A stretch of 64,000 nucleotides of DNA, from contig JAFS01000002.1 of NCBI GenBank assembly GCA_000526255.1, positions 434,001-498,000 on the forward strand, given 5' to 3'. Every line of letters starts with the position of its first letter. Position 1 is the stretch's first letter. Shown one piece after another: positions 1 through 64,000 of this stretch. Under the pieces are notes generated by a model. It did not search any database. It was not told where the DNA came from and saw only the letters and a program-made list of their open reading frames with translations. A program made the translations under genes and the position numbers. The DNA comes from Verrucomicrobia bacterium LP2A. Lineage in GTDB: Bacteria; Verrucomicrobiota; Verrucomicrobiia; Methylacidiphilales; Methylacidiphilaceae.

Positions 1-788
1 AGCATCGCGGCACGAGCTCCGGCAAGAATGACCTTGATCGCATCCGCGGTCTCCATGATTCCACCGGTCGCCGCCAGATCGATCGCCACTCGGCCGTAGA
101 GGATCCCGATCCAGGTAAGGGGGATCCGGGTATCCCGAGAGGAGCCCGGCAAGATCCCGCTCCGCAGAGCCAACCGTTCAACGTCGATATCAGGTTGATG
201 GAAGCGATTGAAGAGCACCGCGCCATTCACCCCTGCCGCATGGAGACGCTTCGCCATGTGCGCAACGTTGGTATAAAACGGGCTCAGCTTGACAGCCAGA
301 GGAATTTGGATTTGGGCGCGGACTAGGCGAACGATGTCGAGCGTTTCCATTTCCAGATCGGCACCGGCCTTATCCGGATCGGTCGGCACCGAATAGATGT
401 TGAGCTCCAGCGCATCGGCTCCTGCCTCCTCGAGGACCTTGGCGTAGCGGGTCCACCATCCCGGAGTCGCGCCGTTCAAGCTGGCGATGACCGGAATCCC
501 CACCGACGATTTGAGCATGCGAATGTGGTCGAGATAGGCTCCCGCGCTGAACCGAAACTCTTCAAGCTTGGGGAACGCCTCCAGCGCACCGCCATAATCC
601 TTGTACGAGCGCTCGGCAATCTCCTCCTTGAGAAGCTGCTCCTCGAAGAGAGAGGGGAGCACCACGGCTCCGATGCCTCCCGCCTCCATCTCCTCAATCC
701 TTGCCGGCGAGGCGGTCAAAGGAGAAGAGGAGGCAATCAGCGGGGAGCGGAGCGATAAGCCAAGATAGCGCGTTTCCAAATTCAGCAT
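1..788 (-). CDS. Dihydroorotate dehydrogenase-like flavoprotein (C-terminus beyond window)
   Basis: About 262 residues are visible, read from the ATG at 788; the gene runs off the left edge. It begins MLNLETRYLGLSLRSPLIAS, typical of the FMN-dependent dihydroorotate dehydrogenase TIM barrel, and contains a VKLSPFYTN strand like the FMN-contacting lysine strand of that fold. Where true class 1 enzymes have an Asn-x-Ser/Cys-x-Pro-Asn loop, this protein has LELNIYSVPTDP, so it fits the DHOD-like side family better than pyrimidine-synthesising PyrD. The real substrate is unknown. It lies on the same strand as the LysR gene upstream, separated by about 140 bases containing a hairpin. Confidence 0.85.
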   Translation of the reverse strand, partial: MLNLETRYLGLSLRSPLIASSSPLTASPARIEEMEAGGIGAVVLPSLFEEQLLKEEIAERSYKDYGGALEAFPKLEEFRFSAGAYLDHIRMLKSSVGIPVIASLNGATPGWWTRYAKVLEEAGADALELNIYSVPTDPDKAGADLEMETLDIVRLVRAQIQIPLAVKLSPFYTNVAHMAKRLHAAGVNGAVLFNRFHQPDIDVERLALRSGILPGSSRDTRIPLTWIGILYGRVAIDLAATGGIMETADAIKVILAGARAAM

Positions 789-844
789 GGGTCCTCCGTT
801 TGCTCTCTTCTTTGCCCCTTTCTTATCCGAAGGCAAGCGCGGAG

Positions 845-862
845 CCTCTCCCGCTGGAGAGG
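845..862 (-). terminator. Short perfect hairpin between lysR-type gene and DHOD-like gene
   Basis: CCTCTCC and GGAGAGG form a perfect 7-bp stem around a 4-base loop, about 65 bases past the stop codon of the LysR-type gene. There is no T-run after it on the minus strand, so it may be a processing or pause hairpin, not a classical terminator. Confidence 0.35.
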
Positions 863-928
863 ACGCCAGCTCCCTAACTCCCGGGCAGAAAGAGGGCCTT
901 CGGTACCGACCGCAGCGGCCAGCGAGCC

Positions 929-1858
929 CTATTCGCCCACCGCTTGCCTCGTATCGGCATCAGCCACCCTATCGGTCCGTTCTTCTTGGAGAGTCTCTAG
1001 GAACCGCTTGACGGCGGGAGAAAGGATTCGTCCCGCCTTGCAAAGCAGGGCGATCGGCCGATAGCATGGTTCGCCCGAAATTTCCACCGCCGCGAGCGAT
1101 CCGTTGAGCAACTCCTGCGCCACGGTTGCCGCGGGAACAATGGAGACCCCGATATCGATCTCGACCGCACGCTTCACCGTTTCAATGTTGTCAAACTCCA
1201 TCACCGGCCGAATTTCGAGCTTGCGATCCCGAAAGAGCTGATCGATCCCCTTACGCGTCGGCATATCCGAGGTGAAGCCGACGAAGCCCTGCCGGGCCAC
1301 CTCCTCCAACCCCACTTCCTTCCGCTTGGCCAGAAGATGCTGGGGATGACAGATGAAAATGAGGCGATCCTTCCGAAACGATACGGCCTTCATTCCTTTG
1401 CGGACGGCAGGAAACGCGACGATCCCCACGTCGCAGGTCCCGTCGGCCACATCTTCGTAGACCTGTCGCGAATGGCGATATTCCACGCGGACGTTCACTT
1501 CTGGATATTCGCGGAGAAACTTTTTCAGATAAGGCGGCAGCTCATAGAGCCCAACGCTGTAAATCGTGGAAACCCGAATCGTTCCGGCAATCGTGTTCCT
1601 CACCTCCGCAATGCGGTTTTGCAGCGCCTGGTAGAGGGCGACGATTTCCTTGGCCGTCTGGTAAACCAGAGCCCCTTCCGGCGTAAGGCCGATGCGTCGT
1701 CCCGCGCCCCGTTCCAAAAGCGGCAGCCGAAAGCGCTCTTCGAGTCCGCGAATTTGCTGGCTGACAGCCGATTGGGAAATGGAATTGGATTGCGCAGCTT
1801 TGCTAAAGCTGCGCGAGTCGACAAGATCACGAAAGACCTTTAAGGTCTCCAATTGCAT
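929..1858 (-). CDS. LysR-family transcriptional regulator
   Basis: A 309-residue protein with the standard LysR layout. An N-terminal winged helix-turn-helix (about residues 5-60, with SFSKAAQSNSISQSAVSQQI) is followed by a periplasmic-binding-like effector domain from about residue 90 (GTIRVSTIYSVGLYELP onward). The ATG at 1858 is chosen because the open frame extends upstream but the family begins at MQLETLKVF. It is divergent from the YggS gene with only 39 bases between starts, so it probably controls itself and may affect its neighbour. The sequence recalls the CysB/CysL/CbbR group, but the effector cannot be told from sequence. Confidence 0.93.
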   Translation of the reverse strand: MQLETLKVFRDLVDSRSFSKAAQSNSISQSAVSQQIRGLEERFRLPLLERGAGRRIGLTPEGALVYQTAKEIVALYQALQNRIAEVRNTIAGTIRVSTIYSVGLYELPPYLKKFLREYPEVNVRVEYRHSRQVYEDVADGTCDVGIVAFPAVRKGMKAVSFRKDRLIFICHPQHLLAKRKEVGLEEVARQGFVGFTSDMPTRKGIDQLFRDRKLEIRPVMEFDNIETVKRAVEIDIGVSIVPAATVAQELLNGSLAAVEISGEPCYRPIALLCKAGRILSPAVKRFLETLQEERTDRVADADTRQAVGE

Positions 1859-1897
1859 TGCGTGAGTTTTAAACAAACCTAATAAACTGTCAATTTC
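1859..1897. promoter_or_regulatory. Divergent LysR/YggS intergenic region
   Basis: This 39-base AT-rich gap (AAACAAACCTAATAAACTGT core) is the only space between two divergent starts, and it stands out against GC-rich surroundings. LysR regulators usually bind such a divergent region. I could not assign -35 and -10 boxes with confidence. Confidence 0.4.
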
Positions 1898-2611
1898 ATG
1901 GGGCTCCCCGAGGAAGCAACGTTGCAAGATCGGCTGACGAAGCTCCAGCAGCGGATCGAAATTGCCGCGAGCAAGTCCGGCCGCCCACCGGGCGCGGTCC
2001 GTCTGATTGCCGCCACAAAATTCCAGCCTCCGGAAGTCCTGGCCGAGCTGTTTGCTCTGGGAGTCCAAGATGTCGGAGAGAACCGGGTTCAAGAGGCCGC
2101 CGCCAAGCGCGAGATTCTCGGATCGAAGGGGACTTGGCATTTCATCGGCCATCTACAGAAGAACAAGGCGAATACGGCCGCTCATCTCTTCGACTGGGTG
2201 CAGTCGCTCGATTCGCTGGAGCTGGCGCACGCCCTTTCCCGAGGGGCAGTGCTCCTGGGACGCAGAATGTCGGTATTGATTCAAGTGAACATTTCCGGAG
2301 AACGGAGCAAATTCGGGGCACCTCCGGACGCGGTGGCATCGCTCGTGCGCGAAGTCAATGCTCTCTCCGGCCTGGAATTACACGGATTCTTCACGATCGC
2401 GCCGTTTGCCGAAGACCCCGAAGCAGCGCGACCCGTTTTTGGGAGCTTGCGGACGCTGCGAGATCGGGTTGAGGAGGAAACCGGATTTGCTCTTCCGGTT
2501 CTCTCGATGGGAATGAGCCACGACTTCATGATTGCGATCGAGGAGGGAAGCACGATGGTCCGCATCGGCACGGCCCTCCTCGGCCCAAGGCAAGCGCACG
2601 CCTATCGATGA
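1898..2611 (+). CDS. YggS/PLPBP-family pyridoxal phosphate-binding protein
   Basis: A 237-residue single-domain PLP protein of the YggS/PROSC family, which maintains vitamin B6 and amino-acid homeostasis and is not known to catalyse a reaction. The PLP lysine is K41 in LIAATKFQP. Family motifs VGENRVQEA, WHFIGHLQKNK and SMGMSHDF are all present, as is the C-terminal phosphate-contact region (GSTMVRIGTALLG). Its stop codon overlaps the next start by 4 bases, implying translational coupling to the secreted hypothetical protein. Confidence 0.95.
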   Translation: MGLPEEATLQDRLTKLQQRIEIAASKSGRPPGAVRLIAATKFQPPEVLAELFALGVQDVGENRVQEAAAKREILGSKGTWHFIGHLQKNKANTAAHLFDWVQSLDSLELAHALSRGAVLLGRRMSVLIQVNISGERSKFGAPPDAVASLVREVNALSGLELHGFFTIAPFAEDPEAARPVFGSLRTLRDRVEEETGFALPVLSMGMSHDFMIAIEEGSTMVRIGTALLGPRQAHAYR

Positions 2612-3405
2612 GCTTCCGGCGGAGCTGGTCTTGCTCTCTCGTTTTCTTCCTACTCTGGATCGGCGCGAGATTGGCCCCAGCGGAGGGCTTCCGTATGGAC
2701 TTTCTCTGGAAAACCGATCGGAAGGAAGAACGCCTGTCTCTCCTCCGGAGAGGCCCCTATATCCGCATCGATCAGGCGGCCAATCTCTTTTCCCTGATCT
2801 ACAACCTGGAGCTCCAATCCTTCCTGGGGTTGGAGCATTTGGACGCCCACTTCTGGTCGTTCGACTGGCCGACGATCCATGCGAATGCGAGAGCCAGCCG
2901 GGAAAACGGATGGCGCCTCCGTTCCGATCCCTTTCCGGATGATCCGACTCTTCTCCCGTTCACTCCGTCCGCGCCGTCCACTTCGCCCCGAGCGACCGTC
3001 TTTCACGACTTAGCCCGCTTCTCCTGGTTTCGGGACCCGGGCCAGGGAGATCGCTGGATGGGGCGCTCCGACGAAGGCGAGCAGGCGGAGGTTCTGGCCA
3101 CTCCCTTGGAAAAAGACCGTCGGGCCTTTTGGCTTTCGACGGTGCAGCAGATGAAGACACTCTCCCAGATTTTCCACTTTCTCCTGGGACGGGAAGCCTG
3201 GCCCGAATCCGCTCTGGCGGTCTGGCTTTCTCTTCCGGCGGATAGCGGCATGTCCTTGGAAATGTCCTGGCGGAAAGCGGGCGAGGAAGAGGGGAAGCTG
3301 CGGCTGCTCGCCCAGCAGTGGACCGACCCACCGGCCGACTCCTTCACGGCTCCGAAGGGCTATCAGCGCGAGAGCCTCGAGGAAATCGAAGGATTTCTTC
3401 CCTAG
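2608..3405 (+). CDS. Secreted hypothetical protein
   Basis: I do not recognise this 265-residue family. It begins with a basic stretch and hydrophobic core (MSFRRSWSCSLVFFLLWIGA) ending in APAEG, a signal peptide with a plausible cleavage site near residue 25. The mature part is soluble, rich in Trp, Phe and Leu, and ends in LEEIEGFLP. A central Ser/Pro-rich linker lies near residues 115-130. It overlaps the YggS gene by ATGA. Periplasmic or outer-membrane placement is inferred from the signal peptide only. Confidence 0.8.
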   Translation: MSFRRSWSCSLVFFLLWIGARLAPAEGFRMDFLWKTDRKEERLSLLRRGPYIRIDQAANLFSLIYNLELQSFLGLEHLDAHFWSFDWPTIHANARASRENGWRLRSDPFPDDPTLLPFTPSAPSTSPRATVFHDLARFSWFRDPGQGDRWMGRSDEGEQAEVLATPLEKDRRAFWLSTVQQMKTLSQIFHFLLGREAWPESALAVWLSLPADSGMSLEMSWRKAGEEEGKLRLLAQQWTDPPADSFTAPKGYQRESLEEIEGFLP

Positions 3406-3469
3406 CCGGTTTTCTCTCCCCCCGGCCCCACCGGATTTTGTATATTTCGTCGATCACCGGTCCGGAGAA

Positions 3470-3934
3470 ATGGTCCTTACCCGAAGAAGCAAATATGCCT
3501 TGCGCGCGCTGGTCTACTTGGCACGAGCGCGGGGAAAGGGTAGCGTCCTCATCGGGGAGATCGCGGAGAAGGAGCGCATCCCCAAGAAGTTCTTGGAAGC
3601 GATCCTGCTCGAGCTCAAGAACAAGGGCGTCCTGGAAAGCCGCCGGGGGAAAGGGGGGGGCTATCAGCTCGCCGAAGAGCCAGGCAAGGTCCTCGTTGGC
3701 CAGATCATCCGACTCATGGACGGGCCAATCGCTCCCGTTCGCTGCATCAGTAGGAGCGCCTACGCGGCCTGCGAGGATTGCCCCGACGAAAGGCTCTGCA
3801 CGATCCGAGCCGTCATGAAGGAAGTGCGGGAGAAGATCTGCGAGGTGGTCGATTGGACCACTCTTTCCGACCTGGTCCGGAAGGAGGAAGAGCTGTGCTT
3901 AGCGACCCATCGCGCGCTCAGCTTCGACATCTGA
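3470..3934 (+). CDS. Rrf2-family transcriptional regulator, probable Fe-S sensor
   Basis: A 154-residue protein with an N-terminal winged helix (RRSKYALRALVYLA, then an IPKKFLEAILLELKNKGVL recognition region) followed by the Rrf2 wing (RRGKGGGYQLAEEP). Cysteines C92, C101, C104 and C110 are arranged much as in IscR-type regulators and could hold an iron-sulfur cluster, making it a redox, iron or NO sensor. Upstream (3406-3469) is an AT-richer stretch with a CACCGGTCCGG motif that could be a self-operator. IscR and other Rrf2 roles are alternatives; no isc/suf genes are adjacent. Confidence 0.92.
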   Translation: MVLTRRSKYALRALVYLARARGKGSVLIGEIAEKERIPKKFLEAILLELKNKGVLESRRGKGGGYQLAEEPGKVLVGQIIRLMDGPIAPVRCISRSAYAACEDCPDERLCTIRAVMKEVREKICEVVDWTTLSDLVRKEEELCLATHRALSFDI

Positions 3935-3975
3935 GGTGGCCGCCCTCGCCCTTGACCCCCGCGGAGCGCTTGCGA

Positions 3976-4635
3976 TCAGCCGAAGAACTTCGGCATCAGC
4001 AAACGCAGGAGCAGGATCGCGGAGCATCCGGCAAAGAAGCCGATCGCCAAGAGCAAGCCCACGGCCCAGAGGCGAAGGCCGGTAAGACGTTTCTGCAGGG
4101 TCCGACTCTGCTCCGTGATCTGCGAGACAAGACCGGTCAGTTGCGAGTTCTCCCGCTGCAACCTCTCTTGCCACTGCTGGGACGAGGAACCCAACAGATC
4201 CTGCAGATAGAGGACGTTCTGGTGGATCTGCTCCGTGATCTGCGAGACAAGAGCGGCCAGTTGCGAGCTCTCCCGCTGCAACCTCTCTTGCCACTCCTGG
4301 GACGAGGAACCCAACAGATCCTGCAGTTGGGTGGTGTAGTGGTGCAGGTATCCCAGGAACTGCTGCAACTCGTCCCGGCTGGGGGCCGTGCCGAGAGTAG
4401 GGTTGGAGGCGCTTTCCAGAAGCTCTTGCACTGCCCGAGGCACTCGCTCCAGATAGGCAGCATTGGCTTCGAGAAGAAGCAATAGGCCACTGAGGCTGTC
4501 GAAAGAGTGAGCGGGCTCGGAGCGGCTGCGGTACCACTCCCAGGCAGCTTCCCGCTTTTCCGGCGGGAGATGGGCGATCGCGGCCTTCCAAAACCGGTGC
4601 GGATCTTCGGGTTCTTCCGCCTCCGGATCATTCAT
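3976..4635 (-). CDS. Coiled-coil protein with C-terminal membrane anchor and internal 40-residue repeat
   Basis: A 219-residue protein of no recognised family. The N-terminal part is acidic (MNDPEAEEPEDPHRFWKAAI). Two 40-residue repeats, each starting LQDLLGSSSQ and continuing WQERLQRE, predict a Gln/Leu-rich coiled coil (about residues 103-180). A membrane segment follows near residues 188-213 (LWAVGLLLAIGFFAGCSAIL), with only a few residues after it, so it looks tail-anchored. Its start overlaps the stop of the upstream ParA-like gene by 4 bases. The pair resembles partition or conjugation accessory genes, but no function is shown. Confidence 0.8.
   Translation of the reverse strand: MNDPEAEEPEDPHRFWKAAIAHLPPEKREAAWEWYRSRSEPAHSFDSLSGLLLLLEANAAYLERVPRAVQELLESASNPTLGTAPSRDELQQFLGYLHHYTTQLQDLLGSSSQEWQERLQRESSQLAALVSQITEQIHQNVLYLQDLLGSSSQQWQERLQRENSQLTGLVSQITEQSRTLQKRLTGLRLWAVGLLLAIGFFAGCSAILLLRLLMPKFFG
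4111..4326. repeat. Direct tandem repeat, 120-base period, inside a coding region
   Basis: Two 96-base units (4111-4206 and 4231-4326) beginning CTCCGTGATCTGCGAGACAA and ending AACAGATCCTGCAG are nearly identical, differing at only a few positions. They are spaced exactly 120 bases (40 codons) apart and keep the reading frame of the coiled-coil gene. Near identity at DNA level suggests a recent duplication. Confidence 0.9.
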
Positions 4636-5462
4636 AAGAGATTTTGCAGATTCACCTTCCCTCCTCTCCGAATTCCCCGTCGTTCCTGCCCGCGATCAGG
4701 CGGTGGGGGTGCAGTCCGCTCAACTTTTTCCGCCTCTTCCCCGGCCAACAGAGTCGCGGCGGCACGGTCATAGCGGCCGAAAAGCAGCCGCAGCCAATCC
4801 TCCAGAATGACTCGATGAATCAGGTCGAGCTTCACCTCCGGATCGACAACGGCCTGCACGGGGGTGATCGCCCGTTGCAATCCGATTTCCAGAGCGGCCA
4901 GTGCGTCCTTGGTGTCAGCGAGCAGCGTCGGCAGTTCGAGCGTCGCGGCACCAAGGGAAAGCAGTTCCTTCTCGAGATCGCTGCCCTCGTACATGCGAAT
5001 CCGTGGAATTCGAGCGCGATTCCGAACGATCACGTAGTCCGCCTGACTACCCACTCGCTCCACCACTTCCGCGATCTCGTCCATCACCGCGAGATCATCC
5101 ATCGGATAAAAGAGCATAGTGACCCGGGTATCCGGCTCTCGATCGCCGTACTGAAAAAAGCGCACGGCTTCCAAGGAGCGGAGCAGCACGCGAGAGAGAT
5201 GCGCTCGCGGATCAATCAGGGTAAGAGGCGTTTCCGGGATGCCGCGAAAAAGGCGGATCAGATCGGTCTCCGGCTCCTCGGAGAGCTTGACCGCTTGAAC
5301 ACCCGGCACGGCTTTCGATAAGGTTTGATTATCCGAATCGAGGTCGAATGCCCGCCACGACAATCCTCGCGCCGACATCCACCCCAGCCGCGCAATCGCC
5401 TCCGTCGATTTGCCTACATTGCCCTTGCTCTGAATCGGGACGGTCAATCGATGCTTGATCAT
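4632..5462 (-). CDS. ParA/MinD-like P-loop ATPase (TraL-like)
   Basis: A 276-residue protein with the deviant Walker A motif KGNVGKST at residues 13-20, the hallmark of the ParA/MinD/Soj group, a FDLDSDNQT switch-like region, and a Walker B-like strand (TLIDPRA). A VRNRAR segment occupies the nucleotide-base contact position. The C-terminus is basic and Pro-rich. The next gene, a membrane-anchored coiled-coil protein, starts within its stop codon. No ParB-like gene or parS site is visible, so this is an orphan; plasmid TraL-type mobilisation ATPases are the closest analogy I can offer. It may be a remnant of an integrated mobile element. Confidence 0.8.
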   Translation of the reverse strand: MIKHRLTVPIQSKGNVGKSTEAIARLGWMSARGLSWRAFDLDSDNQTLSKAVPGVQAVKLSEEPETDLIRLFRGIPETPLTLIDPRAHLSRVLLRSLEAVRFFQYGDREPDTRVTMLFYPMDDLAVMDEIAEVVERVGSQADYVIVRNRARIPRIRMYEGSDLEKELLSLGAATLELPTLLADTKDALAALEIGLQRAITPVQAVVDPEVKLDLIHRVILEDWLRLLFGRYDRAAATLLAGEEAEKVERTAPPPPDRGQERRGIRRGGKVNLQNLL

Positions 5463-5693
5463 AGGTTAGCTGGTTCTCCAGAAAGAAACGGATGGGACGG
5501 TCGAACCGCTCCAGAACGCTGCCCATCGCCGAGACAATCATTTTCCCTGAACCGGGAGAATCGGATCGTGGAATGAGGAACGATCGTCGTCAATCGGATT
5601 TTTTCGCAGCTTCCTCGGGAGCGAAGGGATGCGTTTCCTCCGTCAGGCTGCTTGTGAAATCACCGCTCGCGGAGTTGGTTTTGCGCGGCGAGC

Positions 5694-7091
5694 CTACGGC
5701 ATGCTCTGGGAAAGTAGACCAACGGAAATGATCTCTCCCTCCTGCGATCGATATCGGCTTCCCAACGCTGCCGTCGCCCACGCCACGGTGGGGCGGTCTT
5801 GCGGACCGAAGACGATGTGCGGAAAGGGGCGGCTCGTTCCGTCTCCGATCTGGCGTCTCCATTGGAGAGCTCCCGCAGAATCCAACTTCGCCAAGTAGAC
5901 CCTTCCTCCTTGAGCCAACGGTTCGGTCGAAACCAGCGGGCCCTTGGCCTCCCCCAGCAGCCAGAGGCTCCCGTCGGCTCCGTAGCCGAGCGCCATCGGC
6001 CCGACGGAAAGATCCTTCTCGACTTCCCGACACCAACGGAGAGAAGCCGGGTCGCCACCGTATTCGGCGACGAAGAGCCGAAGCCCGCTCGGCCGCAGCG
6101 AACGATCGCCGGGACAAGCCCCCCATACGCTGCTCCCCGCGATAGCGACAGCTCCTTTTTCCGAACTCGCCACAGCAAACGCAAGATTGTTCCACATCCT
6201 GCCGAAAAGGTGTGACCAGAGCCTACGCCCAGATTCGTCCCAGCGATCGACGAAGATCTTCACCTGCGGTATCCCGCGGCTCCCCGAAGCAAGCCATCCA
6301 TAGTCGAGCCTCTCCTTGGGGGTTCCCCGCAGAGGGCTTGGTGGATTGCCTGAAAGCCCGGCAAAATAACCGACGACGGCGATCCCTCCGGTTGGAATCG
6401 CGGCAATGGCCACGGGATTCTGAATCCCCAGAGAGCCCGTTGCGAGCCACCGTGCGCCGGGCTGCCTCACCTCTGGAACCGCAGGAAGCGCATGGCTCTG
6501 CAGGAGAATGCCCTTCTCCGAATAATGAAAGATTCGTGTCTCCCCTTCGGCGATCTCTGGGTGATCAAAGCCTCCTCTCCTGGAGGGAGGCTCGCGTAGG
6601 GCGATATACAATCCTCCCTTCCCATCGGGCGTCACCACCTCACTCGGATTCACCGGATCGGCGGCCAGCTGCCGCCCCCAAAGCAGCTCTCCCTCGCCCG
6701 AAAAACGCCAGATCCGAAAAGCGCCGCCCGACTGTCCAGCCACAACGATCTCCCCACCGGGCTCGGAGACAAGGCGCAGACGGATGTCGAACGGGATAGG
6801 GTCGGTGATCGGCCTAGCCCAGAGCAGGCGTCCTCCGGGCGCCCAGCGGCTGAGCTCGGCACGGGTCCTTTGGCCCTCCTTCGGAAGAGGCGACGCAAGG
6901 AGCCAGAGACCCCCGTCGCCGCGCGGCAGGGCATCGTATGCTCTCTGTATCCTTCCCGGCCCGATCGCCCAGATCTGCCCACCCGACCCAGCCGCGTGCG
7001 CTGGAATCGCCTTCACGCCGAGGAGAAGGAAGCCGAACCCGACGAGAAGCAACCAGAGAGGAAGCGCGCGCCGGGACGGGTAACGGCTCAT
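5694..7091 (-). CDS. Secreted beta-propeller-like repeat protein
   Basis: 465 residues from the ATG at 7091, chosen because it overlaps the pepA stop by ATGA and yields a clean signal peptide (basic MSRYPSRRALP, hydrophobic LWLLLVGFGFLLLGV, then AHAAG). The remainder consists of repeated short strands with G-G-x-W/I and W-x-R patterns such as GGLWLLASPL, GRLLWARPI, GEIVVAGQS, ALQWRRQIG and GSLWLLGEA, as in SBBP or Kelch-like beta-propellers. Likely periplasmic, outer-membrane or extracellular. The ligand is unknown and the coupling to pepA does not clearly indicate a role. Confidence 0.8.
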   Translation of the reverse strand: MSRYPSRRALPLWLLLVGFGFLLLGVKAIPAHAAGSGGQIWAIGPGRIQRAYDALPRGDGGLWLLASPLPKEGQRTRAELSRWAPGGRLLWARPITDPIPFDIRLRLVSEPGGEIVVAGQSGGAFRIWRFSGEGELLWGRQLAADPVNPSEVVTPDGKGGLYIALREPPSRRGGFDHPEIAEGETRIFHYSEKGILLQSHALPAVPEVRQPGARWLATGSLGIQNPVAIAAIPTGGIAVVGYFAGLSGNPPSPLRGTPKERLDYGWLASGSRGIPQVKIFVDRWDESGRRLWSHLFGRMWNNLAFAVASSEKGAVAIAGSSVWGACPGDRSLRPSGLRLFVAEYGGDPASLRWCREVEKDLSVGPMALGYGADGSLWLLGEAKGPLVSTEPLAQGGRVYLAKLDSAGALQWRRQIGDGTSRPFPHIVFGPQDRPTVAWATAALGSRYRSQEGEIISVGLLSQSMP

Positions 7092-8512
7092 GACTGAGTC
7101 TCTTGATTCGCGAGGGAAAGCAGATAGCGGATCACGAGGCGCACGCCGAAGCCCGTCACTCCCTTTTCGAGGTAGGGAAGCTCGCGATTGACCCAAGCCG
7201 GTCCCGCAATGTCGAGGTGAACCCAGGGGGTTGCTCCCACCCAGTGCTGGACGAACGCGGCGCCGACCGATCCTCCCCCCTCCCGCGCGCCGGAAACGTT
7301 CTTCACCAAGGCCACGTCGCTTTCAATGGCTTCCCCGAACTCTTCCCCTAGCGGCAGAGGCCACACCGGCTCTCCCGCCTCATCCCCGAGCTGCCAGAGC
7401 TGGTCCCGAAGACCGGAGTCCGGAGAGAAGACTCCGGCCCGATTTCGACCCAGAGCCACGATGCAGGCGCCCGTCAACGTGGCGAGATCGAAGAGCAGGC
7501 GCGGAGCGAAACGCTCCACGGCATAGCCGACCGCGTCCGCAAGAAGGATGCGTCCTTCGGCATCGGTGTTCAGCACCTCGATCGTCTTGCCCCCGTAGCT
7601 GCGGATCAAGTCCCCGGGACGATAGGCGCGGGCGCTCGGCATGTTCTCGGCGCTGGCGACGACACCGACCAGCGGAATGGGCAATCCAAGCCGGCTTGCC
7701 GCACGCATGATTCCCAGGACAGCGCAGCCACCCATCTTGTCGAACTTCATCTCGTCCATGTGCTCGCCAGGCTTGATCGAGATCCCACCCGAATCGAAGG
7801 TTACCGCCTTCCCTACGAGGACGATCGGCGCGGCATCCGTCGGCCGATGTTCCAAGACAATCAACCGGGGTGGGTTGTCCGACCCCTTCCCGACCGCGAG
7901 AATTCCCCCGAATCCGGCCTCCTCCAACTCCTTCGGACCCAAGACATGACAGGAAAGGCGACTCTCGGCGGCGAGCTCCCGGGCCTTGTCCGCCAGGACC
8001 GCGGGTGTGACGACGTTGGCCGGTTGATTCCCAATCTGGCGGACGTAGTTGACGGCCTCGGCTAGGGTCGAGGAACGCTCGACCTCCGCGCGGGCCTTCC
8101 CGGGACCCCCTTTGCCGACAGCCACGACGAGCGTCCGAAGCGGACCACTTTTCCGAGCCTCGGGCATCCGAAAATCTTCAAACCGATACGAGGCGAGTAA
8201 AGCTCCTTCCACAGCGAAGCCAGCCCGTTCCGGAAAGGCGGTGCAATCGAGATGGATCTCCTCCCCGCCCAGCTTGCGAAGAAGCTTGACTCCCGTCCCT
8301 GCGGCCTTGCGCAGAAGATCGCCCGTAACGGGACCATCCCCCAGTCCGACGTAAACGATACGCCCTTGCCGCTCCCGCCAAATCAGGGTAGCCAGCTTCC
8401 CACCATCGAATTCCTCTTGAGGCACTCCGTCTTTGACGAACTCGCCCTTGCGGACAAAGACGACGCGATCGCCCCGCTGCGGCAGATCCTCTACCGTCAC
8501 GACCATACCCAT
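7088..8512 (-). CDS. pepA: Leucyl aminopeptidase, M17 family
   Basis: 474 residues, the usual size for cytosolic M17 aminopeptidases, which remove N-terminal residues using two metal ions. The catalytic half carries VGKAVTFDSGGISIKP (metal-binding Lys and Asp) and the family signature NTDAEGRILLADA (metal ligands Asp and Glu, catalytic Arg). The N-terminal macro-like domain is divergent, as usual. The start at 8512 is the only ATG giving a normal N-terminus (MGMVVTVEDLPQRGD). It precedes and is coupled to the secreted propeller gene. E. coli PepA also acts in Xer recombination, but nothing here indicates that. Confidence 0.96.
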   Translation of the reverse strand: MGMVVTVEDLPQRGDRVVFVRKGEFVKDGVPQEEFDGGKLATLIWRERQGRIVYVGLGDGPVTGDLLRKAAGTGVKLLRKLGGEEIHLDCTAFPERAGFAVEGALLASYRFEDFRMPEARKSGPLRTLVVAVGKGGPGKARAEVERSSTLAEAVNYVRQIGNQPANVVTPAVLADKARELAAESRLSCHVLGPKELEEAGFGGILAVGKGSDNPPRLIVLEHRPTDAAPIVLVGKAVTFDSGGISIKPGEHMDEMKFDKMGGCAVLGIMRAASRLGLPIPLVGVVASAENMPSARAYRPGDLIRSYGGKTIEVLNTDAEGRILLADAVGYAVERFAPRLLFDLATLTGACIVALGRNRAGVFSPDSGLRDQLWQLGDEAGEPVWPLPLGEEFGEAIESDVALVKNVSGAREGGGSVGAAFVQHWVGATPWVHLDIAGPAWVNRELPYLEKGVTGFGVRLVIRYLLSLANQETQS

Positions 8513-8556
8513 TCGCTCCCCCCTTCGTTTTCCTTACGGCGATGCGCGCGCCGCGT

Positions 8557-9792
8557 TCAGCCACCGTGAACCGGAAGAATCGCCGCCACGTCGACTTCGC
8601 GCAATTCATAAAGGCGCTGGATCGTTTCTTCGATCAGGTTATTGGGACAAGAAGCGCCGGCTGTGATCCCGATCTCAACATTGCCATCGGGAAGCCAGGG
8701 CTCGGTGAGCACCTCGCATCCCTTGTGCAAATCCCAATGGAGAATTTGGGAAGTGGAAATGATCTTTTCCGCATTCTTGAGGAAATAGGTCGGGAGACGG
8801 CTTTCCCCCATTTCCGCCAAGTGGCTGGTATTGCTACTGTTGTAGCCGCCGACCACGATCAGGAGATCGAGTTTCCGGTGGTCCAGCATCTCGCGCAGGG
8901 CATCTTGCCGCTCCTGAGTCGCGCCGCAAATGGTGTCGAAGTAGCGGAAGTGCTCGCAAAGCTTCTCCGATCCATACCGATCGATGATTGCCTGACGGAT
9001 CCGCCGCTGCACCTCCTCGGTCTCTCCCCGCATCATCGTCGTCTGATTGGCGACTCCGACGAACTGCAAATGGATGTCGGGGTCGAAGTCCGGAGAGATG
9101 GCTCCTTGAAACTTGCGAAGGAACTCCTCCTTGTTGCCGCCTCTGCGGATGTATTCGCAGACGAGATCGGTTTCGGCCAAATCGTACACGACCAGATATT
9201 GCCCGCTGCCATCCTCGCCGACAGCGCGGGAAGCGGTAGCCTTGGTCTCCTCATGCCAGGCCTTTCCATGAATGATCGAGGTCACTCCCTCCCGCCGATA
9301 CTGCCGAACCCGCTTCCAGACCGTCATCACGTCTCCGCAAGTGGTATCGACGATCTGGCAGCCGATCTGGGCGATGCGCGCCATCGTCTTCACCTGGGCT
9401 CCAAACGCGGGCACGATCACTACGTCCGAACCGTCGAGATCGTCGAGATCCGATTCACCGCCGTGCTCCTGCAGACGTTGGATTCCCAGGGCGGTCAACT
9501 GGTCGTTCACCTCGGGGTTATGAATGATTTCGCCCAAGAGAAAGATGCGCCGATCTTGGAACACCTTGGTGGTAGCATAGGCCAAATCGATCGCCCGCTC
9601 GACCCCGTAGCAGAATCCAAATGCCTTGGCCAGCCGCACTGTGAGGCCCGCTGCGGACAGGCATCCTCCCGTTCCCTGGAGATACTCGACCAAAGGACTC
9701 CGATAGTGCTTCTCCACCTCCGCTTGAACGAGGCTCATGACTTCCGGGGTTCGCAGATTTACTTTTCCCGGCAAGGGGGCGGTCTTGCTCAT
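8557..9792 (-). CDS. ispH: 4-hydroxy-3-methylbut-2-enyl diphosphate reductase
   Basis: Last step of the MEP isoprenoid pathway: reduction of HMBPP to IPP and DMAPP using a [4Fe-4S] cluster. The three cluster cysteines are visible in FGFCYGVERAI, VDTTCGDVMTVW and AGASCPNNLIEE. From the ATG at 9792 (MSKTAPLPGKVN) the protein has 411 residues, about 95 more than E. coli IspH; it matches the long form known from cyanobacteria, plants and related lineages, with an extra N-terminal stretch and an internal insertion. An upstream in-frame extension exists but overlaps the divergent gene and looks spurious. Confidence 0.96.
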   Translation of the reverse strand: MSKTAPLPGKVNLRTPEVMSLVQAEVEKHYRSPLVEYLQGTGGCLSAAGLTVRLAKAFGFCYGVERAIDLAYATTKVFQDRRIFLLGEIIHNPEVNDQLTALGIQRLQEHGGESDLDDLDGSDVVIVPAFGAQVKTMARIAQIGCQIVDTTCGDVMTVWKRVRQYRREGVTSIIHGKAWHEETKATASRAVGEDGSGQYLVVYDLAETDLVCEYIRRGGNKEEFLRKFQGAISPDFDPDIHLQFVGVANQTTMMRGETEEVQRRIRQAIIDRYGSEKLCEHFRYFDTICGATQERQDALREMLDHRKLDLLIVVGGYNSSNTSHLAEMGESRLPTYFLKNAEKIISTSQILHWDLHKGCEVLTEPWLPDGNVEIGITAGASCPNNLIEETIQRLYELREVDVAAILPVHGG

Positions 9793-9879
9793 AACGGAAA
9801 TGATCTTGCGCGGCGAACCGGTCGCCGTCAAAAGCGTTTTTCCGAAGAGACCTCCTGCCACTCGAAGGAGACCGAACGC

Positions 9880-10560
9880 ATGGCAACGCGTCTTGCAGCC
9901 GCAAGAACGACCGCCGAGAGCACCCCATTGCTCCTGGCGGAAAACCTCGTCCTCTCCCTTCCGCCCCATCCCCCGCTGCGCATCCCGAGGCTTGTCGCCC
10001 CTTCCGCCGGCTTCGTCGTGATTCTTGCGGCCGTGCGGGACCTCCCGCCGATTCTAGAGCAATCCCTGTTGCAGACGCTTGCGGGGGATCGCCGCGCCGA
10101 AGCCGGCCGCGTTCTTTACCTGGGCGAGGATCTCGCGCGAGCCTATCCCGGTTGGGCGGCTGCCCGCGGGCTTTCTCTGCTCGCCGAGGAAGGCTTTGAG
10201 GGGGCAAGTTCGGTCGAAGCCAATCTCCTCCGCGCCACAGGGGCCTCTCTTCCCACCTGGCTCTTCCGCTTCCTGCCTCTGCAAGAACGCCTTCCCGTTC
10301 CGGCTGACACGCTCTCGCCGGTCGAGCGGCGCTGGCTTGGGCTTGCCTGCGCCCTGGCGGTGCGCCCTCGGCTTCTTCTTTTACGGCGCCCGCTCGATGG
10401 GCTCCCTCCGCTGCCCCGGCAGGCCCTGCTCGAGCGCCTGATCCGGATCAATCTGGAAGAAGGCATCGCCTTCTGCTTCACCGCCGCGCCCAGCCCCCTG
10501 ATCGAAACGGCAGCCGCCTCGGCTTACCGGATCGCCTCCGGTCTCCTGGCCTCCGCCTAA
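9880..10560 (+). CDS. ABC-ATPase-like protein lacking catalytic motifs
   Basis: 226 residues, start at 9880 behind a GAAGGAG ribosome-binding site. The overall pattern follows an ABC nucleotide-binding domain: LLLAENLVLSLPP opening, GRVLYLGEDLA after the Walker A position, then LSPVERRWLGLACAL and PRLLLLRRPLDGLPP where the signature and Walker B should be. The essential residues are missing: no GxxxxGKS/T P-loop (LAAVRDLPPILEQ instead), LSGGQ replaced by LSPVE, the Walker B Asp-Glu replaced by Arg-Arg, and no H-loop histidine. It could be a non-hydrolysing scaffold or a decaying transporter subunit. No permease gene is adjacent. Confidence 0.7.
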   Translation: MATRLAAARTTAESTPLLLAENLVLSLPPHPPLRIPRLVAPSAGFVVILAAVRDLPPILEQSLLQTLAGDRRAEAGRVLYLGEDLARAYPGWAAARGLSLLAEEGFEGASSVEANLLRATGASLPTWLFRFLPLQERLPVPADTLSPVERRWLGLACALAVRPRLLLLRRPLDGLPPLPRQALLERLIRINLEEGIAFCFTAAPSPLIETAAASAYRIASGLLASA

Positions 10561-10570
10561 TCCCCAACCC

Positions 10571-11203
10571 TCATTGCGGAGGCCTCTCCTCGGACGGAGG
10601 GGCCTCCTGCTGCGGCAGCTCCGGCTCGAGCGGAGGCGGGGGACCCTCGCGAGCGGGCGCAACCGCCTCGGGAGGCTGCGGGGAGAGCTTCTCAGTATGG
10701 GCCTTCTTTTCGGGCTCCGGAGGAGGGCCCTGATAAAACTCCTTGTGGCGGATCTGACCTCCCGCATGGCTCGTCCAGATCCCCAAAAGCAAGGAGGCGA
10801 GGCCGGCCAACACGGTGGCGGAGGAAAGAAAGCTCAAGCCCTTAGGGAAGAGAGCGGAAGAGACCAAGGTGAGAGCCGCGATGGCCGCGGTTCCGTAAAG
10901 CATCCATGCGGTTCTTTCGCCTCGCTCTTCGTGAACCGCAAACCAAGCTTTCTGCTTCTGCGTGATCATGGTTTCCACGCGGTCCTCCCCTTCGTGCCCG
11001 TAATGCTGCACGAGCCAGCCGGAGGCCGAGGTGAGGATCATGAGCGTGAGGGCAACGACTTGCGTGGCTCGGCTCTTGAACGCGAGACCGGCGAGGTAGG
11101 CGGCCAGCGCCGTCGCTAGACCGTAGACCGGAATCGGATGAAGAAGGACATGGACGTACTCCGGCTGTTTCAGGGTCTCCAAAAATTCGTGGAGCTCGTT
11201 CAC
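10571..11203 (-). CDS. DUF2231-like membrane protein with Pro/Glu-rich tail
   Basis: 210 residues. Four predicted membrane helices (about 24-42, 48-66, 98-117, 122-142) carry histidines near membrane edges (LHPIP, VQHYGHEGED, TSHAGGQIRH), as in DUF2231-type integral membrane proteins that may bind haem or metal. The last 55 residues are a hydrophilic proline/glutamate-rich tail (EPEKKAHTEK, then PPPPLEPELPQ). It converges with the ABC-like gene, leaving only 10 bases between stops. Function unknown; the family assignment rests on topology and the LHPIPV motif. Confidence 0.7.
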   Translation of the reverse strand: MNELHEFLETLKQPEYVHVLLHPIPVYGLATALAAYLAGLAFKSRATQVVALTLMILTSASGWLVQHYGHEGEDRVETMITQKQKAWFAVHEERGERTAWMLYGTAAIAALTLVSSALFPKGLSFLSSATVLAGLASLLLGIWTSHAGGQIRHKEFYQGPPPEPEKKAHTEKLSPQPPEAVAPAREGPPPPLEPELPQQEAPPSEERPPQ

Positions 11204-11380
11204 GTCTCGTTTGGATGGAGGACGGCCAAGGCGTTTCTAGAAATTCGCGATGGCTCTCGCGCGTTCTTACGCTCAAGCCCCCTGCGACTAGACCGAGTAG
11301 AAAGGCCCTTCACCTGCGCCCCCCCAAAAAAAGGGGAGGGTTGCCGGCGAAAGGCTATCCCTTCGTAACCAGGATGGGCC

Positions 11381-11734
11381 TTACTTTTCGAACTCGGTGT
11401 CTTCGATCAGGTTGTAGCCTTCGGCACTCACCAGCTTTCCCTTGACCGTTACCTTCGCCGTCTTGGGAATCTCCGCTGACTTGAGCGGCTTGTGCTCTCC
11501 TGAGAGCATGTAGAGCTTGCCGTCATCCCCCTTAAGACCCACCGGCAATCCCAGGTTGATGCACTTCCGCGCGCAGCTTGAATGCTTGTCTCCCGCCGCG
11601 CCATGATCGAGATAGCAGTAGAGATCCACAAGCTCGCCCTTGACGGTGACCTCTTGCTTTTCCTCCGCGCGAAGCCCCGCCATTCCGGCACAGAGCAGCA
11701 CCATTCCGCACAAGATACTTTTTCCGATTCGCAT
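11381..11734 (-). CDS. Secreted cysteine-containing small protein
   Basis: 117 residues from the ATG at 11734, giving a clear signal peptide (MRIGKSILCGMVLLCAGMAG, cleavage near LRAEE). The mature domain starts VTVKGELVDLYCYLDHGA and contains HSSCARKCINLGLPVGL, a Cys-His pattern I have seen in uncharacterised periplasmic OB-fold-like proteins. It ends with a second VTVKGKLVS strand, which hints at a small beta-barrel. The cysteines may bind metal or form a disulfide. No operon partner is obvious; the upstream gap to the next gene is about 120 bases. Confidence 0.8.
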   Translation of the reverse strand: MRIGKSILCGMVLLCAGMAGLRAEEKQEVTVKGELVDLYCYLDHGAAGDKHSSCARKCINLGLPVGLKGDDGKLYMLSGEHKPLKSAEIPKTAKVTVKGKLVSAEGYNLIEDTEFEK

Positions 11735-11858
11735 TGTCCCTCCCACGTTGAACTCTTGCACCGCCCGAGCATCCTACAAAGCCGCCCCATCTGTCACAAG
11801 GTTAATCGGTGCCGAGCCATTCCGACTCGGGCGGCTCTCTAGCGCACGGGACCGGCGG

Positions 11859-12047
11859 TTACGGATGCGTTCCGGACGGCGGCACAATCTCCCAGAGCGG
11901 TCCATTCCGTCCTTCCACCACGATCTTCTCCCTTTGACCGAGGTGATTCCGGATCAGCAGGACTATGGCCGCGCAAAAGAGGACAAAGACCAACAGGTCC
12001 GCTACGCGTAGCAGAGACCTCCTCACCCTACGCCCGAATGCACCCAT
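11859..12047 (-). CDS. Small single-span membrane protein (NusG domain II-like start)
   Basis: 62 residues: a basic N-terminus (MGAFGRRVRRSLLR), one hydrophobic helix (VADLLVFVLFCAAIVLLI), then KIVVEGRNGPLWEIVP. The arrangement ADLLxx-membrane helix-VVxxGxxG recalls the first half of membrane-anchored NusG-domain-II proteins, but it stops early, so it may be a truncated member or an unrelated small protein. It is divergent from nrnA by about 86 bases. Start choice is uncertain because there is no strong ribosome-binding site. Confidence 0.5.
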   Translation of the reverse strand: MGAFGRRVRRSLLRVADLLVFVLFCAAIVLLIRNHLGQREKIVVEGRNGPLWEIVPPSGTHP

Positions 12048-12133
12048 GATCCATGCCTGTCGTCTTCCAAGCAAGCACCTCGGAAAACAAGAGAAGCTTG
12101 CGCCCACGGCGTCGCCTGTGCAACAGAAAGCCG

Positions 12134-13108
12134 ATGGTCGATTCGCTGCAGAGCCTTGCGAAACTCTTTCGGGAGAAGAGCAGTTTCGTTGTCCTTTCGC
12201 ACATCCGTCCCGACGGCGACGCGATCGGGAGCTCGATCGGCTTGGCCCTCATTTTAAAGGAAATGGGCAAGAAGGTGCGCGTCTTCAACGAGGAGGGGCC
12301 GAGCGATCCCTATGCCTACCTCTGCGGTTCGATTCCCGTCGAAAAGACCCCGGTCGAGCCTCCCACCGACTCCCCGAAGGTGATTGCGGTCGATTGCTCG
12401 ACTCGGGAGCGGCTCGGAGAGAGCTTCCTGCGCTGGGGCATCCCCGTGGATGCGAATATCGACCACCATCCGGACAATCCAGGATACGCCGCGATCAACT
12501 GCGTCGAGGCTGGCGCGCTCGCCACCGCGGAGCTCCTTGCCCGGACGGCTCTGGAGCTCGGCCTTCCGCTCCGCGCGGATGCGGCATCCGCGCTCTACGT
12601 CGGCATCCTGACCGACACCAACTCCTTCTCCTTTCGACCCCTCCGGCCGGAAACCCTCGAGCTCGCGGCAGCCTTGATCCGCGCAGGTGCCGATCCCGAG
12701 ACGCTTTCATGGCGAACCTTCCGAAACTTTTCGCTCAACCGTTTCGCGCTGCTTCGTGAGATCCTCAACCGGACACGTTTCGCCGCGGAAAATCGGATTG
12801 CCTTTTATCGCCTGACGGCCGACCTCTACGCCAGGACGGGGACGACTTCGCTCGAGGTCGAGAACTTCCTCAACTATCTTCAGCTCGTGGAGACGGTGCA
12901 AGTGGCCTTTATGGTCGAGGAGATCAGCCCCCAGCTCACTCGCATGAGTCTCCGATCGATTCCTGCGATCGACATCCGCCCCGTTGCCGCCCGCTTTGGA
13001 GGCGGAGGCCACCGGTGTGCCTCGGGGGCGCGCGCGTCGCTCCCCGTGGAGGAGGTCGAACGGCAGCTTCTCGGGGCAATCGTTCCTCACCTGCTCCCCG
13101 GCTCGTGA
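12134..13108 (+). CDS. nrnA: DHH/DHHA1 phosphoesterase (NrnA-type nanoRNase / pAp phosphatase)
   Basis: 324 residues from the ATG at 12134 (MVDSLQSLAKLF). DHH motifs run in order: SHIRPDGDAIGSSIGL (motif I), AVDCSTRERLG, NIDHHPDNPGY (motif III, the DHH itself), and the C-terminal DHHA1 substrate motif FGGGGHRCASGA. Members degrade 2-5 nt RNAs and dephosphorylate pAp using Mn2+. It precedes truB by 21 bases; in many bacteria nrnA-truB-ribF lie together downstream of rbfA, and the same order is kept here. Confidence 0.95.
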   Translation: MVDSLQSLAKLFREKSSFVVLSHIRPDGDAIGSSIGLALILKEMGKKVRVFNEEGPSDPYAYLCGSIPVEKTPVEPPTDSPKVIAVDCSTRERLGESFLRWGIPVDANIDHHPDNPGYAAINCVEAGALATAELLARTALELGLPLRADAASALYVGILTDTNSFSFRPLRPETLELAAALIRAGADPETLSWRTFRNFSLNRFALLREILNRTRFAAENRIAFYRLTADLYARTGTTSLEVENFLNYLQLVETVQVAFMVEEISPQLTRMSLRSIPAIDIRPVAARFGGGGHRCASGARASLPVEEVERQLLGAIVPHLLPGS

Positions 13109-13129
13109 TCTCACCAGAGCGAGCGATTC

Positions 13130-13843
13130 ATGGAAATCAACGGCGTTCTTCTTTTCGACAAGCCCAAGGGATGCACATCCCACGATATGGTCGATTTCCT
13201 GCGCCGCCGCTTCGGGCTGCGGAAGGTCGGCCACTGCGGCACTCTCGACCCTCTGGCAACCGGGTTGCTCGTCCTGGTTCTCGGCAAGGCGACGCGCATT
13301 CAAGATCTTCTGATGGCCGAAGATAAGCGGTATCGCGGAGTCATGCACCTGGGCCAGATCACTGACACGCAAGATGCCGACGGCCAGATCATCGACGAGC
13401 GCCCCGTTCCCTCGCTCTCCCTGGATGAACTGGAGGCGGTCTTCGTCAAATTCTCCGGGGAGTTTCTCCAAGTTCCTCCGATGGTGTCCGCGATCAAGCA
13501 CCATGGGAAGCCGCTCTACAAGCTCGCGCGGGAAGGGAAGGTTGTCGAGCGTCCGCCCCGCTTGGTCAAGGTCTATTCCTATCGGATCCTCGAATGGAAG
13601 CCGCCGTTTCTCGGCTTCGAGATTCGCTGTCGCAAGGGCTTTTATGTGAGGACTTATTGCCACGATATCGGGCTGGCCCTCGGATGCGGAGCCCACCTCG
13701 CCGAGCTGCGTCGGCTCCAATCCGGAAACTTTTCCGTAGAGGGAGCGCTCTCCTTCCCCGCACTGCAGGAAATGCATCGGGCGGAGGAGCTCCTGCCTCA
13801 CGTCTTGCCTCTGCCCGAAGTATCTCGGATTCGGCGACAGTAA
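13130..13843 (+). CDS. truB: tRNA pseudouridine(55) synthase
   Basis: 237 residues. Converts U55 of the tRNA T-loop to pseudouridine. The N-terminus MEINGVLLFDKPKGCTSHD and the catalytic loop GHCGTLDPLATGLLVLVLG, containing the nucleophilic Asp, are diagnostic. KFSGEFLQVPPMVSAIKH and CRKGFYVRTYCHDIG are the further TruB motifs. It lacks a long C-terminal PUA domain, so it is a short form. It is the middle gene of nrnA-truB-ribF. Confidence 0.97.
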   Translation: MEINGVLLFDKPKGCTSHDMVDFLRRRFGLRKVGHCGTLDPLATGLLVLVLGKATRIQDLLMAEDKRYRGVMHLGQITDTQDADGQIIDERPVPSLSLDELEAVFVKFSGEFLQVPPMVSAIKHHGKPLYKLAREGKVVERPPRLVKVYSYRILEWKPPFLGFEIRCRKGFYVRTYCHDIGLALGCGAHLAELRRLQSGNFSVEGALSFPALQEMHRAEELLPHVLPLPEVSRIRRQ

Positions 13844-13877
13844 CTTGCAGAACGGGGGATCGGGAAGCGGCGATTCC

Positions 13878-14825
13878 ATGGATGGGTTAAGTCGAGAAGC
13901 TCTGACTGTATCGCTCTTCGAAGCCGATCCTCGTCCGGAGATCCGCCATCTCTCGATCGGATTCTTTGATGGGGTCCACCGCGGTCACCAGGAAGTCCTT
14001 CGCCAACTGCTCGCGCTTCCCCCTGATCCGACGAGCGCCTGCGGGGTGCTCACCTTCGAACCCCATCCTCTGGCGGTGATCCGCCCCGAAGAGTCTCCTC
14101 CCCGACTGACAACCCCTGCGCAAAAAGTCCGCCTGCTGGCCGCCGCTGGTCCAGGGCTCGTGCTCGTGGTTCGTTTCGACGAGAGGCTGCGCGAGTTGTC
14201 TCCGGAGCTCTTTTTCGAACGGATCGTTCGGATCTTTCCCAACCTGCGGACCGTAGTCGTCGGGCAGGATTTCCGCTTCGGCCGCGGCGCGGAAGGAGAC
14301 GTCGAGCGATTGCGGCTCCTCGGGTCGAGACTGGGCTTCGCGGCGAGAATCGTTCCCCCTCTGCTCGACGGTGGCAGCCGCGTGGCGAGTAGCCGGATTC
14401 GCCGGGCGATTCGGGAGAGACGATTCGAAGATGCCGAGCGCTGGCTGGGACGCAGCTACGCCGTCCTCGGTCGGGTGGCTTCCGGCGCCGGCATTGGCCG
14501 TCAGATCGGGAGCCCGACGGCTAATCTTACGGGCATCTCCCAGCTCCTCCCTCCCGAGGGTGTCTACGCCTGCCGGGTGCGAGTCTCGGATGTGTTTCCC
14601 GCAGTGGCCAATTACGGACGACGCCCGACATTCGGAAGGGATTCCCTTCCTCTGCTCGAAGTCCACCTCCTCGACTTCACGGGAGATCTCTCCGGTGCCG
14701 AGATCGAGGTTTCTCATTGGCACTTTTTGCGGGAGGAGAGGCGCTTTGCCGGCGTCGAGGAGCTTCGCGCACAGATCGCGAATGACGTCGCGCAGGCCCG
14801 CAACCATTTCGCGCAGCCTCGCTGA
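13878..14825 (+). CDS. ribF: Bifunctional riboflavin kinase / FAD synthetase
   Basis: About 315 residues from the ATG at 13878. Makes FMN and then FAD from riboflavin. The N-terminal nucleotidyltransferase domain shows GFFDGVHRGHQEVLRQL and VGQDFRFGRGAEGD. The C-terminal kinase domain shows IGSPTANLT, GVYACRV and VANYGRRPTFG, and ends LRAQIANDVAQARNHF. A TTG at 13845, just after the truB stop, would add 11 residues, so the start is not certain. Classic linkage with truB. Confidence 0.95.
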   Translation: MDGLSREALTVSLFEADPRPEIRHLSIGFFDGVHRGHQEVLRQLLALPPDPTSACGVLTFEPHPLAVIRPEESPPRLTTPAQKVRLLAAAGPGLVLVVRFDERLRELSPELFFERIVRIFPNLRTVVVGQDFRFGRGAEGDVERLRLLGSRLGFAARIVPPLLDGGSRVASSRIRRAIRERRFEDAERWLGRSYAVLGRVASGAGIGRQIGSPTANLTGISQLLPPEGVYACRVRVSDVFPAVANYGRRPTFGRDSLPLLEVHLLDFTGDLSGAEIEVSHWHFLREERRFAGVEELRAQIANDVAQARNHFAQPR

Positions 14826-14837
14826 TCGAGGGAAGCC

Positions 14838-15380
14838 ATGTCGTTCTCTCTTCTGGTTCTCCGAGCTTCCAAGACGATCCTGCCGTTTCTGGTCGGAGCC
14901 TATTTCTTCCTGGCCGGGATCGACAACATCATCGATCCCTCCGCAAACTGGTCCTATCTCGCCCACGTCCTTTCCATGGACACGGTGCCCGCCAACTCTT
15001 CCTTGGGCTGGCGCGCCTTGCGCTCGCCCACCGCCGGGCGACTCCTCTTCGGCGGGCTGGTCGCTTGGGAGCTGGGCACCTCCCTCCTCTGCTTCGTCGG
15101 GACCGTCCGGCTGTTCCAGGCTTGGTTCGGCAGCCGGTGGCAGTTTGCACGGTCAAAGAGCTGGGCGGTGGCGGGCCTCACCTGTAGCCTGGTGGAGTGG
15201 CTTTTCTTCTTTCTGATCCTGGCGGGCGAATGGTTCCAGCTTTGGCGGGGAACACTCTCTGCGGCACTCGATGTCGCCACCCGGATGTTCGCCATCACCG
15301 CTCTCTCCTTGATCTACTTGACCCAAGAAGAGTGCGGTCCGGAGACTATGGGTGAATCGCCGCGGAAAAGCGCCGGCTGA
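14838..15380 (+). CDS. DUF2165-family small integral membrane protein
   Basis: 180 residues with four predicted membrane helices: about 12-32, 66-90, 108-130 and 145-165. The N-terminal helix (LVGAYFFLAGIDNIID) followed by FLAHVLSMDT-like loop residues and a WRALRSPT segment matches the DUF2165 family. Function unknown. It follows ribF by 12 bases in the same direction, and its last 35 bases overlap the 3' end of the convergent thioredoxin gene. Confidence 0.8.
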   Translation: MSFSLLVLRASKTILPFLVGAYFFLAGIDNIIDPSANWSYLAHVLSMDTVPANSSLGWRALRSPTAGRLLFGGLVAWELGTSLLCFVGTVRLFQAWFGSRWQFARSKSWAVAGLTCSLVEWLFFFLILAGEWFQLWRGTLSAALDVATRMFAITALSLIYLTQEECGPETMGESPRKSAG

Positions 15381-16161
15381 ACCGTTCGGTCAGCGGATGG
15401 CGCCACCCTAGGACCTGGAAGAGGGCGCGACAGATCCGTGCCAGTTCTCCCTGGCGGAAGCTTCTCTCCTCTTCGAGGATCCCGAGCCAGGCCTCCATCG
15501 CCCGCTCAAGCTGTCCGCCGCGGAGGGCCTCCAGGCCCTCAAGATAACGAGAGAGACGCGCATCGGAATTCGCCTCCGGTGGAGCCGGGGAGAGAAGGGC
15601 TCGTCCCAGCTCGCGAATCGCTTCCGCAACCGTGGGATCTCGTCCGATCTCCTCCGAGCCAATCGCCTCCAAGGCCCCCTGCGGATCGGCACAGACGGTG
15701 GCGCGCGCATAAAGAAGGGAGGCCTCGGGGTCCCGAACTCCTGCCGTCCGCTCCTCGGCAAGCAGCTCGGCCGCCTGCCGCCAGTCTCCTTCGCCGAAGA
15801 GCGTTAGTGCCCTCTGGTAGCGGGCCGAACGGGAAATCGGAATCGCCTGTTCGAGCCAACGTTCGATCTGGCTTTCCGGAAGAGCTCCCACAAACCCGTC
15901 TATGACCTTCCCTCCGGCAAAGAGGCGGACATCGGGGATGCTGTAGACCTCGTACTGACGAGCGATCTCCGGTGCTTCCTCGGTGTTGATCTTTACGAGC
16001 TCCCAGCGGCCACGGGCTCGCTCCGCGAGCCGCTCGAGCACGGGTCCGAGAATGCGGCAAGGGCCACACCACGGGGCCCAGAAATCGACCAGTACCGGAA
16101 CCGTACGGCTCCTTTCCAAGACACGCTGCGCAAAATTGTCGGTTTCACTCTCTCTGACCAT
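15346..16161 (-). CDS. cnoX: Thioredoxin-domain co-chaperone with TPR-like tail (CnoX/YbbN type)
   Basis: 271 residues. An N-terminal thioredoxin fold (about 1-110) has an intact redox centre WAPWCGPCRILGP and the cis-Pro loop YSIPDVRLF. The remaining 160 residues are helical, TPR-like repeats (YQRALTLFGEGDWRQAAELL), the hallmark of YbbN/CnoX proteins that protect unfolded clients and pass them to chaperones. E. coli CnoX lacks the CxxC active site whereas this one retains it, as in Caulobacter-type members, so it may also reduce disulfides. Confidence 0.9.
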   Translation of the reverse strand: MVRESETDNFAQRVLERSRTVPVLVDFWAPWCGPCRILGPVLERLAERARGRWELVKINTEEAPEIARQYEVYSIPDVRLFAGGKVIDGFVGALPESQIERWLEQAIPISRSARYQRALTLFGEGDWRQAAELLAEERTAGVRDPEASLLYARATVCADPQGALEAIGSEEIGRDPTVAEAIRELGRALLSPAPPEANSDARLSRYLEGLEALRGGQLERAMEAWLGILEEERSFRQGELARICRALFQVLGWRHPLTERFSRRFSAAIHP

Positions 16162-16203
16162 GCGACCAAAATGTCATATCCACGTCGTGTCCGCAACGGA
16201 GGC

Positions 16204-16869
16204 TCACCGCTTCCGGCAGAGGTAGATCCCGTCGGCCACCGGGAGAAGCAGCCCTTCGATGCGTGGATCCTCCCGCAGCTTATCGTTCAAACTGCGGATC
16301 GCCCGTGTATCCGGGTCGTCCGGCCGGTCACTCTCGAGAACCCGTCCCTCACGAAGCATGTTGTCGAAAAGGAGCACTCCCCCCCGCCGCATCCGGGGAA
16401 GAAGGGCTTCGTAGTAGGCGTCATAGCCAGTTTTGTCCGCATCGACGAAGGCAAAATCGAAGTTGGGTTCTCCTTCGATCACTTTGAGACTCTCCAGCGC
16501 AGGACCAATCCGGAGCTCGATCCGGTCGGCGACACCCGCTCTTTCCCAGAAGCCCCGGGCAATCCGAGTCCACTCCTCGCTCCGATCCAGGCAGAGAAGC
16601 CTGCCCCCTTCGGCCAAGCCACGGGCGATCGCCAAGCTGCTCGCGCCCGTGAAGGTCCCGATCTCGATCGCCCGCCGCACACGCAGCGCGCCGACCAGAA
16701 AGGAAAGCAGCGCCGCCTCTTCCTCGGGAATCATCATCTCCGCGAGGGGCCCAAGCCGCATCGTCTCCGCCCGGAGAGCGGTCCAGACGGGGTCCGCCAA
16801 CCCGCTCCGGTGCTCGCGCACATAGGAGCAGAGTCCATCATCGAGTCGAATATACTTCTGCAGAGCCAT
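16204..16869 (-). CDS. Class I SAM-dependent O-methyltransferase
   Basis: 221 residues of the caffeoyl-CoA/catechol O-methyltransferase family. The SAM-binding motif AIEIGTFTGASSLAIA lies near residues 66-81, with acidic LCLDRSEEWTRIARGF after it. FDFAFVDADKTGYDAYYEAL supplies the metal-binding Asp and catalytic region, and GGVLLFDNMLREG the second metal site. Such enzymes methylate vicinal hydroxyls with Mg2+. It ends 42 bases before the thioredoxin gene starts, on the same strand and just downstream of proC. Substrate unknown. Confidence 0.9.
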   Translation of the reverse strand: MALQKYIRLDDGLCSYVREHRSGLADPVWTALRAETMRLGPLAEMMIPEEEAALLSFLVGALRVRRAIEIGTFTGASSLAIARGLAEGGRLLCLDRSEEWTRIARGFWERAGVADRIELRIGPALESLKVIEGEPNFDFAFVDADKTGYDAYYEALLPRMRRGGVLLFDNMLREGRVLESDRPDDPDTRAIRSLNDKLREDPRIEGLLLPVADGIYLCRKR

Positions 16870-16879
16870 GACCGAACGT

Positions 16880-17692
16880 CTACGCCTCCTCCTCCAAGGC
16901 CTTTGCTCGACTCCACGCTGCGTCCAGAGCTCGCCGCAGCGTCTCCTGCCAGCCCTCCTCCTCCAAGACGGACAAGGCCGCGTTGGTAATCCCGCCCGGG
17001 GTCCGACTCTCCTGGACCACCTCCAACGGGTCGACTTCGGACTGCTTCAGCAGCGCAGCCGCCCCGGAAACGGTTGCCAACACCATCCCTCGGGCTTCTG
17101 CGGTGCGCAGACCCGACTCCGCGGCGAAGCGAAGCAGGGGAGCGAGAAAGGCGCAAAAATAGGCCGGCCCGCAGCCGATGAGCGCGGTGGCCAGGGGGAA
17201 GAGACGCTCCTCGAGCTCAACGGCATAGCCAAACCGCTTCAGCAGCCTCTGGGCCCACTCGCGATCGGCCGCCTCCCAGCCGGAACCGAGGCAATAGGGG
17301 ATGACTCCTTGGCCGATGAGCGAAGGGAGATTCGGCATCGCACGGACGACCCGAGCCGAAGGATCCACCTCCGACACGATCGCCGCCAGGGAAACTCCGG
17401 CTGCTACGGAGACGATCCACTTACCGGCCGTCACCGGCCGGATCTGGCGCAGAACGCCGAGTGCCTCTTGCGGTTTGACGCAGAGAAAGACGATGTCGCT
17501 CTCCCGAACCAAGTCGCGATTCCGCTCCTCCGGATAGAGCCGTGCCTGCGGGAGCACCTTCCGGAAGGCCTCCCCGCCCTCCCGAGTCCGGGAAGAGGCG
17601 AACAGCTCCCAAGAGTCCTCGCCTCGCACCAGCCCGCCCGCCAGGGCGCGGGCGATCCGTCCGGCACCCAAAAAGCCCACCTTCGTCCTCAT
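16880..17692 (-). CDS. proC: Pyrroline-5-carboxylate reductase
   Basis: 270 residues. Final step of proline synthesis, NAD(P)H-dependent. The Rossmann motif is GFLGAGRIARALAGGL; then VFLCVKPQE, MPNLPSLIGQGV, ALIGCGPAYF and the C-terminal signature SRTPGGITNAALSVLEEEG. The ATG at 17692 overlaps the stop of aroK by 4 bases, so the two are translationally coupled. The methyltransferase gene starts 10 bases after its stop. Confidence 0.96.
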   Translation of the reverse strand: MRTKVGFLGAGRIARALAGGLVRGEDSWELFASSRTREGGEAFRKVLPQARLYPEERNRDLVRESDIVFLCVKPQEALGVLRQIRPVTAGKWIVSVAAGVSLAAIVSEVDPSARVVRAMPNLPSLIGQGVIPYCLGSGWEAADREWAQRLLKRFGYAVELEERLFPLATALIGCGPAYFCAFLAPLLRFAAESGLRTAEARGMVLATVSGAAALLKQSEVDPLEVVQESRTPGGITNAALSVLEEEGWQETLRRALDAAWSRAKALEEEA

Positions 17693-18303
17693 TCCGCCCC
17701 TTCGATTCGTTCGCAATAGGCCTGCCAGATCGCGCCCCCCAGCTCTTCCTCGCCCTGCTCGGCCACCCGAACGGTCAGATGGGCCATCCGATAGAAGGGC
17801 GCCCGCTTCTCCAAAAGCTCCTGAAGAGCTTGCCGACGATCCGCGGTCGAAGCCAAAAGCGGCCTCCCTCGGCTCTCGCGAAGCCGCGCCTCCAGCAGAT
17901 CGACGGGAGCCTCGAGGTAGACGACGACACCCCGCTCCAGGAGCAGGCGGCGATTTTCTTCGAAAACAAAAGTGCCTCCGCCGGTCGAAACAATTCCCGG
18001 CGGTAGGGTAAGCGCCCGGCGCAGGGCCTCGGCCTCTCTCCGCCGGAAATAGGCTTCCCCTTTCTTTTCGAAGAGAGAGGAGATCGAGCGATGCTCCCGC
18101 CGCGACACCATCCGGTCCAAGTCGTAGACCGGCAAACCGGACCGGCGGCCCAGCCAACGACCGAGAACGGTTTTCCCACACCCCATCATGCCCACCAACA
18201 CGAGATGCCGCCGCGCGGCAGCCACCGGGCGCGCGCGCTCCTCCCGTAGAGGAACCAGCGGCTCCTCCGCTCCTCTGACTTCTTCGGAAAGCTGTCTTGC
18301 CAT
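17689..18303 (-). CDS. aroK: Shikimate kinase
   Basis: 204 residues, about 30 longer at the N-terminus than E. coli AroK. The start is ATG 18303 (MARQLSEEVR); an internal later start would give the usual length. P-loop GMMGCGKTVLG, shikimate-binding Asp in VYDLDRMV, STGGGTFVFEEN, and the lid arginine in SRGRPLLA are all present. It phosphorylates shikimate on the path to chorismate and sits head-to-head with aroC, 72 bases away, so two steps of one pathway share a divergent promoter region. Confidence 0.95.
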   Translation of the reverse strand: MARQLSEEVRGAEEPLVPLREERARPVAAARRHLVLVGMMGCGKTVLGRWLGRRSGLPVYDLDRMVSRREHRSISSLFEKKGEAYFRRREAEALRRALTLPPGIVSTGGGTFVFEENRRLLLERGVVVYLEAPVDLLEARLRESRGRPLLASTADRRQALQELLEKRAPFYRMAHLTVRVAEQGEEELGGAIWQAYCERIEGAE

Positions 18304-18375
18304 CCCAATCCATTCCGAACGAGGTTGAAAATTATGGTAAACTTTTTGCGCCACTCGCGATAGGAACGATAAGAC
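18304..18375. promoter_or_regulatory. Divergent aroK-proC / aroC-plsY-gpsA promoter region
   Basis: This 72-base gap includes an AT-rich core (GTTGAAAATTATGGTAAAC) unlike its surroundings, and must hold promoters for both operons. Individual boxes overlap and cannot be assigned safely. Confidence 0.45.
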
Positions 18376-19470
18376 ATGCCCAACACGTTCGGCCACCTCT
18401 TTCGGATTACCACCTGGGGCGAATCGCACGGCGGCGGGATCGGAGTGGTGGTCGATGGATGTCCGCCGCGCCTGCCCCTCGCAGTAGACGAGATCCAGCG
18501 GGAGCTCGACCGGCGCAGACCCGGCCAGAGCCGGCTCACCACGCAACGAAAGGAAAGCGATCGGGTGGAGATCCTCTCCGGTATCTTGGACGGCTTCACC
18601 TTGGGCACGCCGATCCTTCTCTGGGTGCGAAACGAAGATGCCCGGCCCGAAGCCTACGAGGAGATGCGGGAAATCTTCCGACCGAGCCACGCCGATTACA
18701 CCTATCAAGCGAAATATGGGATCCGGAGTTGGATGGGAGGCGGACGGGCTTCGGCCCGCGAAACCGTCGGAAGGGTCGCCGGAGGTGCGGTGGCCGGGCA
18801 GTTCCTTCGCCGGGCCTTTCCCTCCCTCAAGGTTGTGGCCTACGTTTCGGAGATTTACGGCTTTTTGGCCCCGGAGGCGACCGCCCTCCTCGACGAGACG
18901 CTCGTCGAGGCCAACCCCCTGCGCTGGCCGGATCCGGACACCCTTTCCGAAGCCATTGCTCTTGTCGAGGATGCCCGCAAGGCGGGAGACTCCGTGGGAG
19001 GAGTGGTCACCTGCCGCGTGCAGGGCATGCCCGCCGGACTCGGGGAGCCCGTGTTCGACAAGCTCGACGCCGACCTGGCAAAAGCCATGCTCTCGATCCC
19101 GGCAGCGAAAGGATTCGAGCTGGGTTCCGGCTTTGCGGGCACGCGGCTCCGCGGCTCTCAGCATAACGATCCATTCTATTCCGAAGGGGGCCGAATCCGC
19201 ACGCGGACGAACCGAAGCGGCGGCATCCAGGGGGGAATCAGCAATGGCGAGGAGATCTTCTTCCGCGTCGCCTTGAAGCCGGTGGCCACGATCGCCCTAC
19301 CCCAGGAAACGGTGACCGAGAAAGGCGAACCCGCCATTCTTCGCGCACGGGGGCGCCATGATCCCTGCGTTCTTCCGCGGGCTGTCCCTATCGTCGAAGC
19401 GATGACCCGCCTTGTCCTGGCCGATCATGCCCTCCGACAGAAAGCGATCGGCTGGGAATTCCGGCCATGA
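18376..19470 (+). CDS. aroC: Chorismate synthase
   Basis: 364 residues. Converts EPSP to chorismate using reduced FMN. All three family signatures are present: [20 protein letters not shown] near the N-terminus, [15 protein letters not shown], and [20 protein letters not shown]. Length matches the 350-370 residue bacterial norm. plsY starts within its stop codon. Confidence 0.98.
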
Positions 19471-20138
19471 GTCCGCTCCCCTTGAGCCATCCGGGATGGG
19501 TAGCCGCACTCCTTCTGGCGAGCTTCCTTCTCGGGTCGATGCCCTTTGGCTACTGGGTCGGTCGCCTCCGCGGCCTCGACCTTCGCACCCAGGGGAGCGG
19601 CAACATCGGAGCGACCAACGCCTGGCGCGTCCTGGGAGCGCGATGGGGTCTCTCGATCTTTTTGCTCGATTTTCTCAAGGGCGCGCTCCCGACCGGGGCG
19701 GGACTCCATTTGTTTGCGACCGCGCCCGTTCCGGTCGCCGACCTGCTCGGGTCCGTGGCCGGCTTAGCCGCCATCCTGGGTCATAATTTCACCCCCTGGC
19801 TCCGGGGCCGAGGCGGGAAGGGCATCGCCACCTCGGCCGGCGTGCTGCTGGTGTTGGTCCCCTGGGCCTTGCTTGTCCTCGCCGGGATTTGGGGCAGCCT
19901 CTTTCTCCTCTGCCGGATCGTCTCCATGGCGTCTCTTGGCGCGGCGCTGGCCTTTCCGATCGCCACGTGCCTCCTCTATCCGGGGCGCTGGGTGCTGCTC
20001 ACCTTCTCCATCCTTGCTTCCCTGCTGGCCGTCCTGCGGCATCGGAGCAACATTCGGCGCCTGATCCAGGGAACGGAATCCCGTTTTTGCCGGAAGGACC
20101 GGGAAGACCTCTCCGGCATAGGAGGGAGCGGGACTTGA
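19467..20138 (+). CDS. plsY: Acyl-phosphate:glycerol-3-phosphate acyltransferase
   Basis: 223 residues, integral membrane. Transfers the acyl group from acyl-phosphate to glycerol 3-phosphate, the first phospholipid step. Motifs: GSIPFGYW-like [26 protein letters not shown], and [21 protein letters not shown]. Several membrane spans. It overlaps aroC by ATGA and is followed by gpsA, which makes its substrate. Confidence 0.96.
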
Positions 20139-20157
20139 GAAAGGGCGATCCCCACCC

Positions 20158-21048
20158 GTGAACGTTTGTCTCCTGGGCGAAGGGCGCTGGGGCAGGGCTG
20201 CGGGCGCGATCCTCGCCGAAAACGGCCATGAGCCCTTTTTCGTCCATCATACGCTGACCGCCTGGCCGAAAGCCTTCGACCTCCTCTGCCTCGCCATCCC
20301 GGTGCAGCACGTGCGCGAAACCTTACTCCGGCTTGCAGCACCTCCCACGCCGGTCGTCAGCTTAGGGAAAGGATTGGAGATCCGGACGGGCTTCCGCGTG
20401 ACCGAGATCGTCCGCGATGTTTGGGGAGGCAGATCTCTTGCCGCGCTTTCCGGACCGAACTTCGCTGCGGAGATCCTCCGGGGACTCCCTGCGGCAACTG
20501 TGGTGGCATCCGAAAGCGAGGAGCTCGCCACGCAGGTGCAACGACTCTTCCACAACCGGCGATTCCGAGTCTACCGCTCTTCGGACCTCGTCGGAGTCGA
20601 GATTGGAGGAGCTCTGAAAAACATCTACGGCATCGCCGGAGGGCTCTGCGCCGGCTTAGCACTCGGGGAGAACGCCTCGGCCAGCCTTCTGACCCGATGC
20701 CTGGCTGAAATGACTCGCTTGGGGCTTCGCCTGGGCGGCCGTCCTGAAACCTTCGCAGGCTTGAGTGGCCTCGGGGATCTCATCCTGACCGCACGCAGCC
20801 GGCAAAGTCGCAATTTCCTGCTCGGGCTTTCCCTCGCCCAAGGCGCTTCCTTGAAGGAAGCCCTGGCCATGGCGGGAAGCGTCGTGGAGGGAGTGCCGAC
20901 CGCCGTCTCGGTCCACGAAAATCCCCTCTTCGCCGACGTCAAAAAACCGCTTGCCGACGAGATCTACCAAATCCTCTTCGAGGGAAAGGAGATCCGCCGC
21001 TCCCTTCTCGACTTGCTGGAGCGGGAGGCTGCGCCCGAGGGGCGATAG
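20158..21048 (+). CDS. gpsA: Glycerol-3-phosphate dehydrogenase [NAD(P)+]
   Basis: 296 residues from a GTG start at 20158, 19 bases after plsY. Reduces DHAP to glycerol 3-phosphate for PlsY. The nucleotide-binding loop reads LGEGRWGRAAGAIL, with Glu where most members have Ala (GAGxWG). SLGKGLE, LSGPNFAAEI and VEIGGALKNIYGIAGG (catalytic Lys) are intact, as is the C-terminal substrate domain (FAGLSGLGDLILTA). It is slightly shorter than the 330-residue norm. Confidence 0.95.
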   Translation: MNVCLLGEGRWGRAAGAILAENGHEPFFVHHTLTAWPKAFDLLCLAIPVQHVRETLLRLAAPPTPVVSLGKGLEIRTGFRVTEIVRDVWGGRSLAALSGPNFAAEILRGLPAATVVASESEELATQVQRLFHNRRFRVYRSSDLVGVEIGGALKNIYGIAGGLCAGLALGENASASLLTRCLAEMTRLGLRLGGRPETFAGLSGLGDLILTARSRQSRNFLLGLSLAQGASLKEALAMAGSVVEGVPTAVSVHENPLFADVKKPLADEIYQILFEGKEIRRSLLDLLEREAAPEGR

Positions 21049-21089
21049 GTCGGGCGCTCCCCCTCTTCGGAGATGTCATGACCTGTTGC

Positions 21090-21119
21090 TTTACAGTTGA
21101 CAGCGCACGAGATTATTCT
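21090..21119 (+). promoter_or_regulatory. Candidate sigma-70 promoter for the DUF2892-TolC-RND operon
   Basis: TTTACA (21090-21095) and TATTCT (21114-21119) lie 18 bases apart, 28 bases before the preferred DUF2892 start. The match is moderate, but the position after the gpsA stop is sensible. Confidence 0.35.
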
Positions 21120-21146
21120 CAATGGAAAGTCGAGGAGCGAGCCGAT

Positions 21147-21356
21147 ATGTCCATCGAACGAAAAGTGCGCGCGCTGGCGGGAACCATCATTCTGGTCAGC
21201 CTTCTCCTGTCGCTCTGGAGTTCCTGGTGGCTGCTTTTGACGGCCTTTGTGGGCCTCAACCTGCTCCAGTCGGCCTTTACTGCTTTCTGCCCGGCGGAAA
21301 ATATCTTCCGCAAGCTCGAACGGAGCCACGGGTCGACGGAGAGGCCGGCCAAGTAG
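21147..21356 (+). CDS. DUF2892-family small membrane protein
   Basis: 69 residues from the ATG at 21147 (MSIERKVRALAG). The frame is open to an earlier ATG at 21078, but that would start upstream of the likely promoter. Two hydrophobic segments (about 9-27 and 30-45) and the SAFTAFCPAENIFRKL ending match DUF2892, the membrane part of YgaP-like rhodaneses. It leads a TolC-RND gene set, 15 bases before the TolC gene. The conserved Cys may have a redox or sulfur role; function unproven. Confidence 0.85.
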   Translation: MSIERKVRALAGTIILVSLLLSLWSSWWLLLTAFVGLNLLQSAFTAFCPAENIFRKLERSHGSTERPAK

Positions 21357-21371
21357 GAGTCGATCGTTTCC

Positions 21372-22898
21372 ATGTCGCCCCTTCGCTCGGCAAGGAGTGT
21401 CCTTGCACTCCTTTTCCTGGCAGCCATGGCGATCCGAGGCGTGGGGAGAGCCGAGCCGACGGACCAGACGGCTTCTCCGCCCGAGGCGGCGCCCAGGGCG
21501 CAAATCATGGAGTTCCGCAGTCAGGTGCGCAACCCGCAGGAGGCCGACCCGCCCAGGAGGCCCGCTCCCCTCGATAAGAGCGCCGTCGGCTCCGATCATC
21601 CGCTGATCCGATTCTGGAAAAGGGTTCAGGCACACTATCCCGAGCTCAAGAAAAAGCACGCCAAGCTCCAGGAGATGCTTGCCCAGAAGGCCCTCGCTAC
21701 CTCCGGCTTCCTGCCTCGGGTCTACGGCTGGGCAGACTCGATCACCACCGACAACCCGATTTTCGGCTTCATGTTTCACATGACCGAGCGAAACTTCTCG
21801 GCGGGCGATCTCAATCTCAATTCGCTCAACCATCCGGGAACGGTTTCCAACCAGAACATGGGCCTCATGGCCCTCGTGCCGATTTTTGACGCCATGCAGA
21901 CGATCGATTCCATTCGCACGGCCAAGCACCTCATCCGGCAGAGCGAACAGGAGGAGCGATTCACGCGGATGGAGGCGAGCCTGCTCGCCATCGACGCCTA
22001 TATGCAGCTCCTTTTGGCGGAACGCGAGGCGGCCCTCGCCCGACTCGATGTTCAGGCATCCGCGCACGACCTCGAGCAGGCCATCCACCTGATGGAGCAA
22101 GGGCTCGTCCTGGGCGCGGATTTTTATGCCGGCCGCTCGATGAGTGCTTCGATCGAGCAGAGCCAGAATGGCTATGTCTCCAAACGCAAGGTGGCGCTGG
22201 TTGCGGTCAACACGCTCCAGGGGGAAAGCGCAGACGCCGAGGTTGCTCTGGCCGGCTCGATTCCCACCCTTCGCAAGGGCCCGGTGAAGCCGCTCGAGCA
22301 GTGGGTGCAGGAAGCCTTCCTCTACCGAAGCGACCTGTCGGCCCTCCAGTCGTCGATTGCCGCCCAGCATTCGGAGGTAGGCAGGATGAAGGCCACGGCC
22401 CTACCTTCCGTCAACGGCTTCGCTTCCGGCATGGTCGACAGCGACAACTTCAATACGGGTGGGAGAAGCTATACGGTCGGAGTCCTGGGAACCGTCCCAC
22501 TCTTCGATCCCGCCCGGGATCCCAAGGTCAAGCAGGCCCAGGCGGCAGAGGAGCAGCTTCGCCACGAAGCGGCTTCCTTGCGCGATCTCATCCAGAACAA
22601 GCTTGGCCAAGCCTATGCCGAGTATCAGGGCGCGCTCCAAGACGCGGAGATCCTGGGCCGGGCCAGCGCCGATGCCCGGAAGTCAACCGAGATGATGGCC
22701 GAGCTCTACCGGGAAGGTCGGAAGACGATCGTCGACCTCCTCGGCGTGCGCCAGATGCAGCTCCAAACCGAAATCGGGTACTGGGACAGTCTCGCCCGGC
22801 TCGAGCTTGCTCGAGCAAAGCTCCAGTTCTTGTCGGGGCAGCTCGATGACTATCAAGTTCAGCAGATCGCCCAGGAGATCGGAGGGGAGACCCCATGA
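21372..22898 (+). CDS. TolC-family outer membrane efflux protein
   Basis: 508 residues with a signal peptide (RSARSVLALLFLAAMAIRG). Two long alpha-helical repeats typical of the trimeric outer-membrane channel: LLAIDAYMQLLLAEREAALARL in the first half and LRDLIQNKLGQAYAEYQGALQ in the second. SVNGFASGMVD and TVGVLGTVPLFDP give the beta strands between. It should form the exit duct for the RND pump, whose start codon overlaps its stop. No periplasmic adaptor gene lies between. Confidence 0.92.
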   Translation: MSPLRSARSVLALLFLAAMAIRGVGRAEPTDQTASPPEAAPRAQIMEFRSQVRNPQEADPPRRPAPLDKSAVGSDHPLIRFWKRVQAHYPELKKKHAKLQEMLAQKALATSGFLPRVYGWADSITTDNPIFGFMFHMTERNFSAGDLNLNSLNHPGTVSNQNMGLMALVPIFDAMQTIDSIRTAKHLIRQSEQEERFTRMEASLLAIDAYMQLLLAEREAALARLDVQASAHDLEQAIHLMEQGLVLGADFYAGRSMSASIEQSQNGYVSKRKVALVAVNTLQGESADAEVALAGSIPTLRKGPVKPLEQWVQEAFLYRSDLSALQSSIAAQHSEVGRMKATALPSVNGFASGMVDSDNFNTGGRSYTVGVLGTVPLFDPARDPKVKQAQAAEEQLRHEAASLRDLIQNKLGQAYAEYQGALQDAEILGRASADARKSTEMMAELYREGRKTIVDLLGVRQMQLQTEIGYWDSLARLELARAKLQFLSGQLDDYQVQQIAQEIGGETP

Positions 22899-25800
22899 GC
22901 GGGAAGCAAGACGGTGGGGGAATCGGCGGATTCATCCGCTTCTTCTCTTCCTCCCTCGTTACGCCCCTGCTCATCCTCGCCTCCTGGCTCCTGGGCTCCT
23001 TCGCCTTGATGGAGCTGCCCCGGGAGGAAGAACCGCAGATCGTGGTTCCACTCTTCGACGTTTTCGTCTCCATGCCTGGGGCGAGCCCCGAAGAGGTGGA
23101 AAAGCGCATCGTCAACAACGGGGAGCGCGTCTTTTGGCAGATCCCGGGAGTGGAATATGTCTATTCGACGGCCGTTCCCAACGGAGCCATGTTCATCGTC
23201 CGGTTTCAGGTGGGAGAAGAGATGGAGAAGAGCCTCATCAAGCTCTTTACCAAAGTCTATTCCCATCTCGACTTCCTCCCGCCCGGCGCGTCGATGCCGC
23301 TGATCAAGCCGCGCTCGATCGATGACGTGCCGATCCTTGCCCTCACCTTCTATAGCCCGACGCGGGATCCCCTGAGCCTGCGCCGCGTCGTCGCGACCGT
23401 TCGGGACAAGATCAACTCGATTTCGGACATCTCGGAAACCACGATCCTTGGCGGACGCAAACGGCAGTTCCAGGTCTTCTTCGATCCGGCCAAGCTCGCT
23501 GCGCGCCTGCTCACCCCGGCGGATCTCGTCGCGTTGATCCGGCAGAACAACGTCCGGCTGCCCGCCGGCCGCATCGAATCGGAGCCCAAGCTCATCGAAG
23601 TGGAACCCAGCGCTCTCATCATGACGAAGCACGACCTGGAAAACCTGGTCGTCAGCGTAAGCCAGGGGAACGTCGTCTATCTCCGGGATGTCGCTCAGGT
23701 AGTTGACGGACCCGACCAAGAGGAACGGAGCTTGACGATGCGCTTCGGAGCAGGGTTGAGCCGGCAGACCAAGGAACCGATCGACGCGGTTACCCTGGCG
23801 GTTGCCAAGAGAAAGGGCGCCAACGCCACGCTCCTTGCCGGAAAGATCCTCGAAAACATTGCTGCCCTGAGGCCGGACACCCTCCCCTCCGACGTCCAAT
23901 ACGTCGTCACCCGGGATTACGGGCAGACGGCTGCCGAGAAATCGAATGAGCTCTTGGAGCATATGGCCATCGCGATCTTCGGCGTGAGCCTTCTGATTGC
24001 GCTCTTCCTCGGCTTGCGGGCGGCCGCCATCACCATCATTGCCATCCCGACGACCCTGGCGATTACGCTCCTCACCTTCCACCTCTTCCATTTCACGATC
24101 AACCGGGTGACCCTCTTCGCCTTGATTTTCACGATCGGGATCCTCGTCGACGATCCGATCGTCGGCATCGAAAACATCGTTCGCCACCTCCATCTCCCGG
24201 GCAGTGCCGGGCGACCGCTGCTCGCCGTCGCGACCGAAGCCATGCTTGAGATCGTCGGCCCCTTGATCCTGGCGACATTTGCGGTGATCGCGGCGATCCT
24301 TCCGATGGCTACCGTCGGGGGCCTCATGGGCCCCTACATGCGCCCGATTCCCATCGGAGCGACGACCGCCATGATCGTCTCGATGCTCGTTTCCCTTTCG
24401 GCGACTCCCTGGGCCTCGGTCCTGCTCCTCAAAGGGAGCAAGCATGCGGGAGAGCGAGGCGAAGGCTTCCTCCTGCGTCTCTATCGCTGGTTTGTCACGC
24501 CGCTGATCTACAACCGCTGGCTCCGCCTCCTGTTCGTCCTCGGAGTTCTCCTCCTTCTCGTGGCTGCCGTGGCCTTGATTCCCCTCAAGCTCGTCCGCGC
24601 CAAAATGCTTCCCTTCGACAACAAGAACGAATTCCAGGTCATCCTCAACATGCCGGAGGGGACTCCGGTACAAGCGACTCGCACCGTGCTCGATCAGATG
24701 GCCAATGTCGTTCTTCGCCTTCCCGAAGTGACCAACGTAGAAATCCAAGCAGGCACCCATTCGCCTTACAACTTCAACGGATTGATTCGCCACTACTTCC
24801 TCCGGGAAGCCCCGCACCAGGGCGACCTACAGGTGAACCTCAAGGACAAATCGGAGCGCAAGCGGCAAAGTCACGAGATCGCGGAGAGCGTGCGGCCGGA
24901 AATCAATCGCATCGCCCAGGCAGCAGGTGCCCACGCGCAGGTCGCAGAGGTGCCGCCGGGTCCTCCCGTTCTCTCGACTCTGGTCCTGGAGATCTACGGC
25001 CCCTCCGCGACGGAACGCCAGGCGATGGCGACGAAAGTCGAAGCCCTCATGCGCGGGTCGCCCGAGATGACCGATATCGCCACCTACGAAGAGACCCCCC
25101 GGCCCTTGGAGGTCTACAACATCGACCTAGTCAAGTCTTCCTTGAACGGGCTGCCTGGGGAAGCGATCGCCCAGAACCTCGTCACCGCCCTCCATGGAGC
25201 GAGTCCCGGTCTGGCCCATACGCCGGAGGAACCCGAGCGCGTCGAGATTCTGGTCCGCCTGCCCGAGCAAGAGCGCCGATCCGATCAGGCGGTGCGCGAC
25301 CTCACACTCCTGAGCCGTTTCGCGCGGTTGCTCCCGATCAAGGATCTCACCTCGGCGGAGCTAACTCACCAACACTATCCGATCTACCACAAGAACTTAA
25401 TGCCGGTTACCTATCTCCTGGGCGACGTTACGGGCCAGATCGGCAGTCCGGTCTACGGCATTCTCGATTTCACCCCCGAGCTGGAGAAGCTCCGCACCCC
25501 GCAGGGGAAACCGTTCGAGATTCTGTACACCCACCTTCCCGACAGCCCGAACAGCTGGGCGATCAAATGGGACGGAGAATGGCAGGTGACCTACGAGGTC
25601 TTCCGGGATCTCGGCAAGGCTTTCGCCATCGTGCTTGTGCTCATCTTCATCCTGGTCGTCGGCTGGTTTCGCTCCTTCGTGACCCCCTGGGCCGTGATGC
25701 TCCCGATCCCCCTCTCCCTGATCGGCATTCTTCCCGCCCACTGGTACCTAGGCATGTTCTTCACCGCCACCTCGATGATCGGCATGATGGCCGGCGCGGG

Positions 25801-26128
25801 AATCGTCGTCCGCAATGCCATCATCCTCGTCGATTTCATCGAGATGCGCCTCGCGGAGGGCGATTCGCTGGAAGAAGCCGTGATTTCCGCGGGTGCCGTT
25901 CGACTGCGGCCGATCTTGCTCACCGCTCTGGCCGTGATCATCGGAAGTGCTGTGATCCTCTTCGATCCCATCTTCCAAGGGCTGGCATTGGCACTCATGT
26001 CGGGTGAGATCGCGGCGACGCTGCTCTCCCAGCCCGCGGTCCCCGTTTTTTATTACATGTTGCGCAAGCGCCAGATCGCCAAGCAGAAGCAGCTGTCCGC
26101 GAATCCCTCCGAGCCCGCGCGGAGTTGA
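22895..26128 (+). CDS. RND efflux transporter, inner-membrane permease
   Basis: 1077 residues, the usual size for AcrB/HAE1-type proton-driven pumps. There is one membrane helix at the N-terminus (SLVTPLLILASWLLGSFALM), a large periplasmic loop, a TM2-TM6 block (HMAIAIFGVSLLIALFLGL), and a second mirrored half ending VPVFYYMLRKR. The proton-relay aspartates are in IGILVDDPIVGIENIV. PREEEPQIVVP after TM1 follows the family's PxxEDP-like loop. Overall it is nearer the hydrophobe/multidrug (HAE) branch than CusA, but the substrate is not known. It overlaps the TolC gene by ATGA; a membrane-fusion protein gene is missing. Confidence 0.93.
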   Translation: MSGKQDGGGIGGFIRFFSSSLVTPLLILASWLLGSFALMELPREEEPQIVVPLFDVFVSMPGASPEEVEKRIVNNGERVFWQIPGVEYVYSTAVPNGAMFIVRFQVGEEMEKSLIKLFTKVYSHLDFLPPGASMPLIKPRSIDDVPILALTFYSPTRDPLSLRRVVATVRDKINSISDISETTILGGRKRQFQVFFDPAKLAARLLTPADLVALIRQNNVRLPAGRIESEPKLIEVEPSALIMTKHDLENLVVSVSQGNVVYLRDVAQVVDGPDQEERSLTMRFGAGLSRQTKEPIDAVTLAVAKRKGANATLLAGKILENIAALRPDTLPSDVQYVVTRDYGQTAAEKSNELLEHMAIAIFGVSLLIALFLGLRAAAITIIAIPTTLAITLLTFHLFHFTINRVTLFALIFTIGILVDDPIVGIENIVRHLHLPGSAGRPLLAVATEAMLEIVGPLILATFAVIAAILPMATVGGLMGPYMRPIPIGATTAMIVSMLVSLSATPWASVLLLKGSKHAGERGEGFLLRLYRWFVTPLIYNRWLRLLFVLGVLLLLVAAVALIPLKLVRAKMLPFDNKNEFQVILNMPEGTPVQATRTVLDQMANVVLRLPEVTNVEIQAGTHSPYNFNGLIRHYFLREAPHQGDLQVNLKDKSERKRQSHEIAESVRPEINRIAQAAGAHAQVAEVPPGPPVLSTLVLEIYGPSATERQAMATKVEALMRGSPEMTDIATYEETPRPLEVYNIDLVKSSLNGLPGEAIAQNLVTALHGASPGLAHTPEEPERVEILVRLPEQERRSDQAVRDLTLLSRFARLLPIKDLTSAELTHQHYPIYHKNLMPVTYLLGDVTGQIGSPVYGILDFTPELEKLRTPQGKPFEILYTHLPDSPNSWAIKWDGEWQVTYEVFRDLGKAFAIVLVLIFILVVGWFRSFVTPWAVMLPIPLSLIGILPAHWYLGMFFTATSMIGMMAGAGIVVRNAIILVDFIEMRLAEGDSLEEAVISAGAVRLRPILLTALAVIIGSAVILFDPIFQGLALALMSGEIAATLLSQPAVPVFYYMLRKRQIAKQKQLSANPSEPARS

Positions 26129-26180
26129 CGCTACTTCCCCCGGATTTCCTCGCGAAGTCGGCTTCGGAACATAAATACGC

Positions 26181-26209
26181 TTGCGCTACGTTTCTTGTGT
26201 TTGTATCCT
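26181..26209 (+). promoter_or_regulatory. Candidate sigma-70 promoter upstream of thioredoxin-like gene
   Basis: TTGCGC (26181-26186) and TATCCT (26204-26209) with 17-base spacing lie in an AT-rich island after the RND gene. The implied leader is about 100 bases long and includes a small hairpin (GTCGG...CCGAC). Confidence 0.35.
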
Positions 26210-26315
26210 TTGGACAAGTCGGCTTCTCCGACGGGAGAAATGGGTCCCGCTCGGAACTGGGAAGGATCTTCCTTGGACGACGAACGCCGACGGAGAAGGA
26301 AGTGGAGCTTGCCTC

Positions 26316-26780
26316 ATGGAAATAGAACTCTTCTACTTCGAAAGTTGTCCCCACTGGACTGATGCCCTGCGCCGCGTTGAGGAAGTGCTCGTCGAGGAAG
26401 GCGGAATCCATGAGCTTCGTTTGATCCCCGTCCGGACGGTCGCGGAAGCCCAAAGGCACCGCTTCTTCGGCTCCCCCACCATCCGAATCGGCGAGCGGGA
26501 CATCGACCCCGCCGCCTGGGGTCGAATGGACTACGGCTTTGGTTGCCGCCTCTACCCGGACGCGGACGGCTCGATTCATCCCGTTCCGTCCAAGGAGCTC
26601 GTCCGGCAGGCTCTCCGGTCGCACCGACCGCTTTCGCTCGCGGAAGCGCACGACGAGGTTCTCAACTCCATCAAGCATCAACACCCGCAATGGGTTGCCG
26701 GTCCGATGGAGGAGTGTTCCCGCTGTGTTCGCTACGAATACGAATTGGCCGAACCGCTCGTCGTGCCGTTGGAAGAGTAG
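26316..26780 (+). CDS. Thioredoxin-like protein with C-terminal CxxC extension
   Basis: 154 residues from the ATG at 26316, preceded by a GGAGAAGGAAGTGGAG ribosome-binding region. The first 100 residues resemble thioredoxin-fold proteins with a single-cysteine motif (FYFESCPHW, C11) and a cis-Pro loop (FGSPTIRIGERDIDP), plus C77 in GCRLYPD. The last 50 residues are an addition I do not recognise (AHDEVLNSIKHQHPQW followed by ECSRC at C134/C137), which could carry redox or metal chemistry. It stands alone between the RND pump and exbD. Confidence 0.85.
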   Translation: MEIELFYFESCPHWTDALRRVEEVLVEEGGIHELRLIPVRTVAEAQRHRFFGSPTIRIGERDIDPAAWGRMDYGFGCRLYPDADGSIHPVPSKELVRQALRSHRPLSLAEAHDEVLNSIKHQHPQWVAGPMEECSRCVRYEYELAEPLVVPLEE

Positions 26781-26822
26781 CCGACGGCGAAACCCTGCAC
26801 GACGGGAAAGGAAAGCAGCCCG

Positions 26823-27248
26823 CTAAGGCGTCTTTTCGCTCTTCTCCGTCTGAATCGCAATCCGCGTGATCCCTTGCTTGCGGATTTCGTCGAGCACGCC
26901 GATGACGCTGTCAAAAGTCGCCTTCCGATCGCTGTTCAGGAAGACCTTGGCCTTCTCCGAACCGACCTCGGCCTTTAGGGCGGCAAGCTTCCCCGGAAGC
27001 TCGGTTGTGGAGACCTTGTCATGGTCGAAATAGACGTCTCCCTTATCGGTGACCGTGAGCGTAACCTCCTGTTCCTTTCGTTCCTCGCTCCCGGACGTCT
27101 GGGCCTTAGGCAACTGCACGGCCACCCCGGCGTTTTTCACCATGGCCAAGGAGATCATCATGAAGGTGGCTAAAAGAAAGAACATCACGTCGATAAACGG
27201 GATGATCTCAAGACGCGGGCGATGGCGGCGGGGGGAGGAGACGCGCAT
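26823..27248 (-). CDS. exbD: ExbD/TolR-family proton-channel subunit
   Basis: 141 residues. A short cytoplasmic start (MRVSSPRRHRPRLEI), then one membrane helix (IPFIDVMFFLLATFMMISLAM) containing the conserved proton-carrying Asp, then a periplasmic domain ending GITRIAIQTEKSEKTP. It couples proton flow through ExbB to TonB or Tol-Pal work across the envelope. It follows exbB by 16 bases; no tonB gene is visible nearby. Confidence 0.93.
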   Translation of the reverse strand: MRVSSPRRHRPRLEIIPFIDVMFFLLATFMMISLAMVKNAGVAVQLPKAQTSGSEERKEQEVTLTVTDKGDVYFDHDKVSTTELPGKLAALKAEVGSEKAKVFLNSDRKATFDSVIGVLDEIRKQGITRIAIQTEKSEKTP

Positions 27249-27264
27249 GATGCTTACTCCGCCG

Positions 27265-27933
27265 TCAATTTCCTTGCGGATTTCCGGCGGCCCGCGCCTC
27301 CAGCTCTTCCGCCTCGCTCGTGGAGCCACCCTGGAAACGCAGCAGCAGCATTTCCAGCTTGGTGGAGGCCGCTTCCATCTGCCGGCGCATGGTCTCCATG
27401 CGGGAGCTGAAGAAGTTGAGGGGGACAATCGCCACAATCGCCACGGTGAGACCGAAGCTCACCGCAATCAGAGATTCGGCGACACCCCCGGTGATCGCCG
27501 CCTGCTTGCCCGCGAGCTCCCCACCTCCGACGATGCTGAACGCCCGCATCATCCCGGTGACCGTGCCGAGCAGACCGAGCAGCGGCCCTAGCGTCACGGC
27601 GGTGTCCAGAACGACGAGCCCTTTGTTGTAGCGGTCGAGCTGGGCGTTGGCCGCCTCCAGCAAGGCGTCCGAGATCGACCCGTCCTTGTGACGCATCCCT
27701 TCTACGAGCACGTGGATCACCGGATCCTTAGATTTCTCCCCGGCAGCCAGCGCCTGACCGATGCGACCATGCTCAATCAACTCGAAGATCTTCCGCACGA
27801 GACCGACATCCCTCCGCCGCGCTTCCGTCAGGAGGAAGAGAAAGCGCTCGAAGAGCACCGCCATAGTCGCGACCGACAAGAGGAGAATCGGCCACATGAT
27901 CGGGCCGCCTTTGAGGAAGAGTTGATAAATCAT
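27265..27933 (-). CDS. exbB: ExbB/TolQ/MotA-family proton-channel subunit
   Basis: 222 residues with three predicted membrane helices: residues 12-32 (IMWPILLLSVATMAVLFERF), near 110-135 (TAVTLGPLLGLLGTVTGMM) and near 150-175 (GVAESLIAVSFGLTVAIVAIVPLNFF). These match the conserved ExbB/TolQ core with its GLLGTVTGM motif. With exbD it forms a pentamer-dimer proton motor. Whether it serves TonB or Tol cannot be settled: no tolAB or tonB is adjacent. Confidence 0.94.
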   Translation of the reverse strand: MIYQLFLKGGPIMWPILLLSVATMAVLFERFLFLLTEARRRDVGLVRKIFELIEHGRIGQALAAGEKSKDPVIHVLVEGMRHKDGSISDALLEAANAQLDRYNKGLVVLDTAVTLGPLLGLLGTVTGMMRAFSIVGGGELAGKQAAITGGVAESLIAVSFGLTVAIVAIVPLNFFSSRMETMRRQMEAASTKLEMLLLRFQGGSTSEAEELEARAAGNPQGN

Positions 27934-28101
27934 GGCTCTACGGGAAGTTTCAGCTCACGCACCAGACCGGACCCGACGGCTCTCTCCACTACACGCGATC
28001 AGGGACAAACTCGCTTGTTTCTGAAGGCCGCCGATCATCAATGAATCGACCTGTACTCAAGAGACGAGATCGAAGCAAGCGCCAAATGCGGCATGCTTGG
28101 A

Positions 28102-28404
28102 TCAGGCTTTACGATGACCCCTGCCCAAGAGGAGATGGCCGGCCCAGCGTCCGATCGTCCACGCCAGCCGGGTTCGCTCCGCCCAGGAGAGGAGGTGCCA
28201 AGCGGAAAGGAGAGAGCTTCTGGCTTTCCTGGGCGTCTGGAGGTTCCAGACGTCGCGAACCTCCTGGAAGAGTTGCAAGCCGGGTCGAATCACCTGCGCC
28301 AAGCGCCAGCCGACTTCGAGCAGGCGGACGGGCGTGCGCAATTCCTCGAGAGATGCGGCCAACTCCTCCCGTTGCTGGTCGCAGGCGGCAGCGAGCTCCC
28401 GCAT
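28102..28404 (-). CDS. Small basic protein, YqjK-like position
   Basis: 100 residues from the ATG at 28404 (MRELAAACDQQREELAASL). It is charged and helical, with no clear membrane segment, and ends WAGHLLLGRGHRKA. Its place after DUF883 and DUF1469 genes on the same strand mirrors yqjD-yqjE-yqjK of enterobacteria. The sequence resemblance to YqjK is weak and the role is unknown. Confidence 0.65.
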   Translation of the reverse strand: MRELAAACDQQREELAASLEELRTPVRLLEVGWRLAQVIRPGLQLFQEVRDVWNLQTPRKARSSLLSAWHLLSWAERTRLAWTIGRWAGHLLLGRGHRKA

Positions 28405-28415
28405 CCTCCGCTCCC

Positions 28416-28814
28416 TTATTTCCTTGCGCGATTCTGCAGCCACGCAACATCCTTCCCCAGCTCGCGTATGGTCTCGGCAAACGGCGTGCCGAGCGCCCTG
28501 GTTCGTTTCCACACCCGCGTCCCCACGAAGATCGTGGCTCCCAGGCAGAGCGCCCCCATCGTCCCCACGGTGGCAATTCGAGCCGTCGGATCGTTCCAAG
28601 TCAGGGAGAGCAGCGCAATCCCGAGCCAAAGAATCGACAGGGCGCCCAGGAAAACCCCGACACCCAGCCAGAGAAGCAGGCGGAGCAGCCGCTCGATTTC
28701 CGATTGCAGCTCCACGGAAAAAAGCTCCAACCGGAGCGCAATCAGCCGAAGCAGGAGCGTGAGAAGCTTCTGCCCCGAGCCCGTGATGCCGCCGCGCTGC
28801 TGCGCTTCCGTCAT
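28416..28814 (-). CDS. DUF1469 / phage-holin-like membrane protein (YqjE type)
   Basis: 132 residues with two adjacent hydrophobic segments (LLRLLLWLGVGVFLGALSILW and IATVGTMGALCLGATIFVG). An amphipathic start (LRLIALRLELFSVELQSEIER) matches YqjE/DUF1469 proteins, which are also labelled holin-like. Directly after the DUF883 gene: that gene's stop and this start are separated by no spacer (28815/28814). Confidence 0.85.
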   Translation of the reverse strand: MTEAQQRGGITGSGQKLLTLLLRLIALRLELFSVELQSEIERLLRLLLWLGVGVFLGALSILWLGIALLSLTWNDPTARIATVGTMGALCLGATIFVGTRVWKRTRALGTPFAETIRELGKDVAWLQNRARK

Positions 28815-29120
28815 CTATCGGCGGCTCAAGAGCGCTCCGAGCAGGACGCCGAAGACCACCCCCACACCGAGGGCCTGGTAGGGATGCTCGCGGACAATCC
28901 GGTCGACGTCTTGCACTCCTCCCACCGTGCGTTCCGCCAAGCTGTCCTCCCGCTCTCCCAGGTACTCCCGCAGCGAGCCGATCCGGGCGGTCAACCGCTC
29001 CTGCACGTCGCGAGCCTTTTCTCCGAGAGTGCCCGCCGATTCCTTCACGAGAATCTCCGCGTCGTGCACCACCTCGCGAACATCGTTGAGGAGCTTCTGC
29101 CGAGTGATCACTTCGTTCAT
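28815..29120 (-). CDS. DUF883-family ribosome/membrane-associated protein (ElaB/YqjD type)
   Basis: 101 residues. A long amphipathic helix (LLNDVREVVHDAEILVKESAG and ERLTARIGSLREYLGERED) is followed by a C-terminal membrane anchor (YQALGVGVVFGVLLGALLSRR) with a terminal Arg pair, exactly the ElaB/YqjD layout. E. coli YqjD attaches stationary-phase ribosomes to the membrane. It begins the trio DUF883-DUF1469-YqjK-like. The promoter must lie in the 207-base divergent gap with the sigma-factor operon. Confidence 0.9.
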   Translation of the reverse strand: MNEVITRQKLLNDVREVVHDAEILVKESAGTLGEKARDVQERLTARIGSLREYLGEREDSLAERTVGGVQDVDRIVREHPYQALGVGVVFGVLLGALLSRR

Positions 29121-29327
29121 GCCAAATCTCCTATCCCCATTTCAGGAAGGGTAGCAGACGAGTGCCTGGGGGCGCAAGCGAGGCTTTTCTCCTATCCGCC
29201 TTCGACCAAGCGCCCGAGCCCGCTCTCTCCCCGGCGAGAGGCACCGAACGCGACCCTTCTTTCGGATTTTTCGCGGGCAAACGGATCGGGCGGTGTTTAT
29301 TTTTGTCTGGGGATACAGGAGATAGGC
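29121..29327. promoter_or_regulatory. Divergent region between DUF883 operon and cnrYXH-like trio
   Basis: A 207-base divergent gap between two operons, containing an AGGAGAT ribosome-binding site (29317-29323) for the plus-strand gene and an AT-rich stretch (GTTTATTTTTGTCTGG) just before it. An ECF promoter for self-regulation would be expected here, but I cannot identify one. Confidence 0.4.
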
Positions 29328-29630
29328 ATGAGCAGCGATCCGTTGGATGAGCTTTTGCAGGGCTGCGGGCAGGAGGGTCGTCTCCCCGACGAATTTCAAT
29401 CCGGGGTCTGGAAGCGGGTGGCCTTACGTTCCCGAATCGCCCTTCCTCCGATTCGTCCGAGCCGAGGGACGTGGGCGACGGTTCTTGCCGTGTCCCTCCT
29501 CGCATTCCTCCTTGCCACGGGCCAGGTGCTCCGATGGGAACGGGAGCGATCGATCGCGCTCAAAGCCCAATACTTCCAATCGATCGACCCACAGGCCCTC
29601 GCAGCCGCGCAGCGAGGACCATCGCCGTGA
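29328..29630 (+). CDS. Short single-span protein, candidate anti-sigma (CnrY-like position)
   Basis: 100 residues. A cytoplasmic N-terminal half (MSSDPLDELLQGCGQEGR) is followed by one membrane span at about residues 50-66 (ATVLAVSLLAFLLATGQVL) and a periplasmic remainder. It is the first gene of three coupled genes ending in an ECF sigma factor. Size, topology and position match CnrY (95 residues), the membrane anti-sigma of Cupriavidus CnrH; sequence similarity is too low for a firm claim. The next gene starts GTG inside its stop codon. Confidence 0.75.
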   Translation: MSSDPLDELLQGCGQEGRLPDEFQSGVWKRVALRSRIALPPIRPSRGTWATVLAVSLLAFLLATGQVLRWERERSIALKAQYFQSIDPQALAAAQRGPSP

Positions 29631-30106
29631 GGAGGCTCCTTTCGCTCGGCGCGCTGACCGTTTTCGTCGCGGCCGCCGTCTACCTGGCAACGCTCTTTTT
29701 GGAGACTCTGCCTTTCCGGCGCGCCACCCGCGAGCCCGATGCGGGGCTTCAATGGCTCCGCCGCGAGCTCCACCTCACCGACCAGCAGATGGACGCGATT
29801 TCCCGCTTGCAAGAAGCCTATCGCCCCAGCTGCCAGGCGATGTGCCGCCAGATCCTCGTGAGCGACTCCAAGCTCCGGGAGCTCTTCGCGCAAAACCGCT
29901 CGATCACGCCGGAAATGCTCGCAGCCTTGGCCGAGCGAGAACAGCTCCGCTCCGAATGCCGGCGGGCATTCCTACGGCACGTCGATGCGGTAAGCGGCGA
30001 GCTCTCCGCTCCGCAGCGGCAACGCTATCTCTCCCTCGTCTCCGATGAGCTCCTGGGCTCGGCGCAGAACGCGAGCGCGGGGCAGAGGAGAGAACGCGGC
30101 CCATGA
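29627..30106 (+). CDS. Periplasmic metal-sensor-like protein (CnrX/ZraP-like)
   Basis: 159 residues from a GTG at 29627 (VRRLLSLGALTVF, a membrane anchor or signal). The periplasmic part is helical with the LTDQQMDAISRLQEAYRPSC pattern and a later ERxQLRSECRRAFLRHVDAVSGELSAPQRQRY region, like Spy/CpxP/ZraP and CnrX periplasmic heavy-metal sensors. Candidate ligands are the cysteines in PSCQAMC and SECRR, with a His in LRHVD. It overlaps both neighbours (GTGA and ATGA). Confidence 0.75.
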   Translation: MRRLLSLGALTVFVAAAVYLATLFLETLPFRRATREPDAGLQWLRRELHLTDQQMDAISRLQEAYRPSCQAMCRQILVSDSKLRELFAQNRSITPEMLAALAEREQLRSECRRAFLRHVDAVSGELSAPQRQRYLSLVSDELLGSAQNASAGQRRERGP

Positions 30107-30684
30107 GCGAGCCCGATCCCGACTGGCAACTCATGGCCCGGCTCGCCAAGGGTGACGATCAAGCGCTCAACGCTCTCATGGATCGCTGGCAGGAGAGGCT
30201 CTTCCACTTTCTCTGTCGGCTCACCGGCGACGCGGCGTCGGCCGCCGACCTCGCTCAGGAAACCTTCGTCCGCGTCTACGAAGCCCGCCACAAAGTCCGT
30301 CAAAAAGGCCGCTTTTCCGCCTGGCTCTTCACGATCGCCACCAACCTCAGCCGCAACTTGGCCCGGTGGCGCAGAAGGCATCCCACAGTTTCCCTGACCG
30401 AAACCGCGGAGCCGGACGGATCGCCCGCCCTGGAAGATCGTCTCGGCGAGGAAAGACCCCCGGGAGCGCGACTCGAAAAGGAGGAGCTCTGCACGCAAGT
30501 CCGTTCCGCGATTCTCTCGCTGCCCGCGCCACTCAAGGAAACCCTGATTCTTTTCCAGTACCAGGAGCTCTCCTACGAGGAGATTGGCCAGGCGCTGGGC
30601 TGCTCCCGCAAGATCGTCGAGATGCGGCTTTATCGGGCACGCAAACGCTTGCGGAGGGCGCTTGCCAGAGAACACCTTCTTTGA
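30103..30684 (+). CDS. ECF-type RNA polymerase sigma factor
   Basis: 193 residues. Sigma region 2 (LAQETFVRVYEARHKVR and GRFSAWLFTIATNLSRNLARW) and region 4 (LPAPLKETLILFQYQELSYEEIGQALGCSRKIVEMRLYRARKRLRR, quoted in parts) are clear, with no region 3, so it is a group IV (ECF) factor. Together with the two upstream genes it makes a sensor-anti-sigma-sigma set. Target genes are unknown; the sulfur cluster starts about 125 bases downstream and cusBA lies about 3 kb further. Confidence 0.92.
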   Translation: MSEPDPDWQLMARLAKGDDQALNALMDRWQERLFHFLCRLTGDAASAADLAQETFVRVYEARHKVRQKGRFSAWLFTIATNLSRNLARWRRRHPTVSLTETAEPDGSPALEDRLGEERPPGARLEKEELCTQVRSAILSLPAPLKETLILFQYQELSYEEIGQALGCSRKIVEMRLYRARKRLRRALAREHLL

Positions 30685-30696
30685 TCACTCCTTATC

Positions 30697-30713
30697 GGTT
30701 TCCTCCGGAAACC
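30697..30713 (+). terminator. Candidate terminator after ECF sigma gene
   Basis: GGTTTCC and GGAAACC make a perfect 7-bp stem with a 3-base loop, 12 bases past the sigma stop; a run of five T follows at 30724-30728. The T-run is displaced, so strength is doubtful. Confidence 0.4.
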
Positions 30714-30809
30714 CCGGTTGGACTTTTTGCTTGACCGGCGGAAGCTCTATTGCGACCGTTGTTATGTCAAGCGGAAGGACTCAACCCGAATTCTCATCTG
30801 GAGCTTTTC

Positions 30810-31223
30810 ATGAGCGATAAACTGTCGATCGTCCTCTTCTCCGGCACAGTGGATAAGCTAATGGCGGCCTCCGTCATCGCTTCCGGCGCGGCGGCCATGC
30901 AAAAGGAGGTGACCATTTTCGCGACCTTTTACGGCCTCTTCGCCCTCCGCAAGGGGGATTGGAAGCAGAACCGGCGTGTCAGCAAGGACTTCGAGGATTA
31001 CGGAGCGCAATTTCTGCGCGTCTTGGAGGAGAAGAAGGCGCCTAGCTGGCTGGAGACGCTGCGGAACGCCATGGACATCGGCGACGTCAAGGTAAAAGCA
31101 TGCGGGCTCACGATGGACCTCCTATCGATCAAGCTTGAGGATTTGGAGCCGATCGTGAGCGAGATTGTTGGTGTTGCCCATTTCGTCGAGGAGGCCTCGG
31201 GCGGGCAAATTCTTTTCCTGTGA
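30810..31223 (+). CDS. DsrE/DsrF-like sulfur-carrier family protein
   Basis: 137 residues from the ATG at 30810, preceded by GGAG. It has the DsrE-family alpha/beta layout: [20 protein letters not shown], then [17 protein letters not shown] and the conserved cysteine C98 in [13 protein letters not shown], the residue that bears persulfide in this family. It is the first gene of a DsrE-TusA-SQR run (gaps of 49 and 58 bases), suggesting handling of sulfur from sulfide oxidation. Which DsrE subgroup is unclear. Confidence 0.9.
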
Positions 31224-31272
31224 ACCAAGGCGGCTCCTTCATCGGAAGACCGCGCAAACAAGGGAGGAAATC

Positions 31273-31515
31273 ATGGAAGGCGTGAAGATTGCTAAAGAGA
31301 GCGATGCGCGGGGGAGCTTTTGCCCGGGGCCGCTCATGGAGATGATCCGGCTGGTTCGCTCGGCGAACGTAGGTGAGGTCGTCGCGGTTATTTCCGGCGA
31401 CGAGGGGAGCAAGAAGGACATTCCCGCATGGATCAACAAGGCTCGTTACGAGCTCGTCGGAACGGAGGAGGTTGGCCCCGGAGCGTCCCGCTTCCTCTGT
31501 CGCAAGAATCACTAG
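31273..31515 (+). CDS. TusA/SirA-family sulfur transfer protein
   Basis: 80 residues from the ATG at 31273, with an AGGGAGG ribosome-binding site. The family's Cys-Pro-x-Pro motif is seen as [11 protein letters not shown] (C17). Its partner cysteine is in SRFLCRKNH near the end. TusA proteins accept and pass persulfide sulfur; in dissimilatory sulfur oxidisers they work with DsrE proteins encoded next to them, as here. Confidence 0.93.
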
Positions 31516-31573
31516 GTGACACGCGCACTGCCGCGCTCGGGTTGATTCTAAGAGAGCGAAGGAATTGAGCATC

Positions 31574-32716
31574 ATGAAAACCATCCTCATCCTCGGAGGC
31601 GGAACCGGAGGAACGATCGTGGCCAACCGGCTTGCCCACGGATTACGGCCCGATGATGTCTCAATCGAGGTCGTCAGCGATTCCCCCCTCCACTACTACC
31701 AGCCTGCGCAGCTCTACGTCCCCTTTGGGGAGGAGGATCCGAGAAAGATCGCGCGCTCGGAGCGTAAGTTACTCAATCCGAAAGTAAACTTTCGGATCGA
31801 CACGATTTCCGAATGGATTCCCGACAAGCAGTTGCTCCGTACCGCCAAAGGGGAAAACCTCTCCTACGACTTCCTGGTCATTGCCACCGGCTCGATCGCC
31901 TGCCCCGAGGCCGTGGAGGGATTCGTCGCTGGCGCAGATCATTTCTATACGCCCGAAGCGGCCTATCGTCTGTATCATAAGCTCAGCGAGCTTGAGGGCG
32001 GACGCCTCGTCGTGGGAGTGGGTGGAATCCCTTACAAGTGCCCGGTAGCGCCCCTCGAGTTTACCCTTCTTGCCGAAGCCTTCCTCACCCACAAGGGGAT
32101 CCGGTCCAACACCGAGATTGTCTACACCTTCCCGTTGAATGAGGTCTTCCAGATCGCCAGTGTGGTCCCCGTGGTGCGCTCTCTTTTCGAGCAGCGCTCC
32201 ATCCGCGCGGAAACTTTTTTCAATCTCGAGTCCGTCGACCCCGAAAAGAAGGTCGTCAAGAGCCTGGAAGGAACCGAGCTTCCGTTTGACATCCTCGTGA
32301 TGACCCCGCCTCATAAGGGTGCAGCCTTCCTTCGGGGGCACCCGATGGCGGATAACGACGGATGGGTGAATACCGATCGCAACACCCTCCGGGTGAACGG
32401 GCTCCCCAATGTCTGGGCACTGGGCGATACGACCAACCTGCCGATCAGCAAAGCCGGGAGCACCGCGCATTTCGAAGCACCGGTGATCGTCGAGCAGATT
32501 ATGGCTACAATCCGCCGCCAGGAGCCTCCGCCCGGGAAGGCGACCTACAATGGGCACGTCACCTGCTTTATCGATGCGGGCTACGGGAAGGCAACCATTC
32601 TCGATTTCGATTACGATCACCCGCCGACGGTGTACGAACCGGACGAATTTCGCCATCTCCAGAAGATGGCGTTCAACAAGCTCTACTGGCATCTGGTTCC
32701 GACGGCGGTCATCTGA
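31574..32716 (+). CDS. sqr: Sulfide:quinone oxidoreductase-like flavoprotein
   Basis: 380 residues from the ATG at 31574 (MKTILILGGGTGGTIVANRL, the FAD-binding dinucleotide motif). Three cysteines characteristic of SQR are present: C110 (GSIACPEAVEG), C156 (PYKCPVAPLEF) and C331 (HVTCFIDAG). A second flavin contact is NVWALGDTTNLPISKAGS. The C-terminus is amphipathic (HLQKMAFNKLYWHLVP), suiting monotopic membrane attachment. It oxidises sulfide and reduces quinone. The neighbouring DsrE and TusA genes fit a sulfide-oxidation cluster. Confidence 0.9.
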   Translation: MKTILILGGGTGGTIVANRLAHGLRPDDVSIEVVSDSPLHYYQPAQLYVPFGEEDPRKIARSERKLLNPKVNFRIDTISEWIPDKQLLRTAKGENLSYDFLVIATGSIACPEAVEGFVAGADHFYTPEAAYRLYHKLSELEGGRLVVGVGGIPYKCPVAPLEFTLLAEAFLTHKGIRSNTEIVYTFPLNEVFQIASVVPVVRSLFEQRSIRAETFFNLESVDPEKKVVKSLEGTELPFDILVMTPPHKGAAFLRGHPMADNDGWVNTDRNTLRVNGLPNVWALGDTTNLPISKAGSTAHFEAPVIVEQIMATIRRQEPPPGKATYNGHVTCFIDAGYGKATILDFDYDHPPTVYEPDEFRHLQKMAFNKLYWHLVPTAVI

Positions 32717-32792
32717 CCGGACCGCGCGGATCGGTAGGCTGGCGAAACGGTAGGAAGCGGAAGCCGCGATCTCCTTCCGGCACTCCTTCCTC

Positions 32793-33542
32793 CTATCGGA
32801 CTGCGCGCATGGCCACCATGCCCCCGACGAAGATCAACCAGACCAGCAGAAAGACTCGAGCGGCCTTTTTCGGAATGACCGTACAGGCATACGAACCTCC
32901 GATCGCTCCCAGAACCCCTCCCGCGACCATGGCGAAAATGAGTTGAGAGTCGCTCATGCCCTGGTGAACATGAATGCCTCCGCCTACCAGCGAGAGGAGC
33001 ATGCCGAAGGCGATGTCCGTCCCCACGACCTCGCTCGGGCTGAGCTTAGTCAGGGTGAGAAGGAGGAGGCTCCCCAAGGCACCCCCGCCGGCGGAGAAAG
33101 AGCCGACCTCAAGTCCGATGAACAAGGAAAAGGCGGGAAGCCATCGCAAATAGCGGTGGAGATGGAGACGGTGCTCGGTCAGGGTAAACCAGAGATTGAG
33201 CAGGGAGGAGAGAACGACCGTCAGGCCGATCGCGAGCAGGATAAACGAGCCGAGGTGGCCTTTTCGCGAAACGTGGGCGAGCAGAAACGATCCGGCCACA
33301 ACACCGGGAATCCCCCCTAAGGAGAGAAGCAGCAGAATCCGCTTGTTGATATCCCCCTTGAAAAAGTAGATGAGGGAGCTCGGGATCTTGATCAACGCCG
33401 AGAATCCCAACGCGACGCCGACCGCAACTGCCGGCTCGATCCCAAGGAAGAGAAGGATGGGGACCGTCAGGGTGCCTCCCCCGACTCCGGTCAACCCGAT
33501 GAGAAAGGCGATGCAGAAGCCGAGGAAATAGAATTTTGTCAC
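32793..33542 (-). CDS. TauE/SafE-family sulfite/sulfonate exporter-like permease
   Basis: 249 residues with about seven or eight membrane helices. The N-terminal FCIAFLIGLTGVGGGTLTVPILL motif and the repeat half LEVGSFSAGGGALGSLLLL are typical of TauE/SafE proteins, which export sulfite, sulfonate or thiosulfate-related anions. It converges with the SQR gene (77-base gap), so a role in removing products of sulfide oxidation is plausible but inferred from neighbourhood. Confidence 0.9.
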   Translation of the reverse strand: MTKFYFLGFCIAFLIGLTGVGGGTLTVPILLFLGIEPAVAVGVALGFSALIKIPSSLIYFFKGDINKRILLLLSLGGIPGVVAGSFLLAHVSRKGHLGSFILLAIGLTVVLSSLLNLWFTLTEHRLHLHRYLRWLPAFSLFIGLEVGSFSAGGGALGSLLLLTLTKLSPSEVVGTDIAFGMLLSLVGGGIHVHQGMSDSQLIFAMVAGGVLGAIGGSYACTVIPKKAARVFLLVWLIFVGGMVAMRAVR

Positions 33543-33721
33543 GTCGATTGTCTATTTGCTCTATAGACGTTTAGTGTTGTGCCTTCAAGCTTTCCCGCCG
33601 CCATCGGTCTTTCCCTGCCCGCCATGAGCAAAGGAGCACGCGGGGAAGGAGAGCACATGGGGAGCCGTTCGTCGATCTCGGGAAAGCCTGCCCGCCACCC
33701 TTGGTCTCTTCGGCTTTCGGC
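33543..33721. other. Intergenic gap between TauE/SafE gene and cusA, nothing recognised
   Basis: A gap of 179 bases containing an AT-rich TauE/SafE upstream region (ATTGTCTATTTGCTCTATAG), probably its promoter, and otherwise no feature I could identify. Confidence 0.5.
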
Positions 33722-36700
33722 TCAAGATAGCGTCTGTTTCGCCGCCGAACCGAGCTCAAGTCCCGCCTCGGAAGAGTCGCCTCCCTCCGGCAGGGTCCGG
33801 CCGCGCCAGAGCAGGTAGAGGACGGGATAGAGGAGCAATTCGAGCACTCCCGACGTTACGATCCCGCCCACCATCGGTGTCGCGATTCGCTTCATCACGT
33901 CCGCCCCGGTTTCCTGGCTCCAAAGGATGGGAAGAAGCCCGAAGAGAATCGCGCAGATGGTCATCATCTTCGGCCGGATCCTGCCGAGAGCGCCCGCCTC
34001 GATCGCCGTGCGCAGGTCAGCGCGTGATCGCATCCTCCCTTCGCGACTCCGCTCTTCGTACGCATGATCCAAGTAGAGAAGCATGACGACCCCCGTCTCG
34101 GCATCGAGGCCGGCCAGGGCGATCAACCCGACGGCCACCGCGACGCTGAGGTTGTAGCCGAGCCAGTAGAGCAGCCAAAAAGCTCCTACCAGGGAAAAGG
34201 GGACCGCGAGCAGCACGAGCAGGGTTCGGCTGGCCGATCGCGTGTTCAAGTGGAGCAAGATCAAGATGATCATCAGGGTGAACGGAATCAGGAAAAAGAG
34301 ACGATGCTTCGCACGGAGGAAGTACTCATAAGAACCGGCCCATTCGACATAATAGCCGGGAGGGAAGGCAACGTTCCGGGCGATCTGCGCACCGGCTCGG
34401 CGAACGTACCCAACGAGATCTTTGGCCATGCTGTCGACAAAGACAAAGCCGACGAGTTGGGCATTTTCGCTTCGAACCTCCGGCGGACCAAAGGTGAAAC
34501 GGATGTCCGCCAGCTCTCCCAGAGGAACCTGAACGCCTGAGACCGGTGGCCCCAGCAAGCTTCGGGACGAGGATTCGTTCGAAACCGACGGAGGTGCCTC
34601 GCCCAGGAGAATGCGAGAGAGCGCGAGCGGGTCCTGCCGAAAGTCCCGATTGTAGCGGACGCCCACGGGGTATCGCTCCCGTCCCTCTACCGTGACGGTT
34701 ACGGTATTTCCGCCGATCGCTCCTTCAATCGCCTGATTCACGTCCTCGACCGTGAACCCGTAGCGCGCGAGCGCCTCGCGGCGCACCTCAATATCCAGGT
34801 AACGCCCCCCTTCCACCCGCTCCGCGAAGACGCTTCGCGTTTCGGGAAAGCCGGAAAGAGCACGTTCGATCTTCTCCCCCAAATCGCGGATCACAGCGAG
34901 GTCGGAACCGAAGATCTTGATTCCCAGATTGGACCGAAAGCCGGTCTGCAGCATCTCCGTGCGAGTCTGGATCGGCATCCAAAAGATGTTGGCGACTCCG
35001 GGAAACTGGAGCTGCCGATTGAGCTCCGCAACAAGTTTGTTCCAGCTCATCCCCTTCCTCCACTCGGCTTCCGGTCGGAAGGTCACCACCGTTTCGGTCA
35101 TGGAGAGCGGAGCCGCATCGGTCGCCGAGTCCGCCTGCCCTACCTTCCCAAAGACGGTGGCGACCTCCGGCACCTGGGCGATGATCCGGTCTTGTGTCTG
35201 AAGGATGCGAGCCGCTTCCGCAATGGCCACGCCCGGTACTGCGGTCGGCATGTAGAGCAGGGTTCCCTCGTTGAGCGGAGGCATGAACTCCGCTCCCAAG
35301 CGACGAATCGGGTAGAGAGTCGAGGCGAGCAGCGCAAGCGCGAGGAGAAGCACGGGAATGTTGTGGCGGAGAACCAGGCGGAGGATGGGGCCGTAGAGGG
35401 CGAGGAGAAGCCGGTTGAGAGGGTTTCGTCTTTCTGGAACGATCCGCCCCCGGATAAACCAGAGCATCAGCACAGGGACCAAGGTCACCGAGAGCACGGC
35501 GGCAAAAAACATCGCGAAGGTCTTGGTAAAGGCGAGCGGACGAAAGAGACGGCCCTCCTGAGCCTCGAGGGCGAAGACCGGCACGAAGGAGACCGTGATC
35601 ACGAGAAGCGAAAAGAAGAGGGGTCGCCCCACCTGCTTGGCTGCGGTGAGCACTACCCGCAACCGTTCTGCCCCACGCGGATCCTCCCCCGTCCTCTCTC
35701 TGGCTTCTTCCAACCGCTTGTGAGCGTTTTCCACCATGATGACGGCACCATCGACCATGGCCCCGATCGCGATGGCAATGCCTCCCAGCGACATGATGTT
35801 CGCAGTCAGCCGCAGGCCGCTGAACGGGATGAAGGAGAGCACGATCGCCGCCGGGAGAAGGAGGATCGCCACAAGAGCGCTGCGAACATGCCAGAGGAAG
35901 AGAATGCAGACCAGGCTGACGACGAGGCACTCCTCGATCAGCTTCCTCCAGAGCGTGTGAATCGATCGATGGATGAGCTCGGAGCGATCGTAGGTGGGTA
36001 CCACCCGGACTCCCGGAGGGAAGGAGCTTTCGAGGGTTTTCAGCTTTTGCTTGATGCCGTCGATCACCCGCAGTGCATTTTCGCCATGGCGCATGACGAC
36101 AATGCCGCCGACCGTCTCTCCTTTCCCACCGAACTCGGCGAGCCCTTGCCGCAGATCTCCCCCAAGCGTGAGACTCCCCAACTGCCGGACCAGAACGGGA
36201 AAGCCTCGCGGGTCGGTTCGCACGACCGCGTTCCCCACATCCGCAAGGGACTGAAAGTAGCCCCGCCCGCGAATGTAATACTCCATGGTGGAGATCTCGA
36301 AGCTCTTTCCGCCGACGTCCCGGTTGCCCTTGCGAACCGCGTCGACGACCTCGGAGAAGCGGACCCCGTAGGCCACGAGCTTGTCGGGGTCGAGGTTCAC
36401 CTGGTATTGGCGGACATAGCCGCCGACGCTCGCCACCTCCGAAACGCCGTGAACGGACGCCAGGGCGTAACGGAGGGTCCAGTCCTGAAAAGAGCGGATC
36501 TCGGCCAAGTCGTGTCTTCCGGACTCGTCGACGAGCGCGTATTCGAAGACCCAGCCGACACCGGTCGCATCCGGTCCCAGGGTGGGGCTGACTCCTTCCG
36601 GCAGTCGGCTGCGGGCGCCGTTCAGATACTCGAGCACGCGCGACCGAGCCCAATAGAGATCGGTTCCATCTTCGAAGATCACGTAGACAAACGACTTCCC

Positions 36701-36964
36701 GAAAATCGACTCACCACGGACAAACTTCACCTTCGGCGCCGAGAGGAAGAGCGTCGAGATCGGATAGGTGATCTGATCCTCCACGAGCGTAGGGCTCCGG
36801 CCGGGCCATTCGGTGTAGACGATCACCTGGACGTCGGAGAGATCCGGAATGGCATCCACAGGAGAGTTCCGCAGAGCCAAGATTCCCCAGGTAAGGCCGA
36901 AGGCGGCCAGTATGCTCACCAGGAATGGATTGCGCCCGCTCCACTCGATGAGGCGATCCAACAC
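33722..36964 (-). CDS. cusA: Cu(I)/Ag(I) efflux RND pump
   Basis: 1080 residues. Heavy-metal (HME) RND pump typical features: AIPDLSDVQVIVYTEW after TM1, IMSLGGIAIAIGAMVDGAV in TM4 and LIALAGLDAETGVVM in the second half. From my memory of E. coli CusA, the copper-binding triad M573/M623/M672 is preserved here as M572 (LLYMP), M622 (APLSMTE) and M671 (RTEML), with identical spacing, so Cu(I) or Ag(I) is the likely cargo. The HME proton-relay region is present. It follows cusB by 2 bases; no outer-membrane cusC gene is present. Confidence 0.94.
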   Translation of the reverse strand: MLDRLIEWSGRNPFLVSILAAFGLTWGILALRNSPVDAIPDLSDVQVIVYTEWPGRSPTLVEDQITYPISTLFLSAPKVKFVRGESIFGKSFVYVIFEDGTDLYWARSRVLEYLNGARSRLPEGVSPTLGPDATGVGWVFEYALVDESGRHDLAEIRSFQDWTLRYALASVHGVSEVASVGGYVRQYQVNLDPDKLVAYGVRFSEVVDAVRKGNRDVGGKSFEISTMEYYIRGRGYFQSLADVGNAVVRTDPRGFPVLVRQLGSLTLGGDLRQGLAEFGGKGETVGGIVVMRHGENALRVIDGIKQKLKTLESSFPPGVRVVPTYDRSELIHRSIHTLWRKLIEECLVVSLVCILFLWHVRSALVAILLLPAAIVLSFIPFSGLRLTANIMSLGGIAIAIGAMVDGAVIMVENAHKRLEEARERTGEDPRGAERLRVVLTAAKQVGRPLFFSLLVITVSFVPVFALEAQEGRLFRPLAFTKTFAMFFAAVLSVTLVPVLMLWFIRGRIVPERRNPLNRLLLALYGPILRLVLRHNIPVLLLALALLASTLYPIRRLGAEFMPPLNEGTLLYMPTAVPGVAIAEAARILQTQDRIIAQVPEVATVFGKVGQADSATDAAPLSMTETVVTFRPEAEWRKGMSWNKLVAELNRQLQFPGVANIFWMPIQTRTEMLQTGFRSNLGIKIFGSDLAVIRDLGEKIERALSGFPETRSVFAERVEGGRYLDIEVRREALARYGFTVEDVNQAIEGAIGGNTVTVTVEGRERYPVGVRYNRDFRQDPLALSRILLGEAPPSVSNESSSRSLLGPPVSGVQVPLGELADIRFTFGPPEVRSENAQLVGFVFVDSMAKDLVGYVRRAGAQIARNVAFPPGYYVEWAGSYEYFLRAKHRLFFLIPFTLMIILILLHLNTRSASRTLLVLLAVPFSLVGAFWLLYWLGYNLSVAVAVGLIALAGLDAETGVVMLLYLDHAYEERSREGRMRSRADLRTAIEAGALGRIRPKMMTICAILFGLLPILWSQETGADVMKRIATPMVGGIVTSGVLELLLYPVLYLLWRGRTLPEGGDSSEAGLELGSAAKQTLS

Positions 36965-36966
36965 GG

Positions 36967-38406
36967 TTACATCCCGGGCATTCCCGGCATCCCATGGTGA
37001 TGGTTATGGCCCGCCGGCGGAGGCGAGGACGGAACCGCCTTCCCGGGCACCACCCCTCCCTCGGACGGCTGTTCCCCAGACCAGATCTGCAAGGCCCCCT
37101 GGACGCGGGACTCGGCATCAATGAGGAAGTTGGCACCCGTCACGACCCGTTCCCCTTCTTCGAGGCCGGCCAGCACTGGGTAATCGTCGTCGAGCTTCTC
37201 CCCCAGGCGAACGAAGCGGGGTTCGAGATGCCCTCCCCCATGATCGACGAAGACGACGAAGCGCCGTCCCGTCGGAATCACGGCATCACTCCGCACGGCG
37301 AGCTGCACCCCGTAGTCGAGCCGAGCCGCAACATCGGCATACATTCCCGGGCGGAGCTTATGGCCTGGGTTGGAGAGAATGACCCGCGCCTGCAACCGGC
37401 GCACCGTCTCGGTGAAATGGGGTTGGACAAAATCGATTCGGCTCGGAAATCGTTCTCCGGGCAGTGCGGGCAGGGTCACCTCGCACGGCTGGCCTTCGGA
37501 AATAAAAGGTGCTTGGTCTTCCGGAAATTGCGCGAGGACCCAGACGCGCGAGAGATTGATGAGCCGAAAGAGGGTTTGTCCCGCCGAGAAGCGCATCCCC
37601 TCGACGACATTCTTTTCGTGCACATGGCCGGAGATCGGAGAGAGAAGATCAAAGGTCCCGCGAAGCCCTTTTCCGGTGCGAACATCATTGGTCGACATGC
37701 TCCACGCATAGCTTTCGAGCTCCCGGATCTGTGCGTCGGTCAGATCCCAGACGCGGATTCGGTTCCGGATATGCTCGAACTGCTGGTCGAGGAGAATCGG
37801 GTTGGCCTTTTGGACGAGCAGGCTTCTCCGCCAGGCGCGGTAGGCGCGGATATAGTCCATTTGGGCTTGCACCCAGTTCTCGGAGAGGATCGTCGCCAGC
37901 TTTTCTCCCTTGCGGACTTCTTTCCACAGATAGTCGGCATAGAGCTTGACGACATACCCATCGCCGGCCTTGACGTTGATATCGACCTCCTTCGACTCGT
38001 CGACGGCCACAATGGCGGGGGCGCGCAATTCGCGCACCAAGTGACGCCGCTCGACTACGCCCGTCCGGATGCCGATCGCTTGCAGCCGCTCGGGAGGGAC
38101 AAAAAAGGGGCTGGTGGACGGGATCGAGGGAGCTGGGGGGATCTGTTCGGTCCGAGACGGCGCTCCGGGAGTCGTGGTCTCGGCGGGTTTCTCCGGGAGG
38201 GAGCCGCTCGCTCGAACCGGAACCAGGTCCATACCGCAGATCGGACACTTGCCGGGAGAGGGAGAGCGCACGCTCGGGTGCATGGTGCAGGTGTAATAGA
38301 GAATCCTTTGCTTATCCTTCGGATCTGCAGCGGTCGAACCGGCTTCGAGCCGGCCCCACGCGCCAAAAGCGAGAAGGAGAACCAATAAAGGTCGGAAGCG
38401 ATTCAT
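36967..38406 (-). CDS. cusB: Periplasmic adaptor of copper/silver efflux, with N-terminal metal-binding domain
   Basis: 479 residues. Order: signal peptide (RPLLVLLLAFGAWGRLEA), heavy-metal-binding domain (YYTCTMHPSVRSPSPGKCPICG, quoted in parts), Pro-rich linker, then an adaptor core with lipoyl-like (VKAGDGYVVKLYADYLWKEV), hairpin and beta-barrel parts, and MYADVAARLD. The C-terminus HNHHHGMPGMPGM is a His/Met-rich metal-binding tail not found in plain CusB. The domain order suggests CusF-like chaperoning is built into the adaptor. Start ATG 38406 gives the signal peptide. Confidence 0.93.
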   Translation of the reverse strand: MNRFRPLLVLLLAFGAWGRLEAGSTAADPKDKQRILYYTCTMHPSVRSPSPGKCPICGMDLVPVRASGSLPEKPAETTTPGAPSRTEQIPPAPSIPSTSPFFVPPERLQAIGIRTGVVERRHLVRELRAPAIVAVDESKEVDINVKAGDGYVVKLYADYLWKEVRKGEKLATILSENWVQAQMDYIRAYRAWRRSLLVQKANPILLDQQFEHIRNRIRVWDLTDAQIRELESYAWSMSTNDVRTGKGLRGTFDLLSPISGHVHEKNVVEGMRFSAGQTLFRLINLSRVWVLAQFPEDQAPFISEGQPCEVTLPALPGERFPSRIDFVQPHFTETVRRLQARVILSNPGHKLRPGMYADVAARLDYGVQLAVRSDAVIPTGRRFVVFVDHGGGHLEPRFVRLGEKLDDDYPVLAGLEEGERVVTGANFLIDAESRVQGALQIWSGEQPSEGGVVPGKAVPSSPPPAGHNHHHGMPGMPGM

Positions 38407-38433
38407 GGATGCGAAAAACCGGCTCTGGGAGAC

Positions 38434-38751
38434 AAAAACACCCCTTCGTGGGGAAACCCTCGCATCTGAGGCGCGGAATCCGGCGTTGCGCCTCTCATCT
38501 GCCCGCGTTGCCGGGCTCCCGCAACGCCACGGGAGGGTTCCAGAGGATCTCGGCCCCGAGGAAGGCTTCCCGCGCTCCCGTCGGCTCGCGGAGCCGACGG
38601 AGGAATGCGACGGATGACCTCGCTCCCATGGAGCGAGGGGAGGTCGAAGGGGCCTCCGCGACCGGCGGGAGAGGGATTTCTCCTTCTCCGAAGACGAGAG
38701 CTTCTCCCCTGGGCGAAAGCTCTCTCGGAATCGAGGGAGCCACGGCCCTCG
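38434..38751. repeat. Cluster of seven inverted repeats
   Basis: Hairpins at 38441-38453 (CCCC/GGGG, with a five-T run on the minus side), 38468-38494 (7-bp GAGGCGC), 38505-38527 (10-bp stem with one bulge), 38578-38600 (perfect 10-bp CCGTCGGCTC), 38618-38638 (perfect 9-bp CCTCGCTCC), 38696-38724 (8-bp GAGAGCTT) and 38732-38751 (6-bp). Two sit after the stop of the hypothetical gene, five inside its 3' half. The first could terminate transcription just before cusB. Confidence 0.6.
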
Positions 38752-39001
38752 GGATCTCCCGATCCACCCCTCGGGGAGCGTTCGCCCCGGCTCGCTCCGC
38801 TTCCGGCGTGGGGATTCGCACGGGGGAGGGTCGTCGCTCTCCGCCCCGCGGAAGGGGCTCCACCTTCCCGCGGCGGTAGGCGAGAGCCGTCTGGATCGCC
38901 AGCAGGAGGAGAATCGCAAGGAGAGGACCCCACTCCGTTGAAAATGGGATCCCCGCTTCCACGATGGGGGCGACTGCGGCAGCCGAGAGCGAGTCGAGCA
39001 T
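38495..39001 (-). CDS. Hypothetical single-span protein at end of floA operon
   Basis: 168 residues from the ATG at 39001. The N-terminus is convincing: a membrane span (TEWGPLLAILLLLAIQTALAY) then RRGKVEPLPRGG. The middle is Pro/Arg/Ala-rich and the end (LREPTGAREAFLGAEILWNP) resembles short conserved tails I have seen in uncharacterised proteins. The second half coincides with a run of inverted repeats, so its coding nature is less certain. It lies 26 bases after floA on the same strand. Function unknown. Confidence 0.6.
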   Translation of the reverse strand: MLDSLSAAAVAPIVEAGIPFSTEWGPLLAILLLLAIQTALAYRRGKVEPLPRGGERRPSPVRIPTPEAERAGANAPRGVDREIPRAVAPSIPRELSPRGEALVFGEGEIPLPPVAEAPSTSPRSMGARSSVAFLRRLREPTGAREAFLGAEILWNPPVALREPGNAGR

Positions 39002-39027
39002 CGTTCCCCCGATTTTCCATCTCCCGA

Positions 39028-40029
39028 CTATGGAGAAGGGATGCTCCCCTGACCGGTTCCCGCAGGTTCCCCTGCGATGCTCGAGCGCATCGCGGTATCG
39101 GCCTGGACGTTGCGCAGCCGGTAGTAGTCCATGACCCCGAGGTGTCCTTTGCGGAAAGCATCCGCCATCGCCAGAGGGATTTCCGCTTCCGCCTCGACGA
39201 GCTTGGCGCGCATCTCCTGCTCCAGGGCGACGGCCGCCGCGCGCCGCACCTCGGCTTTCGCTTGAGCAACCCGCTTGTCCGCTTCCGCCTGTTCGGCCTG
39301 AAGCTTCGCCCCGATGTTGTCCCCGATGGTGACTTCGGCAATGTCGATCGAGAGGATCTCGAAAGCCGTTCCGGAATCGAGTCCCTTCTGAAGAACTGTC
39401 TTCGAAATCCGGTCGGGATACTCCAAGACCTCCTTATAATTGAGCGCCGAGCCGATCGTCGTGACGATTCCTTCTCCGACCCGTGCGATGATCGTCTCCT
39501 CCGTCGCTCCCCCGACAAAACGTTCGAGATTGGTGCGAACGGTGACTCGGGCCCGCGCTTTCACGGAGATCCCATCCTTGGCCACTCCCGCAATCGTGTT
39601 TTGCCCGGACGCCGGATTCGGACAGTCGATTACCCTGGGATTGACGCTGGTCCGCACGGCTTCGAAGACGCTCTTCCCGGTGCCGATCGTAGCCAGATCG
39701 ATAGCGCACGCCCGGTTGAAATCGAGCGAGATTCCCGCTCGGTCCGCCGCGATCAAAGCCCGCACGACCTGCTCCACGTTGCCACGCGCCAGGTAGTGGG
39801 ATTCGAGCTGAGCTGTGCTCAGATCGATGCCGGACCGGACCGCAGTGACGCGATTGTTGACAATGAGGGAAGGAGGAATGCCGCGCAGCCGCATGGCCAC
39901 CAGGTTGAAGAGGCTCACCCAGGCCCCGGAGACAAAGGCGCGGACCCAGATGCCGACAAAATTGATCACGAGAACGGCGAAAGCGAGCGCAACCAGGGAG
40001 AGAAAACCGAGCAAGAATAGAGAGATCAT
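39028..40029 (-). CDS. floA: Flotillin-like membrane-microdomain protein
   Basis: 333 residues. A short N-terminal membrane region ([21 protein letters not shown]) precedes an SPFH-like domain ([24 protein letters not shown] and [22 protein letters not shown]) and a coiled-coil-forming stretch rich in Ala/Glu ([17 protein letters not shown]). This is the FloA/YqfA family, which organises membrane microdomains. It follows two NfeD genes, overlapping the short one by ATGA; the nfeD-floA pairing is widespread. Confidence 0.95.
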
Positions 40030-40487
40030 GGTGTGGCCTTTGCGATCCAGTGGCCGTCACGCGATCCCACCACGCGAATCTTGGTCCCTTCCTCCAGAAA
40101 TCCACTCTCCGCAACAACCTCTGTCCGCTCCTCCTCGAATAGGGCGACTCCGATGGGATGGCAAGGCGAAACCAGAAGCCCCTCGCGACCCACCAGATCT
40201 GAACGAGAGCGCCCGATTCCGGACGGATTGCGGAATTCGAGAGCCATCCGCCGGCCGAGGCGACTCCTGGGCAGGAAGCGGAGCCAGGCCCACAGGAACC
40301 CGCTCGAGAAGAGGAGGCTCGCCGCGAGCACCGTCAGGCCCCCTCCCCATCCCGAACGGGCAAAGGCGAGGACGACTCCCGCGAGAAACGCGAGGAGCGC
40401 CAGCGATCCCAGAATCGTGCTGGGAAAGAAAAGTTCACCTCCGAACAAGATCAAGCCCGCCAGAAGGCAAAAGAGAATCGCGATCAT
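40026..40487 (-). CDS. Short NfeD protein (OB-fold domain)
   Basis: 153 residues from the ATG at 40487. Two or three membrane helices ([33 protein letters not shown]) then a C-terminal OB-fold NfeD domain ([20 protein letters not shown] and [17 protein letters not shown]). It lies between the longer NfeD protein and FloA, each overlapped by four bases, and is probably a membrane partner of FloA. Confidence 0.9.
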
Positions 40488-41878
40488 CCTTCCTCGTCCA
40501 GCCCCTCGACGACGACCCGGACTCCCTCCACCGCAACGATCCGCAGCCGGCTGCCTGCGGGAACGAACGCTCCGGAGGTCACGACATCGACGACCTTTTC
40601 CCCAAAGCGGCCGGCGCCCGAGGGTCGCAGGACCGTGATCGCAATCCCTTCCTCTCCGGGATGAACGGGGGAAACGATCTTTTCCGCAGAGATCCCATCC
40701 GAACCCATGCCGAGGCGCCGCGCCGGGAGAAATCGCGCGGCGATCGCCCCCATGGCAACGGCTCCCATGACGGCCAGCACAAGCAGAAGGAGAGGTCGGG
40801 CGAGTCCTTCGGCTCCGATCCAAAGCGCCTCCTTGGGATAGCGATCGACCATCGCGTAGAGCAAGCCCAGAAAGGCGAGAATCGACCCGACCATCGTCGG
40901 CAGAAGAAGGCCCGGAAGGAAGAGGAGCTCAAGAGCGATCAGCCCTGCGCCGACGAGAAAGAGAAAAAGCGGCTCCCATCCGCTCAAGCCGGCCAGGTAG
41001 TGGCCAAAGAAGTAGAGAAGGAAGCAGAGCAGGGCCGCAGCTCCGAACAGTCCGAAAGAGGCACCGGTCTTGAGTTCCAAGTAGCCCAAGAGCAGGCCAA
41101 GCCCCAGCAATAGTGGGCCTACGGCGATCAGTCCGCGGGCAATGCGCTCGAAGCCCGTGGGGCGCAGCTCCCGGAGCTGCCCTCCGCCGATCGCGCCCAC
41201 CAAGCTCTGCAGATCCGCGACCGTTCCCTCCGAGAGCAGAGGTCGGGGGGGATTGCCGAAGCGGCGCCCCGCCTCGACGTCGGTCAGCGTCAGGACCTTT
41301 CCTTTCGGCAGAAGGGTGGCCCCGTCGATCACAAGGCCGCTTTCCCGATCGACCATGGCTTCGAAGACCGCCGGGTTATGGCCGTGACGCTGGGCCGCAG
41401 CTCGCACCAGAGCCTGGTAGGCCGAAAGAATCTTCTTCTCATAGCTTTCGGGAAGCTGCTGAACCGACCCGCCTCCAGGCGACACCAAGACCGGAGTAGC
41501 GGCGCCGATGACCGAGCCGGGAGCCATGTAGATATGGCGGGTTGCGGCCGCGAGGAATGCACCTGCCGAAAGCGCCTTCGGGTTGACGTAAGCGTAGGTC
41601 GCATCCTGATTCGGGAAATGCTCGACGATCCGAATCATCTCCTCCATGGCATCCGCTCGCCCGCCGGGAGTATCGAGGTCGAGCACGAGTGCGGAGGCTC
41701 GCCGGGCAATCGCTTCTTTCACCCCGCGACGCACAAGGTAGACCAGCGCCGGCTCGATTTCGCCATGCACCGGGATCACGTAGACGAGGTTGTCCGCGAA
41801 CGCCGAAGTCGCTTGGAGGAAGCAGGCAACGATCCAAGAGAGCTTCCAGGAGAGCCTTGACCGAACAGCACTCCTCAT
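40484..41878 (-). CDS. Long NfeD, ClpP-class membrane serine protease (NfeD1b type)
   Basis: 464 residues from the ATG at 41878, giving a signal peptide (RLSWKLSWIVACFLQATSAFA). The periplasmic protease domain includes LDLDTPGGRADAMEEM, the catalytic serine in KALSAGAFLAAATRHIYM and a Lys downstream (SYEKKILSAYQ), as in Ser/Lys ClpP-like membrane proteases. Five or so membrane helices follow, then the C-terminal NfeD OB domain. Substrate unknown; stomatin/flotillin-linked proteases are thought to act in membrane quality control. Confidence 0.93.
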   Translation of the reverse strand: MRSAVRSRLSWKLSWIVACFLQATSAFADNLVYVIPVHGEIEPALVYLVRRGVKEAIARRASALVLDLDTPGGRADAMEEMIRIVEHFPNQDATYAYVNPKALSAGAFLAAATRHIYMAPGSVIGAATPVLVSPGGGSVQQLPESYEKKILSAYQALVRAAAQRHGHNPAVFEAMVDRESGLVIDGATLLPKGKVLTLTDVEAGRRFGNPPRPLLSEGTVADLQSLVGAIGGGQLRELRPTGFERIARGLIAVGPLLLGLGLLLGYLELKTGASFGLFGAAALLCFLLYFFGHYLAGLSGWEPLFLFLVGAGLIALELLFLPGLLLPTMVGSILAFLGLLYAMVDRYPKEALWIGAEGLARPLLLLVLAVMGAVAMGAIAARFLPARRLGMGSDGISAEKIVSPVHPGEEGIAITVLRPSGAGRFGEKVVDVVTSGAFVPAGSRLRIVAVEGVRVVVEGLDEEG

Positions 41879-41996
41879 AAGCTCTCGTTTACCTTCCGCC
41901 AACGATCTCCTTCCGTCAATCCCGGCCCCAAAGAGGATTGACACACTTCAGCCTCCTAGGCGACGCTTCTCGTCAAAATCAGGATCCGATCGGGCA
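41879..41996. promoter_or_regulatory. Divergent region, nfeD operon and porin
   Basis: A 118-base divergent gap. It contains AT-poor sequence and no clear consensus boxes. A GGATTGACACACT stretch (TTGACA at 41938-41943) is a perfect -35 hexamer for the porin gene, but no good -10 follows at the right distance. Confidence 0.4.
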
Positions 41997-43595
41997 ATGT
42001 CTACCGGCTTCGTTTCTCCGAGAAGGTCTGGCTCCTCGTCGAGAGAGAGTCACCCATTGCTTCCATCGATCTGCGGGCTCGCAGCACTTCTTCTCCTGTG
42101 GATCACACCCCCGCTTCCGGCGACCGCGGCAACCGGCGGTTCCGATGCCTCGGGCGGAACGACCGATGCAAGCTCGCAGAGTTCACAGGTGGGGGAGTTG
42201 ATCAAGCGGTTGGAGGATCAGGGGATACCGGTACAGGCGAACACCAAGGGGATTGTCTTATCGGGGTATGTGGATGCGAGCTACACCTACAACGGGATTA
42301 ACGCGCCATCGTTTAACCAGGTGCCTGGTTTTGCGGCGCCGGGGGGGTATGCGGGGCCGACCAATGCGGCGGGGCAAGCTTTAGGGTATCCGGCGATTCC
42401 GGGGCGGGAGCCGGTGGACGGGATTCCGGGCGGGGGCTTCAACATGAACGCCTTCAAGCTGGCGTTGGAGAAGCCGCTCACGGATGAGAACCGGTGGCAG
42501 GCGGGGTTTCGGGCCGATCTGATCGTGGGGCAGGACGCCTCGATTGGGGCTCCGGACACGATTGGGGGCTTGGGGACCAACGCCAGTTCGCTGGTGCTCT
42601 TCAACACCTCGAGCTTCTGGTTGGAGCAGGCCTACGTGGTCTTCCGGGTTCCGGTGGGCAACGGGCTCGACATTCGGATTGGGAAGTTTGTCGATCCGGC
42701 GGGCTACGAGGTGGTGGAGCGGCCGGTGAACCTCGACTTCAGCTACGGGCTGCTCTTTAGCAATCTTTTGCCGACGACGCTCACGGGGATGCAGGCGATC
42801 TACCATTTTGACGACCAGTGGTCGACCCGCTTTGGGGTGGCCGACGGAGGCTTCAATGTCTCCCGCGGGGGGTACGACTACAGCGGTTATTTGGACAACA
42901 CGATCGATAGCAACGATGCCTATCTGCTCTTTTGGAACGGGCAGTGGGAGGCCAAGGGGAAGAACGCGATCCTGAGCGCGACCGCCATGTACGGGTTCAA
43001 CGGGGTCAATCCTCCGGGCTTCGGAGCCTCTCCGCTCAATGGGGTGGCCCAGCCCTACGGAATCGCGCAGGGGATTCGCGGGGAGGGGACCTTCAACCAG
43101 AACAACGCCTTCTTCCTGGGCGATGTCTGGGGCTCCTGGGCACCGAAGTTCGCGCACGACAGGCTCCTCCTGGGCTTCGAGTTCACCGGGGGCTTCTACA
43201 ACAATGACGTGAGCTACGTCTCTCCCGCAGTCAGCGGATTGCCGATGGGCCTCTACAGCGGACCCTCCAACTGGTACGGCGCCGCCCTCCACATGAAGTA
43301 CCAGTTCAACTCGATCATCAGCCTCTCCCAGCGGGCCGAATGGATGCAGGCGGGCTGGAACAGCATCCTGGCCGGCCACAATGCCCCCACCGACATCTGG
43401 GAGTATACCACCACCTTGGCCTTCGACCTCGCCGAGAACTTCATGATGCGACTCGAAGGAAGAATCGACTGGGGACTCGGTGTCATGGGCTACTACGGCT
43501 ATCCCTACCAAGGAACTACCTCCCCAAGCGCCCTCCTCTACTCCGGCAACGGCCCCATCTTCCTCGGCGCCCTCGAATTCGTCTATAGCTACTGA
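41997..43595 (+). CDS. Outer-membrane beta-barrel porin (OmpL-like, BBP2 type)
   Basis: 532 residues from the ATG at 41997. A signal peptide (ICGLAALLLLWITPPLPATA) precedes a Ser/Thr-rich linker, a coiled-coil-like VGELIKRLEDQGIP, and a barrel of alternating hydrophobic strands (GIVLSGYVDASYTYN, GNGLDIRIGKFVDPAGYEV, GALEFVYSY with terminal aromatic). This fits putative beta-barrel porin-2/OmpL-like proteins. Codon usage changes inside the gene: about 42190-43100 prefers GGG, GCG and CCG, whereas the last 450 bases prefer GGC, GCC and CCC. A mosaic origin is likely. Confidence 0.9.
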   Translation: MSTGFVSPRRSGSSSRESHPLLPSICGLAALLLLWITPPLPATAATGGSDASGGTTDASSQSSQVGELIKRLEDQGIPVQANTKGIVLSGYVDASYTYNGINAPSFNQVPGFAAPGGYAGPTNAAGQALGYPAIPGREPVDGIPGGGFNMNAFKLALEKPLTDENRWQAGFRADLIVGQDASIGAPDTIGGLGTNASSLVLFNTSSFWLEQAYVVFRVPVGNGLDIRIGKFVDPAGYEVVERPVNLDFSYGLLFSNLLPTTLTGMQAIYHFDDQWSTRFGVADGGFNVSRGGYDYSGYLDNTIDSNDAYLLFWNGQWEAKGKNAILSATAMYGFNGVNPPGFGASPLNGVAQPYGIAQGIRGEGTFNQNNAFFLGDVWGSWAPKFAHDRLLLGFEFTGGFYNNDVSYVSPAVSGLPMGLYSGPSNWYGAALHMKYQFNSIISLSQRAEWMQAGWNSILAGHNAPTDIWEYTTTLAFDLAENFMMRLEGRIDWGLGVMGYYGYPYQGTTSPSALLYSGNGPIFLGALEFVYSY

Positions 43596-43632
43596 ACGGA
43601 GCGGCCAAGGGAGCCGGGCCGGCGTTTCCCGC

Positions 43633-43665
43633 GAGAGCCAAAGCCGCTTCGGCTCTCTGGCTCTC
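43633..43665. terminator. Hairpin between convergent porin and hypothetical genes
   Basis: GAGAGCC(A)AAGCCG pairs imperfectly with CGGCT(CTC)TGGCTCTC around a CTT loop, in the 72-base gap between two convergent genes. A bidirectional terminator is plausible, but there is no clean T-run on either side. Confidence 0.4.
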
Positions 43666-43667
43666 CT

Positions 43668-44108
43668 TCAGAGGATAGCGTAACGAGCCAGGATCGCGCC
43701 GTCCCTTGCCTTCCGCCATCGGATCAGACGGAGCGGCAGCCGTGCCCTACCTTCTGGGGGCTCGTATCCGGAGACGAAGGAGTCCGCATCCCCATTGCTG
43801 AATTCCGGGAGCCATCGGATGCGGATCTCTCCCACACGCCCGCTTTCGAGTGCCACGCGATTCCAAATCGCATCTCCCAAGAGGCAGATCCCGCGCGACA
43901 CGGGCTCGAGGAACCGCCCGAGCTGCCCGGCGGACCGCTTGCGGGTTTGCAGTCCGCCTGCTCGTGCCGGCAGCTTCCACGGGGTCCACAACTCCTCCAG
44001 ACTTCCTCTGCCTCCGGTGCGGCAGAGGATTTCCACGAGGAATTCGGCACGTTCGGGACGGATCGAGAGACGTCCGTCAAGAAAGAGTTCCGCCAGCAGC
44101 ACGATCAT
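43668..44108 (-). CDS. Hypothetical protein downstream of fmt
   Basis: 146 residues from the ATG at 44108 (MIVLLAELFLDGRL), overlapping fmt by 32 bases. The protein is soluble, Arg/Leu-rich, and ends ARDGAILARYAIL. No motif or family is recognised. Composition and in-frame coding context look genuine; translational coupling to fmt is likely. Confidence 0.6.
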   Translation of the reverse strand: MIVLLAELFLDGRLSIRPERAEFLVEILCRTGGRGSLEELWTPWKLPARAGGLQTRKRSAGQLGRFLEPVSRGICLLGDAIWNRVALESGRVGEIRIRWLPEFSNGDADSFVSGYEPPEGRARLPLRLIRWRKARDGAILARYAIL

Positions 44109-45072
44109 GGCCGACGGGAAGACCCTCTCCTCCGAATACCGAGCCCACCGATAGCCGCATCCCACGCGCAAATTCGGCCGCAGCCATCCGCCGCTTGCCT
44201 TCGAGCTGCACCTCGCGCAGCAACACGCCCCCGCTTCCCCCTGCGGCTACGAGGATCCCGTGCGAATCGATCCGGACGACCTCGCCCGGCCTTCCGGAAG
44301 CGCGAATCGATACGATGGTACCAAAGATCTTCAGTACCCGCACCTGTCCGCCGTCCCGAATCGATGTGCAGGCGATCGGCCAGGGATTCATCGCCCGAAT
44401 GTGCGCATGAATCTCCCACTTGTCCCGAGTCCAGTCGATCTCCGCATCCTCCTTGCGTAATTTTCTCGCATAGCTCGCTTGGGACGGGTCTTGCGGCAGC
44501 CGTTCAGCGGAACCGGATTCCAGGCGATCGAGCGCTTCCACAACGGCCCGGGAGCCCAATTTCGCCAATCGTTCCTGAAGGGTCGCGGTCGTATCGGTGG
44601 AGCGAATCAGGAGCTTCCTCGTCAACAGAATGTCACCCGTATCCAGTCCCTCATCCATCCAGATTACGGAGACCCCGGTCTCCCGGTCGCGGCTTCGAAT
44701 CGCCGCCTGGATCGGCGCAGCACCCCGATGGCGGGGGAGCAGCGACGCATGCAGGTTGAGCGCAGCGCGGCTCGGAAGCTCGAGCACCTCCCGTGAAAGG
44801 ATCTGCCCATAGGCGACAACGACCAGAACATCCGGTTGCAGGAAGCGGATCTGCTCGACAGCGGTCGGGGCACCGATCTTCTCCGGCTGAAAGATGGGCA
44901 GCCGGAGATCGAGGGCGGCTGCCTTGACTGGGCAAGGGGTAGGGAGCCGGTGCCTTCCTGCGGGCCGATCCACCTGTGTGATGACCCCTTGGAGCCGATA
45001 GTCCCGATGGACGGCCAGCGCTCGAAGGGTGGGAATTCCGAACTCGCCCGACCCGATAAAGACGACTCTCAT
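44077..45072 (-). CDS. fmt: Methionyl-tRNA formyltransferase
   Basis: 331 residues from the ATG at 45072 (MRVVFIGSGEFGIPTLRAL). Formylates initiator Met-tRNA from 10-formyl-THF. Formyltransferase core motifs: NLHASLLPRHRGAAPIQAAI (catalytic Asn and His) and VSVIWMDEGLDTGDILL. The C-terminal OB domain follows (GEVVRIDSHGILVAAGGSGG). The start of the zinc-ribbon gene lies 39 bases upstream on the same strand. Peptide deformylase, its usual neighbour, is not here. Confidence 0.96.
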   Translation of the reverse strand: MRVVFIGSGEFGIPTLRALAVHRDYRLQGVITQVDRPAGRHRLPTPCPVKAAALDLRLPIFQPEKIGAPTAVEQIRFLQPDVLVVVAYGQILSREVLELPSRAALNLHASLLPRHRGAAPIQAAIRSRDRETGVSVIWMDEGLDTGDILLTRKLLIRSTDTTATLQERLAKLGSRAVVEALDRLESGSAERLPQDPSQASYARKLRKEDAEIDWTRDKWEIHAHIRAMNPWPIACTSIRDGGQVRVLKIFGTIVSIRASGRPGEVVRIDSHGILVAAGGSGGVLLREVQLEGKRRMAAAEFARGMRLSVGSVFGGEGLPVGHDRAAGGTLS

Positions 45073-45110
45073 GTTCGAAGAAGAAAGCCTCAGGACGACC
45101 CCTTGCCGCG

Positions 45111-45359
45111 CTACGGTCGGCGGTGTCCCCGATGCCGATGCCGATGGGGATGATGCAGAGGTGCAGTCAAGGGCGAAGCCTCGCCGGGCGAGGCAACGAC
45201 CTCCCGCTGCCCGAGTGAGGCCCCGCAGCCCGTGCAAAGATAATCGTAGATCTCCTTTCCCGGCAAGACGAGCAAAAGCCGTTCCCGGACAGCCATGGGC
45301 TTTCCGCACGAGGAGCAGTAAAGGGCAGAAGCCGAAAAGCTTTCGAAAGAACCGCTCAT
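45111..45359 (-). CDS. Small zinc-ribbon protein with histidine-rich tail
   Basis: 82 residues. Two Cys pairs form a zinc ribbon: LYCSSCGKPM and LCTGCGASLG. The last 14 residues (HHPHRHRHRGHRRP) are almost entirely His, Arg and Pro, suggesting nickel, cobalt or zinc binding or storage. It is upstream of fmt on the same strand. Family not recognised beyond the ribbon. Confidence 0.75.
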   Translation of the reverse strand: MSGSFESFSASALYCSSCGKPMAVRERLLLVLPGKEIYDYLCTGCGASLGQREVVASPGEASPLTAPLHHPHRHRHRGHRRP

Positions 45360-45494
45360 GAGCTAAACTTACTCATTGCTCAGGATGAGCCGCAAGGCAA
45401 TTGCTGGTCCAGCGATCCGGCTCGCCTCCCCTCATCCCAGTGCGGGAATCGGCGAGGTCGGGGCGCGCCAGCGATCGAGTCAGGTCTGAAGACC

Positions 45495-46556
45495 GTGAAA
45501 GCCGAAAGCCCCGTGAAGGGAAAACGCACCGCGGACAGGTCGCTTCTACCGCACGTAGACTCGATCCTCGATCGAGCCACAGCTCTCCTGCATGCGGGAG
45601 AGCTCGTCGGAGTGCCGACGGAAACGGTTTACGGGCTCGCCGCCGACGCGACGAATCCCGTGGCCGTGGCCCGGCTTTTCGATCGAAAGAAGCGCGCTTC
45701 TTTCCACCCAATCAGCCTGCTTTGCGGCTCCGCGGAAATGGCCTTCGACCTGCTGGCCGACGTTCCTGAGAGTGCGCTTCGCCTTGCGGCTCGGTTCTGG
45801 CCTGGGCCGCTCACCATGATTCTGCGCAAGCGGGCAGAGGCGGTTCCGGACCTTCTGACGGCGGGCCTCCCGTTCGTGGGGGTACGCGTCCCCGACCACC
45901 CGCTCACTCTCGCCCTGTTGGAGCGCTTCGGCCGCCCCTTGGCCGCTCCAAGTGCCAACCGCTCAGGCCACCTGAGCCCGACCACGGCACGAGCCGTCGA
46001 AGACGAGTTTGGGGAGGAGATCGCTCTGGTGCTCGATGGGGGCCGTTGTCGTGTCGGCGTAGAATCGACGGTGGTCTCCCTTGTGCATCGGAGGCCCATC
46101 TTGATCCGCCCAGGAGGAATCTCTCAGGAGCTCCTCGAGGAAGAGATCGGCTCCGTCGATCACGAAACGGATTCCCCATCCGCCGCCCCGCGGCTCCCCC
46201 GGCACTACGCGCTGCGCACGCCTTTCTTTCTCGTCCGGAGCCCTGAGGAGATCCCCCTCCCCGAACGCAAGGAGGCTGGTTTTCTTGCTTGGGGGCCCTG
46301 CCCGGACGGGTTTGCCCTCTGCCGCAGCCTCTCCCCGATCTATCGGCTGGAGGAAGCGGCGGGAAACCTCTTCCGAGAGCTCCGCGAGCTCGACGAATGC
46401 GGCCTGAGGCGGCTCTATGCCGTGCTCCTGCCCGATCGCGGGCTTGGGTGTGCGATCAACGAGCGGCTGCGAAAAGCAGCCGAAGGTTCTGCCTCCTTCC
46501 GAAACCCTGACGAGGGCGGCTACGCGAGCAGCCCCTCTTCTCCTTCCTCCTCCTGA
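45495..46556 (+). CDS. tsaC: L-threonylcarbamoyladenylate synthase, Sua5 type
   Basis: 353 residues, GTG start at 45495. An N-terminal YrdC domain (VPTETVYGLAADA, PGPLTMILRKR, APSANRSGHLSPTTA) makes threonylcarbamoyl-AMP for tRNA t6A37. The C-terminal Sua5 domain (LPRHYALRTPFFL onward) lengthens it beyond TsaC alone. KRASFHPISLL replaces the commoner KxRPxxxPL pattern. The last 37 bases overlap the end of convergent gyrA. Confidence 0.93.
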   Translation: MKAESPVKGKRTADRSLLPHVDSILDRATALLHAGELVGVPTETVYGLAADATNPVAVARLFDRKKRASFHPISLLCGSAEMAFDLLADVPESALRLAARFWPGPLTMILRKRAEAVPDLLTAGLPFVGVRVPDHPLTLALLERFGRPLAAPSANRSGHLSPTTARAVEDEFGEEIALVLDGGRCRVGVESTVVSLVHRRPILIRPGGISQELLEEEIGSVDHETDSPSAAPRLPRHYALRTPFFLVRSPEEIPLPERKEAGFLAWGPCPDGFALCRSLSPIYRLEEAAGNLFRELRELDECGLRRLYAVLLPDRGLGCAINERLRKAAEGSASFRNPDEGGYASSPSSPSSS

Positions 46557-49117
46557 TCGGGCACGACCCGGGCGACACTGATCAGCCGATCGCCTTGATC
46601 CAGAGCGAGGAGGCGGACTCCTTGGGTATTGCGGCCGACGCGCCGAATCCCCTTTACCGGCATGCGCACCGTCAATCCTCTCTGCGTGAGCAGCATCAAC
46701 TCATCCCCATCGACAACCGACAGCGCGGCGACGACCTCCCCGGTCCTCTTGGTCATCCTCATGGTAATGACCCCCTTGCCACCCCGCCCTTGGCGGCGGT
46801 ATTCGTCGAAGTCGGTCCGCTTGCCAAGCCCATTGGAGCCGGCCACCAGGAGCATGGCGGCGGGATCGACCAGGGCGGCCGCCACCACTCGGTCTTCCCT
46901 TCCCAAGCGAATACCCCGCACCCCCGCAGCGGTCCTGCCCATGGAGCGGACCTCTTCCTCCGGAAAGCGGATGCTCAAACCCTCCCGCGTGATCAAGACG
47001 ACTTCGCGATCCCCCGTGGTGAACTTCACGTCGATCAGTCGGTCGCCTTCCGAGATGTGGATGGCCCGGATTCCCTTCTTGCGCATGTGGGCGAACTCAG
47101 AAAGGGGGGTCTTTTTCACCTGCCCCAGAGCGGTGCAAAAGAAGAGGAAACCCGGTCGATCCCAAGCCGCCCCGCCTTCGGAAGCGGAGGATCCGACACG
47201 AAGGAGAGCGGCAATCTCCTCGTCCGGCGCAAGCTCAAGCACGTTGGCAATGCTTCTCCCTTTGGCCGCTCGCGCCATCTCCGGGATTTCGTAGACGCGC
47301 TCGATGTAGGCACGCCCCGCCGTGGTAAAGAAAATCAGGTGATCGTGCGTAGAAGCGGTGAAGAGATGCTCCACGAAATCGTTTCCTTCGGTCCTCTCCC
47401 CTTCCTGGGCCACCATTCCGATCACCCCTCGGCCGCCGCGCCTCTGCACCCGGTAGTTGGCCAAGCCGGTCCGCTTGATGTAGCCCTTGTGTGTCAGGGT
47501 GATGACGACCGATTCCCGGGCCACCAGGTCTTCGAAGGCAACCTCCCCCTCCGCCGGCACGATCTCCGTGCGCCTCGGGGTGGCGCGTTTGGCAGCCACC
47601 TCCAGAAGTTCCGTTCGAATCAAGGAGAGCACTCGCGCTTCGCTCCCCAAAATCTCCTCGAGCTCGCGGGCCCGATCCATGAGCTTCCGATATTCCTCGA
47701 TGATCTTTTCCCTCTCGAGACCGGTGAGCTGGTAGAGGCGAAGATCGAGGATCGCGTCGAGCTGCGCGTTGGAGAGCACGTATCGACCGTTCTCGAGCCG
47801 CTCCGCATGGCGAACGACGATTCCGAAGGCTTCCACTTGTTCCCGCGTAAACTCATATCCGCCCAGCTCGATCCGAGCGGCTTCGCGATTGGCGGCTCCC
47901 CGAATGATGCGGAGAAACTCATCTAGGTTCGCCAGGGCGATCAGATAGCCCTCGAGGATTTCCGCCCTCTCTTCCGCCTTCCGAAGCTCGAAGCGGCTTC
48001 GCCGCAGAACGACCTCTCTCCGATGCTCCAGGTAAGCAAGAAGCATCTCCTTAAGATTGAGGGTGCGAGGCCGCCCTCCGTCGATTGCCAGCGAATTGAC
48101 GGCGAAGATTGTCTCGAGGGGGGTGAGTCGGTAGAGATTATTTTCGACGACCTTGGGCACGGCGTCGCGACGCAGCTCGACGACAACCCGGGTGTTCTCG
48201 TCGGATTCATCCCGGACGTCGCTGGCATCGATCAGCTTTTCGGTGATCAGATCACCAATCCGCTCCACCAGGGTCGCGCGATTCACGTTGAAGGGAATTT
48301 CGTCGACGATGATCGTCGCTCTCCCGTTCCGCGACTCTTCCACATGGAGGCGCGCCCGAAGCCGTACGCTCCCCTTGCCCGTGAGGAAATAATTCCGAAT
48401 CCCCTCCTGGCCGACCACGATCCCTCCCGTCGGAAAATCCGGTCCCTTAACGAACTCGAGGAGATCCTCCGGTGAGAGCGCCGGGTTGTCGATGAGAGCG
48501 CAGACTCCTTGGGCGAGCTCTCCGAGATTGTGCGGAGGGATGTTGGTCGCCATCCCCACCGCAATGCCGGTGCTCCCGTTGGCAAGCAGGTTGGGAAAAG
48601 CCGCCGGGAAGACGACGGGCTCAGTCCGAGTTTCGTCATAGTTGGGGACGAAGTCGACCGTGTCCTTGTCCATGTCCGCCATGAGCAGCGAGCCAAGATG
48701 AGTCAGACGGGCTTCGGTGTACCGCATCGCAGCGGGAGGATCGCCTTCCACCGACCCGAAGTTCCCCTGTCCCTCGATCAAGAGGTCGCGCATCGCCCAC
48801 GGCTGGGCCATGTGCACCAGAGTCGGATAGATCGCTTGGTCACCATGGGGGTGGTAGTTTCCCATGGTCTCACCGACAATCTTGGCGCATTTGAGATGCT
48901 TCCGATTGGGAGCAAGTCCGAGCTCGTGCATCGCGTAGAGGATGCGCCTCTGCGAGGGCTTGAGTCCGTCGCGCACGTCGGGGAGCGCCCGGGCGATGAT
49001 GACCGACATCGCATAGTCGAGGAAGCAGTTGCGCATCTCCTCGGAGACGTCGCGCGCTTCGAAGCGCTCTGCTCCCAGAAGTGGCTGCCCCTCGCTACCC
49101 GTTGTGCCATCCGGCAT
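46520..49117 (-). CDS. gyrA: DNA gyrase subunit A
   Basis: 865 residues. The DNA cleavage-rejoining subunit of type II topoisomerase. Catalytic tyrosine Y133 is in AAMRYTEARL, and the GyrA box in the C-terminal domain reads QGRGGKGVITM, which marks it as gyrase and not topoisomerase IV. In the quinolone region, NYHPHGDQAIYPTLV carries Q94 and P98 at the places of E. coli S83 and D87. It lies 42 bases downstream of gyrB on the same strand. Confidence 0.98.
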   Translation of the reverse strand: MPDGTTGSEGQPLLGAERFEARDVSEEMRNCFLDYAMSVIIARALPDVRDGLKPSQRRILYAMHELGLAPNRKHLKCAKIVGETMGNYHPHGDQAIYPTLVHMAQPWAMRDLLIEGQGNFGSVEGDPPAAMRYTEARLTHLGSLLMADMDKDTVDFVPNYDETRTEPVVFPAAFPNLLANGSTGIAVGMATNIPPHNLGELAQGVCALIDNPALSPEDLLEFVKGPDFPTGGIVVGQEGIRNYFLTGKGSVRLRARLHVEESRNGRATIIVDEIPFNVNRATLVERIGDLITEKLIDASDVRDESDENTRVVVELRRDAVPKVVENNLYRLTPLETIFAVNSLAIDGGRPRTLNLKEMLLAYLEHRREVVLRRSRFELRKAEERAEILEGYLIALANLDEFLRIIRGAANREAARIELGGYEFTREQVEAFGIVVRHAERLENGRYVLSNAQLDAILDLRLYQLTGLEREKIIEEYRKLMDRARELEEILGSEARVLSLIRTELLEVAAKRATPRRTEIVPAEGEVAFEDLVARESVVITLTHKGYIKRTGLANYRVQRRGGRGVIGMVAQEGERTEGNDFVEHLFTASTHDHLIFFTTAGRAYIERVYEIPEMARAAKGRSIANVLELAPDEEIAALLRVGSSASEGGAAWDRPGFLFFCTALGQVKKTPLSEFAHMRKKGIRAIHISEGDRLIDVKFTTGDREVVLITREGLSIRFPEEEVRSMGRTAAGVRGIRLGREDRVVAAALVDPAAMLLVAGSNGLGKRTDFDEYRRQGRGGKGVITMRMTKRTGEVVAALSVVDGDELMLLTQRGLTVRMPVKGIRRVGRNTQGVRLLALDQGDRLISVARVVPDQEEEGEEGLLA

Positions 49118-49159
49118 TCGATCTTCCTTCCCGCTTATGCCCGCTGATGCTTCGAGCGC

Positions 49160-51899
<2,740 letters not shown>

Positions 51900-52652
51900 A
51901 TGGCTCCTCCCCGACAACACGTTGTCCTCGTCGTAGAAGATGAGCCCGACGTGCTTGAGCTGATCTGCCTCAACCTGAGGGCGGCGGATTTTCACACCGT
52001 CGGTGCGTCGAATGGAGCGGAGGGGCTGGAAAAAGCGATGAGCGACCTGCCCGACCTGATGGTTCTCGACCTCATGCTTCCGGAGCTCGGCGGCCTCGAA
52101 GTCTGCAAGACCTTGCGCCGCAATCCGACGACAGCGGATCTGCCCATCCTGATCCTGACTGCGAAAGCGGAACCAGCCGACCGGGTGCAAGGCCTCGAGC
52201 TGGGCGCCGACGACTATTTGACGAAGCCCTTCAGCCCGCGCGAATTGGTCCTCCGGACGCGTTCGTTGCTACGGCGCCGTGGAAAAGGAGCTCCGCCTGC
52301 GGAGCCGATCCGTCATGAAAATCTCGTCGTCTATCCCCAGCGGCATGAAGCGTTCGTCCGCAACCGCCAAGTCGACCTGACCGCGACCGAGTTCCGACTC
52401 CTCAGCGTGTTGCTTCGCGGGCGGGGACGCGTCCATCGGCGTGAGGATCTGCTGCGGGAGGTCTGGGGATACGACAAGGCGATGGATACCCGCACGGTCG
52501 ACACCCATGTCCGCCGCTTACGGGACAAGCTGGCAAGTGCGGCCCACTATATCGAAACCGTTCGTGGAATCGGATATCGCTTCCGCGCCAAGCGCAGGGA
52601 AGCGGAAGAGCCCGTTCGGAGGCGCCCCCCTTGGCCCAAGCCCGACGAATGA
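51900..52652 (+). CDS. PhoB/OmpR-type response regulator
   Basis: 250 residues from the ATG at 51900. An N-terminal receiver (VVLVVEDEPDVLELICLNL, phospho-acceptor Asp in LMVLDLMLPELGG, LTAKAEPAD, and switch Lys in DDYLTKPFSPRE) is followed by an OmpR winged helix (LTATEFRLLSVLLRGRGRV, VDTHVRRLRDKL, IETVRGIGYRF). The kinase gene starts within its stop codon. A PhoB-like phosphate role is possible, but no pst genes are near. Confidence 0.95.
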   Translation: MAPPRQHVVLVVEDEPDVLELICLNLRAADFHTVGASNGAEGLEKAMSDLPDLMVLDLMLPELGGLEVCKTLRRNPTTADLPILILTAKAEPADRVQGLELGADDYLTKPFSPRELVLRTRSLLRRRGKGAPPAEPIRHENLVVYPQRHEAFVRNRQVDLTATEFRLLSVLLRGRGRVHRREDLLREVWGYDKAMDTRTVDTHVRRLRDKLASAAHYIETVRGIGYRFRAKRREAEEPVRRRPPWPKPDE

Positions 52653-54046
52653 CGCTCTCCTCCTTCCTGATCGCCCTCCTTGGTTCGGCCCTGGCGCTGG
52701 CCCTTCTTCAGCTACTGGCCTGGGCGCGCTCGGCCGCCAAGCTCGAGCGCATTGCCGAAGAGATCGCCCAGGGACGCCATCCGCGCTCGTTCGTCATCTT
52801 CGGCCCGCACAGTCTCTTTCGCGTGGCGAGCCGCCTGGAAACGATCCTCACCGCACGGGAGGAGCTTTCCGGGCAAATCGTGCAGCAGGGCGAGAACTTC
52901 CACGGAGTCCTCCGGAACATGATGGAAGGGGTGGCGATCGTCAACCACGACCACCGGGTCGAGCTCGCCAACGAGGTGCTGGTACGGCAATTCGGACTCG
53001 ACGCGGAGCCTTCGGGACGCACGATCCTGGAATCCCTTCGCGTCGCCGAAATCGACCATCTGATCCGCGAAGCCTTTGCCCGCCAAGAAGCCGTTTCAGG
53101 AGAGATCTCCCTTCGGGGACTTCCCCGTTCGGAAGCCGAGCTCTTTCTCATCGTCAACGCAGTGCCGATGTGCGGCGAATCGGGCCCGCCGACCCATGTC
53201 CTCCTTGTGCTTCACGACATCACCGAGCACAAGCGGAGCGAGGAGCGGCAGAAGGAATTTCTTGCGAGCGTCTCGCACGAGCTTCGCACCCCGCTCTCGA
53301 TCTTTCGCGGATATGTCGAAACACTCTTGCATGCTCCGTCCTCGCTCGCCCCGGAGGAGGTCCGACGGGTCCTGAAGATCCTCCGGCGCCACTCCCTTCG
53401 ACTGAGCAAGCTCGTCAACGATCTCCTCACCCTTTCCGCCCTCGAGCCGGGCCGAATGAATTTGGAGCGGGCCCCCGTCTCCCTGCCCCACTTCTTTCGC
53501 AGGATCGAGGCGGACCTGCGCCAGCAGCTCCACGAAAAGCGGCTCGACCTCATCGTCACACTTGCGGGGAATCTCCCGAAGGTCGACGCCGACTCCTTTC
53601 GCCTCGAGCAGGTCTTCTATAACCTCGTCGAAAACGCGATCCAATATTCCGAGCCCGGCTCCCCCATTCGGGTCGAAGCAGACGCCGAAAGGGAAAGAGT
53701 CTCGATTCGCGTGATCGATCAGGGAGTGGGCATTCCCCCCGCCGACCTCCCCTATGTCTTCGACCGGTTTTATCGGGTCGACAAGACCCGGAGCCGGCAG
53801 GCGGGAGGAACGGGGCTCGGCCTCTCCATCGTGAAGCAAATCGTCGATCTCCACCAGGGATGCATCGAGCTGGCGAGCGAGCCCGGCAGAGGAACGACGG
53901 TTACGGTAACCCTTCCCGCCTGGCCCTCCTCTCCTCCGGAAGGCCCCATCGCCTGCCAGCATATCCATCGGGTCGCGCAGGGCGAAAGTCCGGCGAGCGC
54001 CCCGGAGAGCCGCCCCGCCGATCGCCATCTCTCCCGCGCGTCCTGA
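52649..54046 (+). CDS. PhoR-like sensor histidine kinase
   Basis: 465 residues from ATG 52649 (ATGA overlap with the regulator). One N-terminal membrane segment (SFLIALLGSALALALLQLL), a linker, a PAS-like domain (GENFHGVLRNMMEGVAIVNHD), the H-box FLASVSHELRTPLSIFRGY (phospho-His), N-box LVENAIQYSEPGSP, and G boxes DQGVGIPPADLPYVFDRF and GGTGLGLSIVKQIVDLH. The single membrane helix and PAS fit PhoR-type kinases. The C-terminal 35 residues are an extra hydrophilic tail. Confidence 0.94.
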   Translation: MTLSSFLIALLGSALALALLQLLAWARSAAKLERIAEEIAQGRHPRSFVIFGPHSLFRVASRLETILTAREELSGQIVQQGENFHGVLRNMMEGVAIVNHDHRVELANEVLVRQFGLDAEPSGRTILESLRVAEIDHLIREAFARQEAVSGEISLRGLPRSEAELFLIVNAVPMCGESGPPTHVLLVLHDITEHKRSEERQKEFLASVSHELRTPLSIFRGYVETLLHAPSSLAPEEVRRVLKILRRHSLRLSKLVNDLLTLSALEPGRMNLERAPVSLPHFFRRIEADLRQQLHEKRLDLIVTLAGNLPKVDADSFRLEQVFYNLVENAIQYSEPGSPIRVEADAERERVSIRVIDQGVGIPPADLPYVFDRFYRVDKTRSRQAGGTGLGLSIVKQIVDLHQGCIELASEPGRGTTVTVTLPAWPSSPPEGPIACQHIHRVAQGESPASAPESRPADRHLSRAS

Positions 54047-54277
54047 GGGGGTGCCTTGGTCAAGTTTCTTCCGATGTCCCATGGAAAGCGTTTGACTCGC
54101 CATGGAGCGCGGTTGTCTCTATGGAGGCGCAGGGAGATCGTGCAGCATCTCCCCAAGGTAGAGGCTCGCGGGCAGGGAGAACCGGAGCGACAACCGAGCC
54201 CGTCGATCCGGACGCTTCGGAGAGGGAGGAGAGCCCGCCTCGCTTTCCGCACGCCCAGAAGATGAGGGGAGAGAGAC
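54047..54277. other. 231-base gap before ATPase-nuclease pair, nothing recognised
   Basis: Between the kinase and the AAA ATPase gene. There is no good gene (a 69-codon frame at 54056 has shadow-like Arg-rich composition). It ends with GAGGGGAGAGAGAC, a ribosome-binding site for the ATPase gene. A CCATGG...CCATGG pair occurs but makes no long repeat. The ATPase pair's promoter probably lies here. Confidence 0.5.
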
Positions 54278-55597
54278 ATGCTGAACCGCATCAAGATTCA
54301 GGGTTACAAGTCGTTGCGCGACGTCGAGGTTTCTCTGAAGCCGTTGTCCGTCCTCTTTGGGCCGAACGCCGCGGGGAAGAGCAACTTTCTGGATGCCTTG
54401 CAGCTGCTCTCCAAGATCGTATCGAGCCGAACGCTCAAAGAAGCGTTCGAGCCGCCCTATCGGGGCAAGCCGCTCGAATCCTTCTCCTTCCCTCCGAACG
54501 GCCTTAAGGACCTGCTGGAGCAAGAACAAGCGAGTTTCCGGATCGAAGCCGATTTTACCCTCTCCGATGCGGTCGTTGGTGCGGTCAACAAGCAAATCCA
54601 GGAGATGAGAAGACCTTCGGGCGGCGGCTCGTCGTCTCCCTCCTCTCCAGAACCGATCCGAGAGCCGGTCCGAGAGCGCAATCTCCGTTATTGGGTGGAA
54701 ATCGAGATGGTGCCGACATCCGGAATCTTGCGGGTAGTGGATGAATCCCTGGCCGCCTTGAACCAAAAAGGGGAGCTTGACGAGCGTCGCCATCCTTTCC
54801 TCTCACGACAAGGGGACAAGTTGCACCTGCGGCTCGAACGGCAGGCCCACCCCACCTACTTCGATCTTCATCTCGATCACAGCATCCTCTCTAGACCGCA
54901 CTACCCGCCGCACTACCCGCATCTGGTGGCGGCACGCCAGGAGCTGGAGAGTTGGCTCTTCTTCTATTTCGAACCCCGTGAGCGGATGCGCGCCACCAAC
55001 CCGGTCAAGGAGGTCCGGCACATTGGCCTCATGGGGGAGGAGCTCCCCGCCTACCTGAACACGCTGAAAGCTCTCGAACCGCGGCAATTCAACGCGGTCG
55101 AAAAGGCGTTGAAGACCATTTTGCCTCAGATCGACGGGATCGACGTGAGCGTCAATGACCTAGGAGAAGTCGAGTTGAGGCTCACGGAAGCGGGCATACC
55201 GATCCCGGCCCGCGTTCTGTCGGAAGGTACGCTGCGAATCTTGGGCATGCTCGCGCTAACCGGAGCGAAGGAGCCGCCTTCTCTGGTTGGATTCGAGGAG
55301 CCAGAAAACGGCATCCCCCCCCGACGCATCGAGCTGATTGCGGAACTCCTCAAGACCCGGGCGAGCCGTGGCCAGACCCAATATGTTGTGACCACGCATT
55401 CGCCGATCCTGCTCGACCTTATCCCGGACGACTCCCTCTTCGTCGTCCGCAGGTCGGAATCGGGCACACAAATCGAGCCTTTTGTCACCTGGGGCCCTCT
55501 GGGTGGGCGAGCCGACGTTGACAAGGCCTTGATGGATCGAAAGGAAGACCGCCTGCCGGTATCGGAACGGCTGCTCCGAGGGGACTTCGATGAGTAA
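54278..55597 (+). CDS. AAA/SMC-like ATPase, possible defence-system ATPase
   Basis: 439 residues. Walker A GPNAAGKSNFLDAL at residues 28-41 within a typical IKIQGYKSLRDVEVSL start, ABC-like signature VLSEGTLRILGMLAL, Walker B SLVGFEEPENGIPP, and H-loop TTHSPILLDLIP. This is the AAA_15/AAA_21 (RecF/OLD-like) group. It overlaps by 8 bases a small gene with TOPRIM-like residues. ATPase plus nuclease-like effector pairs of this kind are common in phage-defence systems (for example PARIS and OLD families). Confidence 0.85.
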   Translation: MLNRIKIQGYKSLRDVEVSLKPLSVLFGPNAAGKSNFLDALQLLSKIVSSRTLKEAFEPPYRGKPLESFSFPPNGLKDLLEQEQASFRIEADFTLSDAVVGAVNKQIQEMRRPSGGGSSSPSSPEPIREPVRERNLRYWVEIEMVPTSGILRVVDESLAALNQKGELDERRHPFLSRQGDKLHLRLERQAHPTYFDLHLDHSILSRPHYPPHYPHLVAARQELESWLFFYFEPRERMRATNPVKEVRHIGLMGEELPAYLNTLKALEPRQFNAVEKALKTILPQIDGIDVSVNDLGEVELRLTEAGIPIPARVLSEGTLRILGMLALTGAKEPPSLVGFEEPENGIPPRRIELIAELLKTRASRGQTQYVVTTHSPILLDLIPDDSLFVVRRSESGTQIEPFVTWGPLGGRADVDKALMDRKEDRLPVSERLLRGDFDE

Positions 55598-56183
55598 GGC
55601 GATCGCCGCCTTTGGGGAAGATCGCGCGCACCGGGAGATCGTCGGCGCCTTGATTGCGCGCGTGGCCAAGGAGCTGGGTTTATCCGTCCAGGTGGATTGG
55701 CGCAACGCCCGCCGAGGCCATGGCAAGGTCGTCAGCGAGGTCCAAGAATATTTTCGGGATCTGAGTGCGCAAGGCTCCCGTTGCGACCTGATCGTCGTTG
55801 CCACTGACGCGAACTGCAAGGGACTCAACGAGCGGGCCCAGGAGATTCCGGCGCATTCGAGCCCCGTCGCGACCGTGCTCGCGATACCTGATCCTCACGT
55901 GGAACGGTGGCTACTGCTGGATGGAGAGGCCTTCAAGAAGGTTCTCGGGAAAGGCTGCGACGCGCCGGACCAGAAGTGCGACCGCGGCCGCTACAAGCAG
56001 GCGCTGATCCGAGCGATCTTGAATGGCGGTGTGGAACCGGAGTTCGGCGGCATCGAATGGGCCCAGGCCATCATCGATGCGATGAATCTTCCGCGGGCGG
56101 CGGGAGCGGACCATTCGCTGAAGCGTTTTCTCGACGATCTGCGGAAGGCTCTGCAGGCGGTTCCTTCCGACCGAGATCCTTGA
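55590..56183 (+). CDS. TOPRIM-like small protein paired with AAA ATPase
   Basis: 197 residues. Conserved-looking acidic positions: E10 (FGEDRAHREIV), D73 (LIVVATDANCKG) and D101/E105 (IPDPHVERWLL). This spacing recalls OLD/DUF4435 TOPRIM-like nucleases (E near the N-terminus, D later), although no intact DxD is seen. Its start lies inside the ATPase gene, so expression is coupled. I cannot name the family; candidate effector of a defence system. Confidence 0.65.
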   Translation: MSKAIAAFGEDRAHREIVGALIARVAKELGLSVQVDWRNARRGHGKVVSEVQEYFRDLSAQGSRCDLIVVATDANCKGLNERAQEIPAHSSPVATVLAIPDPHVERWLLLDGEAFKKVLGKGCDAPDQKCDRGRYKQALIRAILNGGVEPEFGGIEWAQAIIDAMNLPRAAGADHSLKRFLDDLRKALQAVPSDRDP

Positions 56184-56210
56184 GGGGATGCCCCGGCTTG
56201 CGCCGGCCGC

Positions 56211-58058
56211 TCACTCGACGGTCACGCTCTTGGCCAGGTTCCGCGGCTTGTCGACGTCCCGGCCCAGAGAGACGGCGGTGTAGTAGGCCAGGAGCTGGAG
56301 GGGAATCACGGTGAGGATCGGCGCGAGAAGCTCCGAGCTTTGCGGAACGTAGAAGACGTCATCGGCCAGCTCCCGAATCCGGTCATCCCCCTCGCTTGCG
56401 ACGGCAATCACCGGTCCCCGACGGGCCTTGACCTCCGCGATATTGCTCACGTTCTTGTCGTAGACGCCGTCTTGCGGGCAGAGGAAGACGCTCGGAAGAC
56501 GCTCATCCACGAGGGCGATCACCCCATGCTTGAGCTCGGCCGCGGGATGTCCCTCGGCCCGGATGTAGGTGATCTCCTTCATCTTGAGGGCACCTTCGAG
56601 GGCGATCCCGTATTGAAACTGCCGACCCAGGAAGAGCATGGCCTCGGATTGCGCATATTTCTCCGCGATCACGCGGACCTCCTCGTGCCGCGCCAGAACG
56701 CTCGCCACTTGATCGGGAAGATTTTCGACCGCTTCGATCAGCTTCTTCCCCTGGCGGGCGGAAAGGTAGCGCAGTCGGCCGAGCAGCACGGCGAGCAACA
56801 GGAAGATCAGCACCTGGGAGGTAAAGGACTTGGTTGCCGCAACCCCGATTTCCGGGCCAGCGTGCATGTAAACCCCTCCCTCTGTTTCCCGGGCGATCGT
56901 GCTCCCGACCTGATTGCAGATGCCCAGGACACGCATGCCCTTCCGCTTGGATTCTCGCACGGCCGCCAGCGTGTCGGCCGTCTCTCCCGACTGACTGACG
57001 GCGAAGACCACCGTCTCTCCGTCGAGCGGAGCATTCCGGTAGCGGAATTCGCTCGCGTAATCGACTTCCACCGGAAGATGGGCAAGCGATTCAATCAGAT
57101 ACTCTCCCACGACCCCCGCATGACGGGCCGTGCCGCAGCCAACGATCAGAATACGCTGGATCCGCAAGAGCTGCTGCGGATTCATGTTGAGACCGCCCAG
57201 CTTGGCGGTCGCCTCCTCGAGATCGAGCCGCCCCCGCATCGCATTCCGGATGGCCTCGGGCTGGTCGAAGATCTCCTTGAGCATGTAATGTGGATAGCCG
57301 GCCAGATCGGTCTCCGCCTCCGACTTTTCGACCTCGCTGATCTCAAATCCGACCCGAGGCCGCGTGAGCGAGGAGATGTCGAATCCGTCGGGGCGAATGG
57401 CGACGACATCGCCGTCGCTCAGGTAGACGACGCGCTGGGCCTGTCCCGAGATCGCCGTGACGTCGCTGCTCAGAAAGAACTCGCCGTTACCGATGCCCAA
57501 AATCAGTGGACTGCCCCGCCGCGCTCCCACCAGGAGATTAGGGCAGTCCACATGAATGACCGCGAGGCCGTAGGTGCCGATCACCTCCGCCAGCGCCGAC
57601 CGGACCGCGTTTTCGAGCCTTTGGGGATCCGCGGAAGGCTGCCGATCGTAGGCCTCACCGATGAGATGCGCGAGAACCTCGGTGTCCGTTTCCGATTCGA
57701 AGCGGTGGCCAGAATCGGATAGCCTTTCCTTCAAAAGTTGGTAATTTTCAATCACTCCGTTATGGACGATGGCAAGCCGGCGCGACTGATCGAGATGAGG
57801 ATGGGCATTAGCGTCGCTCGGGACCCCATGAGTGGCCCAGCGCGTATGGCTCACTCCGATCTTTCCTGGAAGGCCCTGTTTCTGAAGGGCGAGCTCGAGT
57901 TCGGAGATCCTGCCCTTGCGCTTGACCAAACCCAGGTGGCCGTCTTCGAGGATGGCGATGCCGCTCGAATCGTATCCCCTGTACTCGAGCCGGCGCAGTC
58001 CGTTGAGCAAAAGCGGCTGCGCTTCCTTTTGTCCGAGATAGCCCACAATTCCGCACAT
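56211..58058 (-). CDS. glmS: Glutamine-fructose-6-phosphate aminotransferase (isomerising)
   Basis: 615 residues; the first step of amino-sugar and cell-wall precursor synthesis. The N-terminal nucleophile follows Met in MCGIVGYLGQKEAQPLLL, so the start at 58058 is fixed by the catalytic Cys2 (an upstream frame extension would bury it). GATase motifs NAHPHLDQ and the two SIS domains (FAVSQSGETADTLAAV, AEGHPAAELKHGVIAL) follow, ending AKSVTVE, the canonical C-terminus. I see no glmS-ribozyme-like structure in the short upstream gap. Confidence 0.97.
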   Translation of the reverse strand: MCGIVGYLGQKEAQPLLLNGLRRLEYRGYDSSGIAILEDGHLGLVKRKGRISELELALQKQGLPGKIGVSHTRWATHGVPSDANAHPHLDQSRRLAIVHNGVIENYQLLKERLSDSGHRFESETDTEVLAHLIGEAYDRQPSADPQRLENAVRSALAEVIGTYGLAVIHVDCPNLLVGARRGSPLILGIGNGEFFLSSDVTAISGQAQRVVYLSDGDVVAIRPDGFDISSLTRPRVGFEISEVEKSEAETDLAGYPHYMLKEIFDQPEAIRNAMRGRLDLEEATAKLGGLNMNPQQLLRIQRILIVGCGTARHAGVVGEYLIESLAHLPVEVDYASEFRYRNAPLDGETVVFAVSQSGETADTLAAVRESKRKGMRVLGICNQVGSTIARETEGGVYMHAGPEIGVAATKSFTSQVLIFLLLAVLLGRLRYLSARQGKKLIEAVENLPDQVASVLARHEEVRVIAEKYAQSEAMLFLGRQFQYGIALEGALKMKEITYIRAEGHPAAELKHGVIALVDERLPSVFLCPQDGVYDKNVSNIAEVKARRGPVIAVASEGDDRIRELADDVFYVPQSSELLAPILTVIPLQLLAYYTAVSLGRDVDKPRNLAKSVTVE

Positions 58059-58104
58059 ATTGGTTTCGATCATTATTCTTCGCGAATGACCCCCGTCAAT
58101 TCCC

Positions 58105-59412
58105 ATGACTCGCTGGAACGGCGCTAACTATTCTCCTTTCGATGTCATTACCGTGATTCTGGGCGGAGGCGCCGGCACGCGCCTCTTCCCCCTCACCAAG
58201 GAACGGGCGAAGCCCGCAGTTCCCCTGGCCGGAAAATATCGGCTCGTCGACATCCCCATCAGCCTGGCGATCCACTCGGACCTCAAGCGAATCTTCATCC
58301 TGACCCAATTCCAGAGCTCCTCGCTGCACCGACATATCCAGCAGAGCTACCGGTTCGACGACTACTCCCAGGGATTCGTCGAACTGCTGGCCGCACAGCA
58401 GACCATGAAGGGCGCGTACTGGTACCAGGGCACCGCCGACGCGGTAAGGCAGAACCTGAGCCATTTCACGAGCCATCCGCACGAGCTGATCCTCATCCTG
58501 GCGGGCGATCAGCTCTATCGGATGGACTTCCGGGCATTGATCGAGCAGCACGTGGCGAGCTGCGCGGATCTGACCGTAGCCGTGACTCCGGTCACTCAAA
58601 GCCGCGTCAGCGGTTTCGGGATCGTTCAAGTCACCGAGGAACGTCGGATTGCTTCTTTCGTCGAGAAGCCGAAGGATCCCTCGCTTCTGACGAAATTGGC
58701 GATCCGCGATCCGTTCACCTCCTTGCTTCGCCTTCCCGCCAAGGAACCCCAATATTGGGCCTCCACCGGGATCTATCTGTTCAACCGGAAGGTTCTGACC
58801 AACGCCTTGACGGGCGGAGAGCCAGATTTCGGCAAAGACGTCATCCCGCGGCTGATCCCGAGCCACAGGGTTTTCGCCTACGTCCACTCGGGATATTGGG
58901 AAGACATCGGCACCATTCGCGCTTTTTACGAAGCGAACCTCGATCTGTGCGAGGCCCATCCGAAGTTCGATTTCTACGACAGCCGACTCCCGATCTACAC
59001 AAGGGCTCGCTACCTTCCTAGCTCGAAGGTCTCCCGCGCGGAGATTTCCGGTTCGCTCATCGCCGAGGGCAGCGTCATCTCGGACGCAAAAATCGAGCAT
59101 TCGCTCATCGGCATCCGAAGCATTGTGCTCCCTGGGGCGACAATCAAGGACACCCTGCTCTTGGGCAACGACCTCTACGAGACGGATTCGCAGGCTCTGG
59201 GGGCGGAAGGACGCGGCCTCCCCCGGATTGGCATCGGCCGGAACAGCTTCCTGGAAGGAACGATCGTCGACAAGAACAGCCGCGTGGGCAATAACGTGCA
59301 GATCTCCCCCAAAGGGAAGCCCGCGAACATGGATGGAGATTGCTTCTTCATCCGAGATGGACTGGTCATCATCCCTCGCGGGGGGGTCGTACCGCATGGA
59401 ACGATAATCTGA
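58105..59412 (+). CDS. glgC: Glucose-1-phosphate adenylyltransferase
   Basis: 435 residues; makes ADP-glucose for glycogen. N-terminal GGGAGTRLFPLTKERAKPA motif, then YRLVDIPISLAIHS, GTADAVRQNLSHF, a catalytic LAGDQLYRMDFR, SGFGIVQV, FVEKPKDP, and a left-handed beta-helix C-terminus (RAEISGSLIAEGSVISDAKI). Divergent from glmS with only 46 bases between starts; no strong ribosome-binding site precedes the ATG. No other glycogen gene is near. Confidence 0.96.
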   Translation: MTRWNGANYSPFDVITVILGGGAGTRLFPLTKERAKPAVPLAGKYRLVDIPISLAIHSDLKRIFILTQFQSSSLHRHIQQSYRFDDYSQGFVELLAAQQTMKGAYWYQGTADAVRQNLSHFTSHPHELILILAGDQLYRMDFRALIEQHVASCADLTVAVTPVTQSRVSGFGIVQVTEERRIASFVEKPKDPSLLTKLAIRDPFTSLLRLPAKEPQYWASTGIYLFNRKVLTNALTGGEPDFGKDVIPRLIPSHRVFAYVHSGYWEDIGTIRAFYEANLDLCEAHPKFDFYDSRLPIYTRARYLPSSKVSRAEISGSLIAEGSVISDAKIEHSLIGIRSIVLPGATIKDTLLLGNDLYETDSQALGAEGRGLPRIGIGRNSFLEGTIVDKNSRVGNNVQISPKGKPANMDGDCFFIRDGLVIIPRGGVVPHGTII

Positions 59413-59511
59413 AAAAGCAGGCGTTCGTTTTCCCCGTGTGAGCGAAACGCTCTCTTCTTCGATTCGGGACAAGGGAAACTTTTGCTTTGCGTGAACCTTT
59501 TTTCTCGACAA

Positions 59512-60504
59512 ATGATCTGCATGCCCACTTCCGAGCGTAGGCACCGCAGGCAGGCGATCCAATGCCGCTGTGCGGGCACCTGCTACCCAGCAGACGGGCG
59601 AAGGGCGCTCTCCTATTTCCGTTCGTTCTTTGCCGAGCCAGGTGTGCCTCCTTTGCCTCCACCTTCTGCTCAAGGCCCAACCGATCTTCTCGGCATTCTC
59701 TCTCCTCATATCGATTTCCGCGTCAGCCCGAAGGCGTATGCCCACGCCTTTGCACCGCTGGCGAACGCTCCGGAAGCGGAGGTCTACCTCATCCTGGGCG
59801 TAGGACACCGCTCGAGACTCGAATGGAGCGTCGACGATCGGGATCTGGTCACCCCACTCGGCCGTGCCCTCTGCGAGATCGAGTGGATCGAATGGCTGCG
59901 ACACCAGGTCGAATTTCCCTGCGAGGATACGGAGGCGCACGATGGCGAACATTCGATCGAGTTTCCCGTCGTGCTCTTGCAAGCGTTGCGCGCCTTCCGG
60001 GGGAGCGATCGCCCGGTCCGCTTTCTTCCCCTTCTTTGCGGCGGCCTCTCCGATTCGGTGGGCCAGGGGAGAGCTCCGTCCGCAGACTCGTCGTTCGAAC
60101 GGATCGCGACAGCCCTGCATTCCCTGCGCCGGGCTTATGGAGAGCGCATGCAGTTGATCGTCAGCATCGATGGGTGCCACATGGGCCCGCGCTTCGGTCA
60201 TCCCTTCATGATCACCCCGCTTCTCTTAAAGGAGACCCGACTTTGGGAGGAGGAGCTTTGGCAAACTGTGGAACGTCGGGATCTGTCCGCTTTTTTTGCC
60301 CACCTTGGGCGCGAAGGCAATCTACGCTACTTTGATGGAGTCGGCGCTCTCGCCCTGCTCCTTCGCATCACCGACACGGACGCAGGGCTGGAACGCACCT
60401 ATTATGAACAATGGTTTGAAGATTCGGATCGATCGGTGGTCACCTTCACAAGCGGCCTGTTGCGGCGGGCCGAAAGACGAGCGAACGGCGGAGGAGCGGC
60501 ATGA
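59512..60504 (+). CDS. MEMO1-family protein (AmmeMemoRadiSam system B type)
   Basis: 330 residues if the start at 59512 is right; ATG 59521 and TTG 59482 are also possible and none has a strong ribosome-binding site. It contains the MEMO pattern: CAGTCYPADGRRALS near the N-terminus, GILSPHIDFRVSPKAYAHAF, LILGVGHRS, DGEHSIEFPVVLLQAL, and VSIDGCHMGPRFG. These His/Cys residues bind metal in the dioxygenase-like fold. It is coupled to gltX (ATGA overlap). The AMMECR1 and radical SAM partners of this system are not in the window. Confidence 0.88.
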   Translation: MICMPTSERRHRRQAIQCRCAGTCYPADGRRALSYFRSFFAEPGVPPLPPPSAQGPTDLLGILSPHIDFRVSPKAYAHAFAPLANAPEAEVYLILGVGHRSRLEWSVDDRDLVTPLGRALCEIEWIEWLRHQVEFPCEDTEAHDGEHSIEFPVVLLQALRAFRGSDRPVRFLPLLCGGLSDSVGQGRAPSADSSFERIATALHSLRRAYGERMQLIVSIDGCHMGPRFGHPFMITPLLLKETRLWEEELWQTVERRDLSAFFAHLGREGNLRYFDGVGALALLLRITDTDAGLERTYYEQWFEDSDRSVVTFTSGLLRRAERRANGGGAA

Positions 60505-61832
60505 ATAGCGTTCGCGTCCGTTTCGCCCCTTCCCCTACTGGCTACCTTCATGTCGGCGGGGCGCGTACCGCCCTCTTCAACTGGCTCTACGCCCGCCACA
60601 CGAAAGGAACGTTCGTCCTGCGGATCGAGGATACCGATCGGGCACGAAACAGTGCGGAGGCGGTGCGCGTCATCTTCGATGGGCTGCAGTGGCTCGGGCT
60701 CGACTGGGACGAAGGGCCGCTGCCCGATGGGAGCGTGCGCGGCGACCGAGGCCCTTATTTTCAAAGCGAGCGAAGCGGCATCTACGATCGGGCGCTGCGG
60801 CTTCTTCTCGATCGCAATCAAGCGTACGAAAGCGACGGGGCGATCCGCTTCCGGATGCCACGCAAGAAGATCGTCGTCGAGGACCTGATCTGCGGGGAAG
60901 TCGGCTTCGACTGCACCCTCGAGCAGGATTTCGTGATTCAACGAAAGGACGGATCTCCGGTATTCCATCTCGTGAACGTCGTCGACGATCTGGAAATGGG
61001 CATCAGCCATGTCATCCGCGGCGAAGACCATCTCTCGAATACGCCCAAGCATCTGGCGATCGCCGCCGCCTTGGGCGGGACGGCACCTCGCTATGCCCAC
61101 ATTCCGCTCATCTTGAATCGGAGCGGATCGAAGATGAGCAAGCGGGATGTCGGGGCTTCCCTTACCGAGTATCAAGACGGCGGCTATCTCCCGCAGGCGG
61201 TTCGCAACTACCTCTGCCTCCTCGGGTGGTCGCTCCGAGAGAATCGCGAGCTCTTTCCGATCGAGGAGGCGTTGGAGAGATTCGAGCTCGGCCAGATTCA
61301 CCGGAGCAACGCCCGCTTCGACGCAGACAAGCTCCTCTGGATGAACGGGAGCTACTTGCGAAGCCTGAACCCTCACGAGATCCTGCCCCATGCAGAGAGG
61401 TGGCTCGAGAGCGCCGGGTACCCAACCGGGAAATGGGCACCGGGCTACATCCAAGAAGTCGTCCTCTTGGTCAAGGAGAAGGTGAAGACGGGGAAGGAGC
61501 TCGTCGAATGGGCCCGCCCGTTTCTCGAGGAAGAGGTCCGTTTCGAATCGAGTGCCGTCAAGCGGTTCTTGAACCCGGACGGCATCCGGGCGCTCCGAGA
61601 GCTCCTGGCCGATCTCTCGGATGCACCCGAATACACCTCCTCCGCGCTCGAAGCTCGTTTTCACAGTCTCGCCCAGGTGCATGGAACCAGCGTTCGGACC
61701 TATGTCCATCCCACGCGCGTCGCCACGACGGGACGCGAAGTAGGCCCGAGCCTCTATCCTACCCTGACGATCCTCGGCAAAGATCGGGTTCTTCAGCGCC
61801 TCCGCAGGGCGATCGAGACCTTTGCCTCATGA
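60501..61832 (+). CDS. gltX: Glutamyl-tRNA synthetase
   Basis: 443 residues, class I. The HIGH-equivalent motif is in APSPTGYLHVGGARTALFNW and KMSKS is NRSGSKMSKRDVGA. The insert VIRGEDHLSNTPKHL and CLLGWSLRENRELF are typical. It is somewhat shorter than E. coli GltX (471), with a compact anticodon-binding end. Whether it charges only tRNA-Glu or also tRNA-Gln is not evident from sequence. pgsA starts within its stop codon. Confidence 0.96.
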   Translation: MNSVRVRFAPSPTGYLHVGGARTALFNWLYARHTKGTFVLRIEDTDRARNSAEAVRVIFDGLQWLGLDWDEGPLPDGSVRGDRGPYFQSERSGIYDRALRLLLDRNQAYESDGAIRFRMPRKKIVVEDLICGEVGFDCTLEQDFVIQRKDGSPVFHLVNVVDDLEMGISHVIRGEDHLSNTPKHLAIAAALGGTAPRYAHIPLILNRSGSKMSKRDVGASLTEYQDGGYLPQAVRNYLCLLGWSLRENRELFPIEEALERFELGQIHRSNARFDADKLLWMNGSYLRSLNPHEILPHAERWLESAGYPTGKWAPGYIQEVVLLVKEKVKTGKELVEWARPFLEEEVRFESSAVKRFLNPDGIRALRELLADLSDAPEYTSSALEARFHSLAQVHGTSVRTYVHPTRVATTGREVGPSLYPTLTILGKDRVLQRLRRAIETFAS

Positions 61833-62443
61833 CATGGGCCAATCGAATCACCGTCTTGCGCATGCTCTGCGTCCCGGCGATGGCCGTGATTCTCTGGCAG
61901 TACGGCAAGAGCCAAACGGCCGGATCGGCTGACGAGCGCCTTCGGATCGCAGGCTTCTCCCTCTTTCTGGCCGCAGCGCTGAGCGACGCCCTCGACGGAT
62001 TCATCGCCAGGCACTGGAGGCAACAAAGCCGCTTGGGAAGGGTACTCGACCCGCTGGCGGACAAGCTTCTCCTGCTTGTCGCCCTCCTCTGCGTGACTAC
62101 CCTTCCTTCTCCCCGGTCAGCGCCTCTTCCGCTCTGGCTCCTCGTCCTGGTGCTGAGCCGGGACAGCCTCCTGCTCGGGGGAATCGCCTTTCTGCGCCTC
62201 CTCAAGAGAGAGGTGCCCATCCATCCCCATTGGACGGGCAAGACCGCCACGTTCTTCGCTTTCCTTACCGTGGCCGCGGCTCTCCTGAAGCTTTCCTGGG
62301 CGATAGGCTCTTGTTGGATCGCGGCCGGCTTCCTGATCGCATCGGCCGGAGTTTACTTCTCGACCGGGTTGCGCATCCTGGGCCAAAGCGGCTGCTGCTT
62401 TCCTCTCCCTTCCTCGCGAAGCGGAAGCACCAGCCTTCGGTAG
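61829..62443 (+). CDS. pgsA: CDP-diacylglycerol--glycerol-3-phosphate 3-phosphatidyltransferase
   Basis: 204 residues from the ATG at 61829 (MTWANRITVLRMLCVPAMAV). The CDP-alcohol phosphotransferase signature is complete: SDALDGFIARHWRQ...GRVLDPLADK (quoted in parts), with all key Asp and Gly. Five or six membrane helices. Makes phosphatidylglycerol phosphate. The C-terminal tail is Ser/Arg-rich. It sits between gltX and der, both overlapping or nearly abutting. Confidence 0.94.
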   Translation: MTWANRITVLRMLCVPAMAVILWQYGKSQTAGSADERLRIAGFSLFLAAALSDALDGFIARHWRQQSRLGRVLDPLADKLLLLVALLCVTTLPSPRSAPLPLWLLVLVLSRDSLLLGGIAFLRLLKREVPIHPHWTGKTATFFAFLTVAAALLKLSWAIGSCWIAAGFLIASAGVYFSTGLRILGQSGCCFPLPSSRSGSTSLR

Positions 62444-62455
62444 CCGGATTGGCCT

Positions 62456-63877
62456 ATGCGAACTTTCGTCATCGTGGGACGGACCAACGTCGGAAAGTCG
62501 ACCCTATTCAACCGGATCTGCGGCAAAGACATCGCACTAACGCACTCCGAGCCAGGAGTGACGCGGGATCCGCTTTTGGCTCGTGTCCGCCTGGGCGGGA
62601 AAGCAGCGATCCTGATCGATACCGGCGGAGTCACGCTTTCGAGCAAAGGGACGGAGCAGGCCGTGACCGACCTTGCCTTGGCCGCTCTCGATCAGGCCAC
62701 CGATCTCCTTCTCGTTCTCGACTGCCGGTCAGGCCTCACTCCCCTCGATCGAGAAATTGCAGGACATCTCCGCAAACTCGGCAAGACGGTATGGGTGATC
62801 GCCAACAAGGTCGACGACGAAAGGGTCGAGCCGCTCGCCGCCGAGCTGTCCGAGCTCGGTTTCGGTGAGCCGATCCTGGTCTCCGCCGCGCATAATCGAG
62901 GCATTCGCCAGCTGCGCGAGAGACTGATGGGCGAGGGGGACTTTCTCCCCTCCGCTTCGCCCCGCGTGGAAGAGCCGGCGCGACGGCTTGCCCTCCTGGG
63001 GCGCCCCAATGTAGGTAAATCGACCCTCGTGAACGCCCTCATCGGGGAATCCCGATTGCTTGTCGCTCCCGAGCCGGGGACGACCCACGACGCCATCGAC
63101 ATCGAGCTGTCCTGGCGCAGCCGGCGACTTCTTCTCATCGATACGGCGGGGCTGGCTCCGCGGCACAAGCAGCGGGAGGGGCTGGAGGAGAAAACCGCCG
63201 GGCGGTCAATCCACGCGCTCGCCCGAGCCCATGTGGCGATTCTCGTGCTCGACAGCCACTTCGGTGTGACTCGCCAAGACAAGACGATCGCCAGCTGGAT
63301 TCAGCGGATCGGCCGGCCTTGCGTGATCGCCCTCAACAAGTGGGACCTTCTCTCGGGACCGGCTGGGGGGAAAGAAACGGAGGCCATGCTAGCTGATGCG
63401 GTGAGGCGCGAGTTGCCCCTGCTCTCCTTCGCTCCCGTTGTTCCTCTGAGCGCCCGGGAGGGCACCAATCTCGACCGCTTGCTCGAGACAAGCCTGCGCG
63501 TCGACGAGGAGGCGAAGCGGGAGATCTCGACCGGAGCTCTCAATCGGTTTTTCCAAAAAGTCCAGCGCCGCCTCCCTCCTCCGGGCTCGGGCGGGAAGCG
63601 CCTCAAGATCTATTATGCCGTCAACGAAGCGCCGCGAGATTCCGCATCCGCCTCCCCCCTTTGTTTGCGCCTCTACGTCAACGATCCGAGGCTTCGGGTC
63701 GAATCCTACGAGCGCTTCCTGGAAGCCCAGATCCGGAAGGAATTCCCTCTCCTGGGACGCCCGGTTCACTGGAGATGGAAAAAGGCGGAGGGAAAGGGAA
63801 GAACCGTCAGCGGGAAGCGGCCCGCTCCCCTCCGTCCAAGCCGAAGAAGGAAAAAATCTTCGCGCGAACCAGGGTAA
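62456..63877 (+). CDS. der: Ribosome assembly GTPase Der (EngA)
   Basis: 473 residues with two GTPase domains in tandem: first P-loop GRTNVGKSTLFNR, then second GRPNVGKSTLVNAL, each with its switch (DTGGVTL, DTAGLAPR) and NKVD/NKWD base motifs. A KH-like C-terminal domain closes it (LKIYYAVNEAPRD) followed by a basic tail (PSRRRKKSSREPG). Required for 50S assembly. Its last 71 bases overlap the convergent gene at the window's right edge. Confidence 0.97.
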   Translation: MRTFVIVGRTNVGKSTLFNRICGKDIALTHSEPGVTRDPLLARVRLGGKAAILIDTGGVTLSSKGTEQAVTDLALAALDQATDLLLVLDCRSGLTPLDREIAGHLRKLGKTVWVIANKVDDERVEPLAAELSELGFGEPILVSAAHNRGIRQLRERLMGEGDFLPSASPRVEEPARRLALLGRPNVGKSTLVNALIGESRLLVAPEPGTTHDAIDIELSWRSRRLLLIDTAGLAPRHKQREGLEEKTAGRSIHALARAHVAILVLDSHFGVTRQDKTIASWIQRIGRPCVIALNKWDLLSGPAGGKETEAMLADAVRRELPLLSFAPVVPLSAREGTNLDRLLETSLRVDEEAKREISTGALNRFFQKVQRRLPPPGSGGKRLKIYYAVNEAPRDSASASPLCLRLYVNDPRLRVESYERFLEAQIRKEFPLLGRPVHWRWKKAEGKGRTVSGKRPAPLRPSRRRKKSSREPG

Positions 63878-64000
63878 GCATCGTCAGGAAGATCGCGAGA
63901 ACTCCAAGGAGCGTGATCACGATCGGCCACGGCAAGGGAGCCATGCCGACGCCGACCGTCGCCACGAAGGCCACGAGCACCACCCCTCCGAGAGAAGAGA
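63807..64000 (-). CDS. C-terminal fragment of a polytopic membrane protein, likely P-type ATPase
   Basis: Only about 64 residues are visible; the rest lies past 64000. They include two hydrophobic segments (GGVVLVAFVATVGVGMAPL and PIVITLLGVLAIFLTMLTL) and the ending RAKIFSFFGLDGGERAASR. The GMAPLPWP turn between the last two helices resembles the C-terminus of proton- or cation-transporting P-type ATPases of the IIIA kind, which acid-tolerant bacteria often have. That identity is tentative. Confidence 0.5.
   Translation of the reverse strand, partial: SSLGGVVLVAFVATVGVGMAPLPWPIVITLLGVLAIFLTMLTLVRAKIFSFFGLDGGERAASR

Follow-up and report, generated by a model that had tools for sequence, protein, structure and literature searches.

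A chromosomal StbB/TraL/MobD-related ATPase paired with a tail-anchored coiled-coil protein in Methylacidiphilaceae: possible domestication of part of a mobilisation module

Two overlapping genes on the chromosome of Verrucomicrobia bacterium LP2A (Methylacidiphilaceae, acidophilic methanotrophs) encode an ATPase with a deviant Walker motif and a membrane-anchored protein that carries an internal duplication. They lie in a stretch of 64,000 nucleotides (contig JAFS01000002.1, positions 434,001 to 498,000), here called the window, and the initial annotation proposed that they could be a partition or membrane-positioning device, or else the remains of a mobile element. The question is which of these descriptions fits the pair and what the two proteins might do for the host.

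Table 1. The gene pair and its convergent neighbour (positions in the window)
Feature	Position	Strand	Description
ParA/MinD-superfamily ATPase, StbB/TraL/MobD-related	4632..5462	-	276 aa; QSKGNVGKST near the N-terminus; conserved C-terminal tail RRGGKVNLQNLL
Tail-anchored coiled-coil partner	3976..4635	-	219 aa; N-terminal domain, variable coil with duplication, C-terminal membrane helix
Stop/start overlap of ATPase and partner	4632..4635	-	4 nt; ATG at this place in 10/10 syntenic orthologous loci
Tandem duplication in the partner coil	4107..4326	-	120-nt (40-residue) unit, 1.8 copies, 96% matches
Rrf2-family regulator, convergent	3470..3934	+	Pfam E 1.9e-36; syntenic flank

The open reading frames, their overlap, the repeat and the C-terminal helix were found as the initial annotation had described them, as was the neighbouring Rrf2 gene (Table 1). 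The upstream neighbour of the ATPase ORF is an unrelated 500-aa ORF. Eight neighbouring proteins, encoded between 929 and 11203, were compared with Pfam and three of them also with NCBIfam; no par, tra or mob protein was among them, in agreement with the claim that no parB, tra or mob gene lies alongside. The suggested search for parS-like sites and integration boundaries yielded neither: parS was sought as repeats within 3300-7200, where there was one imperfect 22-nt inverted pair with its copies 2.2 kb apart and no close inverted repeats; no tRNA gene, as a trace of integration, occurs in the window; and the GC content of the pair in 1-kb windows (0.595-0.618) fell inside the range of the flanks (0.574-0.663).

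Separate searches for the two proteins covered 40 related genomes, that of LP2A included. Their genes were adjacent in five further genomes of the same genus and in all five of a second genus, which we infer to be Methylacidimicrobium and Methylacidiphilum, respectively. The same neighbourhood was found in all ten other genomes of these genera whose contigs cover both genes, with the order coiled-coil gene, ATPase, 500-aa ORF, pepA and ispH preserved and both reading frames open at every locus; rrf2 adjoined the partner in nine, and the tenth contig ends before it. The coiled-coil gene is thus conserved beside the ATPase wherever both are covered, and the kept gene order, overlap and open frames in ten syntenic orthologous loci confirm that the pair is genuine, beyond chance. 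In G002, a genus member whose genome is 83% complete, the partner adjoins rrf2 at a contig edge and elsewhere there is only a distant ATPase (135 bits on rescoring ORFs from the relatives' loci). In the third genus, G008, the partner had no match, and the only ATPase match, at another locus, was a weakly similar orphan (8.4e-6); this genome lacks the pair, and since its synteny is broken, with pepA-ispH on one contig and rrf2 on another, gain and loss of the pair cannot be told apart.

Within Methylacidimicrobium, dN/dS (NG86) was 0.055-0.124 for the ATPase and 0.109-0.208 for the partner, compared with 0.098-0.148 for pepA and 0.058-0.098 for rrf2, both calculated without L032; many of the dS values were near or above 1, and among the Methylacidiphilum pairs three had no value for the ATPase and six none for the partner. 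The ATPase therefore falls in the range of its neighbours, and the partner is somewhat higher. Both genes are under purifying selection, and the pair is a fixed chromosomal operon in Methylacidimicrobium and Methylacidiphilum.

The constraint on the partner is concentrated at its two ends. Across 11 orthologues, 34 of 64 positions were invariant in the N-terminal domain (residues about 10-73) and 14 of 33 in the C-terminal membrane helix and tail, compared with 9 of 113 in the coil. The C-terminal helix (192-210) reached a Kyte-Doolittle value of 2.5 in the 19-residue window from residue 192. Because both ends are conserved and the coil between them is free to vary, the coil would fit the part of a spacer linking a binding head to a membrane anchor. 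Methylacidiphilum orthologues show an alignment gap in the duplication region, and all six Methylacidimicrobium genes aligned have a longer coil with two 40-residue units, identified by eye (4107-4346 in the window); the two units look most alike in L033, as if homogenised. Database matches of the partner were uninformative: those to the Pfam families baculovirus PEP_C and apolipoprotein were below cut-off, those to PADLOC (ZorA and others, best 1.7e-4) and NCBIfam were weak and mostly within the coil, and PHROGs gave no match at E<=0.01.

The ATPase motifs SKGNVGKS, DLD and DP showed no variation across 11 orthologues. The protein matched no curated family above a cut-off. Its match to Pfam CbiA (E 2.4e-4, 21.5 bits) was below the cut-off of 25.4 and that to Pfam MipZ had an E-value of 0.13. 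No NCBIfam family matched at E<=1, including StbB (NF041292), TraL (NF010461) and the GET3/ArsA-type models, nor did PHROGs or PADLOC at E<=0.01, and a PDB sequence search with the ATPase family profile returned nothing at E<=0.01. AlphaFold2 models built from 5-row alignments were too poor for use, with a mean pLDDT of 42.7 (ATPase) and 51.5 (partner). The LP2A genome has 15 CbiA matches, of which the best, at another locus, scored 101 bits, as would be expected of the normal chromosomal ParA, and the window ATPase scored 19.6 in the same search. The window ATPase is not the chromosomal ParA, and a ParABS partition system is not supported: no parB was found among the neighbours scanned, the CbiA match is under the cut-off and a much better CbiA/ParA match lies elsewhere in the genome.

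The search for relatives was extended to 387 genomes of the phylum. The ATPase family profile exceeded 250 bits in seven of them, six belonging to the family and the seventh being G362, a member of another family of the same class; the next match had 98 bits. The partner profile (E<=1e-4), which includes the G362 row, found the same seven genomes and no other, so that the co-occurrence of the two genes, which the initial annotation had proposed to check, was borne out. The G362 ATPase (locus L068, 253 bits) outscored every other match from outside the family in the genomes searched, and it lies in one cluster with a membrane partner, a T4CP (Pfam TraG-D_C, 9.6e-9) and a TrwC relaxase (5.5e-66). 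G362 and the window family share the N-terminal domain of the partner (hhalign 93.9%, E 1.5e-7, 36% over 56 columns), and the ATPase tail RGxKxNxxNL, compared by eye, is common to both. The G362 element differs in the presence of the relaxase and coupling protein, in an R at the signature K and in a partner that extends about 70 residues beyond its membrane helix.

In a tree of 47 rows, the window family formed one clade (93/92) inside a starred clade of 19 rows (99/98), and the nearest row outside the family was the G362 element (87/88, on a branch that was not starred). Four of the eight non-family rows of the 19-row clade have a relaxase in the stretch examined (L041, L042, L048 and L068), and the other four sit at contig ends or on short contigs. 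The tree is rooted at its midpoint, long branches meet near the G362 sister branch, and R388 StbB stands apart on a very long branch, its placement and some others being unsure. The window ATPase fell outside the chromosomal families of defined role in this tree, which includes few such references and has cyanobacterial 'MobD-like' sequences as its only TraL/MobD type sequences.

Mobilisation genes were common around the more distant relatives. A TrwC-like relaxase was present in 16 of 22 distant verrucomicrobial loci and a coupling protein in 14, so that 17 had at least one of the two in the stretch examined; in the five without either (L039, L043, L069, L144 and L145), the contig is short or the ATPase gene lies close to its end. 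These 22 loci derive from 25 verrucomicrobial rows outside the family, with the two ATPases of L069 counted once and with L102 (the second orphan lineage, see below) and L040 (G008), both chromosomal and relaxase-free in the stretch read, dropped from the count; L068, L046 and L041 supplied the queries for relaxase and T4CP and so match themselves, and of these the L068 proteins were checked with Pfam. A tail-anchored product was encoded directly 3' of the ATPase in 16 of the 22, judged by a plain hydropathy cut-off of 1.6 and with a choice of start that favoured a -3 overlap and so biased the overlap positions; in L068 the membrane helix is internal, and in L039, L041, L042, L044 and L028 this test found none at the tail. 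Small upstream proteins in the StbA position, with a helix-turn-helix look, were noted by eye in several distant loci. Plasmid matches to the window ATPase were weak (best E 2e-4) and comprised 25 records, chiefly from Nostocales cyanobacteria, of which 22 are typed as conjugative or mobilizable. The relatives in mobilisation loci span several verrucomicrobial families, and in the genomes searched the window type is confined to two of three genera of one family and G362. However, the chromosomal ATPases of L040 and L102, in their relaxase-free stretches, also group with mobile or plasmid ATPases, and kinship alone is therefore no proof of a recent mobile origin.

In the Methylacidiphilaceae themselves, the 14-16 kb examined at each of the ten syntenic window-type loci contained no match to a relaxase or T4CP, and TrwC had no match in the LP2A genome. 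TrwC was absent from nine of the 11 genomes having both genes and present in two of 13 family genomes. The TrwC-type relaxase genes of the genus are in G001:C124 (L101), where a further ParA-like gene is nearby, and in G006:C82 (L100). PF10412 (T4CP) gave 15 rows, from 11 of the 13 family genomes. Twelve of them, presumed to be FtsK-like, scored 18-22 bits, close to the cut-off of 20.5; the highest score, 41.3 bits, came from the G001 contig that carries the relaxase. A potential integrative plasmid, Minf_1153-1199, is reported in M. infernorum (PMC2474590).

Comparison with characterised systems places the pair near, and outside, the StbB and TraL families. In the stbABC operon of R388, as in the window pair, the gene of a ParA-superfamily ATPase precedes that of a short, coil-like protein whose C-terminus forms a membrane helix (StbC, hydropathy 2.08 from residue 98 of 128), and GNVGKST is common to the two ATPases. 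In contrast, R388 StbB has an S at the signature K of the window ATPase, and the window pair is chromosomal, with no adjacent StbA gene and no relaxase or T4CP found. The window partner and R388 StbC were aligned by hhalign with a probability of 0.4%, and the StbC model NF041291 did not match the partner, a weak test given that R388 StbC itself scored 0.0041, under the cut-off; as a control, R388 StbB matched the StbB model at 1.3e-100. The partner profile gave nothing useful against the L041 set, L048, L047, DUF6753 and StbC, and the match to the main verrucomicrobial partner set (50%) was discarded as coil-only. The G362 partner is the sole compared partner that is provably homologous, and consequently the others share only architecture and place. 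As for TraL (IncP) and MobD, the ATPases of L070, L092, L078 and L077 matched NF010461 weakly (E 7.9e-9 to 1.7e-5; 24-35 bits against a cut-off of 360), whereas neither the window ATPase nor its nearest mobile relatives, L068, L041 and L048, matched this model, and the latter three had no match to the StbB model either. The signature lysine is replaced in several of the nearest mobile relatives, by R in L068 and by S in the L041 group. VirC1 works with a relaxase and a T4SS, and we know of no membrane partner of this kind for it. Because a curated-model match and mobilisation neighbours are both absent, the pair is not filed as a StbB/TraL system and is probably something that descended from one and works like one.

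The LP2A chromosome also carries, at the locus G000:C1:820371-821663 (L092:922-2250, L121), a second orphan StbB/TraL-like ATPase of 236 aa with a small protein encoded upstream, between FabH-like and PurF-like genes (Pfam). As a query this ATPase matched all 13 family genomes at E<=0.001, with 90-100% identity in six of seven genus members, 60% in G008 and 31-34% in the five Methylacidiphilum genomes, where the matches lie at other loci and are candidate orthologues; the G002 match (2.2e-7) is its distant ATPase. It also matched the GET3/ArsA model weakly (3.6e-6, 26.7 bits, cut-off 135). In six of the 13 genomes, all Methylacidimicrobium, a small upstream gene in the StbA position accompanies it; three of these six rows have an in-frame TAG within the matched stretch, the protein had no Pfam match at E<=0.001, and 'StbA-like' refers to its place and look only. 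No StbA-like gene was found in the Methylacidiphilum genomes of L122, L123 and L126, in which a gene that by eye resembles one for a sigma factor stands upstream of the second ATPase's relative. In G002, a distant StbB-like ATPase (C238, L039:2079-2885) on a contig of 4.6 kb has a small gene upstream in the StbA position. The chromosomal orphan ATPase of G008 (C1, L040:6908-7705) groups with cyanobacterial plasmid ATPases (95/78), and no membrane partner was found directly downstream of it. Two cyanobacterial plasmids have a second, tandem ATPase copy (L077:5707-6513, L081:3858-4670), in which the Walker pattern searched for was not found, followed by a DUF6753-annotated gene; a membrane helix is present in the copy tested.

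The explanation that we prefer, with a probability of about 55%, is that the pair is a chromosomally domesticated StbB/TraL/MobD-like ATPase and membrane anchor that docks a host cargo at the membrane. Both the kinship of the ATPase with the lineage of mobilisation ATPases and its domestication are likely. Since its relatives sit mostly in loci with a relaxase and/or T4CP and G362 has the full cluster, the most fitting reading of the pair is a domesticated StbB-StbC-like fragment minus the relaxase, coupling protein and StbA. Membrane docking is a plausible mechanism. Dimerisation of the ATPase on ATP would serve as a switch; the ATPase would bind a cargo, either DNA or protein, and dock it at the membrane by way of the partner's N-terminal domain; the tail-anchored partner would act as the receptor and might also sense the nucleotide state of the ATPase. 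The transfer genes are gone at the window locus and a host cargo is therefore proposed, possibly a nucleoid region or a protein complex.

Published work on R388 bears on this model in both directions (PMC3098194). An ATPase of the StbB kind moves the plasmid towards the membrane so that transfer can take place, and StbB is a strict requirement both for R388 transfer and for the presence of plasmid foci close to the membrane poles; the manner in which it recruits the plasmid to the membrane is left open there. However, deletion of stbC, whose product is described as an orphan protein, affected neither conjugation nor stability, and transfer was normal when the whole stb operon was deleted. The membrane partner is therefore not essential in R388, which is a point against the docking model.

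Several other explanations were weighed against this one. The relatives lie mostly in mobilisation loci, the neighbouring genes are unrelated and TrwC relaxases persist in two genomes of the genus, as might be expected if the pair were simply what is left of a once integrated mobilisation element, decaying and now without function. That view is largely refuted, and we consider it highly improbable, since the frames are open and the overlap is kept in all ten syntenic loci, the Walker and DP motifs are invariant, dN/dS is well below 1 and the pair occupies the same place in two genera. The suggestion that the genes are remains of a mobile element is thus supported for their ancestry, given the tree, G362 and 17 of the 22 loci, but not for a remnant in decay, given dN/dS and an ATPase in the range of its neighbours; a mobile-element origin of the pair is fairly well supported. 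The same relaxases, which occur in two of 13 family genomes and in G001 adjoin the further ParA-like gene, would suit a helper acting in trans to position mobile elements, whether incoming or resident, for immunity or maintenance, rather than host DNA. This is improbable, although less so than a remnant, because nine of the 11 genomes with both genes have no TrwC match, the ATPase had no PADLOC or PHROGs match and the partner had only its weak, mostly coil-derived PADLOC matches.

A positioning system of the MinD, MipZ or McdA kind could instead have originated on the chromosome and been borrowed by mobile elements, not the reverse. The ATPase superfamily is the same and a midpoint-rooted tree cannot separate gain from loss, but the restriction of the window type, in the genomes searched, to G362 and two of the three genera of one family, the wide spread of mobilisation-locus relatives, with weaker ones on cyanobacterial plasmids, and the marginal MipZ match make it doubtful. 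Get3 handles tail-anchored proteins and shares the P-loop class of the ATPase, which together with the weak GET3/ArsA match of the second orphan ATPase might suggest a targeting pair in which the ATPase inserts its own partner. There is very little chance of this, as the window ATPase itself has no GET3-type match and an insertase with one substrate leaves the strongly conserved soluble N-terminal domain of the partner (34/64 invariant) unexplained.

The domesticated ATPase and membrane anchor may be part of a larger arrangement, although we regard this extension as speculative and rather unlikely. The Methylacidiphilaceae would have split a plasmid docking machinery into a tether of the chromosome or of a complex to the membrane, with the window ATPase and anchor as one part and, in Methylacidimicrobium, the second ATPase and its StbA-like protein elsewhere as the other, so that StbA-StbB-StbC would be rebuilt in split form. 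Were this true, ATPases of this class would, in mobilisation elements generally, have tail-anchored coiled-coil proteins as their membrane receptors.

In the literature, covered as titles and the beginnings of abstracts with subscription journals thinly represented, no account of the pair or of a tail-anchored StbB-like partner was found, which is weak evidence for its novelty. The present analysis offers a function-oriented reading for two genes that have no confident Pfam, NCBIfam, PHROGs or PADLOC assignment. A conserved, overlapping gene for a membrane partner beside relatives of the StbB type suggests a receptor candidate for membrane recruitment, and the chromosomal pair would exemplify DNA-transfer machinery that has been retained by the host for another use.
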